From Archangium violaceum (GTDB lineage: Bacteria > Myxococcota > Myxococcia > Myxococcales > Myxococcaceae), in NCBI RefSeq assembly GCF_016887565.1, contig NZ_CP069396.1, positions 13,126,001-13,190,000 on the forward strand: a stretch of 64,000 bases of DNA. Direction: 5' to 3'. Positions 1-64,000 of the stretch are shown piece by piece; the stretch's first letter is position 1, and every line of letters starts with the position of its first letter. The notes beneath the pieces were generated by a model, which had not been told where the DNA came from, ran no database searches, and was given only the letters and a program-made list of their open reading frames with translations. The translations under genes were made by a program, and so were the position numbers.

Positions 1-66
1 GTAGTGTGCCGGTGGGCACGTAGCAGCCGTGGCGACCTTGTCCAACTGTGCTTCCCGACATGCCGG

Positions 67-1323
67 CTACACGGCTGCTCGCCTGTTGGCGCGCGATACG
101 TGCTCCTCCCCGCTTTCCGCGAAGCGCCGTGCGAGCTCGGCCGCGCCCTCCGCGCCACGCATCAACACGTACTCCAGTTCCGCGGGCAGCAGGGCCTTGA
201 CGGTGACGAGCCGCACGTCACCGAACGGCGTTGGAAAGTGCCTCGGCAGTGTGCGCGACTCCAAGCCGAGCAGCACGCCCACGCGACCCTCAGTGGTGAC
301 AAGGGACGCGGGCATGCCCATCACCCCCACCTCCAGCGCGAGAAGGCCCGTTTGGGCCCCCTCCCGCACGTGCTCGTGGGCCACCACCTCCTTGGAGACT
401 CGCTCCAATAGGTTGTAGGGCCAGCTCCCCTCAATGGCATCGAGAGGAAGCTCCGTCCCCTCAGTCTCCAGGGCGAGCTCCAGACCAAAGCCGACCGAGG
501 GCTCCAGCTTGGTGATGAACGGGTCCGAGAGGCCTTCGGAGACGAGGAGAATACGCCCTGCCTCCCGATGGATGATGGCCCAATCCTGGCGGTGTCCCGG
601 CCATTCATAGCAGATGGCCCTGGGAGCAACGGCCAGTTCGTCCAGCACGCCGAGCGACTTCCACGCTGCCCGTCTGGCGGCCGGTGGGGGCTCCAGAAGC
701 TCACGGCACCGCTGCTTGTAGGCGCGCTCCTCGTCGCTGATTGGGCTGGGTCCGGTGACTTCCGTGAACTTCAGTCCCGTGGCGCCGGTGCGCTCAAGGG
801 CGTCCTTCACATCCTCGGCAACGAGAAGGGCGGCTGGATAGCCCCAGGGCCGGAAGATCCTGGCATCACCCACTTTGGACGGGTCGATCCGCATGCCGTA
901 AACGGACAGATAATATCCAATCTTGTCGGGCAAGTTGTCTTCCGGTTCCCCGTAGCGCACCTCCTCCGAGGCTGCCTCATCAATGCACCTCACCATCCGC
1001 GCGACATTGACGAGGAAGTAGGGCTCGGGCCGCGAGTCCACCTCGGCGGGGTAGAGTTGCACGTCGCCAGGAGCCAGTTCGGCGAGGGTGCTGGCGACCC
1101 TTTCGGTGACAACGGGGAAATCCCCGGCGTCCGCCAAGGAAAAATCCAGCGGGCTGCCGGGATGGAGGATGGGAACCCGGAGGCGACCATCGAAACGAGT
1201 GGGCGCCTCATTCAGGTACAGCCGCGCTCCCACCTTCTTTCCCTGGGCGTCCAGGGTGTCGTGTAGCACCCAACGCTCCGGGCTGCTCATGTCCTCGTTC
1301 AGCCTGAAGTACCTCTTCGACAT
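67..1323 (-). CDS. Imm11 (MXAN_0049-type) immunity protein fused to Sufu-like domain
   Basis: Probable antitoxin of a contact-dependent nuclease toxin, acting in the cytoplasm. It is 418 aa. Residues 1 to about 195 match the Imm11/DUF1629 family typified by Myxococcus MXAN_0049 (MSKRYFRLNEDM opening, 'ELAPGDVQLYPAEV', 'MVRCIDE', 'DKIGYY'). Residues about 205-400 resemble the suppressor-of-fused fold ('LVSEGLSDPF', 'LPLDAIEGSWPYNLLERVSK', 'DVRLVTVKALLPAELEYV'). The start is supported by AGGAGA 6 nt upstream. It lies 15 nt downstream of, and on the same strand as, a truncated AHH nuclease toxin, the usual toxin-then-immunity order. The assignment rests on recalled family features; which toxin it neutralises is inference. 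Confidence 0.82.
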   Translation of the reverse strand: MSKRYFRLNEDMSSPERWVLHDTLDAQGKKVGARLYLNEAPTRFDGRLRVPILHPGSPLDFSLADAGDFPVVTERVASTLAELAPGDVQLYPAEVDSRPEPYFLVNVARMVRCIDEAASEEVRYGEPEDNLPDKIGYYLSVYGMRIDPSKVGDARIFRPWGYPAALLVAEDVKDALERTGATGLKFTEVTGPSPISDEERAYKQRCRELLEPPPAARRAAWKSLGVLDELAVAPRAICYEWPGHRQDWAIIHREAGRILLVSEGLSDPFITKLEPSVGFGLELALETEGTELPLDAIEGSWPYNLLERVSKEVVAHEHVREGAQTGLLALEVGVMGMPASLVTTEGRVGVLLGLESRTLPRHFPTPFGDVRLVTVKALLPAELEYVLMRGAEGAAELARRFAESGEEHVSRANRRAAV

Positions 1324-1338
1324 GTCGCTCTCCTAGCC

Positions 1339-1914
1339 TCACTCGGTCCGGGTAACGAGCTTGTTGAGCCTGGAACCCGCCTCCTGAAGTTCCGTGGCCA
1401 GCCGCTTCAATGCCCGGGTGAGGGCCACCCGACACTGCTCCGTGGTCTCGCAGTGCTTGACTGCCTTCCCAAGCCGTTGAAAGACCTCCTGATGGTACTC
1501 CTCGGGGTGAGGACCCTTGTGCCCCGGGACTCGGACCTTGTTGGCCAGGTCCTCCATGGACATACCGGCCTTGTCGAAGAACTCCTTGAGTCTTGGAGTC
1601 CACGGCCCGCCACGCGCGGAGGACTCGTTGTTCCTCACGGTGCCGATGTGGTGGATGTGGCCCTCGTCGCCCTCCCCCTGATTCTGCATGGCGAGGATGG
1701 CACCTGAGCCCGCTGGAAGCGTGAGCGCGAGCCTGCCCTCCACCACCGACACCGAGGTTGCTGCGCACCCTGGAGGCGGACGGACGGCTGGAGGCGGGCG
1801 CGGTGTCGGCGGCCACCGTGCGCCGGCTGCTGCGCGAGGCGGGGCATACGCGCCAGGTTCTGCGCGACTCCTCCTAGCCTCGGGGGCGAGGATTATGAAA
1901 TGGACGCCGGCCAC
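1339..1914 (-). pseudogene. 5'-truncated AHH-family nuclease toxin
   Basis: Only the C-terminal toxin end survives. The frame is open to 1914, but toxin-like sequence starts near 1760 ('TSVSVVEGRLALTL'), followed by the AHH nuclease core with 'HIHHIGT', 'RGGPWTPRLKEFFDKAGMS' and 'GHKGPHPEEYHQEVF', the His-rich HNH-like signature of bacterial AHH toxins. The first 50 or so codons of the open frame are Pro/Arg-rich and lie antisense to a transposase fragment, so they are not native. The normal N-terminal delivery portion is absent. It sits 15 nt upstream of the Imm11-Sufu gene. Without its delivery domain it probably cannot be exported. It may still be expressed or act as a recombination donor; both are inference. 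Confidence 0.72.
1758..1877 (+). mobile_element. Transposase C-terminal fragment (decayed element)
   Basis: The plus-strand frame reads 'LRTLEADGRLEAGAVSAATV' then 'RRLLREAGHTRQVLRDS' followed by a TAG at 1875. This looks like a helix-turn-helix segment of an integrase-core (Mu/Tn7/IS21-like) transposase of the type that works with an AAA ATPase. It has no start and no catalytic DDE region. The left edge at about 1758 coincides with the point where the antisense AHH toxin frame stops resembling a toxin, so this marks an insertion or recombination junction. Exact IS family not assignable without a search. Confidence 0.5.
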
Positions 1915-1994
1915 CTGGCCGGCCGCGTGGTGACGCTCTGCCGCTGCCTGGTGGACGCGCAGGTGCCCTCCTCCAAGAGCGCGCTGGTGGGGGA

Positions 1995-2310
1995 GCCCTG
2001 CGCCAGCGCCAGAGCGTGGTGCTCACCGGCGAGTCGGGCGTGGGCAAAACCTGCGTGCTGCGCCATCGGCTCCCGCATAGCGGCTTCCGCCTCACCTACT
2101 GCCACAACGCCACCCTGGGCCGACGCGACTTCTACCGCCAGCTGTGCCTGGCGCTGGGCCTCAAGCCTGCACGAGGCGGCCAGTGGCGCCCTGCGCGACA
2201 TGGACAGGCTGACCACCGCCGCGCTGCGCGAGGCTGCTCGTAAGAAGAAGACGCTGGTGGAGCGCGACACCTTGGCACGTGTCCTCGACACCGACTCCCA
2301 TGAGGACTGA
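1995..2310 (+). pseudogene. Decayed AAA-ATPase partner of transposase (ExeA/TniB-like)
   Basis: Two pieces in different frames remain. From about 2016 the frame gives 'VVLTGESGVGKTCVLR' (Walker A, GESGVGKT) and 'RLTYCHNATLGRRDFYRQLC', typical of the ExeA/TniB-like ATPases that accompany integrase-type transposases. After 'LCLALGLKP' the match moves to another frame, 'ALRDMDRLTTAALREAARKK' and 'LVERDTLARVLDTD', which is the C-terminus of the same kind of protein. The middle (Walker B and sensor region) is deleted. It lies just downstream of the transposase fragment, so both are relics of one element inserted in the toxin island. Confidence 0.6.
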
Positions 2311-2337
2311 CATGGACGCGCACCTGGAACTCATCCT

Positions 2338-2715
2338 GTGTGCCCCGGAGCTGGCCGTGCTCTCTCAAGAAGGGTCCGGGGAGTGGACCAGCTTCAGGAG
2401 GCGGTGACGAAGGCGGCGAAGGAGTGTGGGCCCGACAAGCTGTCGGAAGCGGAGATGGACGCCATGAAGAAGGCCATGAAGCAGGGCAGGTACTGGCTGG
2501 TGCGGTTGTTGGAGCGGGAAGCCCGGGGGCGCTATGTGCAGGAAAAGGTGCGCGATCGATTGAAACATCTCTACGACTTCAGCCTGAGCAAGGGAGTCGA
2601 CGTGATTGACTCCGCGACGGGCCGCCAGTACGAGATTCTTTCCGGGACGGAGTCGAACCTGGCGCGGCATGGCAGACGCATGGCGACCGAGTTCTTCCGG
2701 ATGCTCACCTTCTGA
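2338..2715 (+). CDS. C-terminal toxin-domain fragment (5'-truncated)
   Basis: The open frame encodes 125 aa. Real-looking protein starts at about residue 15 ('GVDQLQEAVTKAAKECGPD'), directly after transposon debris. The end is 'GVDVIDSATGRQYEILSG' then 'TESNLARHGRRMATEFFRML'. The same final 22 residues recur upstream of the inverted paralogous immunity gene at 4043-4111, which argues that this is the variable C-terminus of a polymorphic toxin. No signal peptide or delivery domain is present. The stop lies 11 nt before the immunity gene at 2727. Toxic activity is not recognisable from motifs. The start codon at 2338 is arbitrary and no good ribosome binding site is seen. Confidence 0.55.
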   Translation: MCPGAGRALSRRVRGVDQLQEAVTKAAKECGPDKLSEAEMDAMKKAMKQGRYWLVRLLEREARGRYVQEKVRDRLKHLYDFSLSKGVDVIDSATGRQYEILSGTESNLARHGRRMATEFFRMLTF

Positions 2716-2726
2716 AAGGGCAGCGG

Positions 2727-3356
2727 ATGCTCTACAACAAGGTCTTCTACGAGAACCGGGAAATCGAAAACGAGCGACTGGAATTGACCGACAAGGGCTC
2801 GCTCTATTTCCTTGGCTCCGGACTGACGCTGCGTAACTGCACGGTCATCGTGAAGGTCTCCGGCAGAAACCTGTTCATCGATGGAGTCCGGTTCATCGAC
2901 TGCACCTTCGAGGTGAAGCAGGAGTTGAAGAACCATCAACAATGGATACGAGCTTCTCTGAAGAGGTGCCGGTTCAAAGGGCGTCTGTCGGGGTGTGACT
3001 TCGGGCACTGGCCCGAGTACGGGAGTGAACCGGAGTATAAGCTCGGCGCCATCGAGGACTGTGATTTCACCGAGGCCAGGCTGGACGGGTGTCGTTTCAT
3101 GGGCTGTGACCCCAGCACCCTGCGGTTTCCCAGGTGGCCCTGCTTCACCATCCTGGACCCCCTCAGCCGAGCCGCTGAGCTACGCAGCGTCCCGTGGCCC
3201 GGGAGTTTCGGTTCCGTCGTCATCGAGTATCTGCACGAACGGCCACGGGCCACCAGGGCCGTGACGTACTACGCCCCCGCCATCGCCAAGCGGCACGAGA
3301 CCACTCTGGAAGAGCTCGAGGCCGTGGTCGAGAAGTTCGATTGCATCGTGTACTGA
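2727..3356 (+). CDS. Pentapeptide-like immunity protein, copy 1
   Basis: A 209 aa protein with a degenerate pentapeptide-repeat-like rhythm (repeated 'CxF/CRF', as in 'FIDCTFEV', 'RCRFKGRLSGCDFGHW', 'EDCDFTEARLDGCRFMGCD'), suggesting a right-handed beta-helix. It follows a toxin-domain fragment by 11 nt, with GAAAGGG upstream of ATG, so it is the probable cognate immunity protein. It has a paralogue (about two thirds identical by eye) on the opposite strand at 3402-4028, with which it is convergent. No signal peptide, so cytoplasmic. The toxin target is unknown. Confidence 0.65.
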   Translation: MLYNKVFYENREIENERLELTDKGSLYFLGSGLTLRNCTVIVKVSGRNLFIDGVRFIDCTFEVKQELKNHQQWIRASLKRCRFKGRLSGCDFGHWPEYGSEPEYKLGAIEDCDFTEARLDGCRFMGCDPSTLRFPRWPCFTILDPLSRAAELRSVPWPGSFGSVVIEYLHERPRATRAVTYYAPAIAKRHETTLEELEAVVEKFDCIVY

Positions 3357-3401
3357 TGCGGCTGCCGGGATGAGCTGACCCGCGAGACTTCGGCTCCCCC
3401 C

Positions 3402-4028
3402 TCAGAAGAGGATGCAGTCGAACTTCTCGATGACGGCTCGGAGCTCCTCGGGGGTGGTCTCGAAGCGCTCGGCGGCGGAGGGAGCGTAATAGGTCAAGGC
3501 CTTGGTAGACGCCGGGTGGGTATGCAGGTTGTCCACGACGATATCGCCAAAGCTCCCCGGCCATTTGACGCTGCGTAGCTCGGGAGCTCGGCCAATGGGG
3601 TCCAGGAAGGTGAAGCAGGGCCACTTGGGGAAGCGCAGGGTGTTGATGTCGCAGCCGTGAAACCGACACCCAGCCAGCCGAGCCTCGGAGAAGTCGCAGT
3701 TTTCGATGGAGCCGTGCCCCGCCCTCTCCGAGTAGTCAGGCCAGTGCCCGAAGTCGCAGCCTGACAGGCGCCCCTTGAACCGGCACCCCGTCAAGGAGGC
3801 GAACACCCACTGCTGGTGGTTCTTCAGTTCCTGCTTCACCTCGAGGGTGCAGTTGATGAAACGCGCGCCATCGAAGAACAGACGCCGGGCGGACACCTTC
3901 AGCACCAGGGTGCAGTTCTTCATCGCCAGGTTGGGGCCCAGGAAGTAGTGCGCTTCCTTATCCGTCAACTCCAGCCGCTCGTTTTCGATGTCCTTGTTCT
4001 CGAAGAGGACGTTACCGAACCGGTCCAT
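3402..4028 (-). CDS. Pentapeptide-like immunity protein, copy 2 (orphan)
   Basis: A 208 aa paralogue of the protein at 2727-3356, sharing 'IENERLELTDK', 'EVKQELKNHQQW', 'CRFKGRLSGCDFGHWP' and the terminal 'EKFDCI'. The start at 4028 (MDRFGNVLFENK) is chosen over the upstream in-frame ATG at 4142 because homology with copy 1 begins here, AAGGGG precedes it, and a toxin stop codon lies 14 nt upstream exactly as in copy 1. The upstream toxin is reduced to its last 22 codons, so this is an orphan immunity gene. It could protect against a toxin carried by neighbouring strains (inference). Confidence 0.7.
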   Translation of the reverse strand: MDRFGNVLFENKDIENERLELTDKEAHYFLGPNLAMKNCTLVLKVSARRLFFDGARFINCTLEVKQELKNHQQWVFASLTGCRFKGRLSGCDFGHWPDYSERAGHGSIENCDFSEARLAGCRFHGCDINTLRFPKWPCFTFLDPIGRAPELRSVKWPGSFGDIVVDNLHTHPASTKALTYYAPSAAERFETTPEELRAVIEKFDCILF

Positions 4029-4042
4029 GGCCACCGCCCCTT

Positions 4043-4111
4043 TCAGAAGGTGAGCATCCGGAAGAGCTCGCCCGCCATGCGTCTGCCATGTCGGGCCAGG
4101 TTCGACTCCGT
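4043..4111 (-). pseudogene. Remnant of toxin 3' end (22 codons)
   Basis: In the frame set by the copy 1 toxin this reads 'TESNLARHGRRMAGELFRML' then TF and TGA, matching the toxin tail at 2647-2715 in all but two or three residues. The codon immediately upstream is TAA, so nothing more of the toxin is left. The DNA identity with the copy 1 tail is high and drops sharply at 4111, marking a recombination breakpoint inside the toxin gene. Confidence 0.7.
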
Positions 4112-4158
4112 TTAGGTGCCTGCGGAGCAGAGACACGCGCACCGTGTCGTTTCACTCC

Positions 4159-5499
4159 TCAGCCTCGGTGCCGCTCGGCCACGCGGTAGAGGTAGGTAAG
4201 TGAGCAGTCCAGCAGCGACTGTCGCGAGCGCATGTAGTTGCGAGCCCGGACAAAGGGGAGCCAAACGCGGTTGCCCACGAGTACCTGGGCCTCCTCGAGC
4301 CTCTGGCGCGGAATCCACCTGCCGCCCAGGTTGCGCACCAACACCTCACCCAGGTACGCGCCAATGGCGGGCACCGCGTGCTCGTCAATGGCTTCCCGCA
4401 GGCGGCTCTTCGGGAATTCCTCGCGCCAGAAATAGAAATCAGCATCTGTGAGCGACTCTGGCGTGGCCTCGAAGACGGAGGGCACCTCCGTGTGCAGCAG
4501 CGCCACGAGGTGCTCGGCAAGGGTACTGTAATGCTTGCGAGCGCTCTCCATGCCCTCCACGTCCGGAGGCAGGGCGGAGTCGGCGGGGCGCCACTCCTCG
4601 GGCTCGGGGGGTTGCCACGCGTTGAGCTCGGCAATCCTCCGCTGGCGAACATGACTGGCGGCGCGGTCCACCACACGCGAGAGGAGCGGAGCCACGTCCG
4701 GGTGGAAGCGGGGCTCCACGGGGGCGAGCATGGCGCTTCGCTCATGCAAGGTGCGCAGCACAGCGTCGAAGTCGAGGTCCGGCCGGAGGTGGGCGTGGGC
4801 GCGGGCCTGCGCGAGCCGTGCCTCCTTGCTGGCGAAATCCGCCACGGTGGGCCACGTCACCAGGAGGACGGAGCCGTTGGGCAGCGCCTCCACCCGCCAA
4901 GCAGGGGTGGACAGCATGCGCTCGCGGCCCACTGTTTCCACCAGCTTGGGGCCGAAGACGTTGAGCCAGAAGACCTCGTAGACTTTGTCGAAGCCGTTCT
5001 TCCGAGAAGTCTTCTCGTCGCGTCCGAAGAGGGGAGAGCCCGCCAACTCCATGTCATCAATGCTGTGGGCCATGGCATGCGTGACGGGATAATGGGAGGC
5101 CCAGGCGCGCACCATCTCCACGATGTGGTGGCAGCGTTCCGCCTCCGCAAAAAATGAGAGAGGCTTCACGTTGATGAAGATTCCCAGTGTGGGTGGCAGC
5201 GGTGGAAACCAGAGACTGAGCGACATGTCCAACGCGGGCCACTTCGTCCGATAAAGTCCGAGCCCTGATGTTCTTTTGCCGCGCTCCTCTTCAAGGGACT
5301 TCCAGACGGCGGCGCGGGAGTACTTGCGTCGCCGCTTACCTTCGATGACGTCGGGCATCCACCCGTCGGCGTACTTCTCGAGCATCTGGAGAAAGGGCTC
5401 CAGCTGCCCTTCCAGCGCCGCCTGCTGGTCGAAGGCAGTGTCGAAAGTGAGCCAGAGGCGATCCTCCGGTTGCAAATCGTGCACGCTCAGCCGCTTCAT
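4159..5499 (-). CDS. Probable immunity protein of the lipoprotein-toxin operon (Imm52-like)
   Basis: 446 aa, soluble, no signal peptide. Residues about 60-280 resemble myxobacterial immunity proteins found behind restriction-endonuclease-fold toxins ('YEVFWLNVFGPKLVETVG', 'STPAWRVEALPNGSVLLVTW', 'RFHPDVAPLLSRVV'), which I associate with the Imm52 family. Residues about 290-446 look like an extra helical C-terminal domain with no recognisable family. The start ATG overlaps the toxin stop in ATGA (5496-5499), so translation is coupled to the toxin gene, ensuring antitoxin synthesis. Family name is tentative; the immunity role rests on position and order. Confidence 0.65.
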   Translation of the reverse strand: MKRLSVHDLQPEDRLWLTFDTAFDQQAALEGQLEPFLQMLEKYADGWMPDVIEGKRRRKYSRAAVWKSLEEERGKRTSGLGLYRTKWPALDMSLSLWFPPLPPTLGIFINVKPLSFFAEAERCHHIVEMVRAWASHYPVTHAMAHSIDDMELAGSPLFGRDEKTSRKNGFDKVYEVFWLNVFGPKLVETVGRERMLSTPAWRVEALPNGSVLLVTWPTVADFASKEARLAQARAHAHLRPDLDFDAVLRTLHERSAMLAPVEPRFHPDVAPLLSRVVDRAASHVRQRRIAELNAWQPPEPEEWRPADSALPPDVEGMESARKHYSTLAEHLVALLHTEVPSVFEATPESLTDADFYFWREEFPKSRLREAIDEHAVPAIGAYLGEVLVRNLGGRWIPRQRLEEAQVLVGNRVWLPFVRARNYMRSRQSLLDCSLTYLYRVAERHRG

Positions 5500-7841
5500 T
5501 GAAACACCACCTCGACCTCCGGAACCGCTGCCTTGGTTTCGTTCACGGCTCTATTCAACAGGTTCACATTCGTGGGCATGAGTTCGCCCCCCTCGTAGAT
5601 GAGGCGGACCCTCGAAACCTGCACCTCGCCAGCCTCGCCGAAAAGACGTTGGAGGGAGCCACGGCGGATGTCCAGCCTCTCGCCGTATTTCTGTAGGGCC
5701 TCGCTCGCGTCCTCAATCATCTGCACTCTCATGGCATTGCCGTCCAGCCCCGAGAGGTCGCGGCTCTTGAAGCTGAACGTCTCCACGCGCCGTGGCTGCC
5801 CGCCAATTCCCCCCTCTTCGATGACGAGCACGTCCGCGTAGCGGAGGCCGGGGCCCGGCTTCCTCACGCCCACGTTCGTCTCGATGCGGGGATTATCGAA
5901 GTCCCCGAGGAAGCTGCGCTGGGTCCGAGGCTTCTTCGCGTCAGCCTTCAGCAGCTTCACCATGTCGCGCTCGAAGGCCATCCCCCGGGCAAACCACGCG
6001 CGCATCCGCTCATAGGGCTCCCACTTGAGGGGGCCCTCGGTGGCCGTGCCCTCCTCTACCTCTTTCAAGCGCTTCTCGTAGTAGTCGACGTACTCGCGCC
6101 AGCGCGGATTGCCACGGGCCTCGGGCGGGGCGGCGTCGATGGAGGGTTGGTGCTGCTTCAGCACCTTCGCGTCCTTGGGTAAGCGCGGGCCCGTGGCCTC
6201 GAGCTCCACCGCCGCGAGCTTTGCCTCAACCACCGACGGCGTGTGGCCAACCCCCTCGTCCACCAGCGAGGCCAGGGTGCCCTGGCGCTCCGTGGCGGGG
6301 GCCTTCATAGGAGAGGGGCGTGCGGCCTCGTCCGCCGCGGCGGCAGCTTCTCCAGCGCCGGCCCCTTCACCGCCCTTCACGGCTGGGGAGCCCGTGGCTC
6401 CGGGGCTGGCCTTGGACATGAGTGGCCGCGCCTTGGCCACATCCCCGCGGGCCTCGTACAGGGCCAGGGCGGCGTCCATTCCCCCTATGGCCAGGAGGCG
6501 GCCCGCCTCACGACTGGCCTGTATGTACCGGGCCAGCTCTCGCAGGCCCTCCACGCCCGCGCCCAGCCGTGCTTGCAGCTCCCGCGTCCTCTCCGCGAGG
6601 AGACTCACTCGCACCCGCACCGTCTCGAGCCCCCGCTGGAGTCCGGCTCCTCCTCCCCGAGCCTCGTAGAGCGTGCGCACGCCCTTACCACCCACATACA
6701 GGGTTGCCAGCAGCGCGACGGGCGTCAGCTCGCGAATGGCCTGCTCGTACTCGCCCTGCGAGAGCGAATACAGCCCATGGCCCGTACCCGCCCCGAGGTA
6801 GTAGAAGCCGAGCGGCACGCCAAAGGTGAGGTGGTCCACGCTGCCCAGCACCACGTTGCCCGCCGAGAAGTGTTGCTTCGCCGCCTCTCGTTCCACCTCG
6901 TCGAGGTTCTCCTGGTAGGACGGTGGGAGCTGGCCTCGTTGCCGGGTGTAGTGGGTGTACCAGGCATTTTTCTCCTGCTCATGGGTGAGCAGCTCGGTGA
7001 CAGCGCGGCCTGCCCCCCGCATCAGGTCTCCAGGTTGGAAGTCCCTGTCCGGACGGGCCGAGAGCTTCAGGCTCCGCACGTCCAACTCCGCACGGGCCCT
7101 GGGCATCAGCCCCAGCGTGGTGTCCAGCCGCTTGTCCCGGGCCAGCCAGAAGAGAATCTCCCGCAGCTCATCGTCATAGGCCGAGTCGAGGAGGAAGCGG
7201 ACGAACACTTCGGCATGGGCGACTCCATACTTGTCGGTGGCATGGAGGAGGAACGAGAGACGCTTGCGGTTGAGAATGCCTGCCGCGTCCTCTCGCACGG
7301 GTCCCAGCGAGCCAAGTCGCACGGCATCCCAGTCCGTCAGCGACTCCACCAGCCGTGGCATGTCCACGCGCTCCTGGAGCGCGACGTATTCCGCGGGCGA
7401 GGTGCACGTGAGGAAGGGGGCGAGGAGTGCTTCGCTGTCGTCGGCGGAGAAGTCGGGCCAGCCTGGGGGCACGGCCTGCCCTCCGCACGAGGGCGACTCC
7501 TGAGGGGCTGGCACCGCGCGGGCTACCTCGTACGCGGGCACCTCGCCCGAGCTCGCCAGCGCAGCGTCCGGGCCCAGTCCGCGGGCGCTGCGGCGGCGGT
7601 GCAGCCGCTCCTGCTCACCCGGCTCGGCGGAGAGGGCGCGCTCGCCCAGCTCGGTAGACGCAATAGAGGAGGGCGCCTCGAGCGGGGGCGCAGTGGCCGC
7701 CGTGTCTCGCAATGTGGAAAGGGTGCGCGGGCCCTCCACGGTGCTGCCGCCCTGTCGCGGCGCCAGCGTCACGCAGCCGGAGGAGAGCAGCACTGCCCCC
7801 AGCAGCGCCGCCCACCTCTGCGCCAGGGCTTCAGCGCGCAT
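5496..7841 (-). CDS. Lipoprotein polymorphic toxin with C-terminal nuclease-like domain (SitA-like candidate)
   Basis: 781 aa from the ATG at 7841, giving a lipoprotein signal (MRAEALAQRWAALLGAVLL, SSGC, Cys at residue 23). The upstream in-frame ATG at 8018 would prepend an Arg/Trp-rich shadow of the neighbouring gene. Residues about 130-420 form the delivery/core region with a hydrophobic stretch near 375-410. After a Pro/Ala/Glu linker, residues about 640-781 are the toxin end ('RKPGPGLRYADVLVIEEGG', 'RRVETFSFKSRDLSG'). The spaced D...(S)FK arrangement resembles a PD-(D/E)XK nuclease with an atypical ExK position. It overlaps the barrel gene by 11 bp and the immunity gene by 4 bp. The lipoprotein toxin plus immunity arrangement is that of SitA/SitI outer-membrane-exchange toxins; membership is inferred. 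Confidence 0.68.
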   Translation of the reverse strand: MRAEALAQRWAALLGAVLLSSGCVTLAPRQGGSTVEGPRTLSTLRDTAATAPPLEAPSSIASTELGERALSAEPGEQERLHRRRSARGLGPDAALASSGEVPAYEVARAVPAPQESPSCGGQAVPPGWPDFSADDSEALLAPFLTCTSPAEYVALQERVDMPRLVESLTDWDAVRLGSLGPVREDAAGILNRKRLSFLLHATDKYGVAHAEVFVRFLLDSAYDDELREILFWLARDKRLDTTLGLMPRARAELDVRSLKLSARPDRDFQPGDLMRGAGRAVTELLTHEQEKNAWYTHYTRQRGQLPPSYQENLDEVEREAAKQHFSAGNVVLGSVDHLTFGVPLGFYYLGAGTGHGLYSLSQGEYEQAIRELTPVALLATLYVGGKGVRTLYEARGGGAGLQRGLETVRVRVSLLAERTRELQARLGAGVEGLRELARYIQASREAGRLLAIGGMDAALALYEARGDVAKARPLMSKASPGATGSPAVKGGEGAGAGEAAAAADEAARPSPMKAPATERQGTLASLVDEGVGHTPSVVEAKLAAVELEATGPRLPKDAKVLKQHQPSIDAAPPEARGNPRWREYVDYYEKRLKEVEEGTATEGPLKWEPYERMRAWFARGMAFERDMVKLLKADAKKPRTQRSFLGDFDNPRIETNVGVRKPGPGLRYADVLVIEEGGIGGQPRRVETFSFKSRDLSGLDGNAMRVQMIEDASEALQKYGERLDIRRGSLQRLFGEAGEVQVSRVRLIYEGGELMPTNVNLLNRAVNETKAAVPEVEVVFQ

Positions 7842-9177
7842 TGTCCACCCCCAGGCCCAGGGAGGCGAAGGCGCCCGGGTGCAGGGCCCCGTCCGGCTGC
7901 GGGTACAGCAGGGTGCCGCCCTCGGCCAGCGCGTACAGCTTGTGGCCGAAGCGCCAGCGCACCTGGCCCGAGTACAGGTGGCGTGCCCCTGGCTGGCCCA
8001 GCCCCAACGCCAGCCCACTCAAGGCCACTTCCAGGTTGCGGTTGGCCAACTGCGCCGCGAGGCGCCCGTCCACATCCACCCGTCCCCAGCCAAACACCTC
8101 CGCGCCCAGGGAGAGGGACAGGTGGCGTTGCAGCAGCCCTCCCAGCCGCACCCCGTCCCAGGCCACCACCGCCTCGGCGTAGGTGGAAAAGCCCTCTGGG
8201 AAAGGCCCCTGTGCCTGCGGCAGCGCGGGGGAGCCCACCGCGTGCAGGCGCCCCAACTCGTAATCCGGGCCGAAGTACCCCTGGCGAAAGCCCCCGTGCT
8301 GCCGCCGCACCTCCAGCCGCAGCTTCATGTCCAGGGTGGCGGAGAGGACATCCACCCCCACGCCGGACACCGCCCCCCAGGCGCCACCCACACCCGGGCG
8401 GCCTCCCCAGCCGCCCAGCACGTGCAGCTCGAAGCCCGGGCGCACCACCAACACCGCCGTCCCGTCCAGGTGGGCCAGCGTCACCGGAGGAGAAGCACCT
8501 CCGGCCCTACCCCAGTCATGCACCGCCGACAGCCCCAGGGTGTAGCGGCCCCGCTGCCGTGGTGGGCCGGTGAAGAGGTGCTGCAAGTCCACCTCGGCCT
8601 GGGCGCCCATGAGGCGCGCGCCCAGCACGTCCGAGGCGAAGGCCTCCACGTAGAGGGGGCCGAGGGTGCCGGTGAGGGAGGCGCCAGCCGGGTGGTAGTC
8701 CGGGTTGGCGCGGTTGGAGTAGCGGCGCACCAGGTGCCCGGAGAGGAGGCTGTATCCCTCCAGGGCACCCACCCATAGGCCCACAGGGGAAGTGTCCGAG
8801 CCCAGCTTGAGGGCATGCATCAACTGCCCCCAGTCCGAGAGGCTGTCCCAGTCCTCCCGGCGCACCAGCCCAGCGCCCAGCTCGCCGCCTGCCAGCCGCA
8901 GCCGCACCGGGGCGCCCAGGTTGAGGCCGATCGCTTCGCCGCCGTCCACAACCAGCATGGGCGTCAGTTGGGCATAACCCTCCACTCCGCCCACGCCGCC
9001 GCTCGGCAGCAGCGCCAGCCCGGTGGCCTCCAGGCGGGTCAGGTAGCGCCACCCATCTGTTGAGTATGTCGGGGGCGGTGGAGGCATGGCCTCACCGGAG
9101 GTGGAGTCGGCCTGTCCTGCCTGGGACAGCAGCACCAGCACCAGCACCAGCAATGTGGAAGTCATCGGCGCCCCCAA
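7831..9177 (-). CDS. Outer-membrane beta-barrel protein, first gene of toxin operon (SitB-like candidate)
   Basis: 448 aa. Starts with a Sec signal (residues about 1-23, hydrophobic 'TLLVLVLVLLSQAGQA'), followed by a Pro linker and many alternating amphipathic, Gly-rich strands ('GWRYLTRLEATGLALLPSGG', 'RYTLGLSAVHDWGR', 'VRWRFGHKLYALAEGGTLLY'), ending 'ASLGLGVDNAR'. This is typical of outer-membrane barrels. It leads an operon in which the lipoprotein toxin start overlaps its stop by 11 bp. In myxobacterial sitBAI loci an accessory sitB precedes sitA, so this may be the delivery accessory; that is inference from order only. The promoter should lie in 9178-9280. Confidence 0.65.
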   Translation of the reverse strand: MGAPMTSTLLVLVLVLLSQAGQADSTSGEAMPPPPPTYSTDGWRYLTRLEATGLALLPSGGVGGVEGYAQLTPMLVVDGGEAIGLNLGAPVRLRLAGGELGAGLVRREDWDSLSDWGQLMHALKLGSDTSPVGLWVGALEGYSLLSGHLVRRYSNRANPDYHPAGASLTGTLGPLYVEAFASDVLGARLMGAQAEVDLQHLFTGPPRQRGRYTLGLSAVHDWGRAGGASPPVTLAHLDGTAVLVVRPGFELHVLGGWGGRPGVGGAWGAVSGVGVDVLSATLDMKLRLEVRRQHGGFRQGYFGPDYELGRLHAVGSPALPQAQGPFPEGFSTYAEAVVAWDGVRLGGLLQRHLSLSLGAEVFGWGRVDVDGRLAAQLANRNLEVALSGLALGLGQPGARHLYSGQVRWRFGHKLYALAEGGTLLYPQPDGALHPGAFASLGLGVDNAR

Positions 9178-9474
9178 CAGCGGACCCCGAGACTAGCAGA
9201 ACTCTTCTGAAATCCGGAGAGACGGGAGATAGCGGGCGAAATACTACTTCGCAGGTCCGAAGCGCCATCTTACTCCTTACAGCATGTTTCGCCCGTTCTT
9301 TCGGGCCTTACTGCTCCGCGACTGGGCCGACGCGAGCGCACATCGCGCCAAGCGCGGCGACCGGTCCATCAACACTCTCGACCCAGCGGTGCTCTTGGAG
9401 GCTGCCGGAGGGCACCCAGCTTCGTTTGTTGCATACTGGTTCGTCGCGTGCGCACTCCTCGCGCCCGTGCCTCC
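9178..9474. other. Intergenic region between toxin operon and immunity remnant
   Basis: Contains the upstream region of the minus-strand toxin operon. It is noticeably less GC-rich than its surroundings near 9190-9290. Inverted repeat arms GGGCGAAA (about 9235) and TTTCGCCC (about 9287) flank a stretch that could hold the operon promoter. A plus-strand open frame starts at 9284 but shows no recognisable protein before the immunity-like remnant. No other gene seen. Confidence 0.35.
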
Positions 9475-9878
9475 TCTGGAGACGCTGGCGGCGGAGCTTC
9501 CCCTCGACGTTATTGAGGCGACCTGGCCCTACAACCTCCTGGAGCGAGTCTCCAATGGAGGTTGTGGCCCGTGAGTACGTGCGCGAGAGGGCAAAAGCGC
9601 GCCTTCTCGCGCTGGAGGCGGTGGGCAACGGCACGCCCGCGGACTCGTTACCAAGGGGGGCCGGGTCGGCGTGTGCTCGGCCTCGAGTCGCGCATGCTGC
9701 CAAGGCAGTTTCCCACCTCCTTCTGCGACGTGCGGCTCGTCACCGTAAAGGCCCTGCTGCCTGCGGAGCTGGAATACGTGTCGAGTGCGGCGAGGCGGGC
9801 ATGGACGCACCGGCGCGGCGCTTCGCGCAGACCGGGGAGGAGCACGTCTCCCGCGCCAAACGGCAGGCGGTGGTGTAG
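9475..9878 (+). pseudogene. Broken Imm11-Sufu immunity gene, C-terminal remnant
   Basis: Matches the last 135 or so residues of the protein at 67-1323, but spread over three frames: 'ELPLDVIEATWPYNLLERVS', then 'VVAREYVRERAKARLLALEA', then 'GLESRMLPRQFPTSFCDVRL' and 'VTVKALLPAELEYV', and finally 'RRFAQTGEEHVSRAKRQAVV' before TAG. At least three frame changes separate the segments and no start or N-terminal Imm11 domain is present. It is a decayed relative of the intact gene, on the opposite strand 8 kb away, pointing to past toxin-immunity turnover at this locus. Confidence 0.7.
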
Positions 9879-10078
9879 CCGGCACGTCCGGAAGCCCCCT
9901 CGGACAGGGGGCACCACGGCGGCCCCGTACCCACGGCCGCACACGGTCGCCGAAGACGGCGCATCCACCAGCGCTGCGGGTAATGCGTGGGCCGGGACTC
10001 ATGCTATCGCGGGTGTAACCCGCCGCGAGCGGCTGAACGCGCGCGCAGTACAACTCAAGAACCAATAGGGAGTCCGCC

Positions 10079-10521
10079 GTGGAATCACTCGACCTGACAC
10101 CGCAGCTCTACTTGGAGATCATCGACAACAGGCCGCAGGTGTGCTGCCCAACGTGCTGAAGGGATGGTGCAAGCTGGCCTCCGCGCAGCCTGACGGCATC
10201 CACGCCAAGCTGTTCCGCAATGCGGAGTCGGCGTTGGCCGAAAGCCAGTTGGATGTGGTGCTACATCACGTTCGAACTGCACGAGACGGCAACTACGATG
10301 CCAAGAAGCACCTTGCGACCCTGTAGGGGCGCCAGAATGTGGAGCAAGTGTGCTCCGCCAGCGCTGCCGAGCTTCCCGCTATGGTTCGAAGGATTCGCGC
10401 GTTCCAGCCGCATCGCCGCATCGAAACGGCGCGACCGGCTAGCGGCATCGAAGACGCATCGGACCTCCCCAAAGAAGCCAAAAAAGTAGACGAGCCACTG
10501 ATTCGACCCTGCTTTCGTTGA
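10079..10521 (+). pseudogene. Broken small gene (frameshift plus in-frame amber codon)
   Basis: A GTG at 10079 follows TAGGGAG and begins 'ESLDLTPQLYLEIIDNRPQ'. The frame closes at 10157, but the protein continues in another frame as 'VLPNVLKGWCKLASAQPDGI' and 'LFRNAESALAESQLDVVLHH', reaches a TAG at 10324, and reads on in the same frame through 'VEQVCSASAAELPAMVRRIR' to a TGA at 10519-10521. A single-base shift near 10138 plus one amber codon would account for the loss. Composition is less GC-biased than flanking genes. No family recognised. It could be an immunity gene relic given the location. Confidence 0.45.
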
Positions 10522-10562
10522 TGCCGTCCCCGTTCACCTGTCCATCCCATAAGGAGCTTTTC

Positions 10563-10952
10563 ATGACCATCTACAACACTCCTACGATGAGCCACCTCTG
10601 GCGCGCCGCACACGAGGGCGCTGAGATCCCGCCCGGTAGTCTCGCGGAACGTTTGGCGCGGGCATGCGGTGGCGCGAGCGCGGCTATTGACTCCATCGCC
10701 GCCGCCATCACCTCCATGGAGAGGCCGCCCGCGACAGTAGCACTTCCGAGTGTGCCGGACGCCTCGGTGCAGGTGCGGCCGAGCTCAATACTCCTAATCC
10801 TTCCAGCTACCGCGTCACAGAGAGACCGAGAGGTTGCCGTGGAGGTAGCCGGAGAGTTAGCGCTGACGCCGAGCCCTGGCTCATCCTGGGCCCGTGCACC
10901 GGAGAATGAGGGGTGGGTTGTGCGGCGCCTTACCCTCGACAAAGTCGCCTAG
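10563..10952 (+). CDS. Hypothetical protein
   Basis: 129 aa from the ATG at 10563, chosen because AAGGAG sits 6 nt upstream, whereas the in-frame ATG at 10518 has no such site. The sequence (MTIYNTPTMSHLWRAAHEG...) is soluble, moderately acidic, with no signal peptide or membrane segment. Codon use is less GC3-extreme than in the housekeeping genes of the window, like the neighbouring broken genes, suggesting acquired DNA. No family recognised. It directly follows a broken gene and could have formed an operon with it. Confidence 0.5.
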   Translation: MTIYNTPTMSHLWRAAHEGAEIPPGSLAERLARACGGASAAIDSIAAAITSMERPPATVALPSVPDASVQVRPSSILLILPATASQRDREVAVEVAGELALTPSPGSSWARAPENEGWVVRRLTLDKVA

Positions 10953-11129
10953 AGTGAAGGGCCAAGCCCGGCGTGCACCCGTCCTGCGTCGATGGCTACA
11001 CGGGACCCATCCGGTCCCCTGCTCCTCGGGACCTCCCGGTGGCCACCGCACTTACCCGTGCGAGGCACTTCCCGGAGATCGGTGGGCGCTCCACCCCTTG
11101 AGGCTCGGCATAGCTCGCAGTGGCCGTGC

Positions 11130-12062
11130 TCATGGTCCCGCCTTCTGGCTCACCGGGAACGTGACGTTCCCGACGGTGACGGTACGGGGCCCCTGTTCTT
11201 CCCACAGCTTGAGGGTGCAGGGACAGCTGAGCTGATCCGCTGGCTTCTCAGCGCCCACCACGACAAGGCCAGTCGTGCCGGAATCAACGGCCAACTCCTG
11301 CCACACCGAAAGCGCTATCTCCGCGCCCGTCGTGTCCTTCAACACGGCGCCCTCCGCTCTCCAGGACTCGGTGCCAGGGTTGCTGAGTCCAAGCCTTACC
11401 GCCAGTCTTCCCTCATGGCTGTAGCTCCGGGCCCTTTCTGTCCAGAGAGCGTTTGCCGGGTGGTGATTCAAGTCCAGCCAGATGTCTTTTGACACAACGG
11501 CGCCTCGACGCTCCAACCACGCGGCTCCCATGAGTCCGCCCGGCTCTTTGCGCTCGACCAGAAGCCGCGCCTTGTCCTCCTGACACTGGCGCGCTTCGGC
11601 CTGTGCCTCGGTTGCCTCTTTCTTGAGCGCGTCCGCAGGGTGCGGCTGGCGGAATACCTCCACGCGCCTTGCCCCCCTCGCCGCGTGGCCCACCAGCCAG
11701 AAGCTCGCACTTGCCGGGGCTGCACCATCCGCGAATCGCACTGTGACCTTTATCCGTTCCCCTGGAAGGTAGTTTTCCTTGGGAATGACAAGGACACTCC
11801 GATCCTCCTGGCCCTGGGCCCAATCCGCCAAGCGGCCTTCTGGCTGAAACTCCACTGCTCTCGGCGCCAGGTGGGAGTCAAAGACCAATGTCGTCGGCTC
11901 GTCCGGGCTGACGCACACTTCGGGTGCCTGCTCCATGGAGTCCGCCACCAAGTCAATGCGGGGCTTCGCGGCGCAGTGCGGATGGAGGGGGGGCTCGGCG
12001 GCCTCTGCCGCGCCAGCGAGGAGAACCAGCGCCAGGAAAGCGCCGGGAGACAGAAGCAGCAC
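11130..12062 (-). CDS. DUF2381 (TIGR02268) family secreted protein
   Basis: 310 aa with a Sec signal (MLLLSPGAFLALVLLAGAAEA, cleavage near AEA-AEP). The rest matches the Myxococcus paralogous family TIGR02268/DUF2381: 'EVCVSPDEPTTLVFDS', 'VEFQPEGRLADW', 'DRSVLVIPKENYLPGERIKV' and a charged coiled segment ('QAEARQCQEDKARLL'), then the C-terminal beta-rich half. Proteins of this family are exported, have no known biochemical function, and are repeatedly found beside Ser/Thr kinases in myxobacteria. Here the gene lies 120 bp downstream of such a kinase on the same strand, so the two probably form a functional pair. Confidence 0.8.
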   Translation of the reverse strand: MLLLSPGAFLALVLLAGAAEAAEPPLHPHCAAKPRIDLVADSMEQAPEVCVSPDEPTTLVFDSHLAPRAVEFQPEGRLADWAQGQEDRSVLVIPKENYLPGERIKVTVRFADGAAPASASFWLVGHAARGARRVEVFRQPHPADALKKEATEAQAEARQCQEDKARLLVERKEPGGLMGAAWLERRGAVVSKDIWLDLNHHPANALWTERARSYSHEGRLAVRLGLSNPGTESWRAEGAVLKDTTGAEIALSVWQELAVDSGTTGLVVVGAEKPADQLSCPCTLKLWEEQGPRTVTVGNVTFPVSQKAGP

Positions 12063-12182
12063 GGGAATTCAACCTCCAAAGGCACGGGGTAGCCTCCGGC
12101 AACCGGCGTGGCCCCCCTGTTGGATCCAACGGTGCAACGATCGAGCGCACACCGCACCAGCCCTACCGGGCGGCACTCGCCA

Positions 12183-14378
12183 TTACCTGCTCTTTCCGAA
12201 GACGGGAAAGCGCGTAGCACTTTTCATGTTGCCCGGCCTGCTTTCAGGTGTGGGGCACTCACCCAGTCCTACGGGGCAAGTCGAGCCATCAGGCCAGGCT
12301 CCCGGAGCGTCTCGAGCAATGACCACACAAACGGGGTAGGTCCCACCGCCTGGAATCCGCGCCTGGGTGAAGGTGCCGTAGAAACGGTTCTCCCCAAGCT
12401 GCATCGTCCCAGAAAGCAAGGTGCCCCCAGGCAGATCGCCAATTCCAAATCCTGACACCACGACGTTGGCAGGGCCTTCATGCACGGTTGCCCTCTCCGT
12501 GTTCCTCCCCTCATACCCTTGCAGCACGACGTCTCCGCTATGCCCGCCAATGTCAAACCGGGCGTGCGTCTCGCGCCAACCCGCCGGGCATTCGACAGGC
12601 TCGGGAGTGGGACGCACCTGGGCACCAGAGCAGCCCGTGAGAATGATGGTGCAGACACCGGCCGCCGTGCATACCTTCTGGGGAATGGGAATACAGCGCC
12701 GGGCCTTGTTCGGCGACTGGGGCGTGAGCTTCTCTTCGGGCTTCGGGCGGGAATCTTTCTTTCGAGACATGGCGGTAGGAAGAGGCGCGGGGGGTTGGGC
12801 CCTGTCGGGCGCCGCGTCTGATTCAGATTCGGCAAGGTTTCCCGGTCGCGCCACTTCACGGAAAGATATGGCCTGAGTCGTCACCTCCCCCTGGGCGGAT
12901 GCGTCAGGTGGGGAGGTGGTCCCGTCCGCCACGGAGGCGGGCGTGGCATCCGGCTCGGGCCCCGACGCGCTCAGCGAACCCACCACCAGCGCCACCGCCA
13001 CCGTGAGCCCCACCACCAGCGCCAGGGAAAGCCGCTCGACCCTTTCCACCCGCAAGGGGCGTACGTCCTGGTCCCGCCCTGGCCCTGCTCCGTCAGCCAC
13101 CGCCGGCACGGCGGGCGCCTCCGGGCACTGCGTTCCCTCGGCTGTTTTTGTCTCTCGCGAGGCGTTCGTTTCCGCCGGCACGGCGGGCGCGGGGGGAATG
13201 GCCACGGTTGGCTCCGCGGGTGGTGCGGCTGTCTCTTCCCGCGCCGGCGGCTCTTCCTCCGGCCACCAGCCGCGCCGGGGCTCGTGGGCCATCCACTGCT
13301 GTTCCTCCTCCGGTTTCCCGTCGGACTCCCCGCTCGCCTCCGGGGGCTCCATCAACGGCACGTCCCAGCTCGCGTCCCCCTCGGCCTCGGCCAGCACCGC
13401 TTCCAGTGCCGCGCACAGCTCGTCATCCCCCTTGAAGCGCTCGCGCGGGTCCTTCGCCAGCATGCGCATACACAGCCGGCTCGCCGCCTCGGGGACGCGC
13501 GGGTTCAGGTCGTGGGGCGCCCTGGGCGTATTCTGCGATATCCGGTCGTGCAGCCCCTGCTCCATCCGGTCGCCGAAGGGCATTTCATCCGTCAGCAGCC
13601 AGTACAGCAGCACCCCCATCGCCCACAACTCGTCGGAGAGCGTGTATGTGTATGTGATTTCTTCTGTCTCGCCCCTCAGGAATTTGATCATCTCGGGGCT
13701 GCGATACTCGGGTGTCCCGGGCGGCACACGGCCCGGCTTCGTCTCCGTGGGCACTCCCTTCATCGCCCCGAATCCGAAATCGATCACCACCGGCTCGCCG
13801 TCGTCGGCGCGGATCATGATGTTCGTTTCCTTCAGGTCCCGGTGCAGCACTTCGAGCCGGTGCACCTCCCGCATGGCTCGCGCGACCTTCAGGAACGTGT
13901 GCACCCCCACCCGGGCCGTGGGGTTGATGCTCTGCGCCCACTGGTCCATCGTCAGCCCGGGGACGTAGTCCATGACGATGTAGGGGTAGCCCAGGTCCGG
14001 GTGGGGCCACCTCTCGCACGCGCGAAAGCCCACCACGTTCGGCAGCTGCAGGCGGAGCATCAGCGTGATCTCCCGCCGGTTCCAGCCCGTCAGCTCCAGG
14101 TCCGCCAGGAACTTGATGGCGAAGAGTCGCTCGCCCCGCTCGGCCTTGTACACATGGCCCGAGCCTCCCTCTCCCAGCTTCTGGGTGATGATGTAGTCGC
14201 CTACCCGGGCGCCGATTCTTGGAAGGTGGATGACCAGGGTCGTGGACCTCCGTCCGGACGTCCGCGCGACCCTAGCAGAACCCGACTTTCGCGGTAGTGT
14301 CTCCGGGGTGGCCGGCATGTCTCCTCTTCCATCTCTCGACCCGACCTCTCCCGTGTCCTCCGAGGGCTTCCCCGACAC
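12183..14378 (-). CDS. Membrane Ser/Thr protein kinase (PknB-type)
   Basis: 731 aa. The kinase domain spans about residues 60-335, with the Gly loop GEGGSG (69-74), ATP lysine K89, catalytic HRDLKETN (179-186; D181) and DFG (200-202), all intact, so an active Hanks-type kinase is expected. A Pro/Glu-rich juxtamembrane stretch follows, then one transmembrane helix (about 451-470, 'SLALVVGLTVAVALVVGSLS') and an extracytoplasmic domain of about 260 residues with Cys residues and a beta-rich end. That domain has the character of a sensor. The DUF2381 gene downstream may encode an interaction partner. An alternative start is the Met at residue 21. Confidence 0.85.
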   Translation of the reverse strand: MSGKPSEDTGEVGSRDGRGDMPATPETLPRKSGSARVARTSGRRSTTLVIHLPRIGARVGDYIITQKLGEGGSGHVYKAERGERLFAIKFLADLELTGWNRREITLMLRLQLPNVVGFRACERWPHPDLGYPYIVMDYVPGLTMDQWAQSINPTARVGVHTFLKVARAMREVHRLEVLHRDLKETNIMIRADDGEPVVIDFGFGAMKGVPTETKPGRVPPGTPEYRSPEMIKFLRGETEEITYTYTLSDELWAMGVLLYWLLTDEMPFGDRMEQGLHDRISQNTPRAPHDLNPRVPEAASRLCMRMLAKDPRERFKGDDELCAALEAVLAEAEGDASWDVPLMEPPEASGESDGKPEEEQQWMAHEPRRGWWPEEEPPAREETAAPPAEPTVAIPPAPAVPAETNASRETKTAEGTQCPEAPAVPAVADGAGPGRDQDVRPLRVERVERLSLALVVGLTVAVALVVGSLSASGPEPDATPASVADGTTSPPDASAQGEVTTQAISFREVARPGNLAESESDAAPDRAQPPAPLPTAMSRKKDSRPKPEEKLTPQSPNKARRCIPIPQKVCTAAGVCTIILTGCSGAQVRPTPEPVECPAGWRETHARFDIGGHSGDVVLQGYEGRNTERATVHEGPANVVVSGFGIGDLPGGTLLSGTMQLGENRFYGTFTQARIPGGGTYPVCVVIARDAPGAWPDGSTCPVGLGECPTPESRPGNMKSATRFPVFGKSR

Positions 14379-14406
14379 CGGCCACCGGCAGGAGCACGGG
14401 GATGGA

Positions 14407-14442
14407 TACCCTCACCCCGGCCCTCTCCCAGAGGGAGAGGGA
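14407..14442. repeat. Dispersed palindromic repeat, copy 1
   Basis: TACCCTCACCCCG followed by the palindromic core CTCTCCCAGAGGGAGAGG. Lies between the kinase start and the MFS gene start; 14379-14669 is otherwise without a recognisable gene. Confidence 0.85.
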
Positions 14443-14669
14443 GTGCTGCGCGGTCCGTCATGCCTCGGCACTCCGGTACGTCCCTCTCTCCTGGGCCCGA
14501 TCACTCCCATCCCTGGTGTGGTTCGTGATTTGTTTGTGTTCATAGGAATTCGTCACGGCTGAAGGCTTGCCGGAAGCCCACCAGCCGGGTCGACGAGCAT
14601 GCGCTCCTAGACGTGTGCGCAGGTGCCCACCGAGCGTGCGTCACCCGGATGCGTTACAAGGGATGCGCC

Positions 14670-15971
14670 GTGCGAGCCCTCCACCTGTCTCGTTTCTCTT
14701 CGCTCCGCGCTTTCGGGCACCGGGATTTCGTCCACGTCTGGTCCGGCGCGCTCGTGTCCAACATCGGCACCTGGATGGAGCTGATCGCCCTGGGCGTGTT
14801 CGTCACCACCGTGACGGGCCGCGCCGAGGCCACCGGTGGCATCGCCGCCCTCACCTACATCCCCGCCGTGGTGCTCTCTCCCGTGGGCGGCGCGCTCGCC
14901 GATCGCTTCGATCGGCGCGCCTACGTCGCCCTGGGCACCCTCGTGCAGGCGCTGCTGGCCGCCATCCTCACGGTGCTCGCCTTCACCGGCCGCCTCACCG
15001 TGCCCGCCGTGGCCGTCATCTCCTTCTTCAACGGCTGCGCCAGCACCCTCATCGGCCCCGCTTTCTCCGCCCTCATCTCCGAGGTCGTCCCTCCCGAGGA
15101 CCTCCACAGCGCCTTCAGCCTCAACTCGGCCCAGTACAACCTGGGGCGCATCATCGGCCCCATGCTCGCCGCCCTGGTGCTCGCCACCGGCGGCCCCGCC
15201 TGGGCCCTGCTGTGCAACACCTTCTCCTTCCTCGCGGTGCTCGTCGCCCTGTGGCGCGTGCGTTCCTCCGGCCGCGAGGCCCCCCGCGCGCGCGAGGAGC
15301 TGTGGCCCGGCATCGTGCGCGGCATCCGCGTGGCCCGGCAGGACAGCGGCATCTTCCTGGTGATGATGGGGACGCTGGCGCTCTCCGTGCTGGTGGCCCC
15401 CTTCATCGGCCTGGTGCCCGTGTACGCCATTCGCGTCCTCAACCAGGGCGAGGTCGCCACTTCGCTGCTCGTCACCGCCCAGGGCGTGGGCGCGGTGTGC
15501 GCCGCGGTGATGCTCGGACCGCTGGTGGCGTGGATCGGCCGCAAGCGGTTGATGGAGTGGACCGTGCTGCTCATCGGCCCCATGGCGGCGCTGTTCTGGA
15601 TGGCGCCCACCCTGCACTCGGCGGCGCTGGCCATGGTCGGCCTGGGCGCGCTCTACATGGCCACGCTCACCGGCTTCAACACCACCTGCCAGCTGCGCGT
15701 GCCTCGCGAGCTCCAGGCCCGCATCAGCAGCCTCTACGGCATGATGCTCGGCGTGGGGTACGCGGTGGGGGTATGGTTGCAGGGGGCGCTGGCGGACCGC
15801 GTGGGCGTGCGCTTCGTCACCGCCAGCTGCGCGCTGCTCTTCCTCGCGCTCGTGCTCACGCTGCGCCTGCTGCGCCCGCGTGCCTTCGACGCCACGGAGA
15901 CTCCCAGGCAGCTCGTCCCCGCGGGCGCTCCGAGCCCCTCCGTCCAGCTCGAGGGGCCCGGGGACTTCTAG
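14670..15971 (+). CDS. MFS transporter (MFS_3 / enterobactin-exporter-like)
   Basis: About 433 aa with 10-12 hydrophobic helices. Family signs include the N-terminal 'SLRAFGHRDFVHVWSGALVS', the loop 'GGALADRFDRRAYV' (the MFS loop 2-3 GxLaDRxxRR motif) and 'PLVAWIGRKRLMEWTVLL' in the second half. This fits the MFS_3/EntS-like group of inner-membrane proton-driven exporters; substrate unknown. I prefer the GTG at 14670 because AAGGGA lies 6 nt upstream. The in-frame ATGs at 14649 and 14613 lack a good site but cannot be excluded. It is convergent with the next gene, with only 4 bp between stops, and stands alone rather than in an operon. Confidence 0.78.
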   Translation: MRALHLSRFSSLRAFGHRDFVHVWSGALVSNIGTWMELIALGVFVTTVTGRAEATGGIAALTYIPAVVLSPVGGALADRFDRRAYVALGTLVQALLAAILTVLAFTGRLTVPAVAVISFFNGCASTLIGPAFSALISEVVPPEDLHSAFSLNSAQYNLGRIIGPMLAALVLATGGPAWALLCNTFSFLAVLVALWRVRSSGREAPRAREELWPGIVRGIRVARQDSGIFLVMMGTLALSVLVAPFIGLVPVYAIRVLNQGEVATSLLVTAQGVGAVCAAVMLGPLVAWIGRKRLMEWTVLLIGPMAALFWMAPTLHSAALAMVGLGALYMATLTGFNTTCQLRVPRELQARISSLYGMMLGVGYAVGVWLQGALADRVGVRFVTASCALLFLALVLTLRLLRPRAFDATETPRQLVPAGAPSPSVQLEGPGDF

Positions 15972-15975
15972 CCGA

Positions 15976-16464
15976 CTACTTCGTCTCCACCGTGAGGACC
16001 ATCCACCGGTCCGTGGAGTGGTCGATGCGCAGGTTGCTCGCGCCGGACTCCTGGAGCTGCTGCACCACGCGCTCCAGGAACTGCAGCTGCTCCTGCGACG
16101 CGTCCACGAAGACGTTCTTCGGGCCGGCGCCCTTCGCCTTCGGCTTCTTCGCCGGCTGGGCGCTCGCGCCGTTCATCGGCTCGGACGAGGCCACGGCCTT
16201 CAGCCGCGACGCCGCGTCGTCCGCCGGCGTCTCGTTCTCGGACTCCGACTCGCTCGAGGTCTCCTCGGCCTTCTCCTCGGCGCTGTCCGCCTCGCTCAGG
16301 GCCTGCTCGCGCAGCTCGTTGAACGTCTTGGCGTTCAGCGAGGCACCGAACTTGTCCTTGTAGGCGTCCATCGCCTCGTTGCGGCTGATGTCCGGCTGCT
16401 TGCGGAAGAGCTCGAGCAGGAACGCGTGGCGCTCCTGAGCCTGGTCCTGGGAAATCCTTGCCAT
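15976..16464 (-). CDS. Conserved hypothetical protein with acidic low-complexity centre
   Basis: 162 aa from MARISQDQAQERHAFLLELF (ATG at 16464). The N-terminal 55 residues are helical ('FRKQPDISRNEAMDAYKDKF'), reminiscent of small DNA- or protein-binding helical domains. Residues about 60-105 are Glu/Ser/Ala-rich and probably disordered. The C-terminal 50 residues ('QEQLQFLERVVQQLQESGAS' then 'LRIDHSTDRWMVLTVE') are helix plus strand. The longer open frame to 16716 is rejected because it enters a terminator and Arg-rich non-coding sequence. Function unknown. The N-terminal pattern suggests a nucleoid or regulatory protein, but this is weak. Confidence 0.7.
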   Translation of the reverse strand: MARISQDQAQERHAFLLELFRKQPDISRNEAMDAYKDKFGASLNAKTFNELREQALSEADSAEEKAEETSSESESENETPADDAASRLKAVASSEPMNGASAQPAKKPKAKGAGPKNVFVDASQEQLQFLERVVQQLQESGASNLRIDHSTDRWMVLTVETK

Positions 16465-16661
16465 CGTTGGGGTCCTCGGTTTGCTGCGTACTGCACCACT
16501 GCGGAACGCAGGGCGGCGCAAACTACCCGAGCCCCGGGTGGAGCGGAAGTGGCCCCCGGCGAACCCCCACGACGGCCTCCGCCCCTCTTCACCGCTCGTG
16601 CGGAGTCCCCTCGCTCGCCGCCCGTTTCTCACCGGGTGGAACGGCTCCGGCACGAGGGCCG

Positions 16662-16706
16662 GGAAAAAAGAGAGGGCCAGCCTCCGGGACGAGGAGACCG
16701 GCCCTT
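16662..16706 (-). terminator. Rho-independent terminator of the 17118-16747 lipoprotein gene
   Basis: On the minus strand, downstream of the stop at 16747, an imperfect hairpin (AGGGCCGGTCTCC paired with GGAGGCTGGCCCT around a short loop, 16673-16706) is followed by CTCTTTTTT (16664-16672). This is the clearest intrinsic terminator in the window. Confidence 0.75.
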
Positions 16707-16746
16707 CGTGCCTCACGGCTCCGACACCCGGAGGTGCCGCGCGGGA

Positions 16747-17118
16747 CTAGCCGCAGATCTCCTTGCACGCGGCCGGGGTCTTGGTCGCGTCCATGTAGTC
16801 GGTGCAGGTCTGGGCCGCCTTCGCGTCCGAGCAATCCGAGGCCTTGCCCAGGTCGTACTTCTTTCCGTCGGTGCAGGCCTCGTCGTACTCCTTGCGATCG
16901 TCGCACTTCGCGACGGCGTACTGCTTGGTCTTACACTCCTCGGCGTTGGCGCCGTAGGCGGCCTTGAACTGCTCGGTGGACTTCACCTCGTTCGACTGGC
17001 ACTCGAAGGCGCGCTCACAGGCGAGATCGATTCCGGACTTGCACACGGCCTCGGGCGAGGTGCAACCCACGGCGAACAGAGACACGGCGGCGCTGCTGAT
17101 GAGGAAGAACTTGCGCAT
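16747..17118 (-). CDS. Small Cys-rich lipoprotein
   Basis: 123 aa from the ATG at 17118, preceded by AGGAG with 7 nt spacing. Signal peptide MRKFFLISSAAVSLFAVGC with lipobox FAVGC (Cys19), so it is probably anchored in the outer membrane. The mature part has regularly spaced cysteines ('PEAVCKSGIDLACERAFECQ', 'EECKTKQYAVAKCDDRKEY', 'CSDAKAAQTCTDYM', 'AACKEICG'), enough for several disulfides. Typical of the large set of small Cys-rich myxobacterial lipoproteins with unknown roles. Ends before a strong terminator, so it is monocistronic. Confidence 0.75.
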   Translation of the reverse strand: MRKFFLISSAAVSLFAVGCTSPEAVCKSGIDLACERAFECQSNEVKSTEQFKAAYGANAEECKTKQYAVAKCDDRKEYDEACTDGKKYDLGKASDCSDAKAAQTCTDYMDATKTPAACKEICG

Positions 17119-17339
17119 GTGACTTCTCCTGTGGCGACTGCGGGGAGTGCTACCTCCCGGACCGACCTCAACCCCCCCTCCTGAGGTGGATGACCGTCCG
17201 ACCGGAGAGGGTCGCCTTGTTAGCATTTCGTGACACAGAAGGCCAACTTCGGGCGCACGAAAGAGAGTCTTGCGCTTCGCGTCAATGCTTGACGGTGTCT
17301 GGTTCTTCCTCGCTTTCCCGAGAAGACAGACGGTATGGC

Positions 17340-18164
17340 TCAACGCGTCGCCGGGAACACCGCCGCCATCTGGCGCAGCTGTGCGAGCAATTGACCGCTC
17401 TCACTCCACAATTCCGCTAAATCATCCGCGTAGCCCTCGGAGGCGTGACGGGAGTGGCCGGTGCGCAGGTAGAAGGCATCCGGAGCGGCCTGGGCGAGCG
17501 GCAGCGGCGCGTAGAAGTGCGCGGTGTAGTCCATGGTGGCGCCGTTGCAGAAGCCATTCACCCGCGAGAGCGCGGCGGGCGGGTATGCGTCCAGCAAGCC
17601 CACCACGAGGGGCGCATCGAGCGGCGTCGGGACGCACGGGCGGATCCACCCACCGGAGCGGGCCTCGGCGGCACCCGAGTAGGGCGCGGCTCCCACGCAC
17701 CAGCGGAAATCGAACTGGGCGCCGAAGGTGGGGAGCACCTCGCTCGGGACGGGGGTCACGTCGGAAGGAGGAGGCACCCGGGGCGGGCGCGCCTCGTCAT
17801 AGACGAGGGGCGTCTCGCGCGAGATGGCGAAGGTGGCGCTCGCGAGGCAGGCCACCTGACCGGCCTGCTCCAGGCGCGCGGACAGGTGAGTCACCTGACG
17901 GCCGGCGCGCTCGACGCGTACCGCCAGCAGGGCCTCGCCCTCGGACACGGGAGCGCAGAAGTGCACGGTGAGCGAGCGCGGCGCGCGGGCCGGGTCGTTC
18001 AGCTCGCGCATCATCGAGCGCAGCAGGGAGCCTCCGAGCATTCCGCCGTAGGCGCCGCGCCCCTGGAACCACTCGGGGCGGATGTCACCGCGGTAGCGCC
18101 CCTCTCCCAGCGAGCTCCAGGTGGTGGCGGTGACGAAGGGGGATTCGATGGTGTTCGCGGACAT
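17340..18164 (-). CDS. Acyl-CoA thioesterase-like protein (4HBT_3 type)
   Basis: 274 aa with a double hot-dog arrangement typical of TesB/4HBT_3 thioesterases: an N-terminal half with 'WFQGRGAYGGMLGGSLLRSM' (substrate-helix Gly motif) and 'SLTVHFCAPVSEGEALLAVR', and a C-terminal half with 'LVVGLLDAYPPAALSRV' and 'TMDYTAHFYAPL'. It likely hydrolyses acyl-CoA thioesters in the cytoplasm. The catalytic Asp/Gln/Thr set of TesB is not fully identifiable by eye. Divergent from the outer-membrane protein gene at 18379 with 214 bp between them. Confidence 0.8.
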   Translation of the reverse strand: MSANTIESPFVTATTWSSLGEGRYRGDIRPEWFQGRGAYGGMLGGSLLRSMMRELNDPARAPRSLTVHFCAPVSEGEALLAVRVERAGRQVTHLSARLEQAGQVACLASATFAISRETPLVYDEARPPRVPPPSDVTPVPSEVLPTFGAQFDFRWCVGAAPYSGAAEARSGGWIRPCVPTPLDAPLVVGLLDAYPPAALSRVNGFCNGATMDYTAHFYAPLPLAQAAPDAFYLRTGHSRHASEGYADDLAELWSESGQLLAQLRQMAAVFPATR

Positions 18165-18378
18165 GGCCGCACCCTAACCAACACCGTGGAGACGGGCCAC
18201 GATTGGTGAGTCCGTGCTCGCCGCGTCCGCGTAGGGCACGTGGCAGCGCGAGGCCCGGGTGCGTCGCTGGGGTGGCGGGAGGAGGGGGCGGCGTGGTTCC
18301 GTGTGCCTCGTTTCTCCGAGTGGACAGCTCGTGCACGGGGGTTGCAGAAGGTGGAGCCGGAGCGCCCCGGAGGATGAC

Positions 18379-19008
18379 ATGCACGGTGTGGCGGGAGTGA
18401 TGACGGCACTGCTGCTGGCCGCGGCGAGCAACGAGGGTGAGGCGGCCACGAGCGCCACCGTGCCCCTGTTCGAGCCGCGCCGGATGTTCGTGGGCGTGAC
18501 GGTGCCGCTGATGGACCGCAACGGGTTCTCGGTGGAGGGGGAGCGGGAGGTGGACGAGCACGTCAGCGTGAACCTGGGACTGCGGGTGGCCTTCGACCTG
18601 GAGACGTGGAATGGCCTGCTGGGCGAGTCGGACGAGGCGTACCTGCGGGTGGGGCTCGAGCCCGGGGCGCGCTTCTATCTGACGGGCTCCTCGCTGAATG
18701 GGATGTGGGTGGGTCCCCGGCTCGAGGTGGCGCATGGGTGGCGGGAGTTGAATGACGGGGAGCACCCGGTGCGCTCGTTGGAGAGGGCGTGGAGCGTGGG
18801 AGGCGCGGTACTCACGGGCTACAGCCTGCGCCTGGGTCGGGGCTTCACGGTGCAGGCCGCGTTGGGCGTGGGTCTGACGTATGAGCGCGGCACGGTGAGC
18901 GAGCCCACGACGCTGACGAGTGGTGGTGGGTTGTTGGAGCTGCGCACTCGCTATGACGATTGGAGCGCGGGCCCTCGCGGGCAGCTCGCCGTGGGATGGA
19001 CGTTCTGA
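18379..19008 (+). CDS. Small outer-membrane protein (beta-barrel, DUF3575-like)
   Basis: 209 aa from the ATG at 18379, preceded by CCGGAGGATGAC. A short signal peptide (MHGVAGVMTALLLAAAS) is followed by alternating amphipathic strands ('MFVGVTVPLMDRNGFSVEGE', 'YLRVGLEPGARFYLTGSSLN', 'VQAALGVGLTYERG') and a terminal aromatic residue (...GQLAVGWTF), the usual signature for outer-membrane barrel insertion. About eight strands would fit the length. Function unknown; structural or adhesive roles are possible. Confidence 0.65.
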   Translation: MHGVAGVMTALLLAAASNEGEAATSATVPLFEPRRMFVGVTVPLMDRNGFSVEGEREVDEHVSVNLGLRVAFDLETWNGLLGESDEAYLRVGLEPGARFYLTGSSLNGMWVGPRLEVAHGWRELNDGEHPVRSLERAWSVGGAVLTGYSLRLGRGFTVQAALGVGLTYERGTVSEPTTLTSGGGLLELRTRYDDWSAGPRGQLAVGWTF

Positions 19009-19171
19009 GCGGGTGACGCACTCCGTGTGCGCCCGGGCAGTCAACCGGTGTGCGTCGACACGGCCACAAGCGGCGGTGGATCATCACTGCTCATGGGGTT
19101 CTGCCGCGCCTGTCTGATTTTGTCATTGCTGGTGGGGGTCGAAGGAACTTTGACACCATGACGGAGGCCCC

Positions 19172-19948
19172 ATGAGCCAGCAGCCCGCCTCGCTCGTCGA
19201 CGTGAAGCCCGTCGTTCCCCTGCTGGACGTGCTGCTGCGCATCCGCGAGGACATGAGAAGCCGCGCGACAGGGCCGTACCTCTATATCGGCATGCCCGAC
19301 GTGGATCGGGTGATGTGCTTCATCGGAGGTTATGGGGAGTGCCTCCGCTCCCTGGGGATCGAGGAGGGGGCGGACTCGCTGTTCGGCGAGTGGTTTCGCG
19401 ATGTCAAGAAAGCCTGGCCGGGTCGAGGGTGGGAACCTGTTTATCTGGAGGAGTTCCACGGAGACCAGAAGCGTGCCCTGCTCAAGTTCCTGGACTTCGT
19501 CGCCGAGTTTCGAGCCCTCTCCCCGGAAGCGCTGGCCTCGATCCCGTGGCACTTCAGCGGCGAGCACCCGGCGGCCCGGGAGCCGTCCTGGATTCCCGCG
19601 CACCCGCCCACGCCCACGCTGGACATGCTGCTGGAAGTCCGCCGGGAGATTGGAGACGTGCCCGGGAGGCTCGGGATGTTCATCGGTCCCATCGACGTGA
19701 GGCGGATGGCGGGCTTCATCGATGGGTACCGGTTGTGCCTGGCGCTGGCGGGTGCCAGGGACGAGGAGTACCCGCGCTTCCAGCGCTGGCTCCAGGAGGA
19801 GAAGGGCCTCCCTCCAGGTCAAGAATGGACGTCACCGCTCCTGCAGGCGAGCCAGGGCGACTCGGAGCGGGCCATCCGCCAGCTCCTCGCGTACGCCGCC
19901 GAGTTCCGCTCCCTGTCCCAGAAGCGGAACGCTCCCGGCGAGGGCTGA
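19172..19948 (+). CDS. Hypothetical protein with internal tandem domain duplication
   Basis: 258 aa; ATG preceded by CGGAGG. The protein is two copies of one domain of about 105 residues. Copy 1 (about 13-112) has 'LLDVLLRIREDM', 'YLYIGMPDVDRVMCFIGGYG' and 'KRALLKFLDFVAEFRAL'. Copy 2 (about 147-253) has 'TLDMLLEVRREI', 'GMFIGPIDVRRMAGFIDGYR' and 'ERAIRQLLAYAAEFRSL'. No signal peptide or membrane helix. I do not recognise the family; the single-domain form could be an immunity-type protein, but nothing nearby supports that. Convergent with the patatin gene, 24 bp apart. Confidence 0.65.
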   Translation: MSQQPASLVDVKPVVPLLDVLLRIREDMRSRATGPYLYIGMPDVDRVMCFIGGYGECLRSLGIEEGADSLFGEWFRDVKKAWPGRGWEPVYLEEFHGDQKRALLKFLDFVAEFRALSPEALASIPWHFSGEHPAAREPSWIPAHPPTPTLDMLLEVRREIGDVPGRLGMFIGPIDVRRMAGFIDGYRLCLALAGARDEEYPRFQRWLQEEKGLPPGQEWTSPLLQASQGDSERAIRQLLAYAAEFRSLSQKRNAPGEG

Positions 19949-19972
19949 CGCCCAGCCTCCCGCAACCCACCG

Positions 19973-21526
19973 TCACGCGGGTGGGGCGGTGGGCGGCGTG
20001 AGGTTCGCGGCTCCCGGTGCCGGCCGCGGTGGTTCCTGCTCCTCGGCGCCCACGAGCTGCGCCCGCTCGAGCTGCTTCCGCACCTCCTGGTACTTCGGCC
20101 AGTCGAAGTGCTTCAGGAAGATGGCTCCGGCCGCCACGCCCCGGAGGAACAGGTCCACCTGCTCGTCCGCGCTCAGGTCGAACTTGAGCCAGTCGTGCGG
20201 GCCCGTGTCGATGGTGGTGATGAGCTTCTTGTAGTCCGGGTTCTTGTTGATGAAGTCCTCATCGAGCGTCTGCCTCGCGGAGTTGAAGATGGCCGCGCCG
20301 AGCTGCCCCAGCGGCCTCGCGCTGAGGCCTCGTGACATGGCGTCGATGCGCTTGCGCTTCTCCAGCCCCAGCTTCACGCCGAACGTCGGCGTGCGCGGGA
20401 TGGCCGTCGAGTGGAACTCGCTGATGGGGAAGTTCGACATGATTCCTCCGTCCACCAGCGTGCAGGAGTCCACCGGCGTGCCCCCGTCGTAGTCGACCAG
20501 CTCGTTCCACTCGTCATCGTTGCGCGGCATGTCCTCCGGCCGCAGCGGGCGGAAGAAGAACGGCACGGACATGGAGGCCCGGACGAAGAGCGACGGGTCC
20601 ACCTTCTCCGCGTCCTTCCAGAAGAGCCGCGCCATCTGCGGGAAGACGACCTTGGTGCCGGTGGAGACCTCGGAGGCGACCAACGCCAGGCGCGGCCTCT
20701 TGTCCTTCGGTATCTCGATGGGCTTCGGTGCCTGGCCGTCTTTTTTCTCGAGGAGTCTGTCCGGCAGCGCGGTCATCCGCTTGTTCAGGTCCCCGGCCGT
20801 CGGCACCTGGTGGGCCTCGAGAATCTTGTGGACCCTCTCCAGGAAGCGCTCACCCGGGTTGAGGCCCAGCCGGCGCAGGATGCTGGGACACGACAACACA
20901 CCCCACTGGAAGCGCGACACCCCCACCGCGAGGGACCTCAGCCGCCCCTTCACCCGAGCGCCCCACCCGGCGTCCTGCTTCGGCTTGGGCACCCGCCGCT
21001 GGACCGCCCGGATGAACCGGCTCACCGGGAACCTGCTGTCCAGGATGGTGGGCAGGTCCAGCTCCGAGAGCATGTGGAACAGCTCCTCGGCCTTCGCCTG
21101 GCGCTTGTCCTGTTTCGCCGCCGCCAGCAACAGCGCGGTGATGGACCCGGCCGAGGTTCCTCCAATGCTCAGGAAGCGGATGCCCATCGACTCCAGCGCG
21201 TGGATGTACCCGAGCAGCGCGATTCCCAGCGTTCCCCCTCCCTCCATCACCAGGTCGACGTATGGGTGGCCTTCGTCATCGACGATGTCGGAGAACCGTT
21301 TGCCTTCGCACTCGGCACGGAGCTGTCTGAGTTTCTCATTCACGCCCGCATGGCCGAGGAAGTGTTTCTTGAAATCCAACGGCGAGGGCTTCCGCTTCAC
21401 GTCGAGCTTCAGGCGCGCGACGTCCTGGCGCGCCTGCTCCACGGTCACCATCCAGTCCTTCCACTCCCTCTTCTTCTGCTGCCTTTCGTCCCGCTCCTGC
21501 TGCTTCTTGCGTTCCTCTGGTGTCAT
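19973..21526 (-). CDS. Patatin-like phospholipase
   Basis: 517 aa from the ATG at 21526 (GGGGGAG upstream). The longer open frame to 22261 only runs antisense to the next gene. The first 50 residues are a charged helix ('EERKKQQERDERQQKKREWK'). The patatin domain starts with the oxyanion Gly-rich loop 'VMEGGGTLGIALLGYIHALE', then the nucleophile elbow GTSAG (Ser125) and the second catalytic residue in 'LVDGGIMSNFP' (Asp of DGG). The dyad is intact, so lipid acyl-hydrolase activity is expected. No signal peptide, so it is cytosolic or peripheral. Bacterial patatins serve in lipid remodelling or as effectors; nothing nearby decides which. Confidence 0.85.
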   Translation of the reverse strand: MTPEERKKQQERDERQQKKREWKDWMVTVEQARQDVARLKLDVKRKPSPLDFKKHFLGHAGVNEKLRQLRAECEGKRFSDIVDDEGHPYVDLVMEGGGTLGIALLGYIHALESMGIRFLSIGGTSAGSITALLLAAAKQDKRQAKAEELFHMLSELDLPTILDSRFPVSRFIRAVQRRVPKPKQDAGWGARVKGRLRSLAVGVSRFQWGVLSCPSILRRLGLNPGERFLERVHKILEAHQVPTAGDLNKRMTALPDRLLEKKDGQAPKPIEIPKDKRPRLALVASEVSTGTKVVFPQMARLFWKDAEKVDPSLFVRASMSVPFFFRPLRPEDMPRNDDEWNELVDYDGGTPVDSCTLVDGGIMSNFPISEFHSTAIPRTPTFGVKLGLEKRKRIDAMSRGLSARPLGQLGAAIFNSARQTLDEDFINKNPDYKKLITTIDTGPHDWLKFDLSADEQVDLFLRGVAAGAIFLKHFDWPKYQEVRKQLERAQLVGAEEQEPPRPAPGAANLTPPTAPPA

Positions 21527-21688
21527 GACACTCCCCCAGATTGGACGGAGTGGCGGCTCTGGAGATGTGATGGGAGTCGCTCCTCGGATGCCTGCCGTAC
21601 AGTCAGGGGACGACTCCGTCCTCCAGATGATGGATGTGACCTCGTGCGTTTGCTCGCGGGCCCGCGCTCGCGTCACCCTGACAGGCTC

Positions 21689-22252
21689 ATGGACTCCTTC
21701 GAGACCCTGTCCTTCGACATCCCCGGCGCCTGGGCCATGGCCGGCGAGGGTCGCTTCGTCCCCGTCGGCCCCGGTGTCCTCGAGTCCGAGGGCGGCTCCG
21801 GCCTCCTCTGGTACACCCCCTCTGAGTTCTCCGACTTCCGTCTCCAGGTGGATTGGCTCGCCCACTCCATCGAGGACAATTCCGGCGTCTTCTTCCGCTT
21901 CCCCACCGCCGAGCTCGCGCGCAAGCAGCCCGACTGGAAGGCCGGCTTCGAGGTGCAGATCGACGACCGCGGCGTCGACCCCGAGCACGGCACCCAGGGC
22001 AGCTCCCTGCACCTCACCGGCGCCCTGTACATGCTCGCTCCCGCGCTCCTGCTGGCCTCCAGGCCCCTGGGCGAGTGGAATACCTTCGACATCCTCGCCG
22101 GTGGGTTGGACCTGCGCGTCGCCCTCAATGGCGTGGAGGTGTGTGTCTTCACCGCGCCCGCCTACAAGCCTCGCTCCGGCCGCATCGGTCTGCAGGCCCA
22201 CCACGCCGGCTCCCGCGTGCGTTTCCGCTCCCCTCGCATCCAGCGGCTCTGA
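21689..22252 (+). CDS. DUF1080 (3-keto-disaccharide hydrolase-like) protein
   Basis: 187 aa, a single concanavalin-type jelly-roll domain matching DUF1080/PF06439: 'GSGLLWYTPSEFSDFRLQVD', 'NSGVFFRFP', 'GFEVQIDDRG', 'GEWNTFDILAGG', 'LDLRVALNGVEVC' and 'GRIGLQAHHAGSRVRFRSPR'. No secretion signal is visible from this start (ATG at 21689), unusual for the family, whose members are mostly exported. Divergent from the patatin gene with 162 bp between starts. Catalysis on 3-keto-sugars is known only for some relatives. Confidence 0.8.
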   Translation: MDSFETLSFDIPGAWAMAGEGRFVPVGPGVLESEGGSGLLWYTPSEFSDFRLQVDWLAHSIEDNSGVFFRFPTAELARKQPDWKAGFEVQIDDRGVDPEHGTQGSSLHLTGALYMLAPALLLASRPLGEWNTFDILAGGLDLRVALNGVEVCVFTAPAYKPRSGRIGLQAHHAGSRVRFRSPRIQRL

Positions 22253-22400
22253 GGCTCGCACCGGCGCTCACGCACCGGCCGGGCGGGCCTGCGCTCGTCC
22301 CTCCCCGGGAAGCTTGGAGCGCCCCGGGTGCGCCCCACATTGAACCTCGGAGTGGCGCGCAACTCCGCGCGTCCGCGGTCCCTACGAGGAGTCCGTCACC

Positions 22401-22691
22401 ATGGCCGGCAACGACAAGGGAAGGAAGTACAACCCCGTGCACCCGAAGGAGGACGAGAGCCGTAAACCTTCCTTCGCCAAGGACCGGGTCGAGCGCGGTC
22501 TCGAGGCCGATGACACCCGGCCCCTCTACGCCGCCGACTCCATCCACCCCACCCGCGAGCAGAAGTTCGCCCTGGACAGTGACGCCGAGGTCGGTGGCTA
22601 CGTCCCCGATATCCGCAGCCCCATCGACGAGGCCGATGAGGAGCTCCGCCGCCAGAGGGGCGAGGAGAAGCAGGACAGGAACAGGGAGTGA
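22401..22691 (+). CDS. Small hydrophilic conserved hypothetical protein
   Basis: 96 aa, strongly charged and probably disordered (MAGNDKGRKYNPVHPKEDES...; ends 'ELRRQRGEEKQDRNRE'). ATG with GAGGAG about 10 nt upstream. No hydrophobic core, signal or Cys. Such small charged proteins are common in myxobacteria and have no assigned role. Followed immediately by a pair of palindromic repeats. Confidence 0.55.
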   Translation: MAGNDKGRKYNPVHPKEDESRKPSFAKDRVERGLEADDTRPLYAADSIHPTREQKFALDSDAEVGGYVPDIRSPIDEADEELRRQRGEEKQDRNRE

Positions 22692-22712
22692 TGGCACGGT
22701 GTGACGCGGTCG

Positions 22713-22747
22713 ACCCTCACCCCGACCCTCTCCCAGAGGGAGAGGGC
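22713..22747 (+). repeat. Dispersed palindromic repeat, copy 2
   Basis: CCCTCACCCCGACC followed by the core CTCTCCCAGAGGGAGAGG. Pairs with the inverted copy at 22773-22811. Confidence 0.85.
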
Positions 22748-22772
22748 CTGACCTGGTTCCTCACCGTGGATG

Positions 22773-22811
22773 TCCCCTCTCCCTCTGGGAGAGGGCCAGG
22801 GTGAGGGTATA
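22773..22811 (-). repeat. Dispersed palindromic repeat, copy 3 (inverted)
   Basis: Reverse-oriented copy ending GGTGAGGGTATACC. With copy 2 it forms a long inverted repeat in the gap between convergent genes and may act as a bidirectional terminator. Confidence 0.85.
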
Positions 22812-22819
22812 CCCGCGGG

Positions 22820-24337
22820 TCACCGCTTCGTGGCCGGCGGCTCCACCGGGTTCTCCGCCACCAGCTTGCCCAGCTCCAGCGGGCCCACCTGCTGCTGGAT
22901 GACCTCCGGGTCTCCCACCAGCACCACCTGCATCGCCTCCGGGCTCAGGTACCCCTCCGCCGCCCGCTGCACCTCCGCCGGTGTCGCCTTCTCCAGCCCC
23001 TCCACCGTCCTCGCGAACTCGTCCATCGGCCTGCGCAGGAAGAAGAGCTGCGCCGCGCTCGAGCCCAGTCCCTCCACCGACTCGAACTCGCCCGGAATCG
23101 CCCGGATGAGGCCCTCCCGCGCCGCCTCCAGCTCCTTCTGCGTGATGGGACGCTCGCGTATCCCCTTCAGCTCCCGGAAGAACTCCGCCACCGCCGGGCC
23201 CGTCACGTCCGCCCTCACCGCCGAGGACGCCGTCAGCGGTCCCACCCCCAGCCTCGCGTCCGAGTTCGCCCCCGCCCCGTAGCTGTACCCCTTGTCCTCC
23301 CGCAGGTTCATGTTCAGCCGGCTGCCGAAGAAGCCGCCGAACACCGTGGTCGCCAGGTCCAGCGAGTGCTCGTCCGGGTTGCCCAGCGCGATGCCCGGTC
23401 TCCCCATGACGATCACCGTCTGATCCAGCCCCGGCTTGGGCACGAACACCACCTGCTGCCGCGCCGGCACCGGCGGCGCGGGCGGCACCGCCGGCGGCGT
23501 GGCGCTCCCCTTCCAGTCGCCAAAGGCCTTCTTCGCCAGCTTCACCGCCTCGTCCAGCGTGATGTCTCCCGTCACCACCAGCGCGGCCGCCTTGGGGCCC
23601 ATGTTCTTCTGGTAGAAGGACTTCACGTCCTGCAGCGTCAGCGACTCCACCGTCGCCGGCAGGCCGCTCACCGGGTGCCCGTAGGGGTGCTTCGGGCCGA
23701 ACACCGCGTTGAGGTACGCCTGCTGCGCCAGGAAGCCCGGGCTCCCCATCGCGCGCACCAGCTCCGCCAGCTGCAGCTTCTTGCGCCGCTCGAAGTCATT
23801 CTGCGCGAAGTTGGGCTTGCGCACCACGTCCGACAGCAGTGCCAGCGCCGCGTCCGCGTTGCGCTTGAGCACCCGCGTCCCGATGAAGGCCCCATCCGGG
23901 TCCGTGCTCACCGAGGGCGACACGCCCAGGTCCTGGAACGCCCGGTCCAGCGCCAGCGTGTCCTTCCCCGCCGCGCCCTCCAGCATCATCTTGTACGTCA
24001 CGTCCGCCAGGCCCCACTTGCCCGCGGGGTCCTGCGCCCCTCCCGTGGCGAAGGCCACGCCCACGTAGACGAGCGGCAATTCCTTGCGCGTGCTCACCAG
24101 CACGGTGAGCCCGTTGTCCAGCTTCGCCTGCTCGAACTTCGGCAACACCAGCTCGGGGGGCTGACCCGGCTTCGGCGGCTGCGCGCGGAAGGCCTCGGCG
24201 TCCTCCTGGGGCTGGGGCGCGGGGGCGGGCGTCTCGGGCGAGGGCGCCGGCGTGGGCTCCTCGGGCTTGGGCAACGGGGCGCTGATGCACCCGGTGGCGA
24301 GCGTCAGGACGGAAACGGCTGTGAAGAGGCGGCGCAT
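22820..24337 (-). CDS. M16-family peptidase homologue, non-catalytic lipoprotein subunit
   Basis: 505 aa with a lipoprotein signal (MRRLFTAVSVLTLATGC, Cys17), a Pro/Glu linker to about residue 65, then two M16 halves ('LDNGLTVLVSTRKELPLVYV', 'FFGSRLNMNLREDKGYSYGA', the conserved Arg/Tyr motif of the C-terminal half). The zinc motif HxxEH expected near 'GLADVTYKMMLEGA' is absent, so it cannot be catalytic alone. Its ATG overlaps the stop of the catalytic partner gene by 1 nt (24337). M16 peptidases often work as active/inactive heterodimers, here probably lipid-anchored in the envelope. Confidence 0.87.
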   Translation of the reverse strand: MRRLFTAVSVLTLATGCISAPLPKPEEPTPAPSPETPAPAPQPQEDAEAFRAQPPKPGQPPELVLPKFEQAKLDNGLTVLVSTRKELPLVYVGVAFATGGAQDPAGKWGLADVTYKMMLEGAAGKDTLALDRAFQDLGVSPSVSTDPDGAFIGTRVLKRNADAALALLSDVVRKPNFAQNDFERRKKLQLAELVRAMGSPGFLAQQAYLNAVFGPKHPYGHPVSGLPATVESLTLQDVKSFYQKNMGPKAAALVVTGDITLDEAVKLAKKAFGDWKGSATPPAVPPAPPVPARQQVVFVPKPGLDQTVIVMGRPGIALGNPDEHSLDLATTVFGGFFGSRLNMNLREDKGYSYGAGANSDARLGVGPLTASSAVRADVTGPAVAEFFRELKGIRERPITQKELEAAREGLIRAIPGEFESVEGLGSSAAQLFFLRRPMDEFARTVEGLEKATPAEVQRAAEGYLSPEAMQVVLVGDPEVIQQQVGPLELGKLVAENPVEPPATKR

Positions 24338-25737
24338 CAGCGGGTCTCCTTCTTGGAGGAGGCGGGGGACTTCTGGGCGGGCACGGCGTGCACCACCACT
24401 CGGGCTTCGGGCTTCAGCAGGTCACGGGCGAAGTCCCGCGCCTTGTCCACCGTCACCGCGTCGTAGCGCGCCAGGTCCTCGTCCAGGTAGCCCGGGTCGC
24501 TCACGTAGTGGTTGTAGCTCTGCAGCACGTCCGCCTTGCCGCCGAAGCCGCCCACCGACTGCAGCCCCGCCAGCATCTGCGTCTCGAAGCGCGTGCGCGA
24601 CCGGTTCAGCTCCTCCTGCGTAATCCCCTCGCGGCGCACCTCGTCCAGCACCGCGTCGATCTCCCGGGCCAGCGCGTCGCTGGAGATGCCGGGCCGCGCC
24701 ACCGCCTCGATGATGAAGACGGACTGCGCCCCCAGGCTCTGCTGGCTGGCGCTCACGCTCTGCGCCAGGCCCTTCTCCAGCACCAGGCGCCTGTAGAGGC
24801 GGCTGGACTTGCCGGTGCCCAGCGCGTTGGCGAGCACGTCTCCGGCCGCGTCCCCTTCCGTGAAGTACGCCGGGGTGAGCCAGGCCATCATCACCGTGGG
24901 CAGCGTGCCCACCTTCTCGTCGTGGCGGATGACCTGCTCCTTCGTGTGCTTCACCGCGGCCACCTGGGGCTTCTCCGGCTTGGGGCCGCTGGGCAGCGAG
25001 CCGAAGTACTTCTCGATGAGGGCGCGCGCCTGCTTCGGGTCGAAGTCCCCCACCACCGCGAGCGTGGCGTTGGCCGGCGCGTACCACTTGCGGAAGAAGT
25101 CCTTCACCTCGTCCAGCGTGGCGGCGTCCAGGTCCTTCATGGAGCCGATCACCTTGCCGTGGTACGGGTGCGGCGCCGGGAAGAGCGTCTGCCACAGCTT
25201 CTCCTGCGCCACGCCGTAGGGGCGCGTCTCCACGCCCTGGCGGCGCTCGTTCTTCACGACCTCGCGCTGGTTGTCGAGCTTCTTCAAATCCAACGCGTCC
25301 AGCAGGAAGCCCATGCGGTCGCTCTCCAGCCAGAGCGCCGTCTCCAGGTGGTTGCTGGGCACCGTCTCGAAGTAGTTCGTCCGGTCGAAGTTCGTGGTGC
25401 CGTTGAGATCATTGGCGCCCAGCTGCTCGAGCATGGAGATGTGGACGTCGTCGGGCACGTGCTTGGAGCCCTGGAACATCATGTGCTCGAAGAGGTGGGC
25501 GAAGCCGGTACGGCCCGGCTGCTCGTTGTAGGCGCCCACGTGGTACCAGACGTTGACGGCCACCACCGGCAGCTTGGTGTCCCGGGCGAGGATGACCTCC
25601 AGCCCGTTGGGCAGCTTGTACTTCTCGTACGGAATGGCCAGCGCCTCGCGCCCGGGCTCCAGCGGCTTCGCCTCCTGCTGCTGGGCGAAGGCCGGGAGGC
25701 CGAGGGCGAGGACGGCGGCGGCGATGAGCGCTTTCAT
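24337..25737 (-). CDS. M16-family zinc peptidase, catalytic subunit
   Basis: 466 aa. Signal peptide MKALIAAAVLALGLPAFA then the N-terminal catalytic domain: 'KLPNGLEVILARDTKLPVVA', inverted zinc motif HLFEH (81-85) in 'GFAHLFEHMMFQG', and the downstream glutamate region 'NLNGTTNFDRTNYFETVP'-like. The C-terminal half has 'GKSSRLYRRLVLEKGLAQSV'. A secreted/periplasmic processing or oligopeptide-degrading peptidase is expected. First gene of a two-gene operon with its inactive partner, coupled by a 1-nt stop/start overlap. Confidence 0.9.
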   Translation of the reverse strand: MKALIAAAVLALGLPAFAQQQEAKPLEPGREALAIPYEKYKLPNGLEVILARDTKLPVVAVNVWYHVGAYNEQPGRTGFAHLFEHMMFQGSKHVPDDVHISMLEQLGANDLNGTTNFDRTNYFETVPSNHLETALWLESDRMGFLLDALDLKKLDNQREVVKNERRQGVETRPYGVAQEKLWQTLFPAPHPYHGKVIGSMKDLDAATLDEVKDFFRKWYAPANATLAVVGDFDPKQARALIEKYFGSLPSGPKPEKPQVAAVKHTKEQVIRHDEKVGTLPTVMMAWLTPAYFTEGDAAGDVLANALGTGKSSRLYRRLVLEKGLAQSVSASQQSLGAQSVFIIEAVARPGISSDALAREIDAVLDEVRREGITQEELNRSRTRFETQMLAGLQSVGGFGGKADVLQSYNHYVSDPGYLDEDLARYDAVTVDKARDFARDLLKPEARVVVHAVPAQKSPASSKKETR

Positions 25738-25860
25738 GCGGAGCGGTGCCTCCTCGGGTTGTCCAGAGGCAATCCGCTTAGCACGTGCCTTGTTCCCGGC
25801 GCAGGGGGAATGTCCCCGGGAATCGTGTTCTGGGCCCCGCCCGCGCTCGGCGGCCCCTCG

Positions 25861-26778
25861 CTACGGGGGAGACTGGCAGTGCGCCGAGCTGAACCGGCAG
25901 AGGCCGTTGTAACACATCTTACAGTCACCGCAGCTACGGCCGCACGCGCCACAGTTGTAGGGATCGTTCATCGTATCCGTGCACATCCCATCGCAGCTGC
26001 TCGTGGTGGACGTGGGGAGCTGGCAGGTGCCGTTGACGCACGTCTGGCAGCTCCCGCAGGAGTTGCCGCAGGCACCGCAGTTGGCCGGATCGCTCAGCGT
26101 ATCCGTGCACGTCCCATTGCAGCTGCTCGTGGTGGGCGTGGGGAGCTGGCAGGTGCCGTTGACGCACGTCTGGCAGCTCCCGCAGGAGTTGCCGCAGGCA
26201 CCGCAGTTGGCCGGATCGCTCTGCAGGTTGACACAGGTTCCGCCGCAGCTCGTGGTGCCCACCGTGCACACGGGACACCTCTCGTCGAAGAAGCTACGGG
26301 AGTAGTCCGCGGTCCCGCCGCTCGAGTTGCAGCCCGTGCTGGGGCTTCCGTAGTAGGTCATCCGGGCGGAGATTCGGACCGAGTGATTGCCGCCGGAGTA
26401 GTCGCGGCAGCCGCTGTAGTTCAGGGTCTTCGTGAAGGTCCCCCGGCCGTACTCGCCACTGGTTCTCGCGCCACCCGTGAGCTGGTCGGGGCCGGCGACC
26501 CATTGATCGTCGAGGTAGTAGGTCAGTCGTACACCGTCCATGGGTTCGGGGACCGACCAGGTGCCTTGAATCTGCAAGACGCCGTTGGAGGCCGTCGTCG
26601 TGTACGAGAGGGAGGGCCACTGGGGCATGCATTGCGTCTCGGCCTGGGGCACGGAGCGGAAGGTTCCCTCGCCGCTTTCCTCATCCGGGATCGTGGTGCC
26701 ACACGCCCCGAGCACCAGCGCCGATGCGAAGGCCACGGCGGTTGCTCGCCAGCACACGAGAAGGTTCTTCCTGTCCAT
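25861..26778 (-). CDS. Lipoprotein with three 42-residue Cys-rich repeats
   Basis: 305 aa. Lipoprotein signal with lipobox 'LVLGAC' (Cys26). Residues about 50-165 form a beta-rich domain with 'LSYTTTASNGVLQIQGTWSV' and 'LTYYLDDQWVAGPDQLTGGA'. The last 125 residues are three tandem 42-residue units, each with SCxGxC, DPxNCGACG, CGxCxxC and NGxC cysteines ('SDPANCGACGNSCGSCQTC'). Surface display and disulfide-stabilised repeats suggest an adhesin-like or matrix protein. The upstream neighbour on the same strand is the chitosanase gene, 193 bp away. Function not established. Confidence 0.75.
   Translation of the reverse strand: MDRKNLLVCWRATAVAFASALVLGACGTTIPDEESGEGTFRSVPQAETQCMPQWPSLSYTTTASNGVLQIQGTWSVPEPMDGVRLTYYLDDQWVAGPDQLTGGARTSGEYGRGTFTKTLNYSGCRDYSGGNHSVRISARMTYYGSPSTGCNSSGGTADYSRSFFDERCPVCTVGTTSCGGTCVNLQSDPANCGACGNSCGSCQTCVNGTCQLPTPTTSSCNGTCTDTLSDPANCGACGNSCGSCQTCVNGTCQLPTSTTSSCDGMCTDTMNDPYNCGACGRSCGDCKMCYNGLCRFSSAHCQSPP
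25972..26223. repeat. Tandem 126-bp direct repeat within Cys-rich lipoprotein gene
   Basis: Two units with 126-bp period (25972-26097 and 26098-26223) are nearly identical at DNA level, for example CGTATCCGTGCAC and GTGGGGAGCTGGCAGGTGCC recur. The near-identity means a recent duplication or ongoing homogenisation, whereas the third protein unit is diverged. Confidence 0.85.
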
Positions 26779-26971
26779 AGCGGTTCATCTTTCCTGGAGA
26801 TGGGTTCGCCCATGCCGCGTCCTGGGACGGGCATCGGCTTGGTCGCTGGACTGGAATTTCGTGGGAACTTTTCTTCGCGGCCTGGCGAAGTCGCTGGAAT
26901 TCCTCGGCTTTTCTCCGCCCACGACCCACCCGGATGGGAAGTTCACCCGGGTGGGAGTCGGAGGAGCCGGC

Positions 26972-28348
26972 TCAGTTACACGCGTAGAGGTACGAGCTCG
27001 GGGTGCTCCAGGTGCCGTCGGGGTTGATGGTCCGCACGGTGTACCCGCTGCTCGGGTAGGTGGTGCCCCAGCAGTCGCGGGCGCGGACGTCGTTGCTGAC
27101 GGCGGAGGTGAAGTTCCAGTTCCCCCGGCGGCGCTGCTTCTCGTAGGCGGCCACGCGGTCCACGGCCTCACGCCACGTCGAGTCGTTGTAGAGCACGTCG
27201 CGGCGCTTCTCGAGGAACTTCTGCAGGAAGGCGCTCTCGGTGATGCCGTTGTAGCCAATCGCCGGGGCGACCTGGTTGGGATTGCCCAGGGCGTTGTTGG
27301 CCGCGGTGATGAACTGCTTCAGGGTGCCGTGGTTGATATAGGCATCGTAGAAGGCGGCCTTGGACAGCGCCGAGGTGAGGCCCCACTTCTTCGCCTCGTT
27401 CAGCGCGGGCGTGAGGTACAGCCGCTCGCTCACCTGGTCCTGGCAGCTCTTGAAGTCCGCCCGGGTGGTGGTGTTGTTGTAGCTCGTGCCCCAGTCGCTG
27501 ACCCAGTTGCCGACGGAGTCGAGCTCGGCCGTGGACGCCTGGTTCTGGCCCGTCGAGAGGAAGCGGTTGTTGATGGTGGTGAGCCCCGGCATGTACTTGG
27601 CCATCAGGTTGCCGTTGGAGGCGCTGCGGAGATTCACGTAGCACTGGATGACCTGGATGGCGTCGCCCGTGCCGGTGCAGAAGCCCGCGCGCCCGTTCGT
27701 ATACCCGCGGCCATCGCCGATGTTCTCCGCGTACGCGTACGCGAGTACCGGCGTGTCGTTCTCCCAGATGCTGGTCAGCGCTTCCGCCACCTTCTTCTGG
27801 TTGTCCGTGAGCCCACCGTCGGTGCCGCCCGTGCCGCCGTCACTGCCCGTGCCGCCGTCGCCGCCCGTGCCACCGTCACTGCCCGAGCCCGCGTCGCTGC
27901 CACCGCCGCCGCAGCTGGGGTCGCTGATCTGCACGTTGGTGGCGGTGAACGAGACGTTCGAGTTCGTGGAGTAATAGAACGTGTACGAGGCGTTCACCCC
28001 CACCGTCAGGCTCGAGGTCCTCGAGTACGTGCAGGTCGTGCCGCTCTGGGTGTGCGACCAGCCCGGCTCGTCGTGATCGCACGTCACGCCGCTCGGGACG
28101 TTGAAGGCGATGCGCGGGCTCGTCATGGCGCTCGTGCCGGTGTTCTTGAAGATGATCGTGCCCCAGTAGTCCGGGCCGTCGTAGGTGTTCGTGGTGAGGG
28201 TGTACGAACAGGCCGCGAGCTCCTGCCAGGCCTCGCCCGAGAGCGTCTCCGCTCCTCCCACGTCCCCTCCTCCACATGCGGCGAGCGCGGTGGCCATCCC
28301 CGCGAGCGCCAGCTTCAAACCCCCGATCACAGCATGATGTCTGTTCAT
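26972..28348 (-). CDS. Secreted GH46 chitosanase with N-terminal carbohydrate-binding-like domain
   Basis: 458 aa. Lipoprotein-type signal (MNRHHAVIGGLKLALAGM..., 'ALAAC', Cys25). Residues about 45-142 form a beta-sandwich resembling a CBM2-like module ('YWGTIIFKNTGTSAMTSPRI', 'VNASYTFYYSTNS'). A Gly/Ser/Asp linker follows (147-178). Residues 180-458 are a GH46 chitosanase: 'TDNQKKVAEALTSIWENDTP' with probable acid E196, and 'AENIGDGRGYTNGRAGFCTG' with probable base D212, then 'GDAIQVIQCY'. It should endo-hydrolyse chitosan of fungal walls outside the cell. It lies next to a GH18 chitinase on the same strand, suggesting joint attack on chitin/chitosan. Confidence 0.9.
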   Translation of the reverse strand: MNRHHAVIGGLKLALAGMATALAACGGGDVGGAETLSGEAWQELAACSYTLTTNTYDGPDYWGTIIFKNTGTSAMTSPRIAFNVPSGVTCDHDEPGWSHTQSGTTCTYSRTSSLTVGVNASYTFYYSTNSNVSFTATNVQISDPSCGGGGSDAGSGSDGGTGGDGGTGSDGGTGGTDGGLTDNQKKVAEALTSIWENDTPVLAYAYAENIGDGRGYTNGRAGFCTGTGDAIQVIQCYVNLRSASNGNLMAKYMPGLTTINNRFLSTGQNQASTAELDSVGNWVSDWGTSYNNTTTRADFKSCQDQVSERLYLTPALNEAKKWGLTSALSKAAFYDAYINHGTLKQFITAANNALGNPNQVAPAIGYNGITESAFLQKFLEKRRDVLYNDSTWREAVDRVAAYEKQRRRGNWNFTSAVSNDVRARDCWGTTYPSSGYTVRTINPDGTWSTPSSYLYACN

Positions 28349-28428
28349 GAAGGTATGTCCTTTCAGAGAATGCGGCGGCCGCCTCGCGACAGCCGCCTCG
28401 GTTGATGGAGCGTTTCAGTCCTGAAGCC

Positions 28429-29844
28429 TTACAGCTGCTCGAGCCGGAACTGCTGGCAGTCGTTGTTGGACCAGGTCCACTGCTGGATGTTGGTCCCGTC
28501 GCCGCTCGTCGTGCAGCTGGTGACGTCGATCACCTTGCCACTGTGACGCGCCTCGAGCCGGTAGTAGCCATTGCCGAGCGACACGGGCTTGAACTGCTGG
28601 TTGGTGGCGTTGAATGAGGTCCACTGATGGATGTTGGCGCCATCCGCGGTGCTCGGACCGGAGACGTCGATCACCTTGCCGCTGTAGCGCGAGACGAACC
28701 GGTAGTAGCCGCTGTCGGTGGGCTCCATCGTCCACTGCTGGCTGGCGCCGGTGTGGCAGGTCCACTGGTGGATGTTGGCGCCATCCGCGGTGCTCGGGCC
28801 GGCGATGTCCACGCACTTGCCCGAGGCCTTGTTGACGATGCGGTACGTGTTGCTTCCGGTGCCGCCGCTGGCCACCTGCGCGATGGCGTTGAGCAGCGAG
28901 GTGGAGCCCGAGGTGTCCTGGGACAGCTCCCAGATCATCACGCCGCCGCCCTGCTGCATGGCGAGCCGGGTCTTCGACTGGATGGTGGCGATGCCGTTGT
29001 AATAGACGTCGCCGACGTTGTCCTTGTAGGGGGCCTGCGGGTCGCGCGCGACGAGCTCGTTGTAGCCGACGTAGGACGACGGCGAGCGGCCGTAGAAGGG
29101 CACGCCGAGCACCGTCTTGTCCTTGGGCAGACCGCGACCGAGCCAGTAGTTCATCGACTGGACGGCGTAGTCATACGTCGAGTGGGGCTGGCCCCCGTCG
29201 TAGGCCATGAGGTTGAGGAAGTCGACGTCGGCGAAGGTCGCGGTGGGGACGCCGCCGCCCGTGTAGCCGTTGGCCACGACGGCCGCGGTGAGCAGCTTGC
29301 CGCGGCTGTGGAGCGCGGTGGACAGCTCGCGCATCAGCAGGCCGTAGTTGGTGGCCGAGGTCCCCGGATCCGGGTACTCCCAGTCGATGTCGGCGCCGTC
29401 CAGCCCCGCCGCCGTCACGAAGTTCACCACGTTGTTGACGAAGGTCGTCCGCGTGCCCGCGTTGGCCGCCAGCTTCTCGAAGCCCGAGTCATCTCCATTG
29501 TTCCAACCGCCAATCGAGATGAGCACCTTCACGCCGCGCGAGTGCGCCGTCTGGACCAGCGACTTCAGCCGGGCGTCCCCGCTGCTCGGCCCCGTGAGGC
29601 CGCCCTGCGCCGTGGGCAGGACGAAGGCGTAGTTGATGTGCGTGAGCTTGTCGTACGGGAGGGTGTTGATGTCGCCCGCCCACGTGGGGACGTAGCCGAT
29701 CACCTTCGTCGCGAGCGCTCGCTCCTCGACCTTCGCCGTGGGCTCCTCGGAGGCAACGTCGGGCTCTCCGGAGCAGCCCGCCAGGGTGGAGAGAAACGCG
29801 GCTCCAAACGCCAGGGTCCTGAACTGGAATGCGTTACGCGGCAC
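28429..29844 (-). CDS. Secreted GH18 chitinase with C-terminal ricin-type lectin domain
   Basis: 471 aa. Lipoprotein signal (MPRNAFQFRTLAFGAAFLST, 'LAGC', Cys24). GH18 TIM barrel over about 45-325: 'VIGYVPTWAGDINTLPYDKL', 'KVLISIGGWN' and the catalytic DGADIDWEYP (DxxDxDxE, acid E156), 'LNLMAYDGG' and 'GVMIWELSQD'. Residues about 333-471 hold three ricin B-type repeats with QxW signatures ('GKCVDIAGPSTADGANIHQW', 'SGKVIDVSGPSTADGANIHQ'), giving carbohydrate binding. Chitin-degrading exoenzyme, probably surface-anchored. The gap to the chitosanase gene is only 80 bp, so co-transcription is plausible. Confidence 0.92.
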   Translation of the reverse strand: MPRNAFQFRTLAFGAAFLSTLAGCSGEPDVASEEPTAKVEERALATKVIGYVPTWAGDINTLPYDKLTHINYAFVLPTAQGGLTGPSSGDARLKSLVQTAHSRGVKVLISIGGWNNGDDSGFEKLAANAGTRTTFVNNVVNFVTAAGLDGADIDWEYPDPGTSATNYGLLMRELSTALHSRGKLLTAAVVANGYTGGGVPTATFADVDFLNLMAYDGGQPHSTYDYAVQSMNYWLGRGLPKDKTVLGVPFYGRSPSSYVGYNELVARDPQAPYKDNVGDVYYNGIATIQSKTRLAMQQGGGVMIWELSQDTSGSTSLLNAIAQVASGGTGSNTYRIVNKASGKCVDIAGPSTADGANIHQWTCHTGASQQWTMEPTDSGYYRFVSRYSGKVIDVSGPSTADGANIHQWTSFNATNQQFKPVSLGNGYYRLEARHSGKVIDVTSCTTSGDGTNIQQWTWSNNDCQQFRLEQL

Positions 29845-30016
29845 GGGTGACTCCTCTGGGGTTCTCCCCGGAGGGCGGCCACTGTGGGCGACCGCTCCCG
29901 GGATTGGACCTCATGAGGCTTCACCTGCTCGGATCGGGTCAAGGAATTGCTGGATTCCTGGATAAATATGGGGAACGTACTATTCCCGAGTCATGAGAAT
30001 CGTGAGCCGCCTGGGC

Positions 30017-31858
30017 CTATTCCGGGAAGTGCACCACGCGGCCGTCGTCGCCCACGGCCCAGATGTCGCCCGGCGAGCTGAGCGCGATGTCTCGGAGGGG
30101 CCTGTTCACGGTGGTTGCGGTGAACCACGTGCCCGCCGCGTTCAACCGGCGGATGGAGCCGTTGGTACTCGCATCGGTGACGTAGATGGAGGAGGGGTCC
30201 AGCACCACGACGCTGGAGAAGGGGGCGGTGGTGTTATCCGGTGGCGGGCTCACTCGGGTCCAATTCGTGGCTCCGTCCCACTTCATCACCAGACCATTGT
30301 CTCCCACGGAGTAGGCGAGTCTGGAATCGCCCATCCACACGGCGCGCAGGACTCCGGTGAAACCGGAGGCTCCATTCAGGGTATGACGTACCACCGAGCC
30401 CTGGTTGCCACTGCCGGGATAGCTGGCGATGTAGGGCGCCGAATTGGCTTCACTCTGGCCTCCGACGGCGAGCAACTGCGTAGGGGCCAATCCGTGGATG
30501 CCAAAGTAGGTTGAAGTCTCGTTGTAACGCTCTTCCGGTTGGTAGCCAGGCGTCCACGCGTACATCCGTCCCAGGCTGCCCACGATGTAGACCTGGGAAT
30601 TGGGTGAGTTGAACTCGACCATGCCAGTGAGGCTGTCGCCTGATGTCGTGGTTGTTTGATTGGAGCAGGCGTTGATGCCGTCATACTCGGCCAGACGCCC
30701 GCCCTCACCGGCCAGCAACACATGGCCGTTGGGGCGTACCCAGGCGGCGCGCCAGTCGTAGTTACCGCAAGCTCCATCGAGACTCTTGAAAGGTTGGCCT
30801 GCCGCGGTGCGGACCGCGAGTGCACCATTGTCTCCCGCGACCCACACTGGCAACCCGCCCGAGCCGATCGCCACCGTCTTCCACTGATGGGAAGTGCCGA
30901 TGAGGGCGCCGTCCGCGACCACATTCCATCCCTTGCCCCCGCAGACGTTGCCCTCGTCCCGCTGCGTGTCGCAGTTGTTGTCCCGATCGTCACAGCTCTC
31001 GGCGATGCCACGCCGGTTGTACTTGTCCTGATCGGCGCAGTCGTCCGTGTTGGCGATGGCTCCCGTGGGCGGTGTCGCGCCAGGGCACACCTGGACCGGG
31101 GTGGATTTGTCGTCGCCCGCGCCATCCCCGTCCACATCTGGGTAATAGAGCATCGGGGCCGGAGCGTTGTTGCAACTCAGCCCGGTGTGACTGGCATTGC
31201 AGGCGTACTGTCCGCCGGGACAGGGGTCGCTGCATGCGGCGCCCTTGGCCTCGAAGCCTTCGTCCACCTTGCCATCGCAGTCATCGTCCACCTCGTCGCA
31301 CCGCGCCTCGGAGACATCGTTGCGCGGGTAGACCGCGGGGTTCGAGTCATTGCAGTCCGTGGCGGTCTCTACGTAGCGGGTGGTGCTCGTGTCCGCGGGC
31401 CTGGTGCAACTCAGCAGCGGCGCGGTATCCGGGTCGCCGAAGCCGTCGCGATCCCGGTCGTAGTACCAAGGGCTGCCCACTCCCTGGTCGCTGGTGCCGT
31501 CGCAATCGTTGTCTCGTCCGTCGCACAGCTCGCTGGCGCCGGGTTTGATGCTCGTGTCACTGTCGTTGCAGTCTCCACTCTGGGAGGCATAACCGTCCGG
31601 CATGCTGCCGCAGAAGATGACGTAGGCCGCGTTCAGTCCGGCGTATCCATCACTGTCCTCATCCCGGTACCCCACGGTGGTCACGGAGTCACCGCAGGGG
31701 CTCGTGACGCAGGCCTGCTGGATGCACAGATACCCTTTGTCGCAGGGGTGCTCCGTGTTGCACTCGCGAGCCTTGTCCTTCAGCAAGTCCTCCAGGCTCG
31801 GCACCGTGCAACCCGCGAGGAGCCACAGCACTCCCATGCATCCCATCAGGCGGCTCAT
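30017..31858 (-). CDS. MopE-like metal-binding-motif lipoprotein with C-terminal propeller-like region
   Basis: 613 aa from the ATG at 31858 (a GTG one codon earlier is possible). Lipobox 'LLAGC'. The N-terminal 300 residues carry repeated Asp/Cys-rich MopE-type motifs ('DCNDSDTSIKPGASELCDGR' then DNDCDG, 'DCNDSNPAVYP...CDEVDDDCDG', 'DCADQDKYNRRG...DDRDNNC'), probable calcium/metal sites. Residues about 310-613 contain WD/Kelch-like repeats ('WKTVAIGSGGLPVWVAGDNG', 'VHFPE' end) consistent with a beta-propeller. Such proteins are very abundant on myxobacterial surfaces. It overlaps the TPR gene stop by 1 nt (TGATG), so both are translated from one mRNA. Confidence 0.82.
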   Translation of the reverse strand: MSRLMGCMGVLWLLAGCTVPSLEDLLKDKARECNTEHPCDKGYLCIQQACVTSPCGDSVTTVGYRDEDSDGYAGLNAAYVIFCGSMPDGYASQSGDCNDSDTSIKPGASELCDGRDNDCDGTSDQGVGSPWYYDRDRDGFGDPDTAPLLSCTRPADTSTTRYVETATDCNDSNPAVYPRNDVSEARCDEVDDDCDGKVDEGFEAKGAACSDPCPGGQYACNASHTGLSCNNAPAPMLYYPDVDGDGAGDDKSTPVQVCPGATPPTGAIANTDDCADQDKYNRRGIAESCDDRDNNCDTQRDEGNVCGGKGWNVVADGALIGTSHQWKTVAIGSGGLPVWVAGDNGALAVRTAAGQPFKSLDGACGNYDWRAAWVRPNGHVLLAGEGGRLAEYDGINACSNQTTTTSGDSLTGMVEFNSPNSQVYIVGSLGRMYAWTPGYQPEERYNETSTYFGIHGLAPTQLLAVGGQSEANSAPYIASYPGSGNQGSVVRHTLNGASGFTGVLRAVWMGDSRLAYSVGDNGLVMKWDGATNWTRVSPPPDNTTAPFSSVVVLDPSSIYVTDASTNGSIRRLNAAGTWFTATTVNRPLRDIALSSPGDIWAVGDDGRVVHFPE

Positions 31859-32670
31859 CACTGAGTCTCCTTCGCGGTCGAGGGCGCGCTGTCCTTCGGT
31901 GACAGCACCCAGGTGACGACTGCTCCCACGGCGGCCAGCCCCGCCGTGCCGAACAGCACGTTGGCCACGTTCGCGCTGCTCCGGGCATCCTCCCAGTGCG
32001 AGCGTGTCACATCCTGGAAGGGGGTGTTCTGCGCCTCGTTCACGCTGGAGCGCGACTGGAGACCGAACACCGTCCCCACCCCGAGCGCCGCTACCCCCAC
32101 TCCCGCCAGCACCATGGATGTCGCGGGCATCCGCATGCGCGAAGGTTCCGCCACGCCGGCTACATACGGAGGGGGAGTCGCGGGGGCGGGTGCATTCAGG
32201 TCGGGCGTCGTGGCCTGCTGCTCGGGCCGGTCCTTGTTGGCGATGACTGGTGGTTTCGGCTCCTTGGGGGAGGGGGGCGGAGCGCGGCCCAGCTCCTTGT
32301 TCACGCGGGCCCTCATCTCCTCGAAGTCACGCTCGACCTTGGGCGAGACCGCGAGCGGCAGCTTCGCCTCCGGATCGAGCAGCAGCCCTGTCTTGAAGGC
32401 CGTCTGGGATTGCTCCCTCTTTCCCATGTCCGCGAGGATGATTCCCTCGTGCAACGCGATGGCCACGTCCTGCTTCATGTCTCGGGCCAATCCCTTGGCT
32501 CGCTGGAGCTGCTCCATCGCCCGCTCGTACTCCAGGCTCTCGTAGAGCCTCACCGCGGCAGTGAGATAGCGGTTGAAGGCATCCTGCGCGTGCGCGGCCC
32601 TCGGGGCGGCTGTCACGGCCAGGATGCACAGAGCGAGCACCAGTCGCACATGAAGCGGGGATCGCGGCAT
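31858..32670 (-). CDS. TPR-like exported protein with C-terminal membrane helices
   Basis: 270 aa. Signal peptide MPRSPLHVRLVLALCILAV...AHA. Residues about 30-125 are helical repeats of TPR type ('AAVRLYESLEYERAMEQLQR', 'GIILADMGKREQSQTAFKTG'). A Pro-rich linker follows (130-180), then two hydrophobic segments at about 183-203 ('TSMVLAGVGVAALGVGTVFG') and 237-256 ('VLFGTAGLAAVGAVVTWVLS'). This organisation recurs in myxobacterial operons upstream of MopE-like lipoproteins. Role unknown; envelope scaffold is a reasonable guess. Confidence 0.75.
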   Translation of the reverse strand: MPRSPLHVRLVLALCILAVTAAPRAAHAQDAFNRYLTAAVRLYESLEYERAMEQLQRAKGLARDMKQDVAIALHEGIILADMGKREQSQTAFKTGLLLDPEAKLPLAVSPKVERDFEEMRARVNKELGRAPPPSPKEPKPPVIANKDRPEQQATTPDLNAPAPATPPPYVAGVAEPSRMRMPATSMVLAGVGVAALGVGTVFGLQSRSSVNEAQNTPFQDVTRSHWEDARSSANVANVLFGTAGLAAVGAVVTWVLSPKDSAPSTAKETQ

Positions 32671-32752
32671 GGCGCGCGATGGTAGGTGCGGGATGTAGGT
32701 CTGTCCACACGGACCTGGATTGACTCAGTTGTCGTGAAGACAACCCCAGGGG

Positions 32753-34138
32753 TCAGATACCCTCACCCCGTCCCTCTCCCAGAGGGAGAGGGGTGGTGGT
32801 TGTCGTGGGCGCATGCACCGGCAATTCCAGACACAGCCGTGCGCCTCCCTCGGGGCGGTTCTCCGCTCTCAGTGTTCCCCCGAAGCGCTCCACCAGCTCT
32901 CGTGAGATCGACAGGCCCAGTCCTGTTCCCTTCTCCGGGCCCTTCGTCGTGAAGAAGGTGTCGAACACCCTCGGCAAGACCTCGGGTGGAATCCCTGGCC
33001 CATTGTCCTCCACCATCAGCGTCACCCTCCCCCCCTCCGCCACTCCCCTCACCGTCACCTCTCCCCCCTGCACCTTCGCCTCCTCCAGCGCGTCCCCCGC
33101 GTTCACCAGCAGGTTCAACAGCACCTGCGCCAGTCTCCTCCTCGTGGCGAACACCTCCGGCAGCTCCGCCGGTACCTCTACCTTCAGCTTCGCCACGTGC
33201 TTGAGCCTCACCCCCGCCAGCCTCGCCGCGTCCGTCACTACGTCCGCCAGCGCGCACTCGCTCGGCTCCTCCTGATCCATCCTCGAGAAGCCCTTCAGGT
33301 CCGACACAATCTGACGGATTCGCTCCACCCCCGTGCGCGTCTCGTCCATCACTTCCTGCAACTCCTGCCGCGTCTCGTCCGGCAACTGCTGCGCCAGCAC
33401 CTCCGTGCGCAGGAAGTCCAGGTTGGAGCGCACGAAAGCCAGCGGGTTGTTGATTTCGTGCATCACGCTCGCCGCCAGCCGCCCCACCGTCGCCAGCTTC
33501 TCCGTCTGTGCCCGGTGGCGATCGGCCACCGCCAGCTTCTCCAGTGACTCGCGCCGCGCTCGCTCCAGCCGGGCCTCGCTCTCGGCCGCCTGCGCCTTGC
33601 GCAACTGCCCCGAGGCGTACGTCGCGAAGAACGTGGACGAGCCCACCATGCACGCCCACCCCAGCGCGTGCGGCACGCTGTCGCGCGTCGCCAGCATCAG
33701 GCCCAGCACCCCCAGCGTGCTGGTGATTCCACCGCCAATGGCCGGCCCCGCATGCCGTGGATGCACGAGCGCCATCATCAGCGGCACCGTCGGCACCAGG
33801 TTGATGTACGGGCTCCGCGCCTGCCCCGTGAAGTAGACGAGGCTCAGGAAGAACCCGCTCGTCAGCACGCTGTTGAGCGTGGCCACCGCCGGATACCAGC
33901 GCTCGTCCAGCTTCCGCACCGCCCAGCCGTAGGCCAACAACTCCGCGCACCAGGCCACCCGCGTCAGCAGCGTCTCGAGGCTCGGCTGCCCCAGGATGAG
34001 CACGTCCATGCCGTACAGCAGCAGCGTGCCCGCCGCGAACACCAGGCTCTTTCTCAGCCGTTGTGCCTTCTCCGTGCTCGCGGCTTGCTCGGGGGTCGGG
34101 GTCTCGATGGGGCGAACAGAGGGCAGAGGCAGCTGCAC
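32753..34138 (-). CDS. Sensor histidine kinase whose C-terminus is encoded by a palindromic repeat
   Basis: 461 aa. Five or six hydrophobic segments lie in residues about 31-175, followed by a coiled linker, the DHp domain with His227 in 'ASVMHEINNPLAFVRSN', and the HATPase domain with N box 'LLNLLVNAGDALEEA', 'VEDNGPGIPP' (G1), 'FTTKGPEKGTGLGLSISREL' (F/G2). All catalytic motifs are intact. The kinase fold should end near 'ARLCLELPVHAP'; the remaining residues 'TTTTPLPLGEGRGEGI' are the translation of the repeat at 32757-32793, which also supplies the stop. It lies 11 nt downstream of the methyltransferase gene. No adjacent response regulator. Confidence 0.88.
   Translation of the reverse strand: MQLPLPSVRPIETPTPEQAASTEKAQRLRKSLVFAAGTLLLYGMDVLILGQPSLETLLTRVAWCAELLAYGWAVRKLDERWYPAVATLNSVLTSGFFLSLVYFTGQARSPYINLVPTVPLMMALVHPRHAGPAIGGGITSTLGVLGLMLATRDSVPHALGWACMVGSSTFFATYASGQLRKAQAAESEARLERARRESLEKLAVADRHRAQTEKLATVGRLAASVMHEINNPLAFVRSNLDFLRTEVLAQQLPDETRQELQEVMDETRTGVERIRQIVSDLKGFSRMDQEEPSECALADVVTDAARLAGVRLKHVAKLKVEVPAELPEVFATRRRLAQVLLNLLVNAGDALEEAKVQGGEVTVRGVAEGGRVTLMVEDNGPGIPPEVLPRVFDTFFTTKGPEKGTGLGLSISRELVERFGGTLRAENRPEGGARLCLELPVHAPTTTTTPLPLGEGRGEGI
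32757..32793 (-). repeat. Dispersed palindromic repeat, copy 4 (inside CDS 3' end)
   Basis: TACCCTCACCCCGTCC then core CTCTCCCAGAGGGAGAGG on the plus strand. On the minus strand it encodes PLPLGEGRGEGI at the C-terminus of the histidine kinase. Confidence 0.88.
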
Positions 34139-34149
34139 GGGGTATTTCC

Positions 34150-34872
34150 TCAGCGCCGGGTGGCGATCACCACGCGAAACCCGTACCGCTCATACGGTTC
34201 GGGCAGCGCTTCCGGGCGCACGTCCACGGTGAACCCGTGGGTCTCCAGCAGCTCGCGGGCGCGCGGCAGCAGGAAGGTCAGGTAGTACATGACGAAGGGC
34301 GGCCTCCAGAGCGCGTTGCGCACCCGCATGGCCGCGTTGAAGGCCCGCGCCACCCAGTACCCGGGGCGCAGCCTCGAGGGCTCCTCCCCCGTGACGAACA
34401 CGAAGCGGCCTCCCGGTTTCAGCGCCCGGTGGATTCCCGCCACCAGCCGCGGCTCGTCCTCCTCCAGCACGTGTCCGAAGGCGCCGTAGCTCGTCACCAG
34501 GTCGAACTCCTCCCGCCACCCCATCTCCAATGCGTCGCCCCGCACCAGCTCCACCCGCGCTTCTCCCGGCGCTTGCGCCAGCAGCCGCCCCGCCTCGTCC
34601 AGCATCCCCTGGCTCAGGTCCAACCCCACCACCCGCTCGCGGCACAGCGGCCTCAGGTAGCGCATCGCCGCCCCCGTCCCGCAGCACACGTCCAGCGCGC
34701 TCCCCACGCTCCCCGGCTTGCCCGCCACCTCCAGGCTCGCCTTCAGCAGCGCGTCCGGTGTGCGGAACGGCGTGTACTCGAACTTGGGCGCCAGCAGGTC
34801 ATACCCGCGCTCCACCGAGCTCAGGCCCTGCTGAAGGAGCTCCATGAGGCTCGGTCCCTTGGGGTGGAACAT
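34150..34872 (-). CDS. SAM-dependent class I methyltransferase
   Basis: 240 aa from the ATG at 34872 (AGGGGG upstream). A longer open frame to 35337 is only antisense-like shadow of the kinase. The SAM motif I is 'ALDVCCGTGAAMRYLRP'; the acidic residue after beta2 is in 'VVGLDLSQGMLDEAGRL', 'LVRGDALEMGW' binds adenine, and 'IHRALKPGGRFVFVTGEE' is motif III/post-motif. Substrate unknown; the C-terminal 'WRPPFVMYYLTFLLPRAREL' region may select a lipid or quinone-like substrate, but this is a guess. It precedes the histidine kinase by 11 nt, so they share a transcript. Confidence 0.85.
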   Translation of the reverse strand: MFHPKGPSLMELLQQGLSSVERGYDLLAPKFEYTPFRTPDALLKASLEVAGKPGSVGSALDVCCGTGAAMRYLRPLCRERVVGLDLSQGMLDEAGRLLAQAPGEARVELVRGDALEMGWREEFDLVTSYGAFGHVLEEDEPRLVAGIHRALKPGGRFVFVTGEEPSRLRPGYWVARAFNAAMRVRNALWRPPFVMYYLTFLLPRARELLETHGFTVDVRPEALPEPYERYGFRVVIATRR

Positions 34873-34988
34873 GCGGCCCCCTGGTCTACCCCAGGTCGTC
34901 CCGTCGGAGCGATCTATGTCCGCCAGGAGTGTAGAAATTCTGCGGGGGCGGATAATTCGGGGTGTCTGGAGCGTGCGGCAGCGGACTT

Positions 34989-36557
34989 TCAGCGGGCGCG
35001 GGGCAGCTCGAAGAAGAAGGTGATGCCCGGGCGGCCCGCGTGGTCCTGCACGCCCAGGGAGCCGCCGTGGCGCGCGATGATTTCGCGCGAGATGTAGAGG
35101 CCCAGGCCCAGGCCGGGCTGGTGCACGGAGGAGGACAGCCGGTTGAAGCGCTGGAAGAGCTGGGCCTGCTCCTCGGGGGAAATCCCCGGGCCCTCGTCGG
35201 AGACGGAGACGCGGAAGGTGCTGTCCCAGGAGGCCAGCAGCACGGCCACGCGGGCCTCGGGCGGCGTGTACTTCATCGCGTTGTCGAGGAAGTTGCCGAG
35301 CACCTGCTCGATGCGGTCCCGGTCCGCGCTCACCCACGCGACGCCCTCGAGCAGCCGCACCTCCAGCGGGCGCTGGGGGTGCTGCTGGCGGAAGTCCTCG
35401 GACACGTCGGCCACCAGGGCGCGCAGGTCCACCGGCCGCGTGCGGATGTGCAGCTGGCCCCGCTCCAGCCGCGAGGCGTCCAGCAGGTCATTGGCCAGCC
35501 GGGTGAGGCGCCCCGTGTAGCGCTCCATGCGCGAGATGAGCGTGACGTCCGAGACGGGCTGGTGGGCCTCCAGCTGGCGCCGCGCCTGGGTGAGCACCAG
35601 GTGCAGCGACGTGAGCGGCGTGCGCAGCTCGTGCGAGGCGATGTTGAGGAACTCGCTCTTGGTGCGATCGGCCGCCACGGCCGCGTCCTTGAGCTTCTGC
35701 AGCTCCGCGGTGCGCTCGCGCACGCGCACCTCCAGCTCGTCGTGGGCCCGGGCCAGGGCCGCCTCGGCGCGCTTGCGGTCGGTGATGTCCAGGACGATGC
35801 CCACCAGCCCCGCCGGCTGTCCGCGCGAGTCCGTGTACGTGGCCTTGTAGAAGATGACGTCGTGCACCTCGCCGGTGCCGAAGCGCACCTGGGACTCGTA
35901 CGTCTGGATGCCCGGGTGGTCGAAGAGCTCCTGGTCCTTGGCGGCGTAGCGCGCGGCGAGCTCGGGCGGGGCCATCTCCCAGACGGACTTGCCGACGATG
36001 TCCTCGCGCTTCTTGCCGTGCATCTCCAGGAAGGCCCGGTTGCAGCCGCGGTAACGCCCATCCAGCGTCTTGTGGAAGATGGGGTTGGGGATGCTGTCGA
36101 TGAGCGTCTGGAAGAAGTCCACCTGCTCGCGCAGCGCCTGGTCGCGCTCCGTCACCTCCACGCCGGTGAGGACGAGGTAGCCGGCCGCCTCCCCGGACTC
36201 GAGCCGCGACGTGCTCCACTCGAGCAGCCGGCGCTGGCCCCCGCGCGTGTGCCAGAGGCCGTCGTGACGGGCCGGGTGGGGACCCTCCACCAGCCGCGCG
36301 AGCGCCTGGCGCTCCCGCTCCTGCTCGTGCCCTGGCGTGACGAGCTCCTCCAGACGCAGGCCCCGCGCCTCGCTCGTGGAGCGGCCGAGCACCTGCTCTC
36401 CCAGGCGGTTGAGGTGGACGAGGCACCCCTTCGGGTCGAGCACCAGGACGAGCGCCTGGATGGCATCCAGGAGCACGATAGGGCCCAGTCCAACAGGCAG
36501 CGCCGTGTCCGCCAGGTCCTCGTGGTGCATCGGCGACAAGGCCATGTCGTGCAGCAT
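34989..36557 (-). CDS. PAS-domain sensor histidine kinase (soluble)
   Basis: 522 aa from the ATG at 36557; an alternative ATG is at 36545. No membrane segments, so a cytoplasmic sensor. PAS 1 at about residues 25-130 ('IQALVLVLDPKGCLVHLNRL'), PAS 2 with PAC at about 145-270 ('LIDSIPNPIFHKTLDGRYRG', 'GIVLDITDRKRAEAALARAH'), a coiled linker, DHp with 'FLNIASHELRTPLTSLHLVL' (phospho-acceptor His), then HATPase with 'LGNFLDNAMKYTPPEARVAV', 'VSDEGPGISPEEQAQLFQRF' and 'GLGLGLYISREIIARHGGSL'. Orphan kinase, no regulator adjacent; the methyltransferase and second kinase lie downstream on the same strand. Confidence 0.88.
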   Translation of the reverse strand: MLHDMALSPMHHEDLADTALPVGLGPIVLLDAIQALVLVLDPKGCLVHLNRLGEQVLGRSTSEARGLRLEELVTPGHEQERERQALARLVEGPHPARHDGLWHTRGGQRRLLEWSTSRLESGEAAGYLVLTGVEVTERDQALREQVDFFQTLIDSIPNPIFHKTLDGRYRGCNRAFLEMHGKKREDIVGKSVWEMAPPELAARYAAKDQELFDHPGIQTYESQVRFGTGEVHDVIFYKATYTDSRGQPAGLVGIVLDITDRKRAEAALARAHDELEVRVRERTAELQKLKDAAVAADRTKSEFLNIASHELRTPLTSLHLVLTQARRQLEAHQPVSDVTLISRMERYTGRLTRLANDLLDASRLERGQLHIRTRPVDLRALVADVSEDFRQQHPQRPLEVRLLEGVAWVSADRDRIEQVLGNFLDNAMKYTPPEARVAVLLASWDSTFRVSVSDEGPGISPEEQAQLFQRFNRLSSSVHQPGLGLGLYISREIIARHGGSLGVQDHAGRPGITFFFELPRAR

Positions 36558-36687
36558 ACCTGTATCAATTGTTGGTGCTCCGAGGCTTTTTTCCCCGACC
36601 CGGCGCTCGTCTCGTGGACAGGCGGCCGGACCTCGGAGCGGGTGGCCCGCCCCTGCCCGCGGGCCGCGCGAGCGCTCCGCCCGAGGC

Positions 36688-36906
36688 TCAGTGCATCGTG
36701 GAAGCGGTGTCGGACTCCGCGTAGACGCCACCGGAGATGCCGGTGCGGGCCTCGAACTCGCTACAGCCGCTCATTCCGGAGACCTGGAGGTCGAATTTGC
36801 GCAGATCCGGCTCCATGCAGCGGGCCACCTCGGTGTCGTCCGGGTTGGCATGGTGGCTGTCGAAGTAACGGCAGCCCTTGCAGTTGCCCCAGTTCTTGTC
36901 GGCCAT
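36688..36906 (-). CDS. Small four-cysteine hypothetical protein
   Basis: 72 aa from the ATG at 36906, with GAGAGGAAG 3 nt upstream. Cysteines at 9 and 12 (NCKGCRYF), 30 (ARCMEPDL) and 48 (SGCSEFEA) form a CX2C-X17-C-X17-C pattern that could bind zinc or an iron-sulfur cluster. No signal peptide, so cytoplasmic. Small conserved-looking protein of unknown role. Confidence 0.65.
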   Translation of the reverse strand: MADKNWGNCKGCRYFDSHHANPDDTEVARCMEPDLRKFDLQVSGMSGCSEFEARTGISGGVYAESDTASTMH

Positions 36907-37075
36907 GGCTTCCTCTCGGGTGGAAGGGGGAATCGTCTCCCTTCGAGGGTGGGGCCGGGGCGCGGCGGCCACAAGCGACGCCAGCCCGCACGGCTGCCCC
37001 AGGCGGGGGCACGCGGCGGACGACAGGAGAGGGGGAGGTGCGAGGGCCCTGACCGGGGGCCGCGCTGTCCGCACA

Positions 37076-37107
37076 GCCCCCTCCGGGGTGGAGGTCCCGG
37101 AGGGGGC
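37076..37107. terminator. Perfect 12-bp stem hairpin
   Basis: GCCCCCTCCGGG and CCCGGAGGGGGC pair perfectly around an 8-nt loop. Lies about 110 nt downstream of the 37215 stop and 170 bp upstream of the 72-aa protein gene. No U tract; could act as a terminator or mRNA-stabilising structure. Confidence 0.45.
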
Positions 37108-37155
37108 CGGGCCCGAGCCACGGTGGGAGGCAACCCCCGTGTGCGGGCCGGAAGG

Positions 37156-37198
37156 ACCCGGGCGCGAGCTGCTGGGAGAAGAGGCTCGCGTCCCGGGT
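37156..37198 (-). terminator. Hairpin downstream of DUF4382-like lipoprotein gene
   Basis: Arms ACCCGGG-CGCGAGC and GCTCGCGTCCCGGGT pair over about 14 bp with one bulge and a 14-nt loop, beginning 17 nt after the stop codon at 37215. On the minus strand it is followed by TCCTTCC rather than a long U tract, so termination may be weak or Rho-assisted. Confidence 0.5.
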
Positions 37199-37214
37199 GG
37201 CTTGCCGGCTCGGG

Positions 37215-38036
37215 CTAATTCGTCGACTTGCGCAGGTCCCCGCTGTTCTTGATGTTGCGCTTCACGGTGTCCTCGGCGCCGCTGCAGTCGCCCTTGGCAC
37301 TCGCGTCCATGAGCAGCACGTTGCTGCTCATCTCCAGGTCCCCCTTCTGGAGGCACGCGGCCACGGGCAGGCCCTCGAGCCACACCTGGGGCTTGAGCAG
37401 CGCGAGCAGCTCGTCATCGGCGCCCACCTCCACGCCGGTGGCGGACTCGAAGCGCGCGTCCTCGCTGAACTTGAGGTTGAGCTCCAGGCTGGAGGGCGTG
37501 GAGTCCTGGGTGAAGCTGGCCTTCACCCGGAGGCTGTAGCCCACGAGGGGCTCGGTGACGGCGACCTCGCCGGCCTTGGCCTCCTCGAGGCGGAAGTCGA
37601 TGCGCTTGTAGGTGCCCGCGGGCAGGCGCATCGTGGACAGGTCCGGCAGGGTGGCGCCCGTCATCAGGTCCACGATGATGGGGCCGGGGACGACCACGGT
37701 GCCCGAGCCGCTGCCGGACTCACCGCCCTTGCAGGTGGCGCCCGCGAGCAGGCCGCGCACGTCCGCGCACTTCGTCCCCTGGGGCAGGTCCAGGCGGATG
37801 TCCTTGAGGTGGAGGCGCGCCTCGGTGAGCGTGAAGGTGACGCCGTCGCTGGAGCGGAACGTGGGCGCGGGTGGGATGAGGTAGTGGTCGGCCTGGACGT
37901 GGACGCTGGCGGCCTGGGCCTGGGACTCGTGGACGGAGAAGCGCAGCGAGGCCCCCTCTCCCCCGCAGGCGGCGAGGGCCACGGCGGCGGCGGTGGGCAG
38001 CAGCGTCTGGCGGAGCGAAAGGGCGCGGAGGTTCAT
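37215..38036 (-). CDS. DUF4382-like lipoprotein
   Basis: 273 aa from the ATG at 38036. Lipoprotein signal MNLRALSLRQTLLPTAAAVA, 'LAAC' (Cys24). The mature domain resembles DUF4382-type beta proteins: 'VTFTLTEARLHLKDIRLDLP', 'PIIVDLMTGATLPDLSTMRL', 'PAGTYKRIDFRLEEA'. Two to three Cys pairs ('CADVRGLLAGATC', 'ACLQKGDLE...GDC') probably form disulfides. Likely outer-membrane or periplasmic. Function unknown. Followed by hairpins, so it is transcribed alone. Confidence 0.7.
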   Translation of the reverse strand: MNLRALSLRQTLLPTAAAVALAACGGEGASLRFSVHESQAQAASVHVQADHYLIPPAPTFRSSDGVTFTLTEARLHLKDIRLDLPQGTKCADVRGLLAGATCKGGESGSGSGTVVVPGPIIVDLMTGATLPDLSTMRLPAGTYKRIDFRLEEAKAGEVAVTEPLVGYSLRVKASFTQDSTPSSLELNLKFSEDARFESATGVEVGADDELLALLKPQVWLEGLPVAACLQKGDLEMSSNVLLMDASAKGDCSGAEDTVKRNIKNSGDLRKSTN

Positions 38037-38241
38037 GGTCGGGCGGGGAGCGGGAGGTTCTTCGGCCAGTTCTTCCCGTTCCAGTTCCCTGGACTCCCCG
38101 AGTTGGATATCGGCCACACCTGCCCGGCGCGGGCATGTGGGCGCGTGGCGGGCGGTGTCCTACCCGGGAGGGCGGGAGGCAGGGTGAGGCCGTGGGGACA
38201 CGGGGTTACACTGGCTCGTCCGTTCCGCCGGAGGACCGCAC

Positions 38242-38754
38242 ATGAGGCATGTCCGAGTCGTGCTCCTGGCGCTGGCGCTCGCCGCCACGCCCACCCTGGC
38301 CGCGCCGAAGGAGGCCCGGCGCATCTCGTTGGACGTGACGCGGGCCAGCATTCACGACGTGCTGCGGATGCTCGCGGACGTGGGGCGCAAGAACCTGGTG
38401 GTGTCCGAGGACGTGAAGGGGACGGTGACGCTCACGCTGCGCAACGTGCCGTGGACGGAGGCGCTCGACGTGGTGCTGGCCTCGCACGGGCTGGGGATGG
38501 AGCAGCGGGGCAACATCCTGCGGGTGGCGCCGCTCAAGACGCTCCAGGAGGAGGCCGAGGCGCGCGTGAAGCTGAAGCAGGCCCGGGAGGAGTCGGCCCC
38601 GCTGCGCACCTTCCTCGTCCCCGTCAATTACGCGAGGGCGTCGGACCTGGTGCCGCACGTGAAGGCGGTGCTGTCACCGCGGGGCAGCGTGAGCGTGGAC
38701 GCGCGGACGAACACGCTCATCATCACGGACGTGGAGGCGCCGAGGCTTCCGTAG
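38242..38754 (+). CDS. Stand-alone secretin N-terminal (STN plus secretin_N) protein
   Basis: 170 aa. Signal peptide MRHVRVVLLALALAATPTLA. Residues about 27-97 form an STN domain as in PilQ/TonB-system secretins ('RISLDVTRASIHDVLRMLAD', 'TVTLTLRNVPWTEALDVVLA', 'GNILRVAPLKTLQEEAEA'). Residues about 120-168 match the start of a secretin_N repeat ('FLVPVNYARASDLVPHVKAV', 'VDARTNTLIITDV'). The secretin channel domain is missing: the frame stops at 38754 in a region shared with the convergent gene. It is either a real accessory protein or the remnant of a longer secretin. The 3' 32 bp overlap the next gene tail to tail. Confidence 0.75.
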   Translation: MRHVRVVLLALALAATPTLAAPKEARRISLDVTRASIHDVLRMLADVGRKNLVVSEDVKGTVTLTLRNVPWTEALDVVLASHGLGMEQRGNILRVAPLKTLQEEAEARVKLKQAREESAPLRTFLVPVNYARASDLVPHVKAVLSPRGSVSVDARTNTLIITDVEAPRLP

Positions 38755-39361
38755 CGTCCGGGGGGAAGCGGCCGTACCAGTCGAGGGAGAGCAGCACGTC
38801 GCCGCGCCAGGTGGCGTAGAGGTCGTGCTCCAGGTCCATGCCGGCGCGCGCGGTGAGGGTGAGGCCCACGGGTCCCAGCCGTCCGCGCCCGCCGAGCACC
38901 GTGCGCACGGGGAAGCGGGGGCCACCGGTGCGCAGGAAGGCCTCGGCTCCCGCCTGGACGCCGAGGAAGCCCTCGAGGCGCGGGCCGCCGAGGCCCACGA
39001 AGAGTCCCCCATGCGGCCCGAGGCCCACGTCGGCGGGGCCTCGCACGACGCCGAGGGCCGTGAGGCCGAGCTGGGCCGAGGCGGAGAAGGCGCCCTCGCC
39101 CGAGCCGAGCCGCCACTGCCCCGCGCCGCGCAGCTCGAGCACGCCGCTGCCCGGGTGGACGAAGAGCTCGCCGCCGAAGGCGGTGGGGCGGACGTCGGGC
39201 CCGGCGGGCCGGGCCAGGAGGAAGCCCACGCCGACACCCTGGGGCCCCGCGAACAGCGAGAGGCGCGAGTCATCCACCCGGCTCCGGGCGGTGAGGATGG
39301 GGGCCTCGGCGGCGGCCAGTGGGGCGAGCAGCAGCGCACCCGAGAAGACGAGGGCCCTCAT
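38723..39361 (-). CDS. Small outer-membrane beta-barrel protein
   Basis: 212 aa. Signal peptide MRALVFSGALLLAPLAAAEA. The remainder alternates hydrophobic and polar residues with many Gly ('GVGVGFLLARPAGPDVRPTA', 'LFVGLGGPRLEGFLGVQAGA', 'YATWRGDVLLSLDWYGRFPP'), compatible with an eight-stranded barrel. Its ATG overlaps the stop of the alpha/beta hydrolase gene by 4 nt (ATGA), so the two are co-translated. The last 32 bp overlap the secretin-domain gene on the other strand. Confidence 0.68.
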   Translation of the reverse strand: MRALVFSGALLLAPLAAAEAPILTARSRVDDSRLSLFAGPQGVGVGFLLARPAGPDVRPTAFGGELFVHPGSGVLELRGAGQWRLGSGEGAFSASAQLGLTALGVVRGPADVGLGPHGGLFVGLGGPRLEGFLGVQAGAEAFLRTGGPRFPVRTVLGGRGRLGPVGLTLTARAGMDLEHDLYATWRGDVLLSLDWYGRFPPDATEASAPPRP

Positions 39362-40236
39362 GGGACGGTCACCTCCGTGCCGGGCACCTGGCGGATGTCA
39401 TCGGCGCCGGTGCCCCGCCCCGCGAGGGCGGCGAGGAGGAAGCGCGAGAGCACCTCGGCGATGCGCTCGTGGGCGACGTCGAGCGGCGTCGCGGGGGTGC
39501 ACCCGCCCGTCACGTCCTTCCGGTCGCTGACGGTGAACTGGTAGTGGGTGACGCCCTGGAGGACGGCGAACACCGAGGGGGGAGGGAGACGGGAGGCCTC
39601 GTCGCTGACTCGGGGGAGCGGGGCGGTGCAGTCGAGCTCCCCGGCCAGCGAGAGCGAGGGCACCGCGAGCGAGGGGACACGCCCGGCGTCGGCCGAATCG
39701 GGGTAGCTGGCGAGGAGGGCGAGCGCGGCGAAGTCCCCATCGAGCGCGAGCTTGCTGGCGACGACACCGCCGAGCGAGTGGCCGGCCACGGCGATGCGGG
39801 CGGGGTCCACGAGTCCCTGGAGGAGGGAGCCCTCGGGGGGTGAGGTGAGGAGCTCCCGGGCGAAGCGGCCATTGTCGGTGGCGGACAGGGCGAGGCCGAG
39901 CGGGTGGGAGGGGAGCGCGACGACGAAGCCGCGGGAGGCGAGGGCCTCGGCGAGCCAGAGGTAGTCCTCGGGGGCGACGAAGCCGCCGTGGAGGAAGACG
40001 AGCGCGGGGAGCCGCGAGCCCTCCGAGGGCCGGACGGGGCGGCCCTGGTCATCCGAGGGGAACACCACGCGCACGGGGACGAGGTCCGTGTGGCGGGCGC
40101 GCACCTGGAAGAGGGCCTCGGCGATGGGAGTGGGCTCGGAGCGCAGCAGCTGGCCGGACTCGGGCGCGGGGAGCGCGCAGCCGGAGAGGACGAGCCAGAG
40201 GGAGAGCAGGACGAGGGGCGCGGGGGCGGGCGTCAT
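39358..40236 (-). CDS. Alpha/beta-hydrolase lipoprotein
   Basis: 292 aa. Signal MTPAPAPLVLLSLWLVLSGC with lipobox LSGC (Cys20). Alpha/beta-hydrolase fold: oxyanion 'PALVFLHGGFVAPEDYLWLA', nucleophile elbow GHSLGG in 'RIAVAGHSLGGVVASKLALD', acid probably in 'LSLAGELDCTAP', and His in 'LQGVTHYQFTVSDRKD'. The triad is plausible and intact. Similar to chlorophyllase/platelet-activating-factor-hydrolase-like bacterial esterases. Envelope-anchored esterase of unknown substrate. First gene of a two-gene operon with the barrel protein. A 25-bp palindrome lies about 105 bp upstream of its start. Confidence 0.82.
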   Translation of the reverse strand: MTPAPAPLVLLSLWLVLSGCALPAPESGQLLRSEPTPIAEALFQVRARHTDLVPVRVVFPSDDQGRPVRPSEGSRLPALVFLHGGFVAPEDYLWLAEALASRGFVVALPSHPLGLALSATDNGRFARELLTSPPEGSLLQGLVDPARIAVAGHSLGGVVASKLALDGDFAALALLASYPDSADAGRVPSLAVPSLSLAGELDCTAPLPRVSDEASRLPPPSVFAVLQGVTHYQFTVSDRKDVTGGCTPATPLDVAHERIAEVLSRFLLAALAGRGTGADDIRQVPGTEVTVP

Positions 40237-40340
40237 GCGGGGGACTCACGGGCAGGGCTCATGGTGGGCCCCTGTGTAAGAGCCGGGGGCGTGGTTCGCC
40301 AGGCCCGGCGCACGGGGACCTTCCGGGCTCGCTGCGCGCG

Positions 40341-40365
40341 AACTGGTCCGACTGTCGGACCAGTT
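40341..40365. promoter_or_regulatory. Perfect 25-bp palindrome, operator or terminator candidate
   Basis: Half-sites AACTGGTCCGAC and GTCGGACCAGTT are perfect inverted repeats around a single T. The outer half-sites AACTGGTC/GACCAGTT equal those of GntR/FadR-type operators but with longer spacing. It lies 105 bp upstream of the hydrolase lipoprotein gene and 31 bp after the oxidoreductase stop, so it could be an operator for the former or a terminator stem for the latter. Confidence 0.5.
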
Positions 40366-40395
40366 GCCGGAAAACGCGCCCGGGAGGTCGCTGGC

Positions 40396-41022
40396 TCAGT
40401 CGCCCACGATGCCCACGCGGACGCGGTGGAGCTCGTTGCCGGTGGCCGCCTTGAGGGTGAAGTCGGCCACGTCCTCGGCGTAGACCTGACGGCCTCCCGT
40501 GGGGAGGGACTCGACGGCCGTGCGGTACTTGCCCGTCTTCACGCCGCTGGGCATGACGGGCGGGCACACCACCACCCAGTCCAGGCCGCTCTCCTGAAGA
40601 ATCTGGAACGCGCCCCGGTGGTCCTCGAAGGCGTGACGCAGGAAGGGGGGCAGGCCGTGCTCCCCGGTGAGCCCTCCGGCCGGGTGTGGAAGCAGTCCGG
40701 CCGCGCCCACGGTGACGAGCCGTTGAACACCCTCGGTCTTCATGGCCGCGACGAGGGTGCGCGTGGCCTCGGTCACCACCGTCACCGCGTGCGTCACGTC
40801 CCGAGCCCCCAGCGCGCTCACCACCACCTCGGCGCCGCGCAGGGCCTCGGCCACGGCGGCCCCATCCTCCATGCTGCCCTTGCGCACGTGGAGCCGCCCG
40901 TGCTTGAGCCCCAGTCGTTGTGGGTCGCGGACGTACGCCGTCACCTCGTGCCCCTGCCCCAGCGCATCGTGCACCAGCGTGTGCCCGACGCGCCCCGTCG
41001 CTCCGAAGACCGTCAACCGCAT
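40396..41022 (-). CDS. NAD(P)-binding oxidoreductase (atypical SDR, NmrA/BVR-B-like)
   Basis: 208 aa from the ATG at 41022, preceded by GGAGGAG with 7 nt spacing. N-terminal Rossmann motif GATGRVG in 'MRLTVFGATGRVGHTLVHDA', then 'EVTAYVRDPQRL', 'ALRGAEVVVSALGARD' and 'RLVTVGAAGLLPHPAG'. This is the atypical SDR group with NAD(P)H (PF13460), related to biliverdin-reductase-B/NmrA-like proteins. It lacks an obvious YxxxK dyad. Substrate unknown. Confidence 0.83.
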   Translation of the reverse strand: MRLTVFGATGRVGHTLVHDALGQGHEVTAYVRDPQRLGLKHGRLHVRKGSMEDGAAVAEALRGAEVVVSALGARDVTHAVTVVTEATRTLVAAMKTEGVQRLVTVGAAGLLPHPAGGLTGEHGLPPFLRHAFEDHRGAFQILQESGLDWVVVCPPVMPSGVKTGKYRTAVESLPTGGRQVYAEDVADFTLKAATGNELHRVRVGIVGD

Positions 41023-41170
41023 GGGTGTCTCTCCTCCGTACGAACCGGGGCCCGGGTATATCCTCCTCGGTGCCAGGATGTCCGCACGCTGTGCGTCGTG
41101 AGGGGGGCTCACCGGGAGGACGGGCACCCCCGGGAGCGGCTTCCCAGGACTTGAGAGGACTGTGTCGGGC

Positions 41171-41581
41171 TCAGGTGGAGGGCCGCCTCAGTTCCTCCCG
41201 CAGCTCCTGGAGGGACTCACAGTTCCGCTCCACCGTGTGCTCCAGCATCGTCAGGCGCGTGCCGTGCTGGTCGAGACGCTCGCAGAGCTCTTTCCGGAGC
41301 GTGTTCACCTGTTCGTGCAGGGTCTCACGCAGTTGCACATCCCTCTTCTGGACCTCCTGCCGGAGATGCTGGATATCACTGGCCAGCTGGCGGTCGCGTA
41401 CCTTGCTGTCGGCGGCCTCCTGCTCCACCTTGCGCGTCAGATCCTTGAGCTGCTGGTCCACGCGGTCCAGACGTTGGTCCACGCGGTCCAGACGTTGGTC
41501 CAATAGCGTCAGGATCCGCTGTTCTCCTGGCGTGAGGTTCTGCTCGTTCGTGCCCGTGAACACCGACGTGGAACTCTCCAT
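41171..41581 (-). CDS. Coiled-coil protein
   Basis: 136 aa from the ATG at 41581, chosen because AGGAGG sits 9 nt upstream; a GTG two codons earlier is possible. Residues about 22-130 are one long predicted coiled coil with clear heptads ('LDQRLDRVDQRLDRVDQQLK', 'LREELRRPST' at the end). The heptad RVDQRLD is encoded by an exact 21-bp tandem duplication. No signal peptide or membrane helix. Structural or oligomerising protein; function unknown. Confidence 0.65.
   Translation of the reverse strand: MESSTSVFTGTNEQNLTPGEQRILTLLDQRLDRVDQRLDRVDQQLKDLTRKVEQEAADSKVRDRQLASDIQHLRQEVQKRDVQLRETLHEQVNTLRKELCERLDQHGTRLTMLEHTVERNCESLQELREELRRPST
41461..41502. repeat. Exact 21-bp tandem duplication (one heptad)
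   Basis: The 21-mer beginning CGCGGTCCAGACGTTGG occurs twice head to tail with no mismatch and encodes one coiled-coil heptad per unit; a partial third copy precedes it. Likely slippage-prone. Confidence 0.85.
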
Positions 41582-41689
41582 CGACACACACCTCCTGTGC
41601 TGACTTCATGCGTAGGATGACCTTAGAGGTCACTACGAGTCAAGTCACTGGATGGGTCAGGTTCTCGGGGGCTCGACTTCTTCGGACAG

Positions 41690-41724
41690 ACCCTCACCCC
41701 GTCCCTCTCCCGGAGGGAGAGGGG
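41690..41724. repeat. Dispersed palindromic repeat, copy 5
   Basis: ACCCTCACCCCGTCC followed by the core variant CTCTCCCGGAGGGAGAGG, 38 bp downstream of the dnaA stop (minus strand); may serve as the 3' structure of the dnaA transcript. Confidence 0.85.
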
Positions 41725-41761
41725 TTGGTGCTGGTGTTGGTGGGTGGGGTGGTTTGGGGCA

Positions 41762-43117
41762 CTACTCGCCGACCAGCTTCGACTCCAGCTCGTCCAGCTC
41801 TCGCTTTACTCCCGCGTCCGTCTCGCGCAGCTTCTCCACCTTGCGCACCGCTGAAATCACCGTCGAGTGGTCCTTGTTGAACCTCGCCGCGATCTCCGGG
41901 AACGAACCCTTCGTCAGCTTCCGGCTCAGGTACATCGCCACCTGTCTCGCGTGCGCCAGCGCCTTGTGTCTCCGGTCCTCCTTCAGCGCCTCCACCGGCA
42001 CCTTGTAGTACCTCGCCACCTCTCGCTGGATGCTCTCCACGTCCACCACCTGCCGCGTCGGCAGCACGTCCTTCAATACGTGCGACACGAAGTCCACCGT
42101 CACCGGTTGTCTCGACAGCGAGTGGATCGCGCTCACCTTCACCAGCGCCCCCTCCAGCTCCCTCACGTTCTTCTGGATCGCCCTCGCGATGAAGTGCGCC
42201 ACCTCGTCCGGCAAATCCAACCCCTCCAGCGCCGCCTTCTTCTGCAGGATCGCCACCCGCGTCTCGAAGCTCGGCTCTTGAATATCCGTGATGAGCCCCA
42301 TGCTGAACCGGCTCCTCAGCCGCTCCTCCAGCCCGGGCACCTCCGCCGGCACCATGTCGCTCGTCAGGATGATCGCCTTGCCCAGCTCGTGCAGCGTGTT
42401 GAACGTGTGGAAGAACTCCCGCTGCGTCTCTTCCTTCCGTCCCAGGAACTGCACGTCGTCGATCAGCAGCACGTCGCACTCGTCCCGGAACTTCCTCCGG
42501 AACTCCGGCATCCGCTGCTCTCGCACGCTCTCGATGTACTCGTTCGTGAACTGCTCGCTCGACAGGTACACCACCCGCTGCGTCGGATCCCTCTCCCAGA
42601 TCTTGTTGCCAATGGCGTGCAGCAGGTGCGTCTTGCCCAGCCCCGTCCCTCCATACACGTAGAGCGGGTTGTAGGCCCGCCCCGGGCTCTCCGCCACCGC
42701 GTGCGCCGCCGCCGCCGCCAGCTGGTTGCTGTCCGCCACCACGAAGCTCTGGAACGTGAACCGCGCGTTCAACCGCGGCGGCCTCGCCCCTCCCGCCGAC
42801 TTGACCTGCGGTGCGGGTTGCAGCGTCGGCGCCGGCGCCAGCCCCTCCACCACCTCGTACGCCAGTGACGTCGCCTCGTTCGTCACCTTCGCCAGCGTCG
42901 CCTCCATCAACGCCCGGTAATGGTCGTCCACCCAGTCCCGGTAGAACCGGTCCGGCACTCCCAGCACCAGCACGCCCTCGCGGACCTCCAAGGGCTGCAT
43001 CCGGCCGATCCACCCCAGGGCATAGTCCCGCTTGTCCTGCCTCAGGCAGTCGAGCATCCGCTCCCAGAGATTCTCGGCACTTGGCGTGTGGGTCAGAGGT
43101 CGGGCGAGCGCGTTCAC
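41762..43117 (-). CDS. dnaA: Chromosomal replication initiator protein DnaA
   Basis: 451 aa, normal length. Domain I at 1-90 ('LWERMLDCLRQDKRDYALGW'), linker 90-115 (Pro/Ala), AAA+ domain about 118-335 with Walker A GGTGLGKT (156-163), Walker B 'CDVLLIDDVQFLGRKEETQR', sensor I 'KAIILTSDMVP', and the arginine-finger region 'GLEERLRSRFSMGL'. DNA-binding domain IV about 360-445 has 'RHKALAHARQVAMYLSRKLT' and signature 'FNKDHSTVISAVRKVEKLRE'. It binds DnaA boxes and opens oriC. It is divergent from the rpmH-rnpA-yidD-yidC operon, the classical origin-proximal arrangement, and has no dnaN immediately downstream, as in myxobacteria. Confidence 0.98.
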   Translation of the reverse strand: MNALARPLTHTPSAENLWERMLDCLRQDKRDYALGWIGRMQPLEVREGVLVLGVPDRFYRDWVDDHYRALMEATLAKVTNEATSLAYEVVEGLAPAPTLQPAPQVKSAGGARPPRLNARFTFQSFVVADSNQLAAAAAHAVAESPGRAYNPLYVYGGTGLGKTHLLHAIGNKIWERDPTQRVVYLSSEQFTNEYIESVREQRMPEFRRKFRDECDVLLIDDVQFLGRKEETQREFFHTFNTLHELGKAIILTSDMVPAEVPGLEERLRSRFSMGLITDIQEPSFETRVAILQKKAALEGLDLPDEVAHFIARAIQKNVRELEGALVKVSAIHSLSRQPVTVDFVSHVLKDVLPTRQVVDVESIQREVARYYKVPVEALKEDRRHKALAHARQVAMYLSRKLTKGSFPEIAARFNKDHSTVISAVRKVEKLRETDAGVKRELDELESKLVGE

Positions 43118-43385
43118 GAAGAGGCCTCCGGTGCGCTGGCGAACCGCCAGGCAGGGGGCCGTCCGTGCTAACAGCCCCCCCCAGGGCGATCAAGTTTGCC
43201 GCCCCAAACCCAGCGATTTCGCACCCCTACACCCACCCTCCTGATCGCAACCCCCGGCGCGGAATCCCCCACCCCCTCTCGTCGGTTCTCGCCCCCGTCA
43301 CCCACCTCCACCCCGCTTCACCCCGGGTGTGGGGCGCAAAACCGGGACGGACCGTCAGGTCCGGACACCCCGGAGTGATCCGACA

Positions 43386-43414
43386 TTGACTTGGGTGGGA
43401 GATCGGGTTACGAG
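43386..43414 (+). promoter_or_regulatory. Sigma-70-type promoter of rpmH operon
   Basis: TTGACT at 43386-43391, 17-bp spacer, TACGAG at 43409-43414, about 75 bp upstream of the rpmH start. The -35 matches five of six consensus bases, the -10 three of six. Confidence 0.5.
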
Positions 43415-43432
43415 CGCCGCCTTCCTCAGTCT

Positions 43433-43441
43433 CGTGGATAA
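43433..43441 (-). promoter_or_regulatory. DnaA-box-like nonamer
   Basis: CGTGGATAA matches TGTGGATAA (complement of TTATCCACA) in eight of nine positions. Single copy, so it may mediate DnaA control of rpmH/dnaA transcription rather than form an origin. Confidence 0.35.
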
Positions 43442-43489
43442 GGGTGCCCGCCTCCCGGGCGAGCGCCACGTTGTCCCAGGAGTTCTGCC

Positions 43490-43642
43490 GTGTCCAAGCG
43501 CACCTACCAGCCGTCGAAGATCAAGCGCAACCGCACCCACGGGTTCCGCAAGCGCAACTCCACCCGGGCGGGCCAGGACGTGCTCAGCCGCCGCCGCGCC
43601 AAGGGCCGTAAGCGCCTCGTGGTGTCCGCGTACAAGAAGTAG
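43490..43642 (+). CDS. rpmH: 50S ribosomal protein L34
   Basis: 50 aa starting at a GTG with CAGGAG 6 nt upstream. The protein ([20 protein letters not shown]..., ending '[12 protein letters not shown]') is a full-length L34 with the invariant KRTYQPS and RNRTHGFR motifs. A structural component of the large ribosomal subunit. First gene of the rpmH-rnpA-yidD-yidC-jag operon; 13 nt separate it from rnpA. Confidence 0.97.
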
Positions 43643-43655
43643 CCGGGACTTGCTC

Positions 43656-44057
43656 GTGACGGCCGAGGGCCAGGCGCCTGCTCGCGATGAGCGCTTCCCC
43701 AAGGCTGTCCGCCTGCTCCGGCGGCGCGAGTTCCTCGAGGTCCAGGAGGGTGGTCAGAAGATTCCTTCCGACTGCCTCCTGGGGCTCGCCAGGCCCAACG
43801 GCAAGCCGTATTCCCGCGTGGGCCTCACCGTTTCCAGCAAGGTGGGCAATGCCGTGGTGCGTGCCCGCCTGCGTCGGCTCCTGCGCGAGCTCTTCCGCAA
43901 GCGTCGGGCGCAATGGCCTCCGGGTGTCGACGTAGTCCTGGTCGTGCGCCAGTCCGCCAAGGACGCTTCCTTCCCGGAGATGTCGCGGGCCTTCGATGGA
44001 GTCACCCGCAAGCTGCAGAGGCTGTTTCCGTCAGGCCCCCGGGAGTCCGCCCGATGA
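43656..44057 (+). CDS. rnpA: Ribonuclease P protein component
   Basis: 133 aa from the GTG at 43656 (a TTG two codons earlier is also possible). Family features: '[20 protein letters not shown]', '[20 protein letters not shown]' and '[20 protein letters not shown]' (the RNR-type basic helix), then '[11 protein letters not shown]'. It binds the RNase P RNA and helps cleave tRNA 5' leaders. Slightly longer than the usual 115-120 aa because of the N-terminus. The stop overlaps the yidD start as ATGA. Confidence 0.95.
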
Positions 44058-44272
44058 GCCCGCTCGCCTACCTGCTCGCGTTGCCCATCCGCTTCTACAA
44101 GCGGTTCCTCTCGCCGTTGCTTCCCCCGGCCTGCCGCTTCCACCCCACCTGCTCCGTGTACGCCCTGGAGGCGCTCCAGAAGCACGGCGCCCTTCGCGGC
44201 CTCCGCCTCACCCTCTGGCGCCTCCTGCGTTGCCAGCCCTTCCATCCGGGCGGCTTCGACCCGGTGCCTTGA
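44054..44272 (+). CDS. yidD: Membrane protein insertion efficiency factor YidD
   Basis: 72 aa. An N-terminal amphipathic/hydrophobic helix ([20 protein letters not shown]) is followed by the invariant '[20 protein letters not shown]' and '[17 protein letters not shown]', the YidD signature with three conserved cysteines. It aids YidC/Sec-dependent membrane insertion at the inner face of the inner membrane. Start overlaps the rnpA stop by 4 nt; yidC follows after 13 nt. Confidence 0.96.
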
Positions 44273-44285
44273 CCTCCCCCTCCCT

Positions 44286-46136
44286 ATGAACGATCTCGAT
44301 CCGCTCTCGCCCAACTCGGCCGACTCGCAGCGGCGACTCCTGACAGCCCTCGCGCTCGCGATGGTGCTCACCTTCGCCTACACCTTCTTCTTCGCGCCCA
44401 AGGGGACTCCCCCCGAGGCCGGCGCCCAGGACGGAGGGCAGGTCGCGGCCGTCTCGGATGGGGGCACTCCCGCTCCCTCGACGGGCACCGCCGCCGCGCC
44501 GCCGCCGCCGTCCGGGGGTGAGTCCGCCGGGGGCCCCGCGGTGGCCAATGCCGACGCCGCGCCGCCTCCGCCGGTGCGCACCCTGGATGCCAGGCGCGAG
44601 TCGGCGCACTACACCTTCTCCTCGCAGGGCGCGGGCCTGTCCTCGGCCGTGCTCCAGGGCGAGAAGATGCGCGAGCAGCAGCACCTCTCGCTCGCCGACG
44701 GCTACAAGCTGCTCTTCGGCGGCCAGGTGCCTCCGCCGCCGCAGATGAACCTGGCGCAGCCCATGGCCGGCCAGCCCCTGCCGCTCGCCGTCTCCATCGA
44801 CGGCCCCTCCGCCCTGTCGGCCGACACCCGCTACGCGGTGAGCGAGGACAGTGGCGATGGCCGCGTCACCTTCACCGCTCGCCAGGGGCCGTGGGAGGTG
44901 ACGAAGACGCTCGTGTGGCCCAAGGAGGGCTTCGAGCTGGCCTACACCGTCCAGGTGAAGAACACCTCGGCGCAGCCTCTCACCGGCGAGCTGTCGGTGC
45001 ACTACAACCGCGCCATCAACCCCGAGTCCGAGCACGCCCCCTCCTTCTTCGGCGGCGTGGGCAACCTCAGCTACGCCTCGTGCCACGTGGGCGAGGAGAA
45101 GCACAAGCTGGGGCCGGACCAGAGTCAGCCCGACCCCGAGACGCTGCGCGGCCCGGTGCACTTCTTCGGCGTCGACCAGCAGTACTTCCTCTCGGCGCTC
45201 TACCCGCTGGATGGCGCCCAGCAGGGCCGCTGCTCGCTGGTGGGCACCCCCGAGGCGCGCGCCGTCGTCGCCAGTTTCCCCCTCACCGCCGGCCCCGGAC
45301 AGACGGTGACGTACCGCTTCGGCGGGTACTTCGGGCCCAAAGAGCCGGAGCTGCTCGACGTGGTGCCCGGCCAGGCCCTGCGCCAGAGCGCGGGCCTCAC
45401 CAGCGTCGCCGCCAACCCGCAGCTCGGTGAGACGGTCGACTACGGCTGGTGGGCCGCCATCGCCAAGCTGCTCGTCACGGTGATGAAGTTCTTCCACAAC
45501 CTCACCGGCAACTGGGGCGTGGCCATCATCCTCCTCACCGTGCTGGTGAAGACGCTGCTGCTGCCCCTCACCCATCGCTCCATGGTCAGCATGGAGGCCA
45601 TGAAGAAGCTCCAGCCGCGCGTCGAGGAGCTGCGCAAGAAGTACGCGGACGACCGCGAGCGCCAGAACATGGAGATGATGAAGCTCTATCAGGAGGCCAA
45701 GGTGAACCCGCTCGGCGGCTGCCTCCCGATGCTCATCCAGATGCCCGTCTGGTTCGCCCTCTTCACCGCCCTGCGCAACAGCTACGACATCTACCAGGAG
45801 CCCTTCTTCGGCCCCGTCTGGCGCGACCTCACCTACAAGGATCCCACCTACCTGCTGCCGCTCGCCCTGGGCGTCAGCATGATCATCACCCAGAAGCTCC
45901 AGCCGCAGATGGGCGACCCCACCCAGGCGAAGATCATGACCTGGTTCGTCCCCATCATCTTCAGCCTCACGCTGCTCAACTACCCGGCCGGTCTCGCGCT
46001 CTACATCTTCACCAACAACATCCTCTCCATCGCCCAGCAGTACGGCCTGCGGAAGTGGTTGGAGAAGCGCGGCGGCGGTGACGGCGGGCTTCCGGCGGGC
46101 ACGGCCACGGCCACCGCGGGAGGCAAGCGCAAGTGA
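44286..46136 (+). CDS. yidC: Membrane protein insertase YidC
   Basis: 616 aa. TM1 at about 18-37 ('LLTALALAMVLTFAYTFFFA'), a Pro/Gly/Ala linker, the periplasmic beta-sandwich domain at about 105-385 as in Gram-negative YidC, and the 60KD_IMP core at about 400-600: 'NWGVAIILLTVLVKTLLLPL', the coiled hairpin 'MKKLQPRVEELRKKYADDRE', 'NPLGGCLPMLIQMPVWFALF', 'IFSLTLLNYPAGLALYIFTN'. It inserts and folds inner-membrane proteins with or without SecYEG. Longer than the E. coli protein (548 aa) mostly because of the linker. Its stop overlaps the jag start (GTGA). Confidence 0.97.
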   Translation: MNDLDPLSPNSADSQRRLLTALALAMVLTFAYTFFFAPKGTPPEAGAQDGGQVAAVSDGGTPAPSTGTAAAPPPPSGGESAGGPAVANADAAPPPPVRTLDARRESAHYTFSSQGAGLSSAVLQGEKMREQQHLSLADGYKLLFGGQVPPPPQMNLAQPMAGQPLPLAVSIDGPSALSADTRYAVSEDSGDGRVTFTARQGPWEVTKTLVWPKEGFELAYTVQVKNTSAQPLTGELSVHYNRAINPESEHAPSFFGGVGNLSYASCHVGEEKHKLGPDQSQPDPETLRGPVHFFGVDQQYFLSALYPLDGAQQGRCSLVGTPEARAVVASFPLTAGPGQTVTYRFGGYFGPKEPELLDVVPGQALRQSAGLTSVAANPQLGETVDYGWWAAIAKLLVTVMKFFHNLTGNWGVAIILLTVLVKTLLLPLTHRSMVSMEAMKKLQPRVEELRKKYADDRERQNMEMMKLYQEAKVNPLGGCLPMLIQMPVWFALFTALRNSYDIYQEPFFGPVWRDLTYKDPTYLLPLALGVSMIITQKLQPQMGDPTQAKIMTWFVPIIFSLTLLNYPAGLALYIFTNNILSIAQQYGLRKWLEKRGGGDGGLPAGTATATAGGKRK

Positions 46137-46930
46137 GCGACGCGCAGGCACCCGAGGCCCTCCCGGCCGGCAATGGCTCGGACTTCCGCGCCCGCGTGGA
46201 GCGGCTCCTCACCGACATCCTCGGGTTGATGGGCTTCCCCGCCCGCATCGACTTCAAGGACGCCAGCGATGGCAGCCTCTCCGTCGCCCTCCACTTCCAG
46301 GGCGAGCCGCCCCCGGGCGTGGAGCCCGGCAAGCGCAGCCAGGTGGTGGACTCGATGCAGTTCCTCCTCAACAAGATGCTCCACCGCCCCGGCACCGAGC
46401 GGCGCTTCGTGCTCGTGGGCGCGGGCATCCACCCGGAGCCTCGCAGCGAGCGGTTGAAGCGCGAGCAGGCCGCCGCCGCCACGCAGGCCCCGGCGGCTCC
46501 GGCTCCGCAGCCCCAGCCCGCCCCCCAGCCGAGGGCCCAGCCCCAGGCTCCCGCCCCCAGGCAGGAGAAGGCTCCCGCCCGCGCTCAGGCCCCGGCCCCC
46601 CGGCAGGAGAAGGCCCCGGCCGCCCCCGCCCGCCCGTCCGATTCCGACGAGCGCTCCCTCGAGGTGGCCGAGGACCCCGCTCTGCGCGAGGTGGCTCGCA
46701 AGCTCGCCGAGAAGTCGGCCTCGCTCGGTCGCTTCTACGCCCTCGTTAACGTGAAACAAGAAGACCGCGCGCGCGTCATGAAGGCGGTAGAGGGCGTTCC
46801 GGGTGTGAAGGTCTCTTGCGAGGGCGAGGGCCGCAACCGGCGCGTCGTGTTCACCCCGGCCAAGCCTGCCCCGCTCCCCAAGCGGAGCATGCTGCCGGAG
46901 GACGATGACGAGGATGACCTCGAGGGCTGA
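46133..46930 (+). CDS. jag: Jag/KhpB-like RNA-binding protein
   Basis: 265 aa with a GTG start overlapping the yidC stop. Residues about 18-105 form a KH-like domain ('LLTDILGLMGFPARIDFKDA', 'VDSMQFLLNKMLHRPG'). Residues about 115-180 are a Pro/Gln/Ala-rich linker with repeated PAPRQEKAP units. Residues about 190-250 resemble an R3H domain ('YALVNVKQEDRARVMKAVEG'), but the RxxxH motif is degenerate. The tail is acidic (EDDDEDDLEG). The position directly behind yidC is diagnostic for jag/khpB, implicated in RNA binding and envelope control. The linker is longer than usual. Confidence 0.82.
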   Translation: MSDAQAPEALPAGNGSDFRARVERLLTDILGLMGFPARIDFKDASDGSLSVALHFQGEPPPGVEPGKRSQVVDSMQFLLNKMLHRPGTERRFVLVGAGIHPEPRSERLKREQAAAATQAPAAPAPQPQPAPQPRAQPQAPAPRQEKAPARAQAPAPRQEKAPAAPARPSDSDERSLEVAEDPALREVARKLAEKSASLGRFYALVNVKQEDRARVMKAVEGVPGVKVSCEGEGRNRRVVFTPAKPAPLPKRSMLPEDDDEDDLEG

Positions 46931-46964
46931 ACCGCCTCGCGGTCCACCGACGAAAGGGCATGCA

Positions 46965-47195
46965 ATGGGCAAGGCCAAGTCGCTCAAGGACAAGCTGTAC
47001 GGCGCGGCCGTGCTGAAGATGAGCTTCCGGCTGCGCGGGGACGAGGACTCCCCTGCCTTCAAGTTCGTGTACCCCGGCGTTCTCAGGGACCTCGAGCTGG
47101 AGGACGCGTCCGTCGAGAAGTACATCGAGGAGAACCGCGAGGCCGTCGAGCGCGCCGCTCGGGGCTCCACTCCCGCTCAGGGCGCCCGGGAGTGA
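46965..47195 (+). CDS. Small conserved hypothetical protein
   Basis: 76 aa from the ATG at 46965 (AAAGGG 8 nt upstream; the longer frame to 46905 overlaps jag). Sequence MGKAKSLKDKLYGAAVLKMS, 'FRLRGDEDSPAFKFVYPGVL', then an acidic helix 'LELEDASVEKYIEENREAVE'. No signal or membrane segment. It lies between jag and mnmE in an otherwise universally conserved cluster, so it may be a lineage-specific member of this operon. Function unknown. Confidence 0.65.
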   Translation: MGKAKSLKDKLYGAAVLKMSFRLRGDEDSPAFKFVYPGVLRDLELEDASVEKYIEENREAVERAARGSTPAQGARE

Positions 47196-47297
47196 CCTCC
47201 CTCCGGGGAGCCTTCGGGACGGCCGCCCCCGTGGCCGTCGTGCCGGAGGCTTCCTCGCCCCAGGGCTCGTCCCGTCCGTGTTCGTGACGTCCGACGC

Positions 47298-48731
47298 ATG
47301 AGTTCCCCTCCCGCGACCCTCGCCGCGCTCGCCACCGCTCCCGCCGCCGGCGCCGTGGGCATCCTCCGCCTCTCCGGGCCCGCCGCGCTCGAGGCCGGAC
47401 GGTTGCTCGCCCCCGGCGTCCCTCTCTCCCCCACCCCCCGCCACGCCTACCTGGCTTCCTTCGTCGATGCCTCCGGCTCCGTGCTCGACGAGGGCCTCTT
47501 CCTCTTCTTCCGCGCACCCCACTCGTTCACCGGCGAGGACGTCGTCGAGCTCCAGGCCCATGGCAGCCCCAGGCTCCTGCGCATGTTGCTCGCTCGGGCC
47601 CTCGAGCACCCCGCCGTGCGCCTCGCCGGGCCCGGTGAGTTCACCCGCCGCGCCTTCCTTAATGGCCGCATCGACCTCACCCGCGCCGAGGCCGTCGCCG
47701 ACCTCGTCGCCGCCGACTCCGAGGCCGCCGTCCGTGCCGCCGCCTCTGGCCTCGTGGGCGCGCTGACCGCTCGCGTTCGCGCCCTCGAGGAGCCGCTGCG
47801 TTCCCTCCATGCCGACCTGGAGGGCGTGCTGAATTTCCCCGAGGAGGCCGAGGGCGCCGATGACGGCGCGGAGTCGCGTGTCGCCGAGCTGCGCGCCTCC
47901 GCCGATGCCTTGCTCGCCGAGGTGGGTCGTGGACGCCTTGTTCGCCGTGGCGCTCGCGTCGCCCTCTACGGGCCCGTCAATGCCGGCAAGTCCACCTTGT
48001 TCAACCGGCTCGTGGGCGAGGAGCGCGCCCTCGTCGATGACGAGCCCGGGACCACTCGCGATGTCCTGGAGGCCCGCGTCGAGTGGGACGGGCTCGCCGT
48101 GTCCCTGCTCGATACCGCGGGTCTTCGTGAGGCTCCCGGGCGCATCGAGGCCCTGGGCATTGCTCGCACCCGTGAGGTACTCGCCTCCGTCGACCTCGCC
48201 GTGCTCGTCCTTCCTCCCGGCTCCAGGGCGGCAGAGGCCCGACAGTGGCTCCTCGAGGCCGGGGCCACTCCGGTTCTTCGTGTCTCGGGCAAGTGTGACG
48301 TGGTCCTCGGGGGAGACCCTCACCCTGACCCTCTCCCAGAGGGAGAGGGGATTGACTCGGGCTCAACCCCGGGGACACGTACCCTCTCCCCGTCCCTCTC
48401 CCGGAGGGAGAGGGGTGATGGGGGCGATGGGTTGCTTGTGAGTGGACTCACAGGTCAGGGCGTCGAGGCTCTTCGCTCCTCTGTCCTCTCCCGCTTGTGG
48501 GGCGGTGGTGCCCCCTCCGCCGTCGCCCTCGTCTCCGAACGGCATGCCGATGCCCTCCGGCGCACCGCGGACGCCCTCTCCCGCGCCCAGCTCGCCTGCC
48601 GCTTCTCCTCCCTCGAGGTCGTCTCCGGTGAGCTCGGTCTCGCCCTCGAGGCCCTCGGCGAGGTCTCCGGTACCTCCGTCTTCGACGCCCTCCTCGACGC
48701 CATCTTCCAGCGCTTCTGCATCGGAAAGTAG
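47298..48731 (+). CDS. mnmE: tRNA modification GTPase MnmE with in-frame repeat insertion
   Basis: 477 aa. N-terminal THF-binding domain about 5-118 ('AAGAVGILRLSGPAALEAGR', 'EFTRRAFLNGRIDLTRAEAV'), helical domain, and G domain from about 213: G1 'GPVNAGKST', G2 'EPGTTRD', G3 'LLDTAGLRE', G4-like 'VSGKCDV' in place of NKxD. The C-terminal helix ends 'FQRFCIGK' with the conserved Cys needed for cmnm5U/nm5U formation at wobble U34 with MnmG. Residues about 340-373 ('GDPHPDPLPEGEGIDSGS' and 'TLSPSLSRRERGDGG') are encoded by two palindromic repeats and have no counterpart in the family. They fall between G4 and the G5 region 'VSGLTGQGVEAL', so the frame and fold could be kept by looping out. Confidence 0.95.
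   Translation: MSSPPATLAALATAPAAGAVGILRLSGPAALEAGRLLAPGVPLSPTPRHAYLASFVDASGSVLDEGLFLFFRAPHSFTGEDVVELQAHGSPRLLRMLLARALEHPAVRLAGPGEFTRRAFLNGRIDLTRAEAVADLVAADSEAAVRAAASGLVGALTARVRALEEPLRSLHADLEGVLNFPEEAEGADDGAESRVAELRASADALLAEVGRGRLVRRGARVALYGPVNAGKSTLFNRLVGEERALVDDEPGTTRDVLEARVEWDGLAVSLLDTAGLREAPGRIEALGIARTREVLASVDLAVLVLPPGSRAAEARQWLLEAGATPVLRVSGKCDVVLGGDPHPDPLPEGEGIDSGSTPGTRTLSPSLSRRERGDGGDGLLVSGLTGQGVEALRSSVLSRLWGGGAPSAVALVSERHADALRRTADALSRAQLACRFSSLEVVSGELGLALEALGEVSGTSVFDALLDAIFQRFCIGK
48315..48416. repeat. Composite palindromic repeat (copies 6 and 7) inside mnmE
   Basis: Unit 6 at 48315-48350 (core CTCTCCCAGAGGGAGAGG) and unit 7 at 48380-48416 (core with CCGGAGGG) are joined by a linker containing CTCAACCCCGGGGAC. 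Total about 102 bp, a multiple of three, keeping the mnmE frame. The same unit-linker-unit organisation, including TCAACCC..GGGGAC, occurs at 63767-63868. Confidence 0.85.
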
Positions 48732-48816
48732 ACACCTCCTCCCAGCCCAGGGGGATGTCAGACCCCTCCCTAGAATGCGTCCCCTGCCCGGCTCACTCGA
48801 GCCGGAGGAGGACAGG

Positions 48817-49410
48817 GTGATTCCGATGTGCAACAGCCAGGCGGCGTACTCGGCTCTCGAGGCGCTGCCCATGGGATGGGTGGGAGAGATCCTCGACGAG
48901 GAGCTGGTGGCTTCGCCCCGGCCGGCGCCAGGTCAGGCCCGTGCCGCTTTCATGTTGGGTGTGGAGCTCGGTGAACGGCTCGATCCTCGGCGCGGTGGGT
49001 CCGGGCGCTGGTGCTTCCTCCGCGCTCCCGAGCTGCGGCTCGGCCGTGATGTGCTCGTGCCGGACCTCGCCGGCTGGCGCCGCGACAGGCTCTCCGAGGC
49101 CCCAGCTCCCGAGGAGCCGTTCCTCACCCTCGCGCCAGATTGGATCTGCGAGGTGCTCGCTCCCTCCACCGCCGCGCTCGACCGCACCCGCAAGCTGCCG
49201 GCCTACGCTCGCGCCGGCGTCTCTCACGTGTGGCTCGTCGATCCCTCCGCCCGCACGCTCGAGGTCTTCCAGCGCGTCAAGCGCGGCTGGCTCCTCGTCG
49301 ACTCCTTCGAGGGCGACGCCATCGTCCGCGCCGAGCCCTTCTCCTCGCTCCCCCTGGAGCTCACCTCGCTGTGGCTACCCAGCGAGCCGCACCTGGAGGT
49401 GGTGCGCTGA
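48817..49410 (+). CDS. Uma2-family (DUF820) endonuclease-fold protein
   Basis: 197 aa from the GTG at 48817 (GGAGGAGGA 5 nt upstream); an ATG at 48826 is the alternative. Uma2/PD-(D/E)XK-like features: 'WVGEILDEELVASPRPAPGQ' (glutamate), 'VLVPDLAGWRRDRLSE' (metal-binding Asp of PDL), 'WICEVLAPSTAALDRTRKLP' (E of the ExL motif followed by K), and 'YARAGVSHVWLVDPSARTLE'. Probable nuclease fold; the physiological role of this family is not settled. The 3' end overlaps the convergent MshEN gene by 36 bp. Confidence 0.82.
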   Translation: MIPMCNSQAAYSALEALPMGWVGEILDEELVASPRPAPGQARAAFMLGVELGERLDPRRGGSGRWCFLRAPELRLGRDVLVPDLAGWRRDRLSEAPAPEEPFLTLAPDWICEVLAPSTAALDRTRKLPAYARAGVSHVWLVDPSARTLEVFQRVKRGWLLVDSFEGDAIVRAEPFSSLPLELTSLWLPSEPHLEVVR

Positions 49411-50496
49411 GGGCATGAGGCCCGGGGCGCCCCCGCTCACCGCGAGCAGCCGGGGCGCCTCCTCCGCCGTGCTCACCAGCCGGCGCACCGCCCTCAGCAT
49501 CAGGTCCGTGTCCAACGGCGCCGCCAGGAAGCCTCGCGCCCCCAGCGCCTGCGCCTTCAACACGTCCTGCTCCGGCACCTTGCCCGCCACCAGCAGCTGC
49601 GCCCTCGGCCGCCGCTCCAGCGCCTCCAGCGAGGGCAGCGGCGCCAGCACCACCGCGCTCTCGTGCGCCGCCAGCACCTCCTGCGTGCTCGCCATCCCCG
49701 CCGCGAAGCCCGCCTCCCCCAGCACCTTCACCAGCCCCGCCGCCGCCGCCGCTCCCCAGCCGTAGATGAGCACCGCGCCCTCCGTGTCCCGCGCCTCCGG
49801 CTCCACCTGCTCCGTCAGCTCCAGCAGCTCCGCCAGCTCCTCCACGTCCAACGGCTCCAGCAGCGGCAGCTCCAGCGCCTCCTGGTGCGGGTTCAGGTCC
49901 GGCAGCACGATGGTGCGCGCCGCGAAGAGCGGCTCCGCCTCCAAGTGTCCTCCCTCCGTCAGCGCCGCCATGCAGTCCTGGTTCAGCTGCATGTCCGCGT
50001 CCGCCTCCGGCAGCGAGATGGCCTCCTGCTCCGGCCGCCTCGCCGTCTCGCCCTCCTCCGGGTACAGCCGCGCGATGGCTCGCGAGATGGCCGCGTCCGT
50101 CGCCAGCCTCGGCACCACGCGCAGCTTGCGCGTCACGCTTCGCACCGCGTCCAGCGAGTGCATGCTCGCCGGCGCGGCGATCGCCACCACCAGCACCGTG
50201 TCCCTCGGGCCCTCCAGCTTCAGCGGCACCACCCGGTGCATCTCCGCCAGCCGCCGCGGCAACAGCTTCGCCAGGCTCGCATCCAACGGCTCCGCGTCCA
50301 GCGTCACCGCCGGCACCCCCGTCTGCTGCGCCAGCGCTCCCAGCACCTGCTCCACCGAGCAGAAGCGCAGGTCCACCACCACCTGCCCCAACGGCACGCC
50401 CCACTTGCGTTGGTAGGCCAGGGCCGACTGCAACTGCAGCTCGTCCACCGCCCCCATCTCCAACAGGATTTCCCCCAGGCGCTTCTTCGTCCTCAT
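49375..50496 (-). CDS. MshEN (T2SS GspE N-terminal) domain protein with receiver-like C-terminus
   Basis: 373 aa from the ATG at 50496. Residues about 1-145 match the MshEN/GspE_N fold ('LGEILLEMGAVDELQLQSAL', 'GVPLGQVVVDLRFCSVEQVL', 'LPRRLAEMHRVVPLKLEG'), a domain that in some proteins binds c-di-GMP. No ATPase domain follows. Instead an acidic Leu/Glu linker (about 165-240) leads to a C-terminal Rossmann-like domain (about 245-370, 'VLIYGWGAAAAAGLVKVLGE', 'AQLLVAGKVPEQDVLKAQAL', 'GARGFLAAPLDTDLMLRAVR') like a degenerate response-regulator receiver without the full Asp set. Myxobacteria carry many such regulators. Confidence 0.78.
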   Translation of the reverse strand: MRTKKRLGEILLEMGAVDELQLQSALAYQRKWGVPLGQVVVDLRFCSVEQVLGALAQQTGVPAVTLDAEPLDASLAKLLPRRLAEMHRVVPLKLEGPRDTVLVVAIAAPASMHSLDAVRSVTRKLRVVPRLATDAAISRAIARLYPEEGETARRPEQEAISLPEADADMQLNQDCMAALTEGGHLEAEPLFAARTIVLPDLNPHQEALELPLLEPLDVEELAELLELTEQVEPEARDTEGAVLIYGWGAAAAAGLVKVLGEAGFAAGMASTQEVLAAHESAVVLAPLPSLEALERRPRAQLLVAGKVPEQDVLKAQALGARGFLAAPLDTDLMLRAVRRLVSTAEEAPRLLAVSGGAPGLMPSAHHLQVRLAG

Positions 50497-50838
50497 TGGC
50501 TGGCCCCCTCGCGTGCCGCTGCAACGCTCGGTCCCCCCCGGACCCGTTCCATCGGCGTCCATTCCTGTAGGACATTTTCACGTCCCATGTCTTCCGCCTT
50601 CGCGCCACGTGCTTTCTTGTTGGCGCCAGTTCCCGTCTGCCTTTGATGGGCTGTCTGGTTAATCCGGGGGTGGGACGCGGCCAGTGTCGGCTTCCGGACG
50701 GCCGGGGTCCGCGTGAGGGGGTGGGCTTCCGTTCGCCCGTCTCTCCCCGGCTCGTGCACGGCTGGTCACGTTTGATGCTGGGGCCACGGCTCGCTCATCC
50801 CGCATCGGGGACGGCTCGGGGGCCACCCGGGGGCGCTC
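50497..50838. other. Divergent intergenic region, no gene recognised
   Basis: 342 bp between the MshEN gene (minus) and the membrane-protein gene (plus). Slightly lower GC near 50560-50660. Small open frames on both strands show no protein character. Presumably holds both promoters; no convincing -35/-10 pair seen. Confidence 0.4.
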
Positions 50839-51921
50839 ATGGACACCACGGTGGGTGTAGCGAGAGTGGGTACCTATGCCCAGATGGGAACCTGGCCGTG
50901 GGGGCAGCGAGCGCTGACCCGCATCGCCGAGCAGAGGGCGCTCTGCCAGGAGATGGCGACGCGTCCCAACGCGGCCCCCAACGCGGCGGAGCTGGCCCGG
51001 GAGGCGCGCGGACACCTCGACCGGGCCACCCAGGCCGCCGACCAGAAGCGGCCTCCCTGGGGCCGCAGCGGCGTGTTCATCGACACCGTCGAGACGAACC
51101 TCCACGCGGCCCACTGCTTGATGCTGCGGTACATGCCCCTGGGGGACCTGGAGGCACGGCTGCCCGAGCTCATCTCCTCCATCCGGGAGCATCTCCCCGC
51201 GCAGGATCCGCGCCGGGTGGCGGTCGAGGAGCTGCTGCGCGCTGCCCAGGCCTCTCCCCTGTTGGCCGAGTCGAAGCGCGAGACCGTCATCACCGCCGTC
51301 CAGGCCGCCCTGGAGGCGCGGGAGCGCGAGTACCTGCGCGTGCGCAGCTTCCGCAACATCGTGTACGGCGTCACCGTCTGTCTCACGCTGCTCGCCGTCG
51401 GGCTCGGGAGCTTCATGGCCGTCAACCCGAGCGTCATGCCCATCTGCTTCCAGCCCGAGAACCGGATCGTCTGTCCCACGGCGAGCCAGCCCTATGCCGG
51501 GCGCGTGGAGGACCCCGACCCCATGTTCGCCGAGCTCGCGAAGCGCTCGGACTACTTCGTCATCGAGCTGGTGGGGCTCATCGCCGCCGCCGTGGCCGCC
51601 GCCGCGAGCCTGCGGCAGCTCCGGGGCACCGCCGTCCCCTACAGCGTCCCCCTGGCCCTCGCGCTCCTCAAGCTGCCCACCGGCGCCTTGACCGCTGTCC
51701 TCGGGCTGCTCCTCATGCGCGGCGAGTTCATCCCCGGCCTGTCCGCGCTCGATACGTCGGCGCAGATCATCTCCTGGGCCGTCGTCTTCGGCTACGCCCA
51801 GCAGCTGTTCACCCGGCTCGTCGACGAGCGCGGCCAGGCCCTCCTCAACGCCGTGGGCGGCGCGGAGAATGCCACGCTCATGGACCAGCGGATGTCCCCG
51901 ACTCCGGGCATGAAGTCCTGA
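50839..51921 (+). CDS. Membrane protein with cytoplasmic helical N-terminus
   Basis: 360 aa. Residues 1-165 are helical and soluble ('LAREARGHLDRATQAADQKR', 'AVQAALEAREREYLRVRSFR'). Transmembrane segments lie at about 172-193 ('IVYGVTVCLTLLAVGLGSFM'), 240-260 ('FVIELVGLIAAAVAAAASLR'), 270-296 ('SVPLALALLKLPTGALTAVL') and 305-325. The loop at 195-225 has two Cys ('PICFQPENRIVC') that could pair outside. No recognised family. An internal ATG at 50884 is another possible start. Confidence 0.6.
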   Translation: MDTTVGVARVGTYAQMGTWPWGQRALTRIAEQRALCQEMATRPNAAPNAAELAREARGHLDRATQAADQKRPPWGRSGVFIDTVETNLHAAHCLMLRYMPLGDLEARLPELISSIREHLPAQDPRRVAVEELLRAAQASPLLAESKRETVITAVQAALEAREREYLRVRSFRNIVYGVTVCLTLLAVGLGSFMAVNPSVMPICFQPENRIVCPTASQPYAGRVEDPDPMFAELAKRSDYFVIELVGLIAAAVAAAASLRQLRGTAVPYSVPLALALLKLPTGALTAVLGLLLMRGEFIPGLSALDTSAQIISWAVVFGYAQQLFTRLVDERGQALLNAVGGAENATLMDQRMSPTPGMKS

Positions 51922-52139
51922 GGCCCGGTGACGCCCGCGTGCGTCTCTCCGGCCGACTACCTCGTTTCCGTTCCGGCGAACGGTGAGGTGGTCTTGAAAG
52001 CGGACCTGTTGGAGTAGGCACGCACGGCCTCCTCGCCCGCCCAGCGCACGGGAGGGAGGGGGCTGATTTGCGCCGCGAGGCGGGAGCACCCAGCGTGTCC
52101 CGGGGCAACGCAGTGGACGCACGCTCATGGAGGCGGCAC

Positions 52140-52742
52140 ATGCGAATCCTGGTGATTGGTGCGACGGGGACCATCGGGCAGGCCATCGTGCGGGCGCTCA
52201 AGGGGCGCCACGAGGTGCTGGAGGCGGCTCGCAGCCATGGCACCCATCGGGTGGACATCACCTCGAAGGACTCGTTGCTCCAACTCTTCCGGTCCGTCGG
52301 GCCCGTCGATGCGCTCATCTCCGCGACCGGCTCCGCCGCCTTCAAGCCCCTCACGCAGCTGGGGGACGAGGACTTCCAGCTCAGCCTCGGCAACAAGCTG
52401 ATGGGCCAGGTGAATGTCGCGCGGCTCGGGCTCGAACACGTGCGCGATGGGGGCTCCATCACCCTCACCAGCGGCGTGCTCGCGCAGGAGCCGATGCCGG
52501 GCACCTCCGCCATCGCGCTCGTCAACGCGGCGCTCGAGGGCTTCACGCGCGCGGCGGCACTGGAGATGCCGCGCGGGGTGCGCATCAACGTCGTCAGCCC
52601 GCCCTGGGTGAACGAGACGCTCGCGGCGCTCGGGATGAAGGGCGTGCCGGGCATGCCCGCGGCCCAGGTGGCGCGTGCCTACGTGGAGAGCGTGGAGGGC
52701 AAGGGCAACGGGCAGGTGCTCGACGCTCGCAAGTTCGCCTGA
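52140..52742 (+). CDS. Short-chain dehydrogenase/reductase
   Basis: 200 aa from the ATG at 52140 (GGAGG 6 nt upstream). Rossmann motif GATGTIG in 'MRILVIGATGTIGQAIVRAL', then 'HRVDITSKDSLLQLFRSVGP', 'VDALISATGSAAFKPL', 'GGSITLTSGVLAQEPMPGTS' and 'NVVSPPWVNET'. The normal catalytic YxxxK is replaced (region 'AIALVNAALEGFTRAAALEM'), as in the short SDR group typified by E. coli-type YbjT-like/SDR proteins of about 200 aa, so catalytic chemistry may differ. NADP(H) preference not evident. Confidence 0.82.
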   Translation: MRILVIGATGTIGQAIVRALKGRHEVLEAARSHGTHRVDITSKDSLLQLFRSVGPVDALISATGSAAFKPLTQLGDEDFQLSLGNKLMGQVNVARLGLEHVRDGGSITLTSGVLAQEPMPGTSAIALVNAALEGFTRAAALEMPRGVRINVVSPPWVNETLAALGMKGVPGMPAAQVARAYVESVEGKGNGQVLDARKFA

Positions 52743-52870
52743 GGCGGAGCCGGTGACGGCGGTGCCCCCGGTCGTGCTCGCCGTACGCCGACACCCCGAA
52801 AGAGGGCTTCTCTTCCTGCCTCGCTCCGGGTAGCTGAATAGCTCGACCTGCCTCGAGAGGGAGAGCCCGC

Positions 52871-53404
52871 GTGAACGTGGAGATTCGCTTCCTGGATGCC
52901 GCCGAAGCCGCGTCCCACCTGGACGCCCTGGTGGAACTGCTCAGGGACTCCGTCGACACCGGAGCCTCCGTGGGCTTCCTGCCGCCCCTGGATGCCGCCG
53001 AGGCTCGCGCCTACTGGGAGGATGTGGTGGCGGAGCTCGTCTCTCCCTCGCGCGGCCTCGCCCTGGCCTGGGTGGATGGCAAGGTCGCCGGCACCGCCCA
53101 ACTGGTCGAGGCGGACAAGGCCAACGCCCGTCACCGCGCCGAGGTGTCCAAGGTACTGGTGCACTCCGCCTTCCGCCGCCGGGGCGTCGGAGCCGCGCTC
53201 ATGCGCGCCGTGGAGGCGCGGGCCCGGCAGCGTGGGAAGACCACCCTGGTGCTCGACACCCGCGAAGGCGAGCCCTCCGAGCAGCTCTACCAGTCCCTGG
53301 GCTGGATTCGCGTCGGCTCGATTCCCCAGTACGCGGAGATCGCCGGTGGCGTCCTCGTCCCCACGGTCGTCTACTACAAGCTGCTCGGAGACTCGGGACG
53401 GTGA
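52871..53404 (+). CDS. GNAT-family N-acetyltransferase
   Basis: 177 aa with a GTG start preceded by GAGAGGGAGAG. GNAT core: 'GLALAWVDGKVAGTAQLVEA', acetyl-CoA motif A 'VSKVLVHSAFRRRGVGAALM' (R/QxxGxG as RRRGVG), then 'KTTLVLDTREGEPSEQLYQS' and 'LGWIRVGSIPQYAE'. Ends 'VYYKLLGDSGR'. It transfers acetyl from acetyl-CoA to an unknown amine; some relatives inactivate antibiotics such as beta-lactam toxins, but nothing here decides. Convergent with the next gene. Confidence 0.85.
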   Translation: MNVEIRFLDAAEAASHLDALVELLRDSVDTGASVGFLPPLDAAEARAYWEDVVAELVSPSRGLALAWVDGKVAGTAQLVEADKANARHRAEVSKVLVHSAFRRRGVGAALMRAVEARARQRGKTTLVLDTREGEPSEQLYQSLGWIRVGSIPQYAEIAGGVLVPTVVYYKLLGDSGR

Positions 53405-53414
53405 CGCGTCCGCC

Positions 53415-53837
53415 CTACCGGGGCACGCGCTCGAGCCGGATGGAGTGACCCTCGGGGCGCGTCACCACGACGAGCGCCCCATCTCCGGCTCGGGTCAGGC
53501 ACTTCTCCACCGAGTCCGGCGCCGGCTCCATGCACAGGCGCCCCTCCGGCCCCGGCTCCAGGCGGACCTCGCGGCGCTCCAGCTCCACCGGCGGCAGGTG
53601 CGCGGAGACCACGTTGAGGAACGTCGCCTTCCCGTCCTCCCCCACCTGCAACTGCAGCAGCCCCACGTAGCGCTCGGGCCGGCCGTTGTAGGTGCCCGGC
53701 TCGACCTCGGGCCCCTTCGCCGCGCGCGACCGCGCACACGCCGCGCCTCCGGAGGCCGCCAGCACCAGGCTCGCGAGCAGCACCCGGACCGGCGGCGGAC
53801 ACACGCGGCTCCTCCCTTCCAAGTCCAGGGCGCTCAC
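53415..53837 (-). CDS. Small exported hypothetical protein
   Basis: 140 aa. A hydrophobic stretch near residues 17-34 ('VRVLLASLVLAASGGAACA') looks like a signal peptide, possibly lipoprotein ('GAAC'), although the N-terminus is long (17 residues). The mature part is beta-rich: 'YVGLLQLQVGEDGKATFLNV', 'PPVELERREVRLEPGPEG' and 'HSIRLERVPR'. Two further Cys ('LCMEPAPDSVEKC') may pair. ATG overlaps the stop of the upstream 80-aa gene (ATGA). Function unknown. Confidence 0.62.
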   Translation of the reverse strand: MSALDLEGRSRVCPPPVRVLLASLVLAASGGAACARSRAAKGPEVEPGTYNGRPERYVGLLQLQVGEDGKATFLNVVSAHLPPVELERREVRLEPGPEGRLCMEPAPDSVEKCLTRAGDGALVVVTRPEGHSIRLERVPR

Positions 53838-54076
53838 CTCGACGGCGGCCGCACCTGCACCGTCGAGCGGAGGAACTGCCCCTCCGGGCCGTACTCGCGG
53901 ATGATCCGCTGGTTTCCCTCCTGGAGCGCCACCACCTTCACCACGGGCACCAGGCCCTCGGGCGTCTCCGCGAAACGCAGGTTGGCGGGCACTTCCGCGA
54001 TGTCGACGGTCTGCGTCACCTGCTGCGTCTTTCCGTCGATGTACTGGATGCTTCCGGGGTGCTTGGGCTCGCTCAT
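53834..54076 (-). CDS. Small hypothetical protein
   Basis: 80 aa from the ATG at 54076, preceded by GGAAGAGGAG. Sequence MSEPKHPGSIQYIDGKTQQV, then beta-rich 'LVPVVKVVALQEGNQRIIRE' and 'QFLRSTVQVRPPSR'. No signal or membrane segment. Translationally coupled to the following exported protein. It follows the metalloprotease gene by 37 nt on the same strand, so the three may form an operon; a role as the protease's partner or inhibitor is conceivable but only a guess. Confidence 0.6.
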   Translation of the reverse strand: MSEPKHPGSIQYIDGKTQQVTQTVDIAEVPANLRFAETPEGLVPVVKVVALQEGNQRIIREYGPEGQFLRSTVQVRPPSR

Positions 54077-54113
54077 GGGCTGGGCTCCTCTTCCTTCCAC
54101 GCTCTCCACACTC

Positions 54114-55784
54114 TCACCGCTTCCCGGCGAGCAGCTCATCGATGATCTTGAATCGCTCCGGCATCATCGCCCGGAACTCGGCCTCGCGGGGTGTTCCCTT
54201 CGCCTGTTGGTAGATGAGTAGCGTCTCGGCGAAGTCCTCGCCCGGCGACGCCTTCGCGTACCCCGACGCCACCAGCCCGTCGCTCTTCGCCGCCGCCTTC
54301 CAGTCGTCCCAGCGCTTGTCGCTGTCCTGGCTCCCCCACTTCTGCATCGACAGCGTGTGACCCGTCTCGTGGATCATCGTCCCGTCGAGGTAGTCCTGCG
54401 TCATCTTCGTCTGGCTCGGGTAGACGGTGATGCTCCCCTCCGCGCCCGCCGTCATGTACGAGCGGAAGTTGGGGTCGTTGTACGTCTTGGCCCAGTAGGC
54501 GTCGTCCGGGTTCTGCTTGCCGTCCACCACCACCTGCTTCACCAGCGCGCGGCTGGAGGCCGGCAGCGCCGCGAGCCCCTTGGCCACCTCGTCGATGCTG
54601 TGAATCACCCCGGCAGACTTGTCCGGCGTCTTGGGCATGAAGACGGGGATCTTCTTCCCGTCCACCTCCACCTCGTACTTGATGGCGTCCGCCTTGCCCG
54701 AGCGGAACGCGAAGTCCTTCACGTCCGAGGGGCCGGTGAGCTTGTAGGGCAGGCGCTTGGTGTCGAAGGTGCCGGCCGGCGTGTCCACCAGGCCGGGCGT
54801 CGCGGGCTGGTCGGTGAGGAACTGCTGGAGCTGGGTCCGCTGCCCGGCCGCATCGGCCTTCTTGAAGGCGTCGGACTTCATCAGCGTGTCCAGCCCCTGG
54901 CGCGCGGGGGTGGAGATCTCCACGTTGGTGCCGCCCACGTAGCGCAGGAGCTTCTGCTTGTCGGCATCGGCCAGGCCCTGGAACCCGGGCGAGCCGGCCA
55001 GCTGCACGAGCGTGTCGCGGGCCGGGTCGTTCTTGGGGTGCAGGGCGAGCTGCTCGAGCGCCGTGGACTTCACCGCGTCGTTGAGGTTGCGGAACGAGGC
55101 GCTGCCCGTGAGGCCCTGGACATCCTGCAGCAGCTTCGCGTCGGCGGGCGCCCGGTCCAGCGCCGCGAGCGCCTGCTTCTGGTGCGCGGGGTTGAGCTGG
55201 CCGAAGCCCGGGCTCAGCGCGAGCGCGGTGAGGTTCTTCTGGGCGTTGATGTCATTGGGGTGGCTCCCCAGCGCGCCCAGCAGATGCGTGCTGGTGTCCG
55301 CGTTGAGCTTGCGGAAGTTGGCGTCCCCGGCGAGATCCTTCAGCCCGTGCGCCAGCTGGCGGTTGCTGGGCGCCTTGTCCAGCGTCTCGAGCATCTGCCG
55401 CTGGTGGGTGAGGCTCAGCTGGGAGAACCCATCGCTCTTCACCAGGTCGGACAGGTTGTCCTGGGCGATGGGGTTGCCCTTGAGCTTGTCCATCCGCGCG
55501 AGGATTTCCTTCTCCAGCCCGTCATCCAGCCGCTTGAACTTCGGATCCTTCTGGATGGCGGCCGACTCGTCCGGGCCCTGCGGCCTGGGCTTCGCGGGGG
55601 CCGTGCCCTCGAAGGTGCTCTGGGCCGCCCGGTTCTCGGTGCGGTTGCTCGCGCCGGAGGACTCCGTGCTCGTGGTGGGCGCGGGCTTCGTCGCGTCCTG
55701 CGTCTTCCGGGGCTGCTGCGGCCCCTCGTCGACTCCCGCGGGACGCTGCGGACCGTTGCCTGCTCCACCAATTCGGCTGACCAT
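54114..55784 (-). CDS. HExxH metalloprotease with tandem helical repeats
   Basis: 556 aa from the ATG at 55784 (GGAG 6 nt upstream); longer starts at 55850 or 55910 are possible. The N-terminal 75 residues are low-complexity Pro/Gln/Ser/Thr. Residues about 75-310 hold about five units of 36-37 residues with pattern LxxLxxSxxFxxLxxxxQxxxLxxLxxxP ('FGQLNPAHQKQALAALDRAP'). The C-terminal 200 residues form a zinc-metalloprotease domain with 'GTMIHETGHTLSMQKWGSQD' (HExGH) and a downstream acidic residue in 'KASPGEDFAETLLIYQ', like M6/M60/anthrax-lethal-factor-type gluzincins. No signal peptide, so either cytosolic or secreted by a signal-less (toxin-type) route. Confidence 0.75.
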   Translation of the reverse strand: MVSRIGGAGNGPQRPAGVDEGPQQPRKTQDATKPAPTTSTESSGASNRTENRAAQSTFEGTAPAKPRPQGPDESAAIQKDPKFKRLDDGLEKEILARMDKLKGNPIAQDNLSDLVKSDGFSQLSLTHQRQMLETLDKAPSNRQLAHGLKDLAGDANFRKLNADTSTHLLGALGSHPNDINAQKNLTALALSPGFGQLNPAHQKQALAALDRAPADAKLLQDVQGLTGSASFRNLNDAVKSTALEQLALHPKNDPARDTLVQLAGSPGFQGLADADKQKLLRYVGGTNVEISTPARQGLDTLMKSDAFKKADAAGQRTQLQQFLTDQPATPGLVDTPAGTFDTKRLPYKLTGPSDVKDFAFRSGKADAIKYEVEVDGKKIPVFMPKTPDKSAGVIHSIDEVAKGLAALPASSRALVKQVVVDGKQNPDDAYWAKTYNDPNFRSYMTAGAEGSITVYPSQTKMTQDYLDGTMIHETGHTLSMQKWGSQDSDKRWDDWKAAAKSDGLVASGYAKASPGEDFAETLLIYQQAKGTPREAEFRAMMPERFKIIDELLAGKR

Positions 55785-55921
55785 ACGGGGCTCCAGGCTC
55801 GCCCGGGAGCGCGGGGATCCGGCGTCTCCGGGGTTCGAGCGGCCATCCATTCTAGAGCCCGCGCTGACTCGGAGTGAATCCCCGGGCCCCCCCGGGTGCG
55901 ACCCCGTCATCCGAAGAATCG

Positions 55922-55950
55922 TTGAAAAGCCGACAAGCGCCGGTTACCTT
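55922..55950 (+). promoter_or_regulatory. Sigma-70-type promoter candidate for the 56005 gene
   Basis: TTGAAA at 55922-55927, 17-bp spacer, TACCTT at 55945-55950, ending 55 bp before the ATG. Good -35, moderate -10. Confidence 0.45.
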
Positions 55951-56004
55951 GCGCGCCCCCCTTGTGGAGCGCCTGTCCCAGGCGTCGAGGGGGAAAGACA
56001 GACA

Positions 56005-56760
56005 ATGTTCATGCGAAATCGGATTGCCTCCGCGGTACTGGCTGCTGGCTTGATGGCGGGAGTTGCGTGTGGTCCCTCGGACACGGAGCCCTCGCGGGAC
56101 TCCGCCTCGTCCGGCGCCGAGACCGCCCTGGAGGAGCTCGCTCCCAAGCAGGCCACGGACGTCTTCGCCCAGTCCACGCTGCCCTACACCATCGTCTGGG
56201 ATGACTTCTCCCGGACGGGCTCGGGCTACAACATCTGCTCCTCGTATTTCTACAGGACCTGCAGGGACTGTTACGTCTACAACCAGTCGTCCTATTACCA
56301 GTCCCTTTGCCCCTCTCCCACCGACATCAATCCGGTCGGGTGTCGGGTCTGCAATTACACGTACACCGATCGCGTCCTGCTCCCCGGTGGAGACCTGATC
56401 GACGTCTCCATCGAGCACAACGCCACCGCCCCGGACGGCATCGAGTTCCGTCTGGAGTCCGCCCCCAACGTGAAGTGGTGGAAGCAGGTGGCCCTCACCG
56501 GCGTGGTGGACTACTGGACCGTGTGGAACCAGAACGGTCAGTCCTGGTGCAACTGGCCCGACCCCCAGACCGCCGGCTGCAACACCAACTCGCAGTGGGC
56601 CGACGTCGCGCTCAACCCGGGCTCGCGCTTCGTCTTCTCCAAGACCCAATCCTCCGGCACGCGCGAGGATACCTACGTGCTCCACAACCTCGCCGAGCGC
56701 CTCACCGGTGGTGACCGCGTCACCTTCCGCTGGGTGGAAGACATCACCGACCCCAACTGA
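56005..56760 (+). CDS. Secreted Cys-rich lipoprotein, hypothetical
   Basis: 251 aa from the ATG at 56005 (GGGGGAAAG upstream); the Met two codons later is an alternative. Lipoprotein signal 'AVLAAGLMAGVAC' (Cys near 24). The mature protein has aromatic- and Cys-rich segments ('YNICSSYFYRTCRDCYVYNQ', 'SLCPSPTDINPVGCRVCNYT', 'SWCNWPDPQTAGCN') and a beta-sandwich-like end ('VTFRWVEDITDPN'). No family recognised. Probably surface-exposed. The RADAR operon's 3' end lies 48 bp away, convergent. Confidence 0.62.
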   Translation: MFMRNRIASAVLAAGLMAGVACGPSDTEPSRDSASSGAETALEELAPKQATDVFAQSTLPYTIVWDDFSRTGSGYNICSSYFYRTCRDCYVYNQSSYYQSLCPSPTDINPVGCRVCNYTYTDRVLLPGGDLIDVSIEHNATAPDGIEFRLESAPNVKWWKQVALTGVVDYWTVWNQNGQSWCNWPDPQTAGCNTNSQWADVALNPGSRFVFSKTQSSGTREDTYVLHNLAERLTGGDRVTFRWVEDITDPN

Positions 56761-56808
56761 GCTCCGCTCGTGGCTCGGCCGCACTCCGTGGCTCGACGGG
56801 TCTCGTGA

Positions 56809-59445
56809 CTACAGGACGCTCCTCCAGCGCGCGGCGAGGCGCTGGAGCAGCTGCCCATCCGCACTGGCCGGTAACGTGAACCGCGATCGCCACCCCGCGA
56901 GCCGGACCCGCTCGACCCACGCCAGTGCCTCCTGGGCCGTGTGGTTCTGGAGCAGGGTGAAGTAGAGATAGGCGTATTCGTCGGAGAGCCGGGTGGCGAA
57001 GGTGATGGGGTCGTCCGTGTTGATCGACACGAGCAGGGGCGTGTCCCCGGAGGGCCCCTGTGTCAGCCGCAACGCGGGATGCTCCCCGAGCACGCCCATG
57101 TCCGACGTCAGGAGGTTGCTCGAGGGATTGCTCTCGACCGTGACCTCCATGCGCCCGAGCAACCGGCGCAGCCACCGCTGGGCCTCCGTGAGCATGGCCA
57201 TCTCGGAGTCGTCCAGGCGGACGTCGAGGGGCTGCTCGCCACGCCGGAACCACACCGTCGATGTCAGGTACCTCCGGAGCACCTCGAATGCATCCGAGGG
57301 ATGGCGGCTGTCGGAGCCCGGGGCCACACGCCGGGGATAGCCCATCCGTTCCACGATGGCGGGGGAATGCCGCAGTCTCCTGGCTTCGAGGTACATGTCG
57401 AGGTCGGGCGTGGGGTCGAGATAGACGTCGCGCAGGAGCCGTCGAAGCTCCGCGCGGACCCGTTCCCGGCGGGCGGTTCCTCCATCGAGGTTCCCCCGTT
57501 GGTACCGCTCGAGCTCCCAGAGAAGGTCGTCGATCCGCTCCTCCGCGGGCTGGTGGATCATCCGCGCATGGCGAGCCCAGGCACCGACATCCACGCCCAG
57601 CGCGACGCCATGGCCGATCCGGTCCCCCTGCTGGAGGGCACCGAACTCGACCAGCTCGTGGATGCGGCGCAGCCCCTCGACGAGGCGCCGGAAATCCTCT
57701 CCCACGTGATAGGTGACACGCAGGGGTGGAATCGTCTCTCGCGAGGCGAGCACCCGTGACGCATGGACCGAGGCGCGCCGGGTCTCCGCCAGGATGCCCA
57801 GCGTCGGCCAGGAGGGGACGGACAACTCGGTGCTCGCGAAGTCCAGCCCGCGGATGAACAGGAGCATGCTCGGGAAGCGCTCGAGGGCTCCCGCGAGGGC
57901 CTGCGCGCGGCGCCGTTGTTCCGCGAACCAGTCTCCGAAGCGCACGCCCGTTCCATTCCCCTCGGGGTCGGCGTGGAGCCGCCGCTCCGGGTGCCGTGCG
58001 TTGATGCGCTCCTTCAGGAAGTGGTAGGTGAGGCCAATCTCCGGAGGGCGGAAGTCGGCGCCAGCATCGTGCCGGCGGTGGAAGCGAAGGCTCCCCTCCA
58101 CCAGCTTCTGGACGTCGCCGCAGACCTGGATCCACGTCTCGGGGGGAGTCCGCCGCAACTCCAGCGCACCCAGGCGCAGATCGGCGCTCTCATGCTCCAG
58201 GGCCGCATCCAGCAGCGTGGAGTCCAGGTCCCCGCGCAGCGCCTTGAGTCGACCGAAGAAGCGCTGGAACCAGTCGAGGCCCGCGGTTCCGGACTCCAGG
58301 ACGAGGAAGGCGTAGGCACGGCAACGGACGCGCTGGTACTGCCAGAAGAACCGCTGGAAGTCCGCGTCCGCCAGGCCGGAGCGGATGGCTCGCTGCGCGC
58401 GCGTGGCGAAGAGCGTCTCGGGCAGGAGCTTGCCCGGCACTCCGGGCATCCACGGCGCGATGGGGTCCGCGGCGTAGATCTGCTCGAGGCTCCCGGGGCG
58501 CGGATGGTCGTACCGGCCCACCAGCAGCCGGTAGACGTGACCGAGCTCGGCCAGTCCAGGGCCGCCCGAGCCCTTCAGGAGCATCCGCAGGGCGGCACCA
58601 CACCAGTGCTGGCGCTCGACCTGACCCACCGGATGCCCGTGACGGGAGATGGCGCGCTCGATGGCCTCACGGCAGAAAGCGGCGAAAGACTGTCCCCGGC
58701 CCGCCTCGAGGCGCAGCAGGTAGCCCGCCATGAGGGTGCGAGTGATCGCCGCGGCCAGCAACAGGGAGAAGAAGGTCGTCTGGCCTCCAAAGGGCCATGC
58801 CTCGTCCGGGGCCGGGGGCGTCCGGCCCGGTCGAGGTCCCTCGCGAAGGAACCATCCCATCCACGAGGTCCAGAGCTGGGAGAACGAGAAGGCGGCCTTC
58901 TCGTGAAGGTGCGTCTCGGCGACGGGCTCGTTCAGCACCTGGGCGAGCTGGGGGCTGACGAGACTCACGCGATTGGCCGGTGGCTCCTGCCCACCGAGCG
59001 AGTAGAGGGAGGAGATCATCAGGTCCGGCGGGAGGAGGAGGGAGATCCACCGCCAGAGAGCGATGAGGGCCACGGCGTCCGTGCGTGAGGGATGGGCCGC
59101 TTCGCGCAGGCGCACCGAGGCTCCGGCTGGTTCGAGGTAGAAGGACGCCAGACGGTACAGGTACGCCTCCAGGGAGACGTTCGGACCCCCGGTGCCGTCC
59201 CCCGGGCCCCCCGCGCCGAACCACGCATGGTCCCGGACTCCGTTGAGCACCTCGAGCGAGAGCCCGCGCGCACGAAGCCTCAGGTGCTCCTCCAGCTCGC
59301 GAGCCATGGCGCTCGTCGCCGGGTCGAGCACCCCGGGCGCCACCCGTCCCAGTACGACCGAGCCCCGCTGGAATCCCCGCTGCGACAGGAACGGCCAGGC
59401 CTCGGCTTCCGCGATCAACCGCTCGTAGACGATCTCCCCCGCCAT
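56809..59445 (-). CDS. rdrB: RADAR deaminase RdrB
   Basis: 878 aa, a divergent, very long adenosine-deaminase-like protein as in RADAR anti-phage systems. Zinc/catalytic motifs of the ADA fold are all visible: HLH (179-181, 'ETHLHEKAAF'), 'YHVGEDFRRLVEG' (H580, E583), 'GDRIGHGVALGV' (H612) and 'LLVSINTDDPITF' (D811/D812); 'TVESNPSSNLL' is also ADA-like. In RADAR, RdrB assembles into a large shell with RdrA and deaminates adenosine in RNA and/or adenine nucleotides during infection, blocking phage growth. Preceded by GGGAGGG with 6 nt spacing and only 12 nt behind the rdrA stop. Large insertions between motifs are normal for RdrB. Confidence 0.88.
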   Translation of the reverse strand: MAGEIVYERLIAEAEAWPFLSQRGFQRGSVVLGRVAPGVLDPATSAMARELEEHLRLRARGLSLEVLNGVRDHAWFGAGGPGDGTGGPNVSLEAYLYRLASFYLEPAGASVRLREAAHPSRTDAVALIALWRWISLLLPPDLMISSLYSLGGQEPPANRVSLVSPQLAQVLNEPVAETHLHEKAAFSFSQLWTSWMGWFLREGPRPGRTPPAPDEAWPFGGQTTFFSLLLAAAITRTLMAGYLLRLEAGRGQSFAAFCREAIERAISRHGHPVGQVERQHWCGAALRMLLKGSGGPGLAELGHVYRLLVGRYDHPRPGSLEQIYAADPIAPWMPGVPGKLLPETLFATRAQRAIRSGLADADFQRFFWQYQRVRCRAYAFLVLESGTAGLDWFQRFFGRLKALRGDLDSTLLDAALEHESADLRLGALELRRTPPETWIQVCGDVQKLVEGSLRFHRRHDAGADFRPPEIGLTYHFLKERINARHPERRLHADPEGNGTGVRFGDWFAEQRRRAQALAGALERFPSMLLFIRGLDFASTELSVPSWPTLGILAETRRASVHASRVLASRETIPPLRVTYHVGEDFRRLVEGLRRIHELVEFGALQQGDRIGHGVALGVDVGAWARHARMIHQPAEERIDDLLWELERYQRGNLDGGTARRERVRAELRRLLRDVYLDPTPDLDMYLEARRLRHSPAIVERMGYPRRVAPGSDSRHPSDAFEVLRRYLTSTVWFRRGEQPLDVRLDDSEMAMLTEAQRWLRRLLGRMEVTVESNPSSNLLTSDMGVLGEHPALRLTQGPSGDTPLLVSINTDDPITFATRLSDEYAYLYFTLLQNHTAQEALAWVERVRLAGWRSRFTLPASADGQLLQRLAARWRSVL

Positions 59446-59457
59446 GGCGCCCTCCCG

Positions 59458-62400
59458 TCAGGAGTGAGGCTTCTTCCGCGAGGGTTCGTCACCGTCAGCC
59501 GGGCCACGGGCCTCGATCCTCTTGACCCAGGGATGCTCGGGGAAGGGCTCATCGATGTTCTCGAGGACTGTCTCGAGCAGGTCATGGGGCACGCCGTCCG
59601 CGCGCATGCGCTCGCGACGCATCCGACGAAGCCGGGAGGGATCCATGCCGGCGGAGAGGGCGTACTCGATGAAGACCTGTGCAATGGAGTTCGACAGCGC
59701 GGCTTCCGGCGTCCCCATCAGCGGGAGACTTTCGACCCACCTGGCGAACAACTTGTCGCGACGCCCCACCGGCGCCTTCGACTGCTCCGTGAGGTTTCTC
59801 AGCAGGGGATCGAACTGCATTTTCGTGGCGACACCTTCGATGTAGGGGCTCCCTCCAGACCTCCAACGCGAAGCCGCACAGTTCCTGAGATAGCTGAGCG
59901 CCAATGAATCAGCGACGTAGGGCTTGTGCGTCGCGCTATCCAGCGTGAGCCATCCGCTGAGGTTCTGCACTGTTTCCGCCCAGATGCCGACGAAGTCCTC
60001 GTATTCCTTCAAGGACGGCCAGCTCACGGCGGGCCAGGAATGAAACGGTTGCTTGTAATCTGAAAGCGACTGAGTGAAGACGACAGGCCACAGCAACAGC
60101 TCCGGGTGCTCGGCTGGAAGGTCGGACGCGTCATCCTGGTCCTGGACATAGTCGAAGATGAGCCTGAACAAGGCATCGAGGGGGGCGGGCAGCTCCGGCG
60201 CGCGTCGTACCGGAGCGAATCGCTCGATGTGGAGGGTTCGCTGCGCATCGATCGTGATTTCTCGTGCGTCCCCTTCACGTCCGTTCCAGATGAGGTCGCG
60301 CAAATGCTTTCCGAACTCGCTCGCCGCCTTGCTGATGATGATCTTCGTCTGGTAGAGCGAGAACCACTCCATCACGTCAGGGCGTGCCAGCTTCTCCGCG
60401 AACACTCGCCACAGACCCACGAGGACGACGGGGGTCCGCGCGTTTTCGGAGATTCGCTGATGGCGCTCGACCTCCAGCCGGGCCGCGGAGGCGAGCACCT
60501 TGGGGAGGTTGCCCAGCGCTCTCTGGCGCGACGTGGTGCTGTAGTGTGAGAGCTCGTGCTCATCCCTCATGATGGGCTTGAGTTGGGGCACCTCCAGGCG
60601 GTTGATGCTGTTCCAGAGGTCCGCGACGTCGCCCCGGCTGCTCGTCTGCTCGCTCAGGCCTTTCATGGCCTCGACGAATGGATGGGATGGAATGGTCGCG
60701 TCGATGTCCTCGAGGGCGAACTGGCGGTCTGGAGTGGCGCGATTCGGGGGCACCGGGGGCACCATTCGCGCGAAGCGTCTCGCTTGAATCGCCCTGGCTG
60801 ACCACAAGGGGCCCAGTCGCTTCATCAGCACCTCGAGGAAGCTGCGCGCCTCCTCGAGGGGAAGACCGGATTCGGGAGCCGCGATGAGCACGGCTTCCTC
60901 GAGCGCCCATCGGGCGTTGACCTGTTGTCGAGGCGAGGCGCCCTCCGAAGGTTCCGCCAGCCTGGCGAGCTCTTCCGCGAGCGCGGGCCAGTCCGATACG
61001 CCTTCCCACCAGGCCTCTTTCGGAAGGGTGACACCTCGGCTCCTGGCGATCTGGAGGGCGAGCCACAGGAACTGACGCGCCAGGAGGCTGACATCCCATG
61101 TCCCGTGTGGTTGGGCCAGCAGCTGGCGCCAGTAGCGAGCGAACAACACGTGGTCCACGGGGGCCTTCCACGCTGGAAGCACCCAGGGCACGACCACGGC
61201 GGTGTTCAGCTGGGAGTTCTTCCAGGAAGCCACCACGAATTGCAGTGTTCCCTTGTCGAACGGTGCGGCCAGCTCGTCCAGACGGCTGCCCTGGACGACA
61301 TCGGCCGCCACGTCCGCGGCCAGCAACCAACAGGCCGTCAACGGTCCGTCCAACTCTTGATTGCCGAGCTTCTTTCCAAGCTGAGGGGCGGGGATATTGG
61401 AGACCAGGTACGCACGGAAACGGAGCAGATCCTGGAGCGAGAGGGTGCTCCCACTGCTACCCGCTGGAATCCCCGCCACGGGCTCGAACTCGCTCATCAA
61501 CCGGACCTTCTGCGTGTTGAGCTGGAGTCGTCCATCCATCCGGGAGCTCTTCACCATCTCGGTGAGCTCCCGGTGTTGGGGGGCCCACTCCTTCACGGTC
61601 TGGTCCCAGAGCCACTTGATGATTCGAAGCGACGCGGAAGAGGGGGGGCCCTTTCGTTTGACGTCGTTCTCCTTGCGGAGTCTCGCCGTCAACTCGTCGA
61701 TCTGCCGCAATCGCTCCGGGAGCAGCTCCGCGCTCTGCTCGTTCTCCAGGAGATAGTCACGAAGGGTGGGCGGATTCGCCGGGTATTCGCGGGGAATCTC
61801 CGGAGGCCGGACCTCGACCGTGTACTGCTTGAGGAGCTTGCGGATCTCCCGGATTCGCTTCACCCGCTCCCTGTGCGTCAGCGTGTCCAGCCGGAAGCGC
61901 GCCGAGCTGGGGATGTCCTTCGCGTAGATGTCCTCCGCCAGCCTGCGGGAGTCCTCCTGATCCTTTGGCCCCTTGCCTGCCTGGTTCTGCAGGGATTCCT
62001 GCAACCTCGAGAGGAAGAGCTTGCTGTCTCCCGCCACCAGGAACGCCAGCCGCGGATGCCACAGCTTCCGCAGCAGCTCGAGCAGCTTCACCGAGAGTCG
62101 CGGATTCATGTCCGCGTCGTCGATGGCCAGCAGGAACAGCGGCTTCTTCCGGTACTTTCTCGCGTAGTCTTCGACCAGCGCATCGAGCGCCTCGCGGAAC
62201 CGCTGCGGCAGCTGTCCGCGTTCGAGCTCCTCATCGATGGTCTCGATCACGTAGGCGCTCATGTCCCGCCGCCCCACCCTCCCCTCCAGGCTCTCGTCCC
62301 AGGTGACCAGCAGCTTCATCAGTCGCAGCCACTTCTCTCGAAGCTGACTGAGGGCCGGGCCCTCCCAGGGCAGTGATGGATTCTCCGGCGCGACCGGTGT

Positions 62401-62850
62401 CGGGGGCTCCACCGCCTCGACGACGCGCTTGAGATGCCCCGCGATGTGCAGCGGCAGGTTCGTCTGTGGCGGCAGCGGTTGGAGGTCGATGAGCCCGATC
62501 GGGATGATCCGATCGTCCATCTTCTCGAACTTCTCCGGAGGCTCCTCCCCCAACACCTGCTGCCCGTACGCATGGAGCAGCGTCACCACGAGCGTGGATT
62601 TACCCGTGCCCCGGTCTCCGTCGATCAGCAGCACCCGGTTCGACCGCTTCCCCTCGATGTGCGGCAGGTAGGAATGTTCCCGCGCCGGCACGGGCGCGGA
62701 GGGCCCCCGCTCGTTGGCCATGTCCTGCAGCGCCTCGGCAATCGCCTTGCCCGCGTTCCACTGCGCCCTCGTGAGCCGCTTCAATGGCAATGGCGCCGCT
62801 TCGGGCCGGGGGGCCGGTGCCTCCTGCCTCTTCTTCTTCGACTTGCTCAT
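59458..62850 (-). CDS. rdrA: RADAR ATPase RdrA
   Basis: 1130 aa. A P-loop NTPase of KAP/STAND-like type in its N-terminal third: Walker A 'GDRGTGKSTLVVTLLHAY' (K84), Walker B 'LFLLAIDDADMNP' (D244/D245), sensor-like 'RLAFLVAGDSKLFLSRL'. The remaining 750 residues are mainly helical with no separate recognised domain, as in RdrA proteins, here somewhat longer than the roughly 900 aa I recall for the characterised ones. It forms an oligomeric ring that gates RdrB. First gene of the rdrA-rdrB operon; the Lys-rich start MSKSKKKRQ is kept because no other Met precedes Walker A sensibly. Note the hairpin abutting the ATG. Confidence 0.86.
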   Translation of the reverse strand: MSKSKKKRQEAPAPRPEAAPLPLKRLTRAQWNAGKAIAEALQDMANERGPSAPVPAREHSYLPHIEGKRSNRVLLIDGDRGTGKSTLVVTLLHAYGQQVLGEEPPEKFEKMDDRIIPIGLIDLQPLPPQTNLPLHIAGHLKRVVEAVEPPTPVAPENPSLPWEGPALSQLREKWLRLMKLLVTWDESLEGRVGRRDMSAYVIETIDEELERGQLPQRFREALDALVEDYARKYRKKPLFLLAIDDADMNPRLSVKLLELLRKLWHPRLAFLVAGDSKLFLSRLQESLQNQAGKGPKDQEDSRRLAEDIYAKDIPSSARFRLDTLTHRERVKRIREIRKLLKQYTVEVRPPEIPREYPANPPTLRDYLLENEQSAELLPERLRQIDELTARLRKENDVKRKGPPSSASLRIIKWLWDQTVKEWAPQHRELTEMVKSSRMDGRLQLNTQKVRLMSEFEPVAGIPAGSSGSTLSLQDLLRFRAYLVSNIPAPQLGKKLGNQELDGPLTACWLLAADVAADVVQGSRLDELAAPFDKGTLQFVVASWKNSQLNTAVVVPWVLPAWKAPVDHVLFARYWRQLLAQPHGTWDVSLLARQFLWLALQIARSRGVTLPKEAWWEGVSDWPALAEELARLAEPSEGASPRQQVNARWALEEAVLIAAPESGLPLEEARSFLEVLMKRLGPLWSARAIQARRFARMVPPVPPNRATPDRQFALEDIDATIPSHPFVEAMKGLSEQTSSRGDVADLWNSINRLEVPQLKPIMRDEHELSHYSTTSRQRALGNLPKVLASAARLEVERHQRISENARTPVVLVGLWRVFAEKLARPDVMEWFSLYQTKIIISKAASEFGKHLRDLIWNGREGDAREITIDAQRTLHIERFAPVRRAPELPAPLDALFRLIFDYVQDQDDASDLPAEHPELLLWPVVFTQSLSDYKQPFHSWPAVSWPSLKEYEDFVGIWAETVQNLSGWLTLDSATHKPYVADSLALSYLRNCAASRWRSGGSPYIEGVATKMQFDPLLRNLTEQSKAPVGRRDKLFARWVESLPLMGTPEAALSNSIAQVFIEYALSAGMDPSRLRRMRRERMRADGVPHDLLETVLENIDEPFPEHPWVKRIEARGPADGDEPSRKKPHS

Positions 62851-62871
62851 GGGCCTCGGTCTCAGAGGCCC
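62851..62871 (-). promoter_or_regulatory. Hairpin abutting the rdrA start codon
   Basis: On the minus strand GGGCCTC-(7 nt)-GAGGCCC ends exactly one base before the rdrA ATG. There is no Shine-Dalgarno sequence outside the stem, so the structure could limit RdrA synthesis. Confidence 0.45.
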
Positions 62872-63093
62872 TCCCCGTTAGTCGAATGCCCCTGGCCTGC
62901 AAAGGGTGTCGCGCCGCGTCAGCCTCGAAGCTCACTCCCGGGTGACTCCCGGGTGACAGTCAGCACCCGCCCTCCTCTCGCGCGGTGTTCACCTTCTCCT
63001 GTTGCCTGCCCGGGCTGCCGCCTTGGGAGTGGCGGGCGTGCGTCACATTCGCGCCCCCGCTTCTCCACCCGGGAGAACCCATAGGAGGCTTCC

Positions 63094-63741
63094 ATGGCTA
63101 CTCCCGCACCCGCGGCTCGACAGGCCCTCAAGGATGCCAACGCGCGTTGGCCCAAGCGCAAGACGGCTTCCGACGGCATCATGGGCGACGCTCGCCACCA
63201 GAAGACCAAGTCCGATCACAACGACGGCAACGCCGTCGACATCACCCATGATCCGGCTTCGGGCGCCACAGGTGATGAGATCGCCAAACACGCGCTCAAC
63301 GACAGCCGCGTCACCTACGTCATCTGGAACCGACGCATCCACTCCAGGGACGGGCGCGGATGGCGTCCCTACCGGGGCTCCAATCCACATACCCATCATT
63401 GTCATATCAGCATCCGTGCCTCGGCTCGCGGTGACACCCGGCACTGGGGCTGGTTCACTGGAGGGGCTTCTCCTCCTCCTCCCCCCTCGCGCCGCCCTCC
63501 CCCCAAATCCCTACCCGCGAGGAACCTCAAGCGCGGCTCCAAGGGCCCCGAGGTCCAGCAGCTCCAGGCCGCTCTGGTCAAGCTGGGGTTCATGACCCAG
63601 TCCCAGTTGAACACCGGCCCCGGCGTCTTCGGCCCTCAGACCGAGCTGTCCCTCAAGAAGTTCCAGGCCCGTCACGGTGTCCCCTCCACTGGCTTCTACG
63701 GACCCCTGACTCGCGCCGCCTTCTCCAAGCTGGGCTTTTGA
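63094..63741 (+). CDS. Endolysin-like M15-type peptidase with peptidoglycan-binding domain
   Basis: 215 aa. Residues about 10-120: M15/VanY-like zinc site 'KSDHNDGNAVDITHDP' (SxHxxGxAxD; H42, D49) and 'NPHTHHCHISIRAS' (HxH; H104). A Pro-rich linker follows (about 126-140). Residues about 143-215 are a PG_binding_1 domain ('LKRGSKGPEVQQLQAALVKL', 'GVFGPQTELSLKKFQARHGV'). No signal peptide, the same arrangement as phage endolysins and prophage-derived lysins, so it probably cuts peptidoglycan cross-links after release by a holin or by lysis. ATG preceded by AGGAGG. Located beside the RADAR operon (divergent) and followed by two palindromic repeats. Confidence 0.8.
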   Translation: MATPAPAARQALKDANARWPKRKTASDGIMGDARHQKTKSDHNDGNAVDITHDPASGATGDEIAKHALNDSRVTYVIWNRRIHSRDGRGWRPYRGSNPHTHHCHISIRASARGDTRHWGWFTGGASPPPPPSRRPPPKSLPARNLKRGSKGPEVQQLQAALVKLGFMTQSQLNTGPGVFGPQTELSLKKFQARHGVPSTGFYGPLTRAAFSKLGF

Positions 63742-63766
63742 TGGGCGGCCCTGGCTCTCTCTTCTT

Positions 63767-63868
63767 CCCTCACCCCAGCCCTCTCCCAGAGGGAGAGGGG
63801 GCTTCTCGCGGATTCAACCCGGGGGACTCGATACCCTCACCCCGTCCCTCTCCCGGTGGGAGAGGGGT
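63767..63868. repeat. Composite palindromic repeat (copies 8 and 9)
   Basis: Unit 8 at 63767-63800 (core CTCTCCCAGAGGGAGAGG) and unit 9 at 63833-63868 (core with CCGGTGGG) are joined by a linker containing ATTCAACCCGGGGGACTCG. Nearly the same architecture and length as the pair inside mnmE. Lies between convergent genes. Confidence 0.85.
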
Positions 63869-63874
63869 TGGGTG

Positions 63875-64000
63875 TTACCAGGTGGTGTCCGGGACCGGCG
63901 CCGACAACACCTGACGCCTCTCGCTCACCACCCCCAGCTTCACTCCCAACTGGTACAGCGCTCGCGTCTGCTCGAACACCGGCTCCCACGGCGCCGTCAC
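63875..64000 (-). CDS. 3' end of an unidentified gene (partial, runs off the window)
   Basis: The minus strand is open from the window edge to the TAA at 63875-63877, reading 'APWEPVFEQTRALYQLGVKL' and ending 'RRQVLSAPVPDTTW'. The codon bias is coding-like (GC3-rich). Only 41 residues are visible, too few for a family assignment. Confidence 0.45.
   Translation of the reverse strand: MTAPWEPVFEQTRALYQLGVKLGVVSERRQVLSAPVPDTTW

What the first reader, a model, noticed from the sequence alone, without database searches (positions are those of the whole stretch)
56809..62850. Two-gene RADAR anti-phage system in a myxobacterium
Seen: a long P-loop ATPase (Walker A GDRGTGKST, Walker B DDAD) followed after 12 nt by an 878-aa adenosine-deaminase-like protein with complete HxH, HxGE, GHG and NTDDP motifs. 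Known: RdrA/RdrB of RADAR have exactly this pairing and restrict phages by adenosine deamination. Inference: this is a functional RADAR operon. RdrA looks longer than the characterised ones, and I see no extra membrane accessory gene (RdrD/Csx27-type) next to it.
Basis: partly seen in the sequence, partly recalled or inferred. Interest (0 to 1): 0.8.

Follow-up and report, generated by a model that had tools for sequence, protein, structure and literature searches.

The report
Divergent RADAR pair, doubled RdrA lobe
A myxobacterium carries a distant version of RADAR, a two-protein bacterial antiviral machine thought to spoil the cell's ATP during phage attack, and its ATPase has a second copy of the part suspected to sense the phage.

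Summary
In detail: an 1130-aa AAA+ protein and, 12 nt on, an 878-aa deaminase, both on the minus strand. It is RADAR, but a divergent lineage. Both proteins miss NCBI's curated cut-offs by far (RdrB 99.8 of 800 bits, RdrA 25.7 of 600). Those cut-offs are narrow: a very close homologue of the solved E. coli RdrB scores only 114.6. The predicted RdrB matches solved RdrB over 695 residues (Z 33.5; best ordinary adenosine deaminase 23.4 over 312). The 15 best Foldseek chains for the ATPase are all RdrA. The five zinc/catalytic residues are kept in 71 of 71 RdrBs aligned.

The reason appears new: its C-terminal lobe (about 334-735) is tandemly duplicated (737-1121). In its 17-row clade nine rows clearly have two lobes, six have one and two are unclear. 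The pair sits in a 7.1-kb segment missing from a congeneric genome. This lineage was found in 30 of 145 genomes of the order.

Phage defence and ATP deamination are inferred from characterised systems, not tested. Verdict: new variant of a known kind.

The parts
59458..62850 (-). rdrA-like gene, 1130-aa AAA+ ATPase
   Evidence: ORF; NCBIfam RdrA 25.7 bits, E 3.7e-6, cut-off 600; AF2 model pLDDT 82.6, pTM 0.65; the 15 best Foldseek chains are all RdrA (E 4.8e-8 to 6.1e-6), next is ClpX at 0.017
61852..62850 (-). RdrA residues 1-333: AAA+ core with Walker A, Walker B, sensor 1
   Evidence: alignment to the Pantoea (EcRdrA-type) RdrA: G83/K84/S85, D244/D245, D275 correspond to EcRdrA G81/K82/T83, D221/D222, D253
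62593..62619 (-). Walker A, residues 78-86 (GDRGTGKST)
   Evidence: sequence; G83 and K84 in 22 of 22 RdrAs aligned
62110..62121 (-). Walker B, residues 244-247 (DDAD)
   Evidence: D244 in 22 of 22, D245 in 21 of 22 RdrAs aligned
62152..62457 (-). RdrA residues 132-233: four predicted helices before Walker B, at the place of the RdrA 'crown' that docks RdrB
   Evidence: AF2 helices 132-147, 169-184, 197-211, 214-233; crown described in PMC9994260 section 9
60646..61851 (-). RdrA residues 334-735: C-terminal lobe, copy 1
   Evidence: a profile built from the second copies matches it at E 1.5e-20 (334-735)
59488..60642 (-). RdrA residues 737-1121: C-terminal lobe, copy 2 (tandem duplicate)
   Evidence: HHalign to copy 1: probability 99.7, E 5.2e-26, 225 columns; controls at most 5.9; BLASTP of the two halves E 0.003; predicted helix/strand pattern repeats at offset 389
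56809..59445 (-). rdrB-like gene, 878-aa adenosine-deaminase-like protein
   Evidence: NCBIfam RdrB 99.8 bits, E 1.5e-28, cut-off 800; AF2 pLDDT 91.1, pTM 0.93; VIA-align Z 33.5 to 8fnv over 695 residues
58903..58911 (-). RdrB H179/H181, zinc ligands
   Evidence: align with EcRdrB H152/H154; 71 of 71 rows
57697..57708 (-). RdrB H580...E583, zinc ligand and catalytic glutamate
   Evidence: align with EcRdrB H498/E501; 71 of 71 rows
57610..57612 (-). RdrB H612, zinc ligand
   Evidence: aligns with EcRdrB H530; 71 of 71 rows
57013..57015 (-). RdrB D811, conserved aspartate of the NTDDP motif
   Evidence: aligns with D748 of the EcRdrB-type protein; 71 of 71 rows
55891..63035 (.). segment absent from a congeneric genome (7145 nt here, 76 nt there), holding the pair and one orphan lipoprotein-like gene
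   Evidence: blastn of window plus right flank against G045 contig C16 (flanks located)
56005..56760 (+). orphan lipoprotein-like gene (251 aa) inside the same segment, convergent with rdrB; no evidence that it belongs to the system
   Evidence: no Pfam match; tblastn finds it only in this genome's own loci among the loci held at that call

Best explanation
A RADAR anti-phage system of a divergent lineage. Inferred working: the AAA+ protein forms a ring whose helical crown docks on a multimeric RdrB shell. On phage infection the ring, perhaps through its C-terminal lobes, switches on RdrB, which deaminates ATP and dATP to ITP and dITP and so blocks phage replication. In this branch RdrA carries two tandem copies of the C-terminal lobe, which should give the ring an extra layer or a second sensing surface. 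Shown here by sequence and prediction: gene pairing, fold, catalytic residues, the duplicated lobe, purifying selection, presence/absence at the site. Inferred from characterised RADARs: assembly, substrate, phage trigger.
For: RdrB and RdrA are the best-scoring NCBIfam families. At E 1e-3, 26 of 26 members of the order-level alignments match the RdrB model and 20 of 26 the RdrA model; PADLOC's RdrB models match 26 of 26 and its two RdrA models 13 and 10 of 26 at E 0.01. The RdrB model matches solved RdrB over 695 residues, far beyond the ADA core (Z 33.5 against 23.4 over 312). The seven best VIA rows and the 15 best Foldseek rows for RdrA are all RdrA. H179/H181/H580/E583/H612 correspond to EcRdrB H152/H154/H498/E501/H530, in 71 of 71 (EcRdrB numbers from PMC9994260). 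The A-B order is kept in 37 of 37 order-level loci, the window's own included, two cut by contig ends. Calibration: window RdrB is 19.8% identical to the EcRdrB-type protein, while that protein is 17.4 and 18.3% identical to the two rows over the NCBI cut-off. Lobe duplication.
Against: NCBI's curated RdrA/RdrB cut-offs are not reached. RdrA is weaker than the EcRdrA-type control (25.7 against 127.8 bits), and its closest relative L052 has no NCBIfam hit at E 0.01. EcRdrB's EEE motif at the 3-fold interface is not conserved here, nor in the two rows over the cut-off. Sensor 1 aspartate is present here but in only 14 of 22 RdrAs aligned, and the EcRdrA crown residues are not strictly kept. The lobe profiles match none of the six yardstick RdrAs L145-L150 at E 1e-3, so equating the lobes with the known RdrA C-terminal domain rests on a poor structural overlay (rmsd 8.0-8.6 in the rows that reach past residue 600). 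No clear defence neighbours: among 77 neighbour proteins PADLOC families at E 1e-20 each match one or two (no control run).
Confidence: 0.87

Rival explanations
1. A RADAR-derived pair that has been put to a housekeeping or developmental use in myxobacteria (nucleotide control), rather than phage defence.
For: In the genus holding Corallococcus, 14 of 16 genomes carry a pair beside the same downstream gene, which looks unusually fixed for a defence system.
Against: In the window's own genus only 2 of 6 genomes have a match, and the window's site is empty in G045. The upstream flank in Corallococcus is shared only within small groups of genomes. RdrA has 1.2 to 2.9 times the dN/dS of RdrB in the seven pairs compared.
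Confidence: 0.08
2. An ordinary adenosine or AMP deaminase next to an unrelated AAA+ or KAP-type ATPase.
For: Weak matches to ordinary ADA models in the C-terminal part (28.1 bits; Pfam A_deaminase 26.0 against cut-off 27).
Against: The RdrB model scores 99.8 bits; the fold match to RdrB covers more than twice as many residues as any ordinary ADA row shown up to rank 5; the pair is kept in 37 of 37 order-level loci.
Confidence: 0.03
3. The extra length of RdrA is an unrelated fused domain rather than a duplicated lobe.
For: Single-sequence BLASTP of the two halves is weak (E 0.003, 92 columns).
Against: HHalign 99.7%, E 5.2e-26; reversed, 20 column-shuffled, AAA+ and RdrB controls stay at or under 0.4%, and a segment 126-430, which overlaps the start of lobe 1, gives 5.9%. 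The predicted secondary structure repeats best at offset 389.
Confidence: 0.03

Closest known systems
E. coli RADAR (EcRdrA/EcRdrB; PDB 8fnt, 8fnv, 8fnw, 8hr7)
   Same: Gene order, RdrB fold over 695 residues, five catalytic/zinc residues, Walker A/B and sensor 1 of RdrA, predicted four-helix insertion at the crown position.
   Different: 19.8% identity in RdrB to the EcRdrB-type protein; EEE interface motif absent; RdrA 1130 aa against 947 for the EcRdrA chains in the PDB, with a second C-terminal lobe.
Aliivibrio/E. coli-Salmonella-type RADAR recognised by NCBIfam NF041743/NF041744
   Same: Two-gene rdrA-rdrB layout and active site.
   Different: Window RdrB is about 19% identical to both and scores a small fraction of the curated cut-offs. 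That Citrobacter RADAR belongs to this type is recalled, not tested.
Streptococcus suis RADAR RdrA (8fnu)
   Same: AAA+ and part of the C-terminal region align (Z 17.6, 457 residues, rmsd 8.6).
   Different: S. suis RdrA stacks as a 14-mer through flipped-out C-terminal helices (PMC9994260 section 9); whether the second lobe here mimics that is unknown.
Cad1 (CARF-fused adenosine deaminase of type III CRISPR)
   Same: Shares the ADA core (Z 19.1-21.1 in the rows shown); said to convert ATP to ITP (title in a search listing).
   Different: Cad1 rows align over 283-337 residues against 695 for RdrB. CARF domain and CRISPR arrays were not looked for in the window.

Membership tests
RADAR | rdrA and rdrB in tandem | tested here: met
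   12 nt apart, same strand. 37 of 37 order-level loci (window included) have the upstream gene, two cut by contig ends. 48 of 56 named loci have an upstream ORF over 500 aa, 44 of these 48 with a Walker A pattern; the other eight matches lie at or near contig ends or are fragments
RADAR | RdrB: histidine tetrad and catalytic glutamate | tested here: met
   H179, H181, H580, H612, E583 align with EcRdrB H152, H154, H498, H530, E501
RADAR | RdrB: insertions 1-3 on the ADA core that build the shell | tested here: met
   695 residues of the model align to 8fnv_A, model range 14-859, against 312 for the best ordinary ADA; insertions were not compared one by one, and whether a dodecamer forms is not testable
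RADAR | RdrB 3-fold interface glutamates (EcRdrB E595-E597) | tested here: not met
   not conserved here, nor in the two rows over the NCBI cut-off, so it looks like a feature of the EcRdrB type rather than of the family
RADAR | RdrA: AAA+ with Walker A, Walker B, sensor 1 | tested here: met
   G83/K84/S85, D244/D245, D275; the sensor 1 aspartate is in 14 of 22 RdrAs aligned
RADAR | RdrA: sensor 2 arginine (EcRdrA R377) | tested here: inconclusive
   the column holds L381 here and V in the Pantoea protein itself, so the numbering or alignment slips there; R382 next to it is invariant in the 26- and 42-row alignments
RADAR | RdrA: helical crown insertion and overall fold | tested here: met
   four predicted helices at 132-233; seven best VIA rows and 15 best Foldseek rows are RdrA. 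Crown residues K150, E151, R162 are not strictly conserved
RADAR | NCBIfam curated cut-offs NF041743 (600) and NF041744 (800) | tested here: not met
   25.7 and 99.8 bits. The EcRADAR-type control (Pantoea L148, 1675 bits to PDB 8fnw RdrB over all 799 residues) also misses them: 127.8 and 114.6 bits, so this is a limit of the models rather than of the family
RADAR | ATP/dATP to ITP/dITP conversion and phage protection | not testable with these tools
   needs biochemistry and plaque assays
Ordinary adenosine deaminase | compact ADA (solved ones listed are about 310-370 aa), ADA models as best match | tested here: not met
   878 aa; ADA models score lower than RdrB; the best ordinary ADA covers 312 residues of the fold

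The most novel reading that the evidence does not exclude
A dual-sensor RADAR: duplication of the RdrA C-terminal lobe creates a three-layered ATPase ring (AAA+, lobe 1, lobe 2) in which the second lobe either recognises a different phage trigger or replaces the head-to-tail stacking seen in S. suis RdrA, and this layout has been kept or lost repeatedly across myxobacterial RADARs.
Probability: 0.25. Interest if true: 0.7.

Novelty: new variant of a known kind. Interest (0 to 1): 0.5.

Why it matters
RADAR is reported as rare (270 of about 38,000 genomes, PMC9994260, passage seen). This lineage occurs in 30 of 145 genomes of the window's order (two weak hits dropped). The best RdrB and RdrA E-values among the 26 members scanned (5.6e-53 and 1.3e-13) correspond to scores far under the NCBI cut-offs, so annotation by those models passes them by; PADLOC's RdrB models do match them. 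RADAR may therefore be undercounted in soil bacteria, though the two surveys used different genomes and methods. What RdrA senses is an open question; natural RdrAs with one or two copies of the suspected sensor lobe, in otherwise similar systems, offer a direct way to test that lobe's role.

Tried and rejected
Rejected: ordinary ADA plus unrelated ATPase; unrelated fused domain in RdrA.

Led nowhere: single-protein scan of genome contigs (22 stretches matched a pattern, none a relative); phage records (no match); viral contigs (32 stretches matched a pattern, none a relative). Accessory genes directly downstream of rdrB: 65 rows were examined by a simple ORF rule and 35 listed. Read by eye, no gene recurs widely; Corallococcus rows share a short ORF antisense to the conserved downstream gene, and L103 and L118 share a similar ORF. 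PADLOC scan of neighbours: 171 neighbour ORFs listed, 115 kept by size limits, 77 of these 115 chosen by me for the alignment. 33 families passed E 1e-20 (25 shown), each in one or two of 77 proteins. Most of those shown are PD-T4-6, mad and C3a189 models, which I recall as kinase-type; AbiLi, RtcR-CARF and PDC-M38 also appear. No control set was run, so no claim of a defence island is made.

The lobe tree puts all ten second lobes (L128's included) on one side of a branch, but with weak support (51/75), so one ancestral duplication is neither shown nor rejected. L097 (1074 aa) and L128 (1108 aa) may be two-lobed but are too divergent to count. A first numbering of EcRdrA residues on the Pantoea protein was wrong by 25 residues and was redone. 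One script failed on file format. One HHalign control, segment 126-430, overlaps the start of lobe 1 and is not a clean control.

Papers: PMC9994260: abstract; sections 9, 10, 11 and 13 read in full; passages of others. All other papers were seen in search listings only. That a duplicated RdrA lobe is not in print rests only and on the parts of PMC9994260 named here; supplements, most preprints and most subscription journals were not searched. Accessory genes RdrC/RdrD/Csx27 are recalled, not looked up.
Full report
What is there. On the minus strand lie a 1130-aa AAA+ ORF (59458-62850) and, 12 nt downstream, an 878-aa ORF (56809-59445).

Family profiles. NCBIfam gives RdrA 25.7 bits (cut-off 600) and RdrB 99.8 bits (cut-off 800); the best ordinary ADA model gives 28.1. 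PADLOC gives RdrB 74.3 bits and RdrA 13.5 bits, the latter over 27 of 900 positions. Pfam A_deaminase is just below its cut-off (26.0 against 27). In 26-row alignments of pairs from the order (26 of the 37 loci, window included), 26 of 26 match NCBIfam's RdrB and 20 of 26 its RdrA at E 1e-3; the best E-values are 5.6e-53 and 1.3e-13. For scale, an RdrB E-value of 6.3e-53 is 180.5 bits. PADLOC's two RdrB models each match 26 of 26, and its two RdrA models match 13 and 10 of 26, at E 0.01.

Are the cut-offs fair? Pantoea plasmid locus L148 encodes a very close homologue of the solved E. coli RdrB (1675 bits to PDB 8fnw over all 799 residues). It scores only 114.6 bits on the RdrB model, and its RdrA scores 127.8. 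Of the yardsticks only the Aliivibrio and Salmonella rows pass for RdrB (969.6 and 900.6 bits); the Aliivibrio RdrA scores 780.6 (the Salmonella RdrA was not scanned). The Salmonella rdrB is 100% identical to an annotated E. coli rdrB. Window RdrB is 19.8% identical to the L148 protein and 19.1 and 18.9% to those two, while L148 is 18.3 and 17.4% identical to them. The window protein is thus no farther from each known type than they are from each other. RdrA is weaker than the control, and its nearest relative L052 has no NCBIfam hit at E 0.01.

Structure. The RdrB model (pLDDT 91.1) matches 8fnv_A with Z 33.5, rmsd 3.7 over 695 residues; the best ordinary ADA has Z 23.4 over 312. Foldseek agrees (6.3e-25 against 2.9e-5). 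The RdrA model (pLDDT 82.6, pTM 0.65) has RdrA as its seven best VIA rows (Z 22.1 to 17.6, rmsd 4.6-8.6), then BrxC at 12.7; none of these rows reaches past model residue 675, so the second lobe is untested by this search. RdrA also fills its 15 best Foldseek rows. The five zinc/catalytic residues and D811 are kept in 71 of 71 distinct RdrBs, the window's own and six plasmid yardsticks included. Walker A, Walker B and sensor 1 are present, and four predicted helices sit at the crown position. The Ec-type 3-fold interface glutamates and the exact crown residues are not kept.

Relatives. The order search found matches in 32 of 145 genomes; I dropped two weak ones (G106, G116, inside 2707-aa frames), leaving 30. 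The same search with RdrA, which diverges faster, found 14 of 145. A profile search of the phylum found 31 of 195 at E 1e-20, one of them (G188) a short partial. All 37 fetched order-level loci, the window's own included, have the upstream ATPase gene; two are cut by contig ends. A named-genome scan gave 56 loci in Myxococcota, Pseudomonadota, Planctomycetota and other phyla, some in the same genomes; 48 of 56 have an upstream ORF over 500 aa. The genome of the window is in the genus of Archangium lansinium (G044 contig 1 has the length of NZ_JAPNKA010000001.1). In a quick tree of 71 rows, 65 including the window form one branch apart from the six plasmid yardsticks; long branches make deep placement unsure.

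The duplicated lobe. Within the window's 17-row clade, six RdrAs are 784-872 aa and eleven are 1074-1224 aa. The extra part is a second copy of the C-terminal lobe. HHalign between the two copies gives 99.7%, E 5.2e-26 over 225 columns. Reversed, AAA+ 1-303, RdrB and 20 column-shuffled controls give at most 0.4%; segment 126-430, which overlaps the start of lobe 1, gives 5.9%. A profile of first and single lobes, built without second copies, finds the second copy in the window protein at E 5.3e-17 and two copies in nine rows in all; it matches 37 of 67 RdrAs but none of the yardsticks L145-L150. BLASTP of the two halves gives E 0.003. The predicted helix/strand string matches itself best at offset 389 (0.68; mean over offsets 300-449 0.44, sd 0.08). 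Six rows have one lobe; L128 is a weak second case and L097 is unclear. The Cell 2023 paper suggests that the C-terminal domain may sense the phage (section 9); the dual-sensor idea built on it is inference.

Gene turnover. In congeneric G045 the two flanking genes lie about 120 nt apart; by blastn the window has 7145 nt (55891-63035) where G045 has 76 nt. No integrase was noted among the ORFs of the segment; tRNAs were not searched for. The direction (gain or loss) is not settled. Both genes are under purifying selection, RdrA evolving faster (dN/dS 0.29-0.54 against 0.15-0.39 over the seven pairs compared).

Conclusion. RADAR of an under-recognised lineage with a doubled RdrA lobe. Function is inferred from the characterised systems.

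Noticed in passing
L065-L067, L072, L074, L078-L081, L083-L087: In the genus holding Corallococcus, 14 of 16 genomes carry a RADAR-like pair beside the same downstream gene (about 390 aa, opposite strand), while the upstream flank is shared only within small groups (G067's different pair was not in that comparison, G069 has none): an unusually fixed position for a defence system.
   Followed up: partly
G044, G070, G081, G083, G108: These genomes hold two or three RADAR-like RdrB matches each.
   Followed up: no
L097:6528-9692: A PglZ-domain gene starts about 107 nt downstream of rdrB in a Myxococcales MAG, a BREX-like neighbour.
   Followed up: no
L139:10147-15300: A 1718-aa protein with LCAT, CHAT and PLD-like domains lies about 139 nt downstream of rdrB in a Planctomyces MAG.
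   Followed up: no
L115, 3' end of rdrB: A small gene (180 aa, hydrophobic by eye, no Pfam match for the stretch scanned) overlaps the end of rdrB by about 28 nt, a possible accessory membrane gene.
   Followed up: no
L150:7687-8394: The RADAR-like pair of Aureibacter, annotated only as hypothetical proteins, is followed by an overlapping SLATT-domain gene.
   Followed up: no
window 56005-56760: Orphan 251-aa lipoprotein-like gene carried in the same segment as the pair; no Pfam family and no relative among the loci held.
   Followed up: partly
G106:C168:40169-40477, G116:C16:18152-18451: Weak deaminase-like matches inside 2707-aa frames; not counted as RdrB, nature unknown.
   Followed up: no
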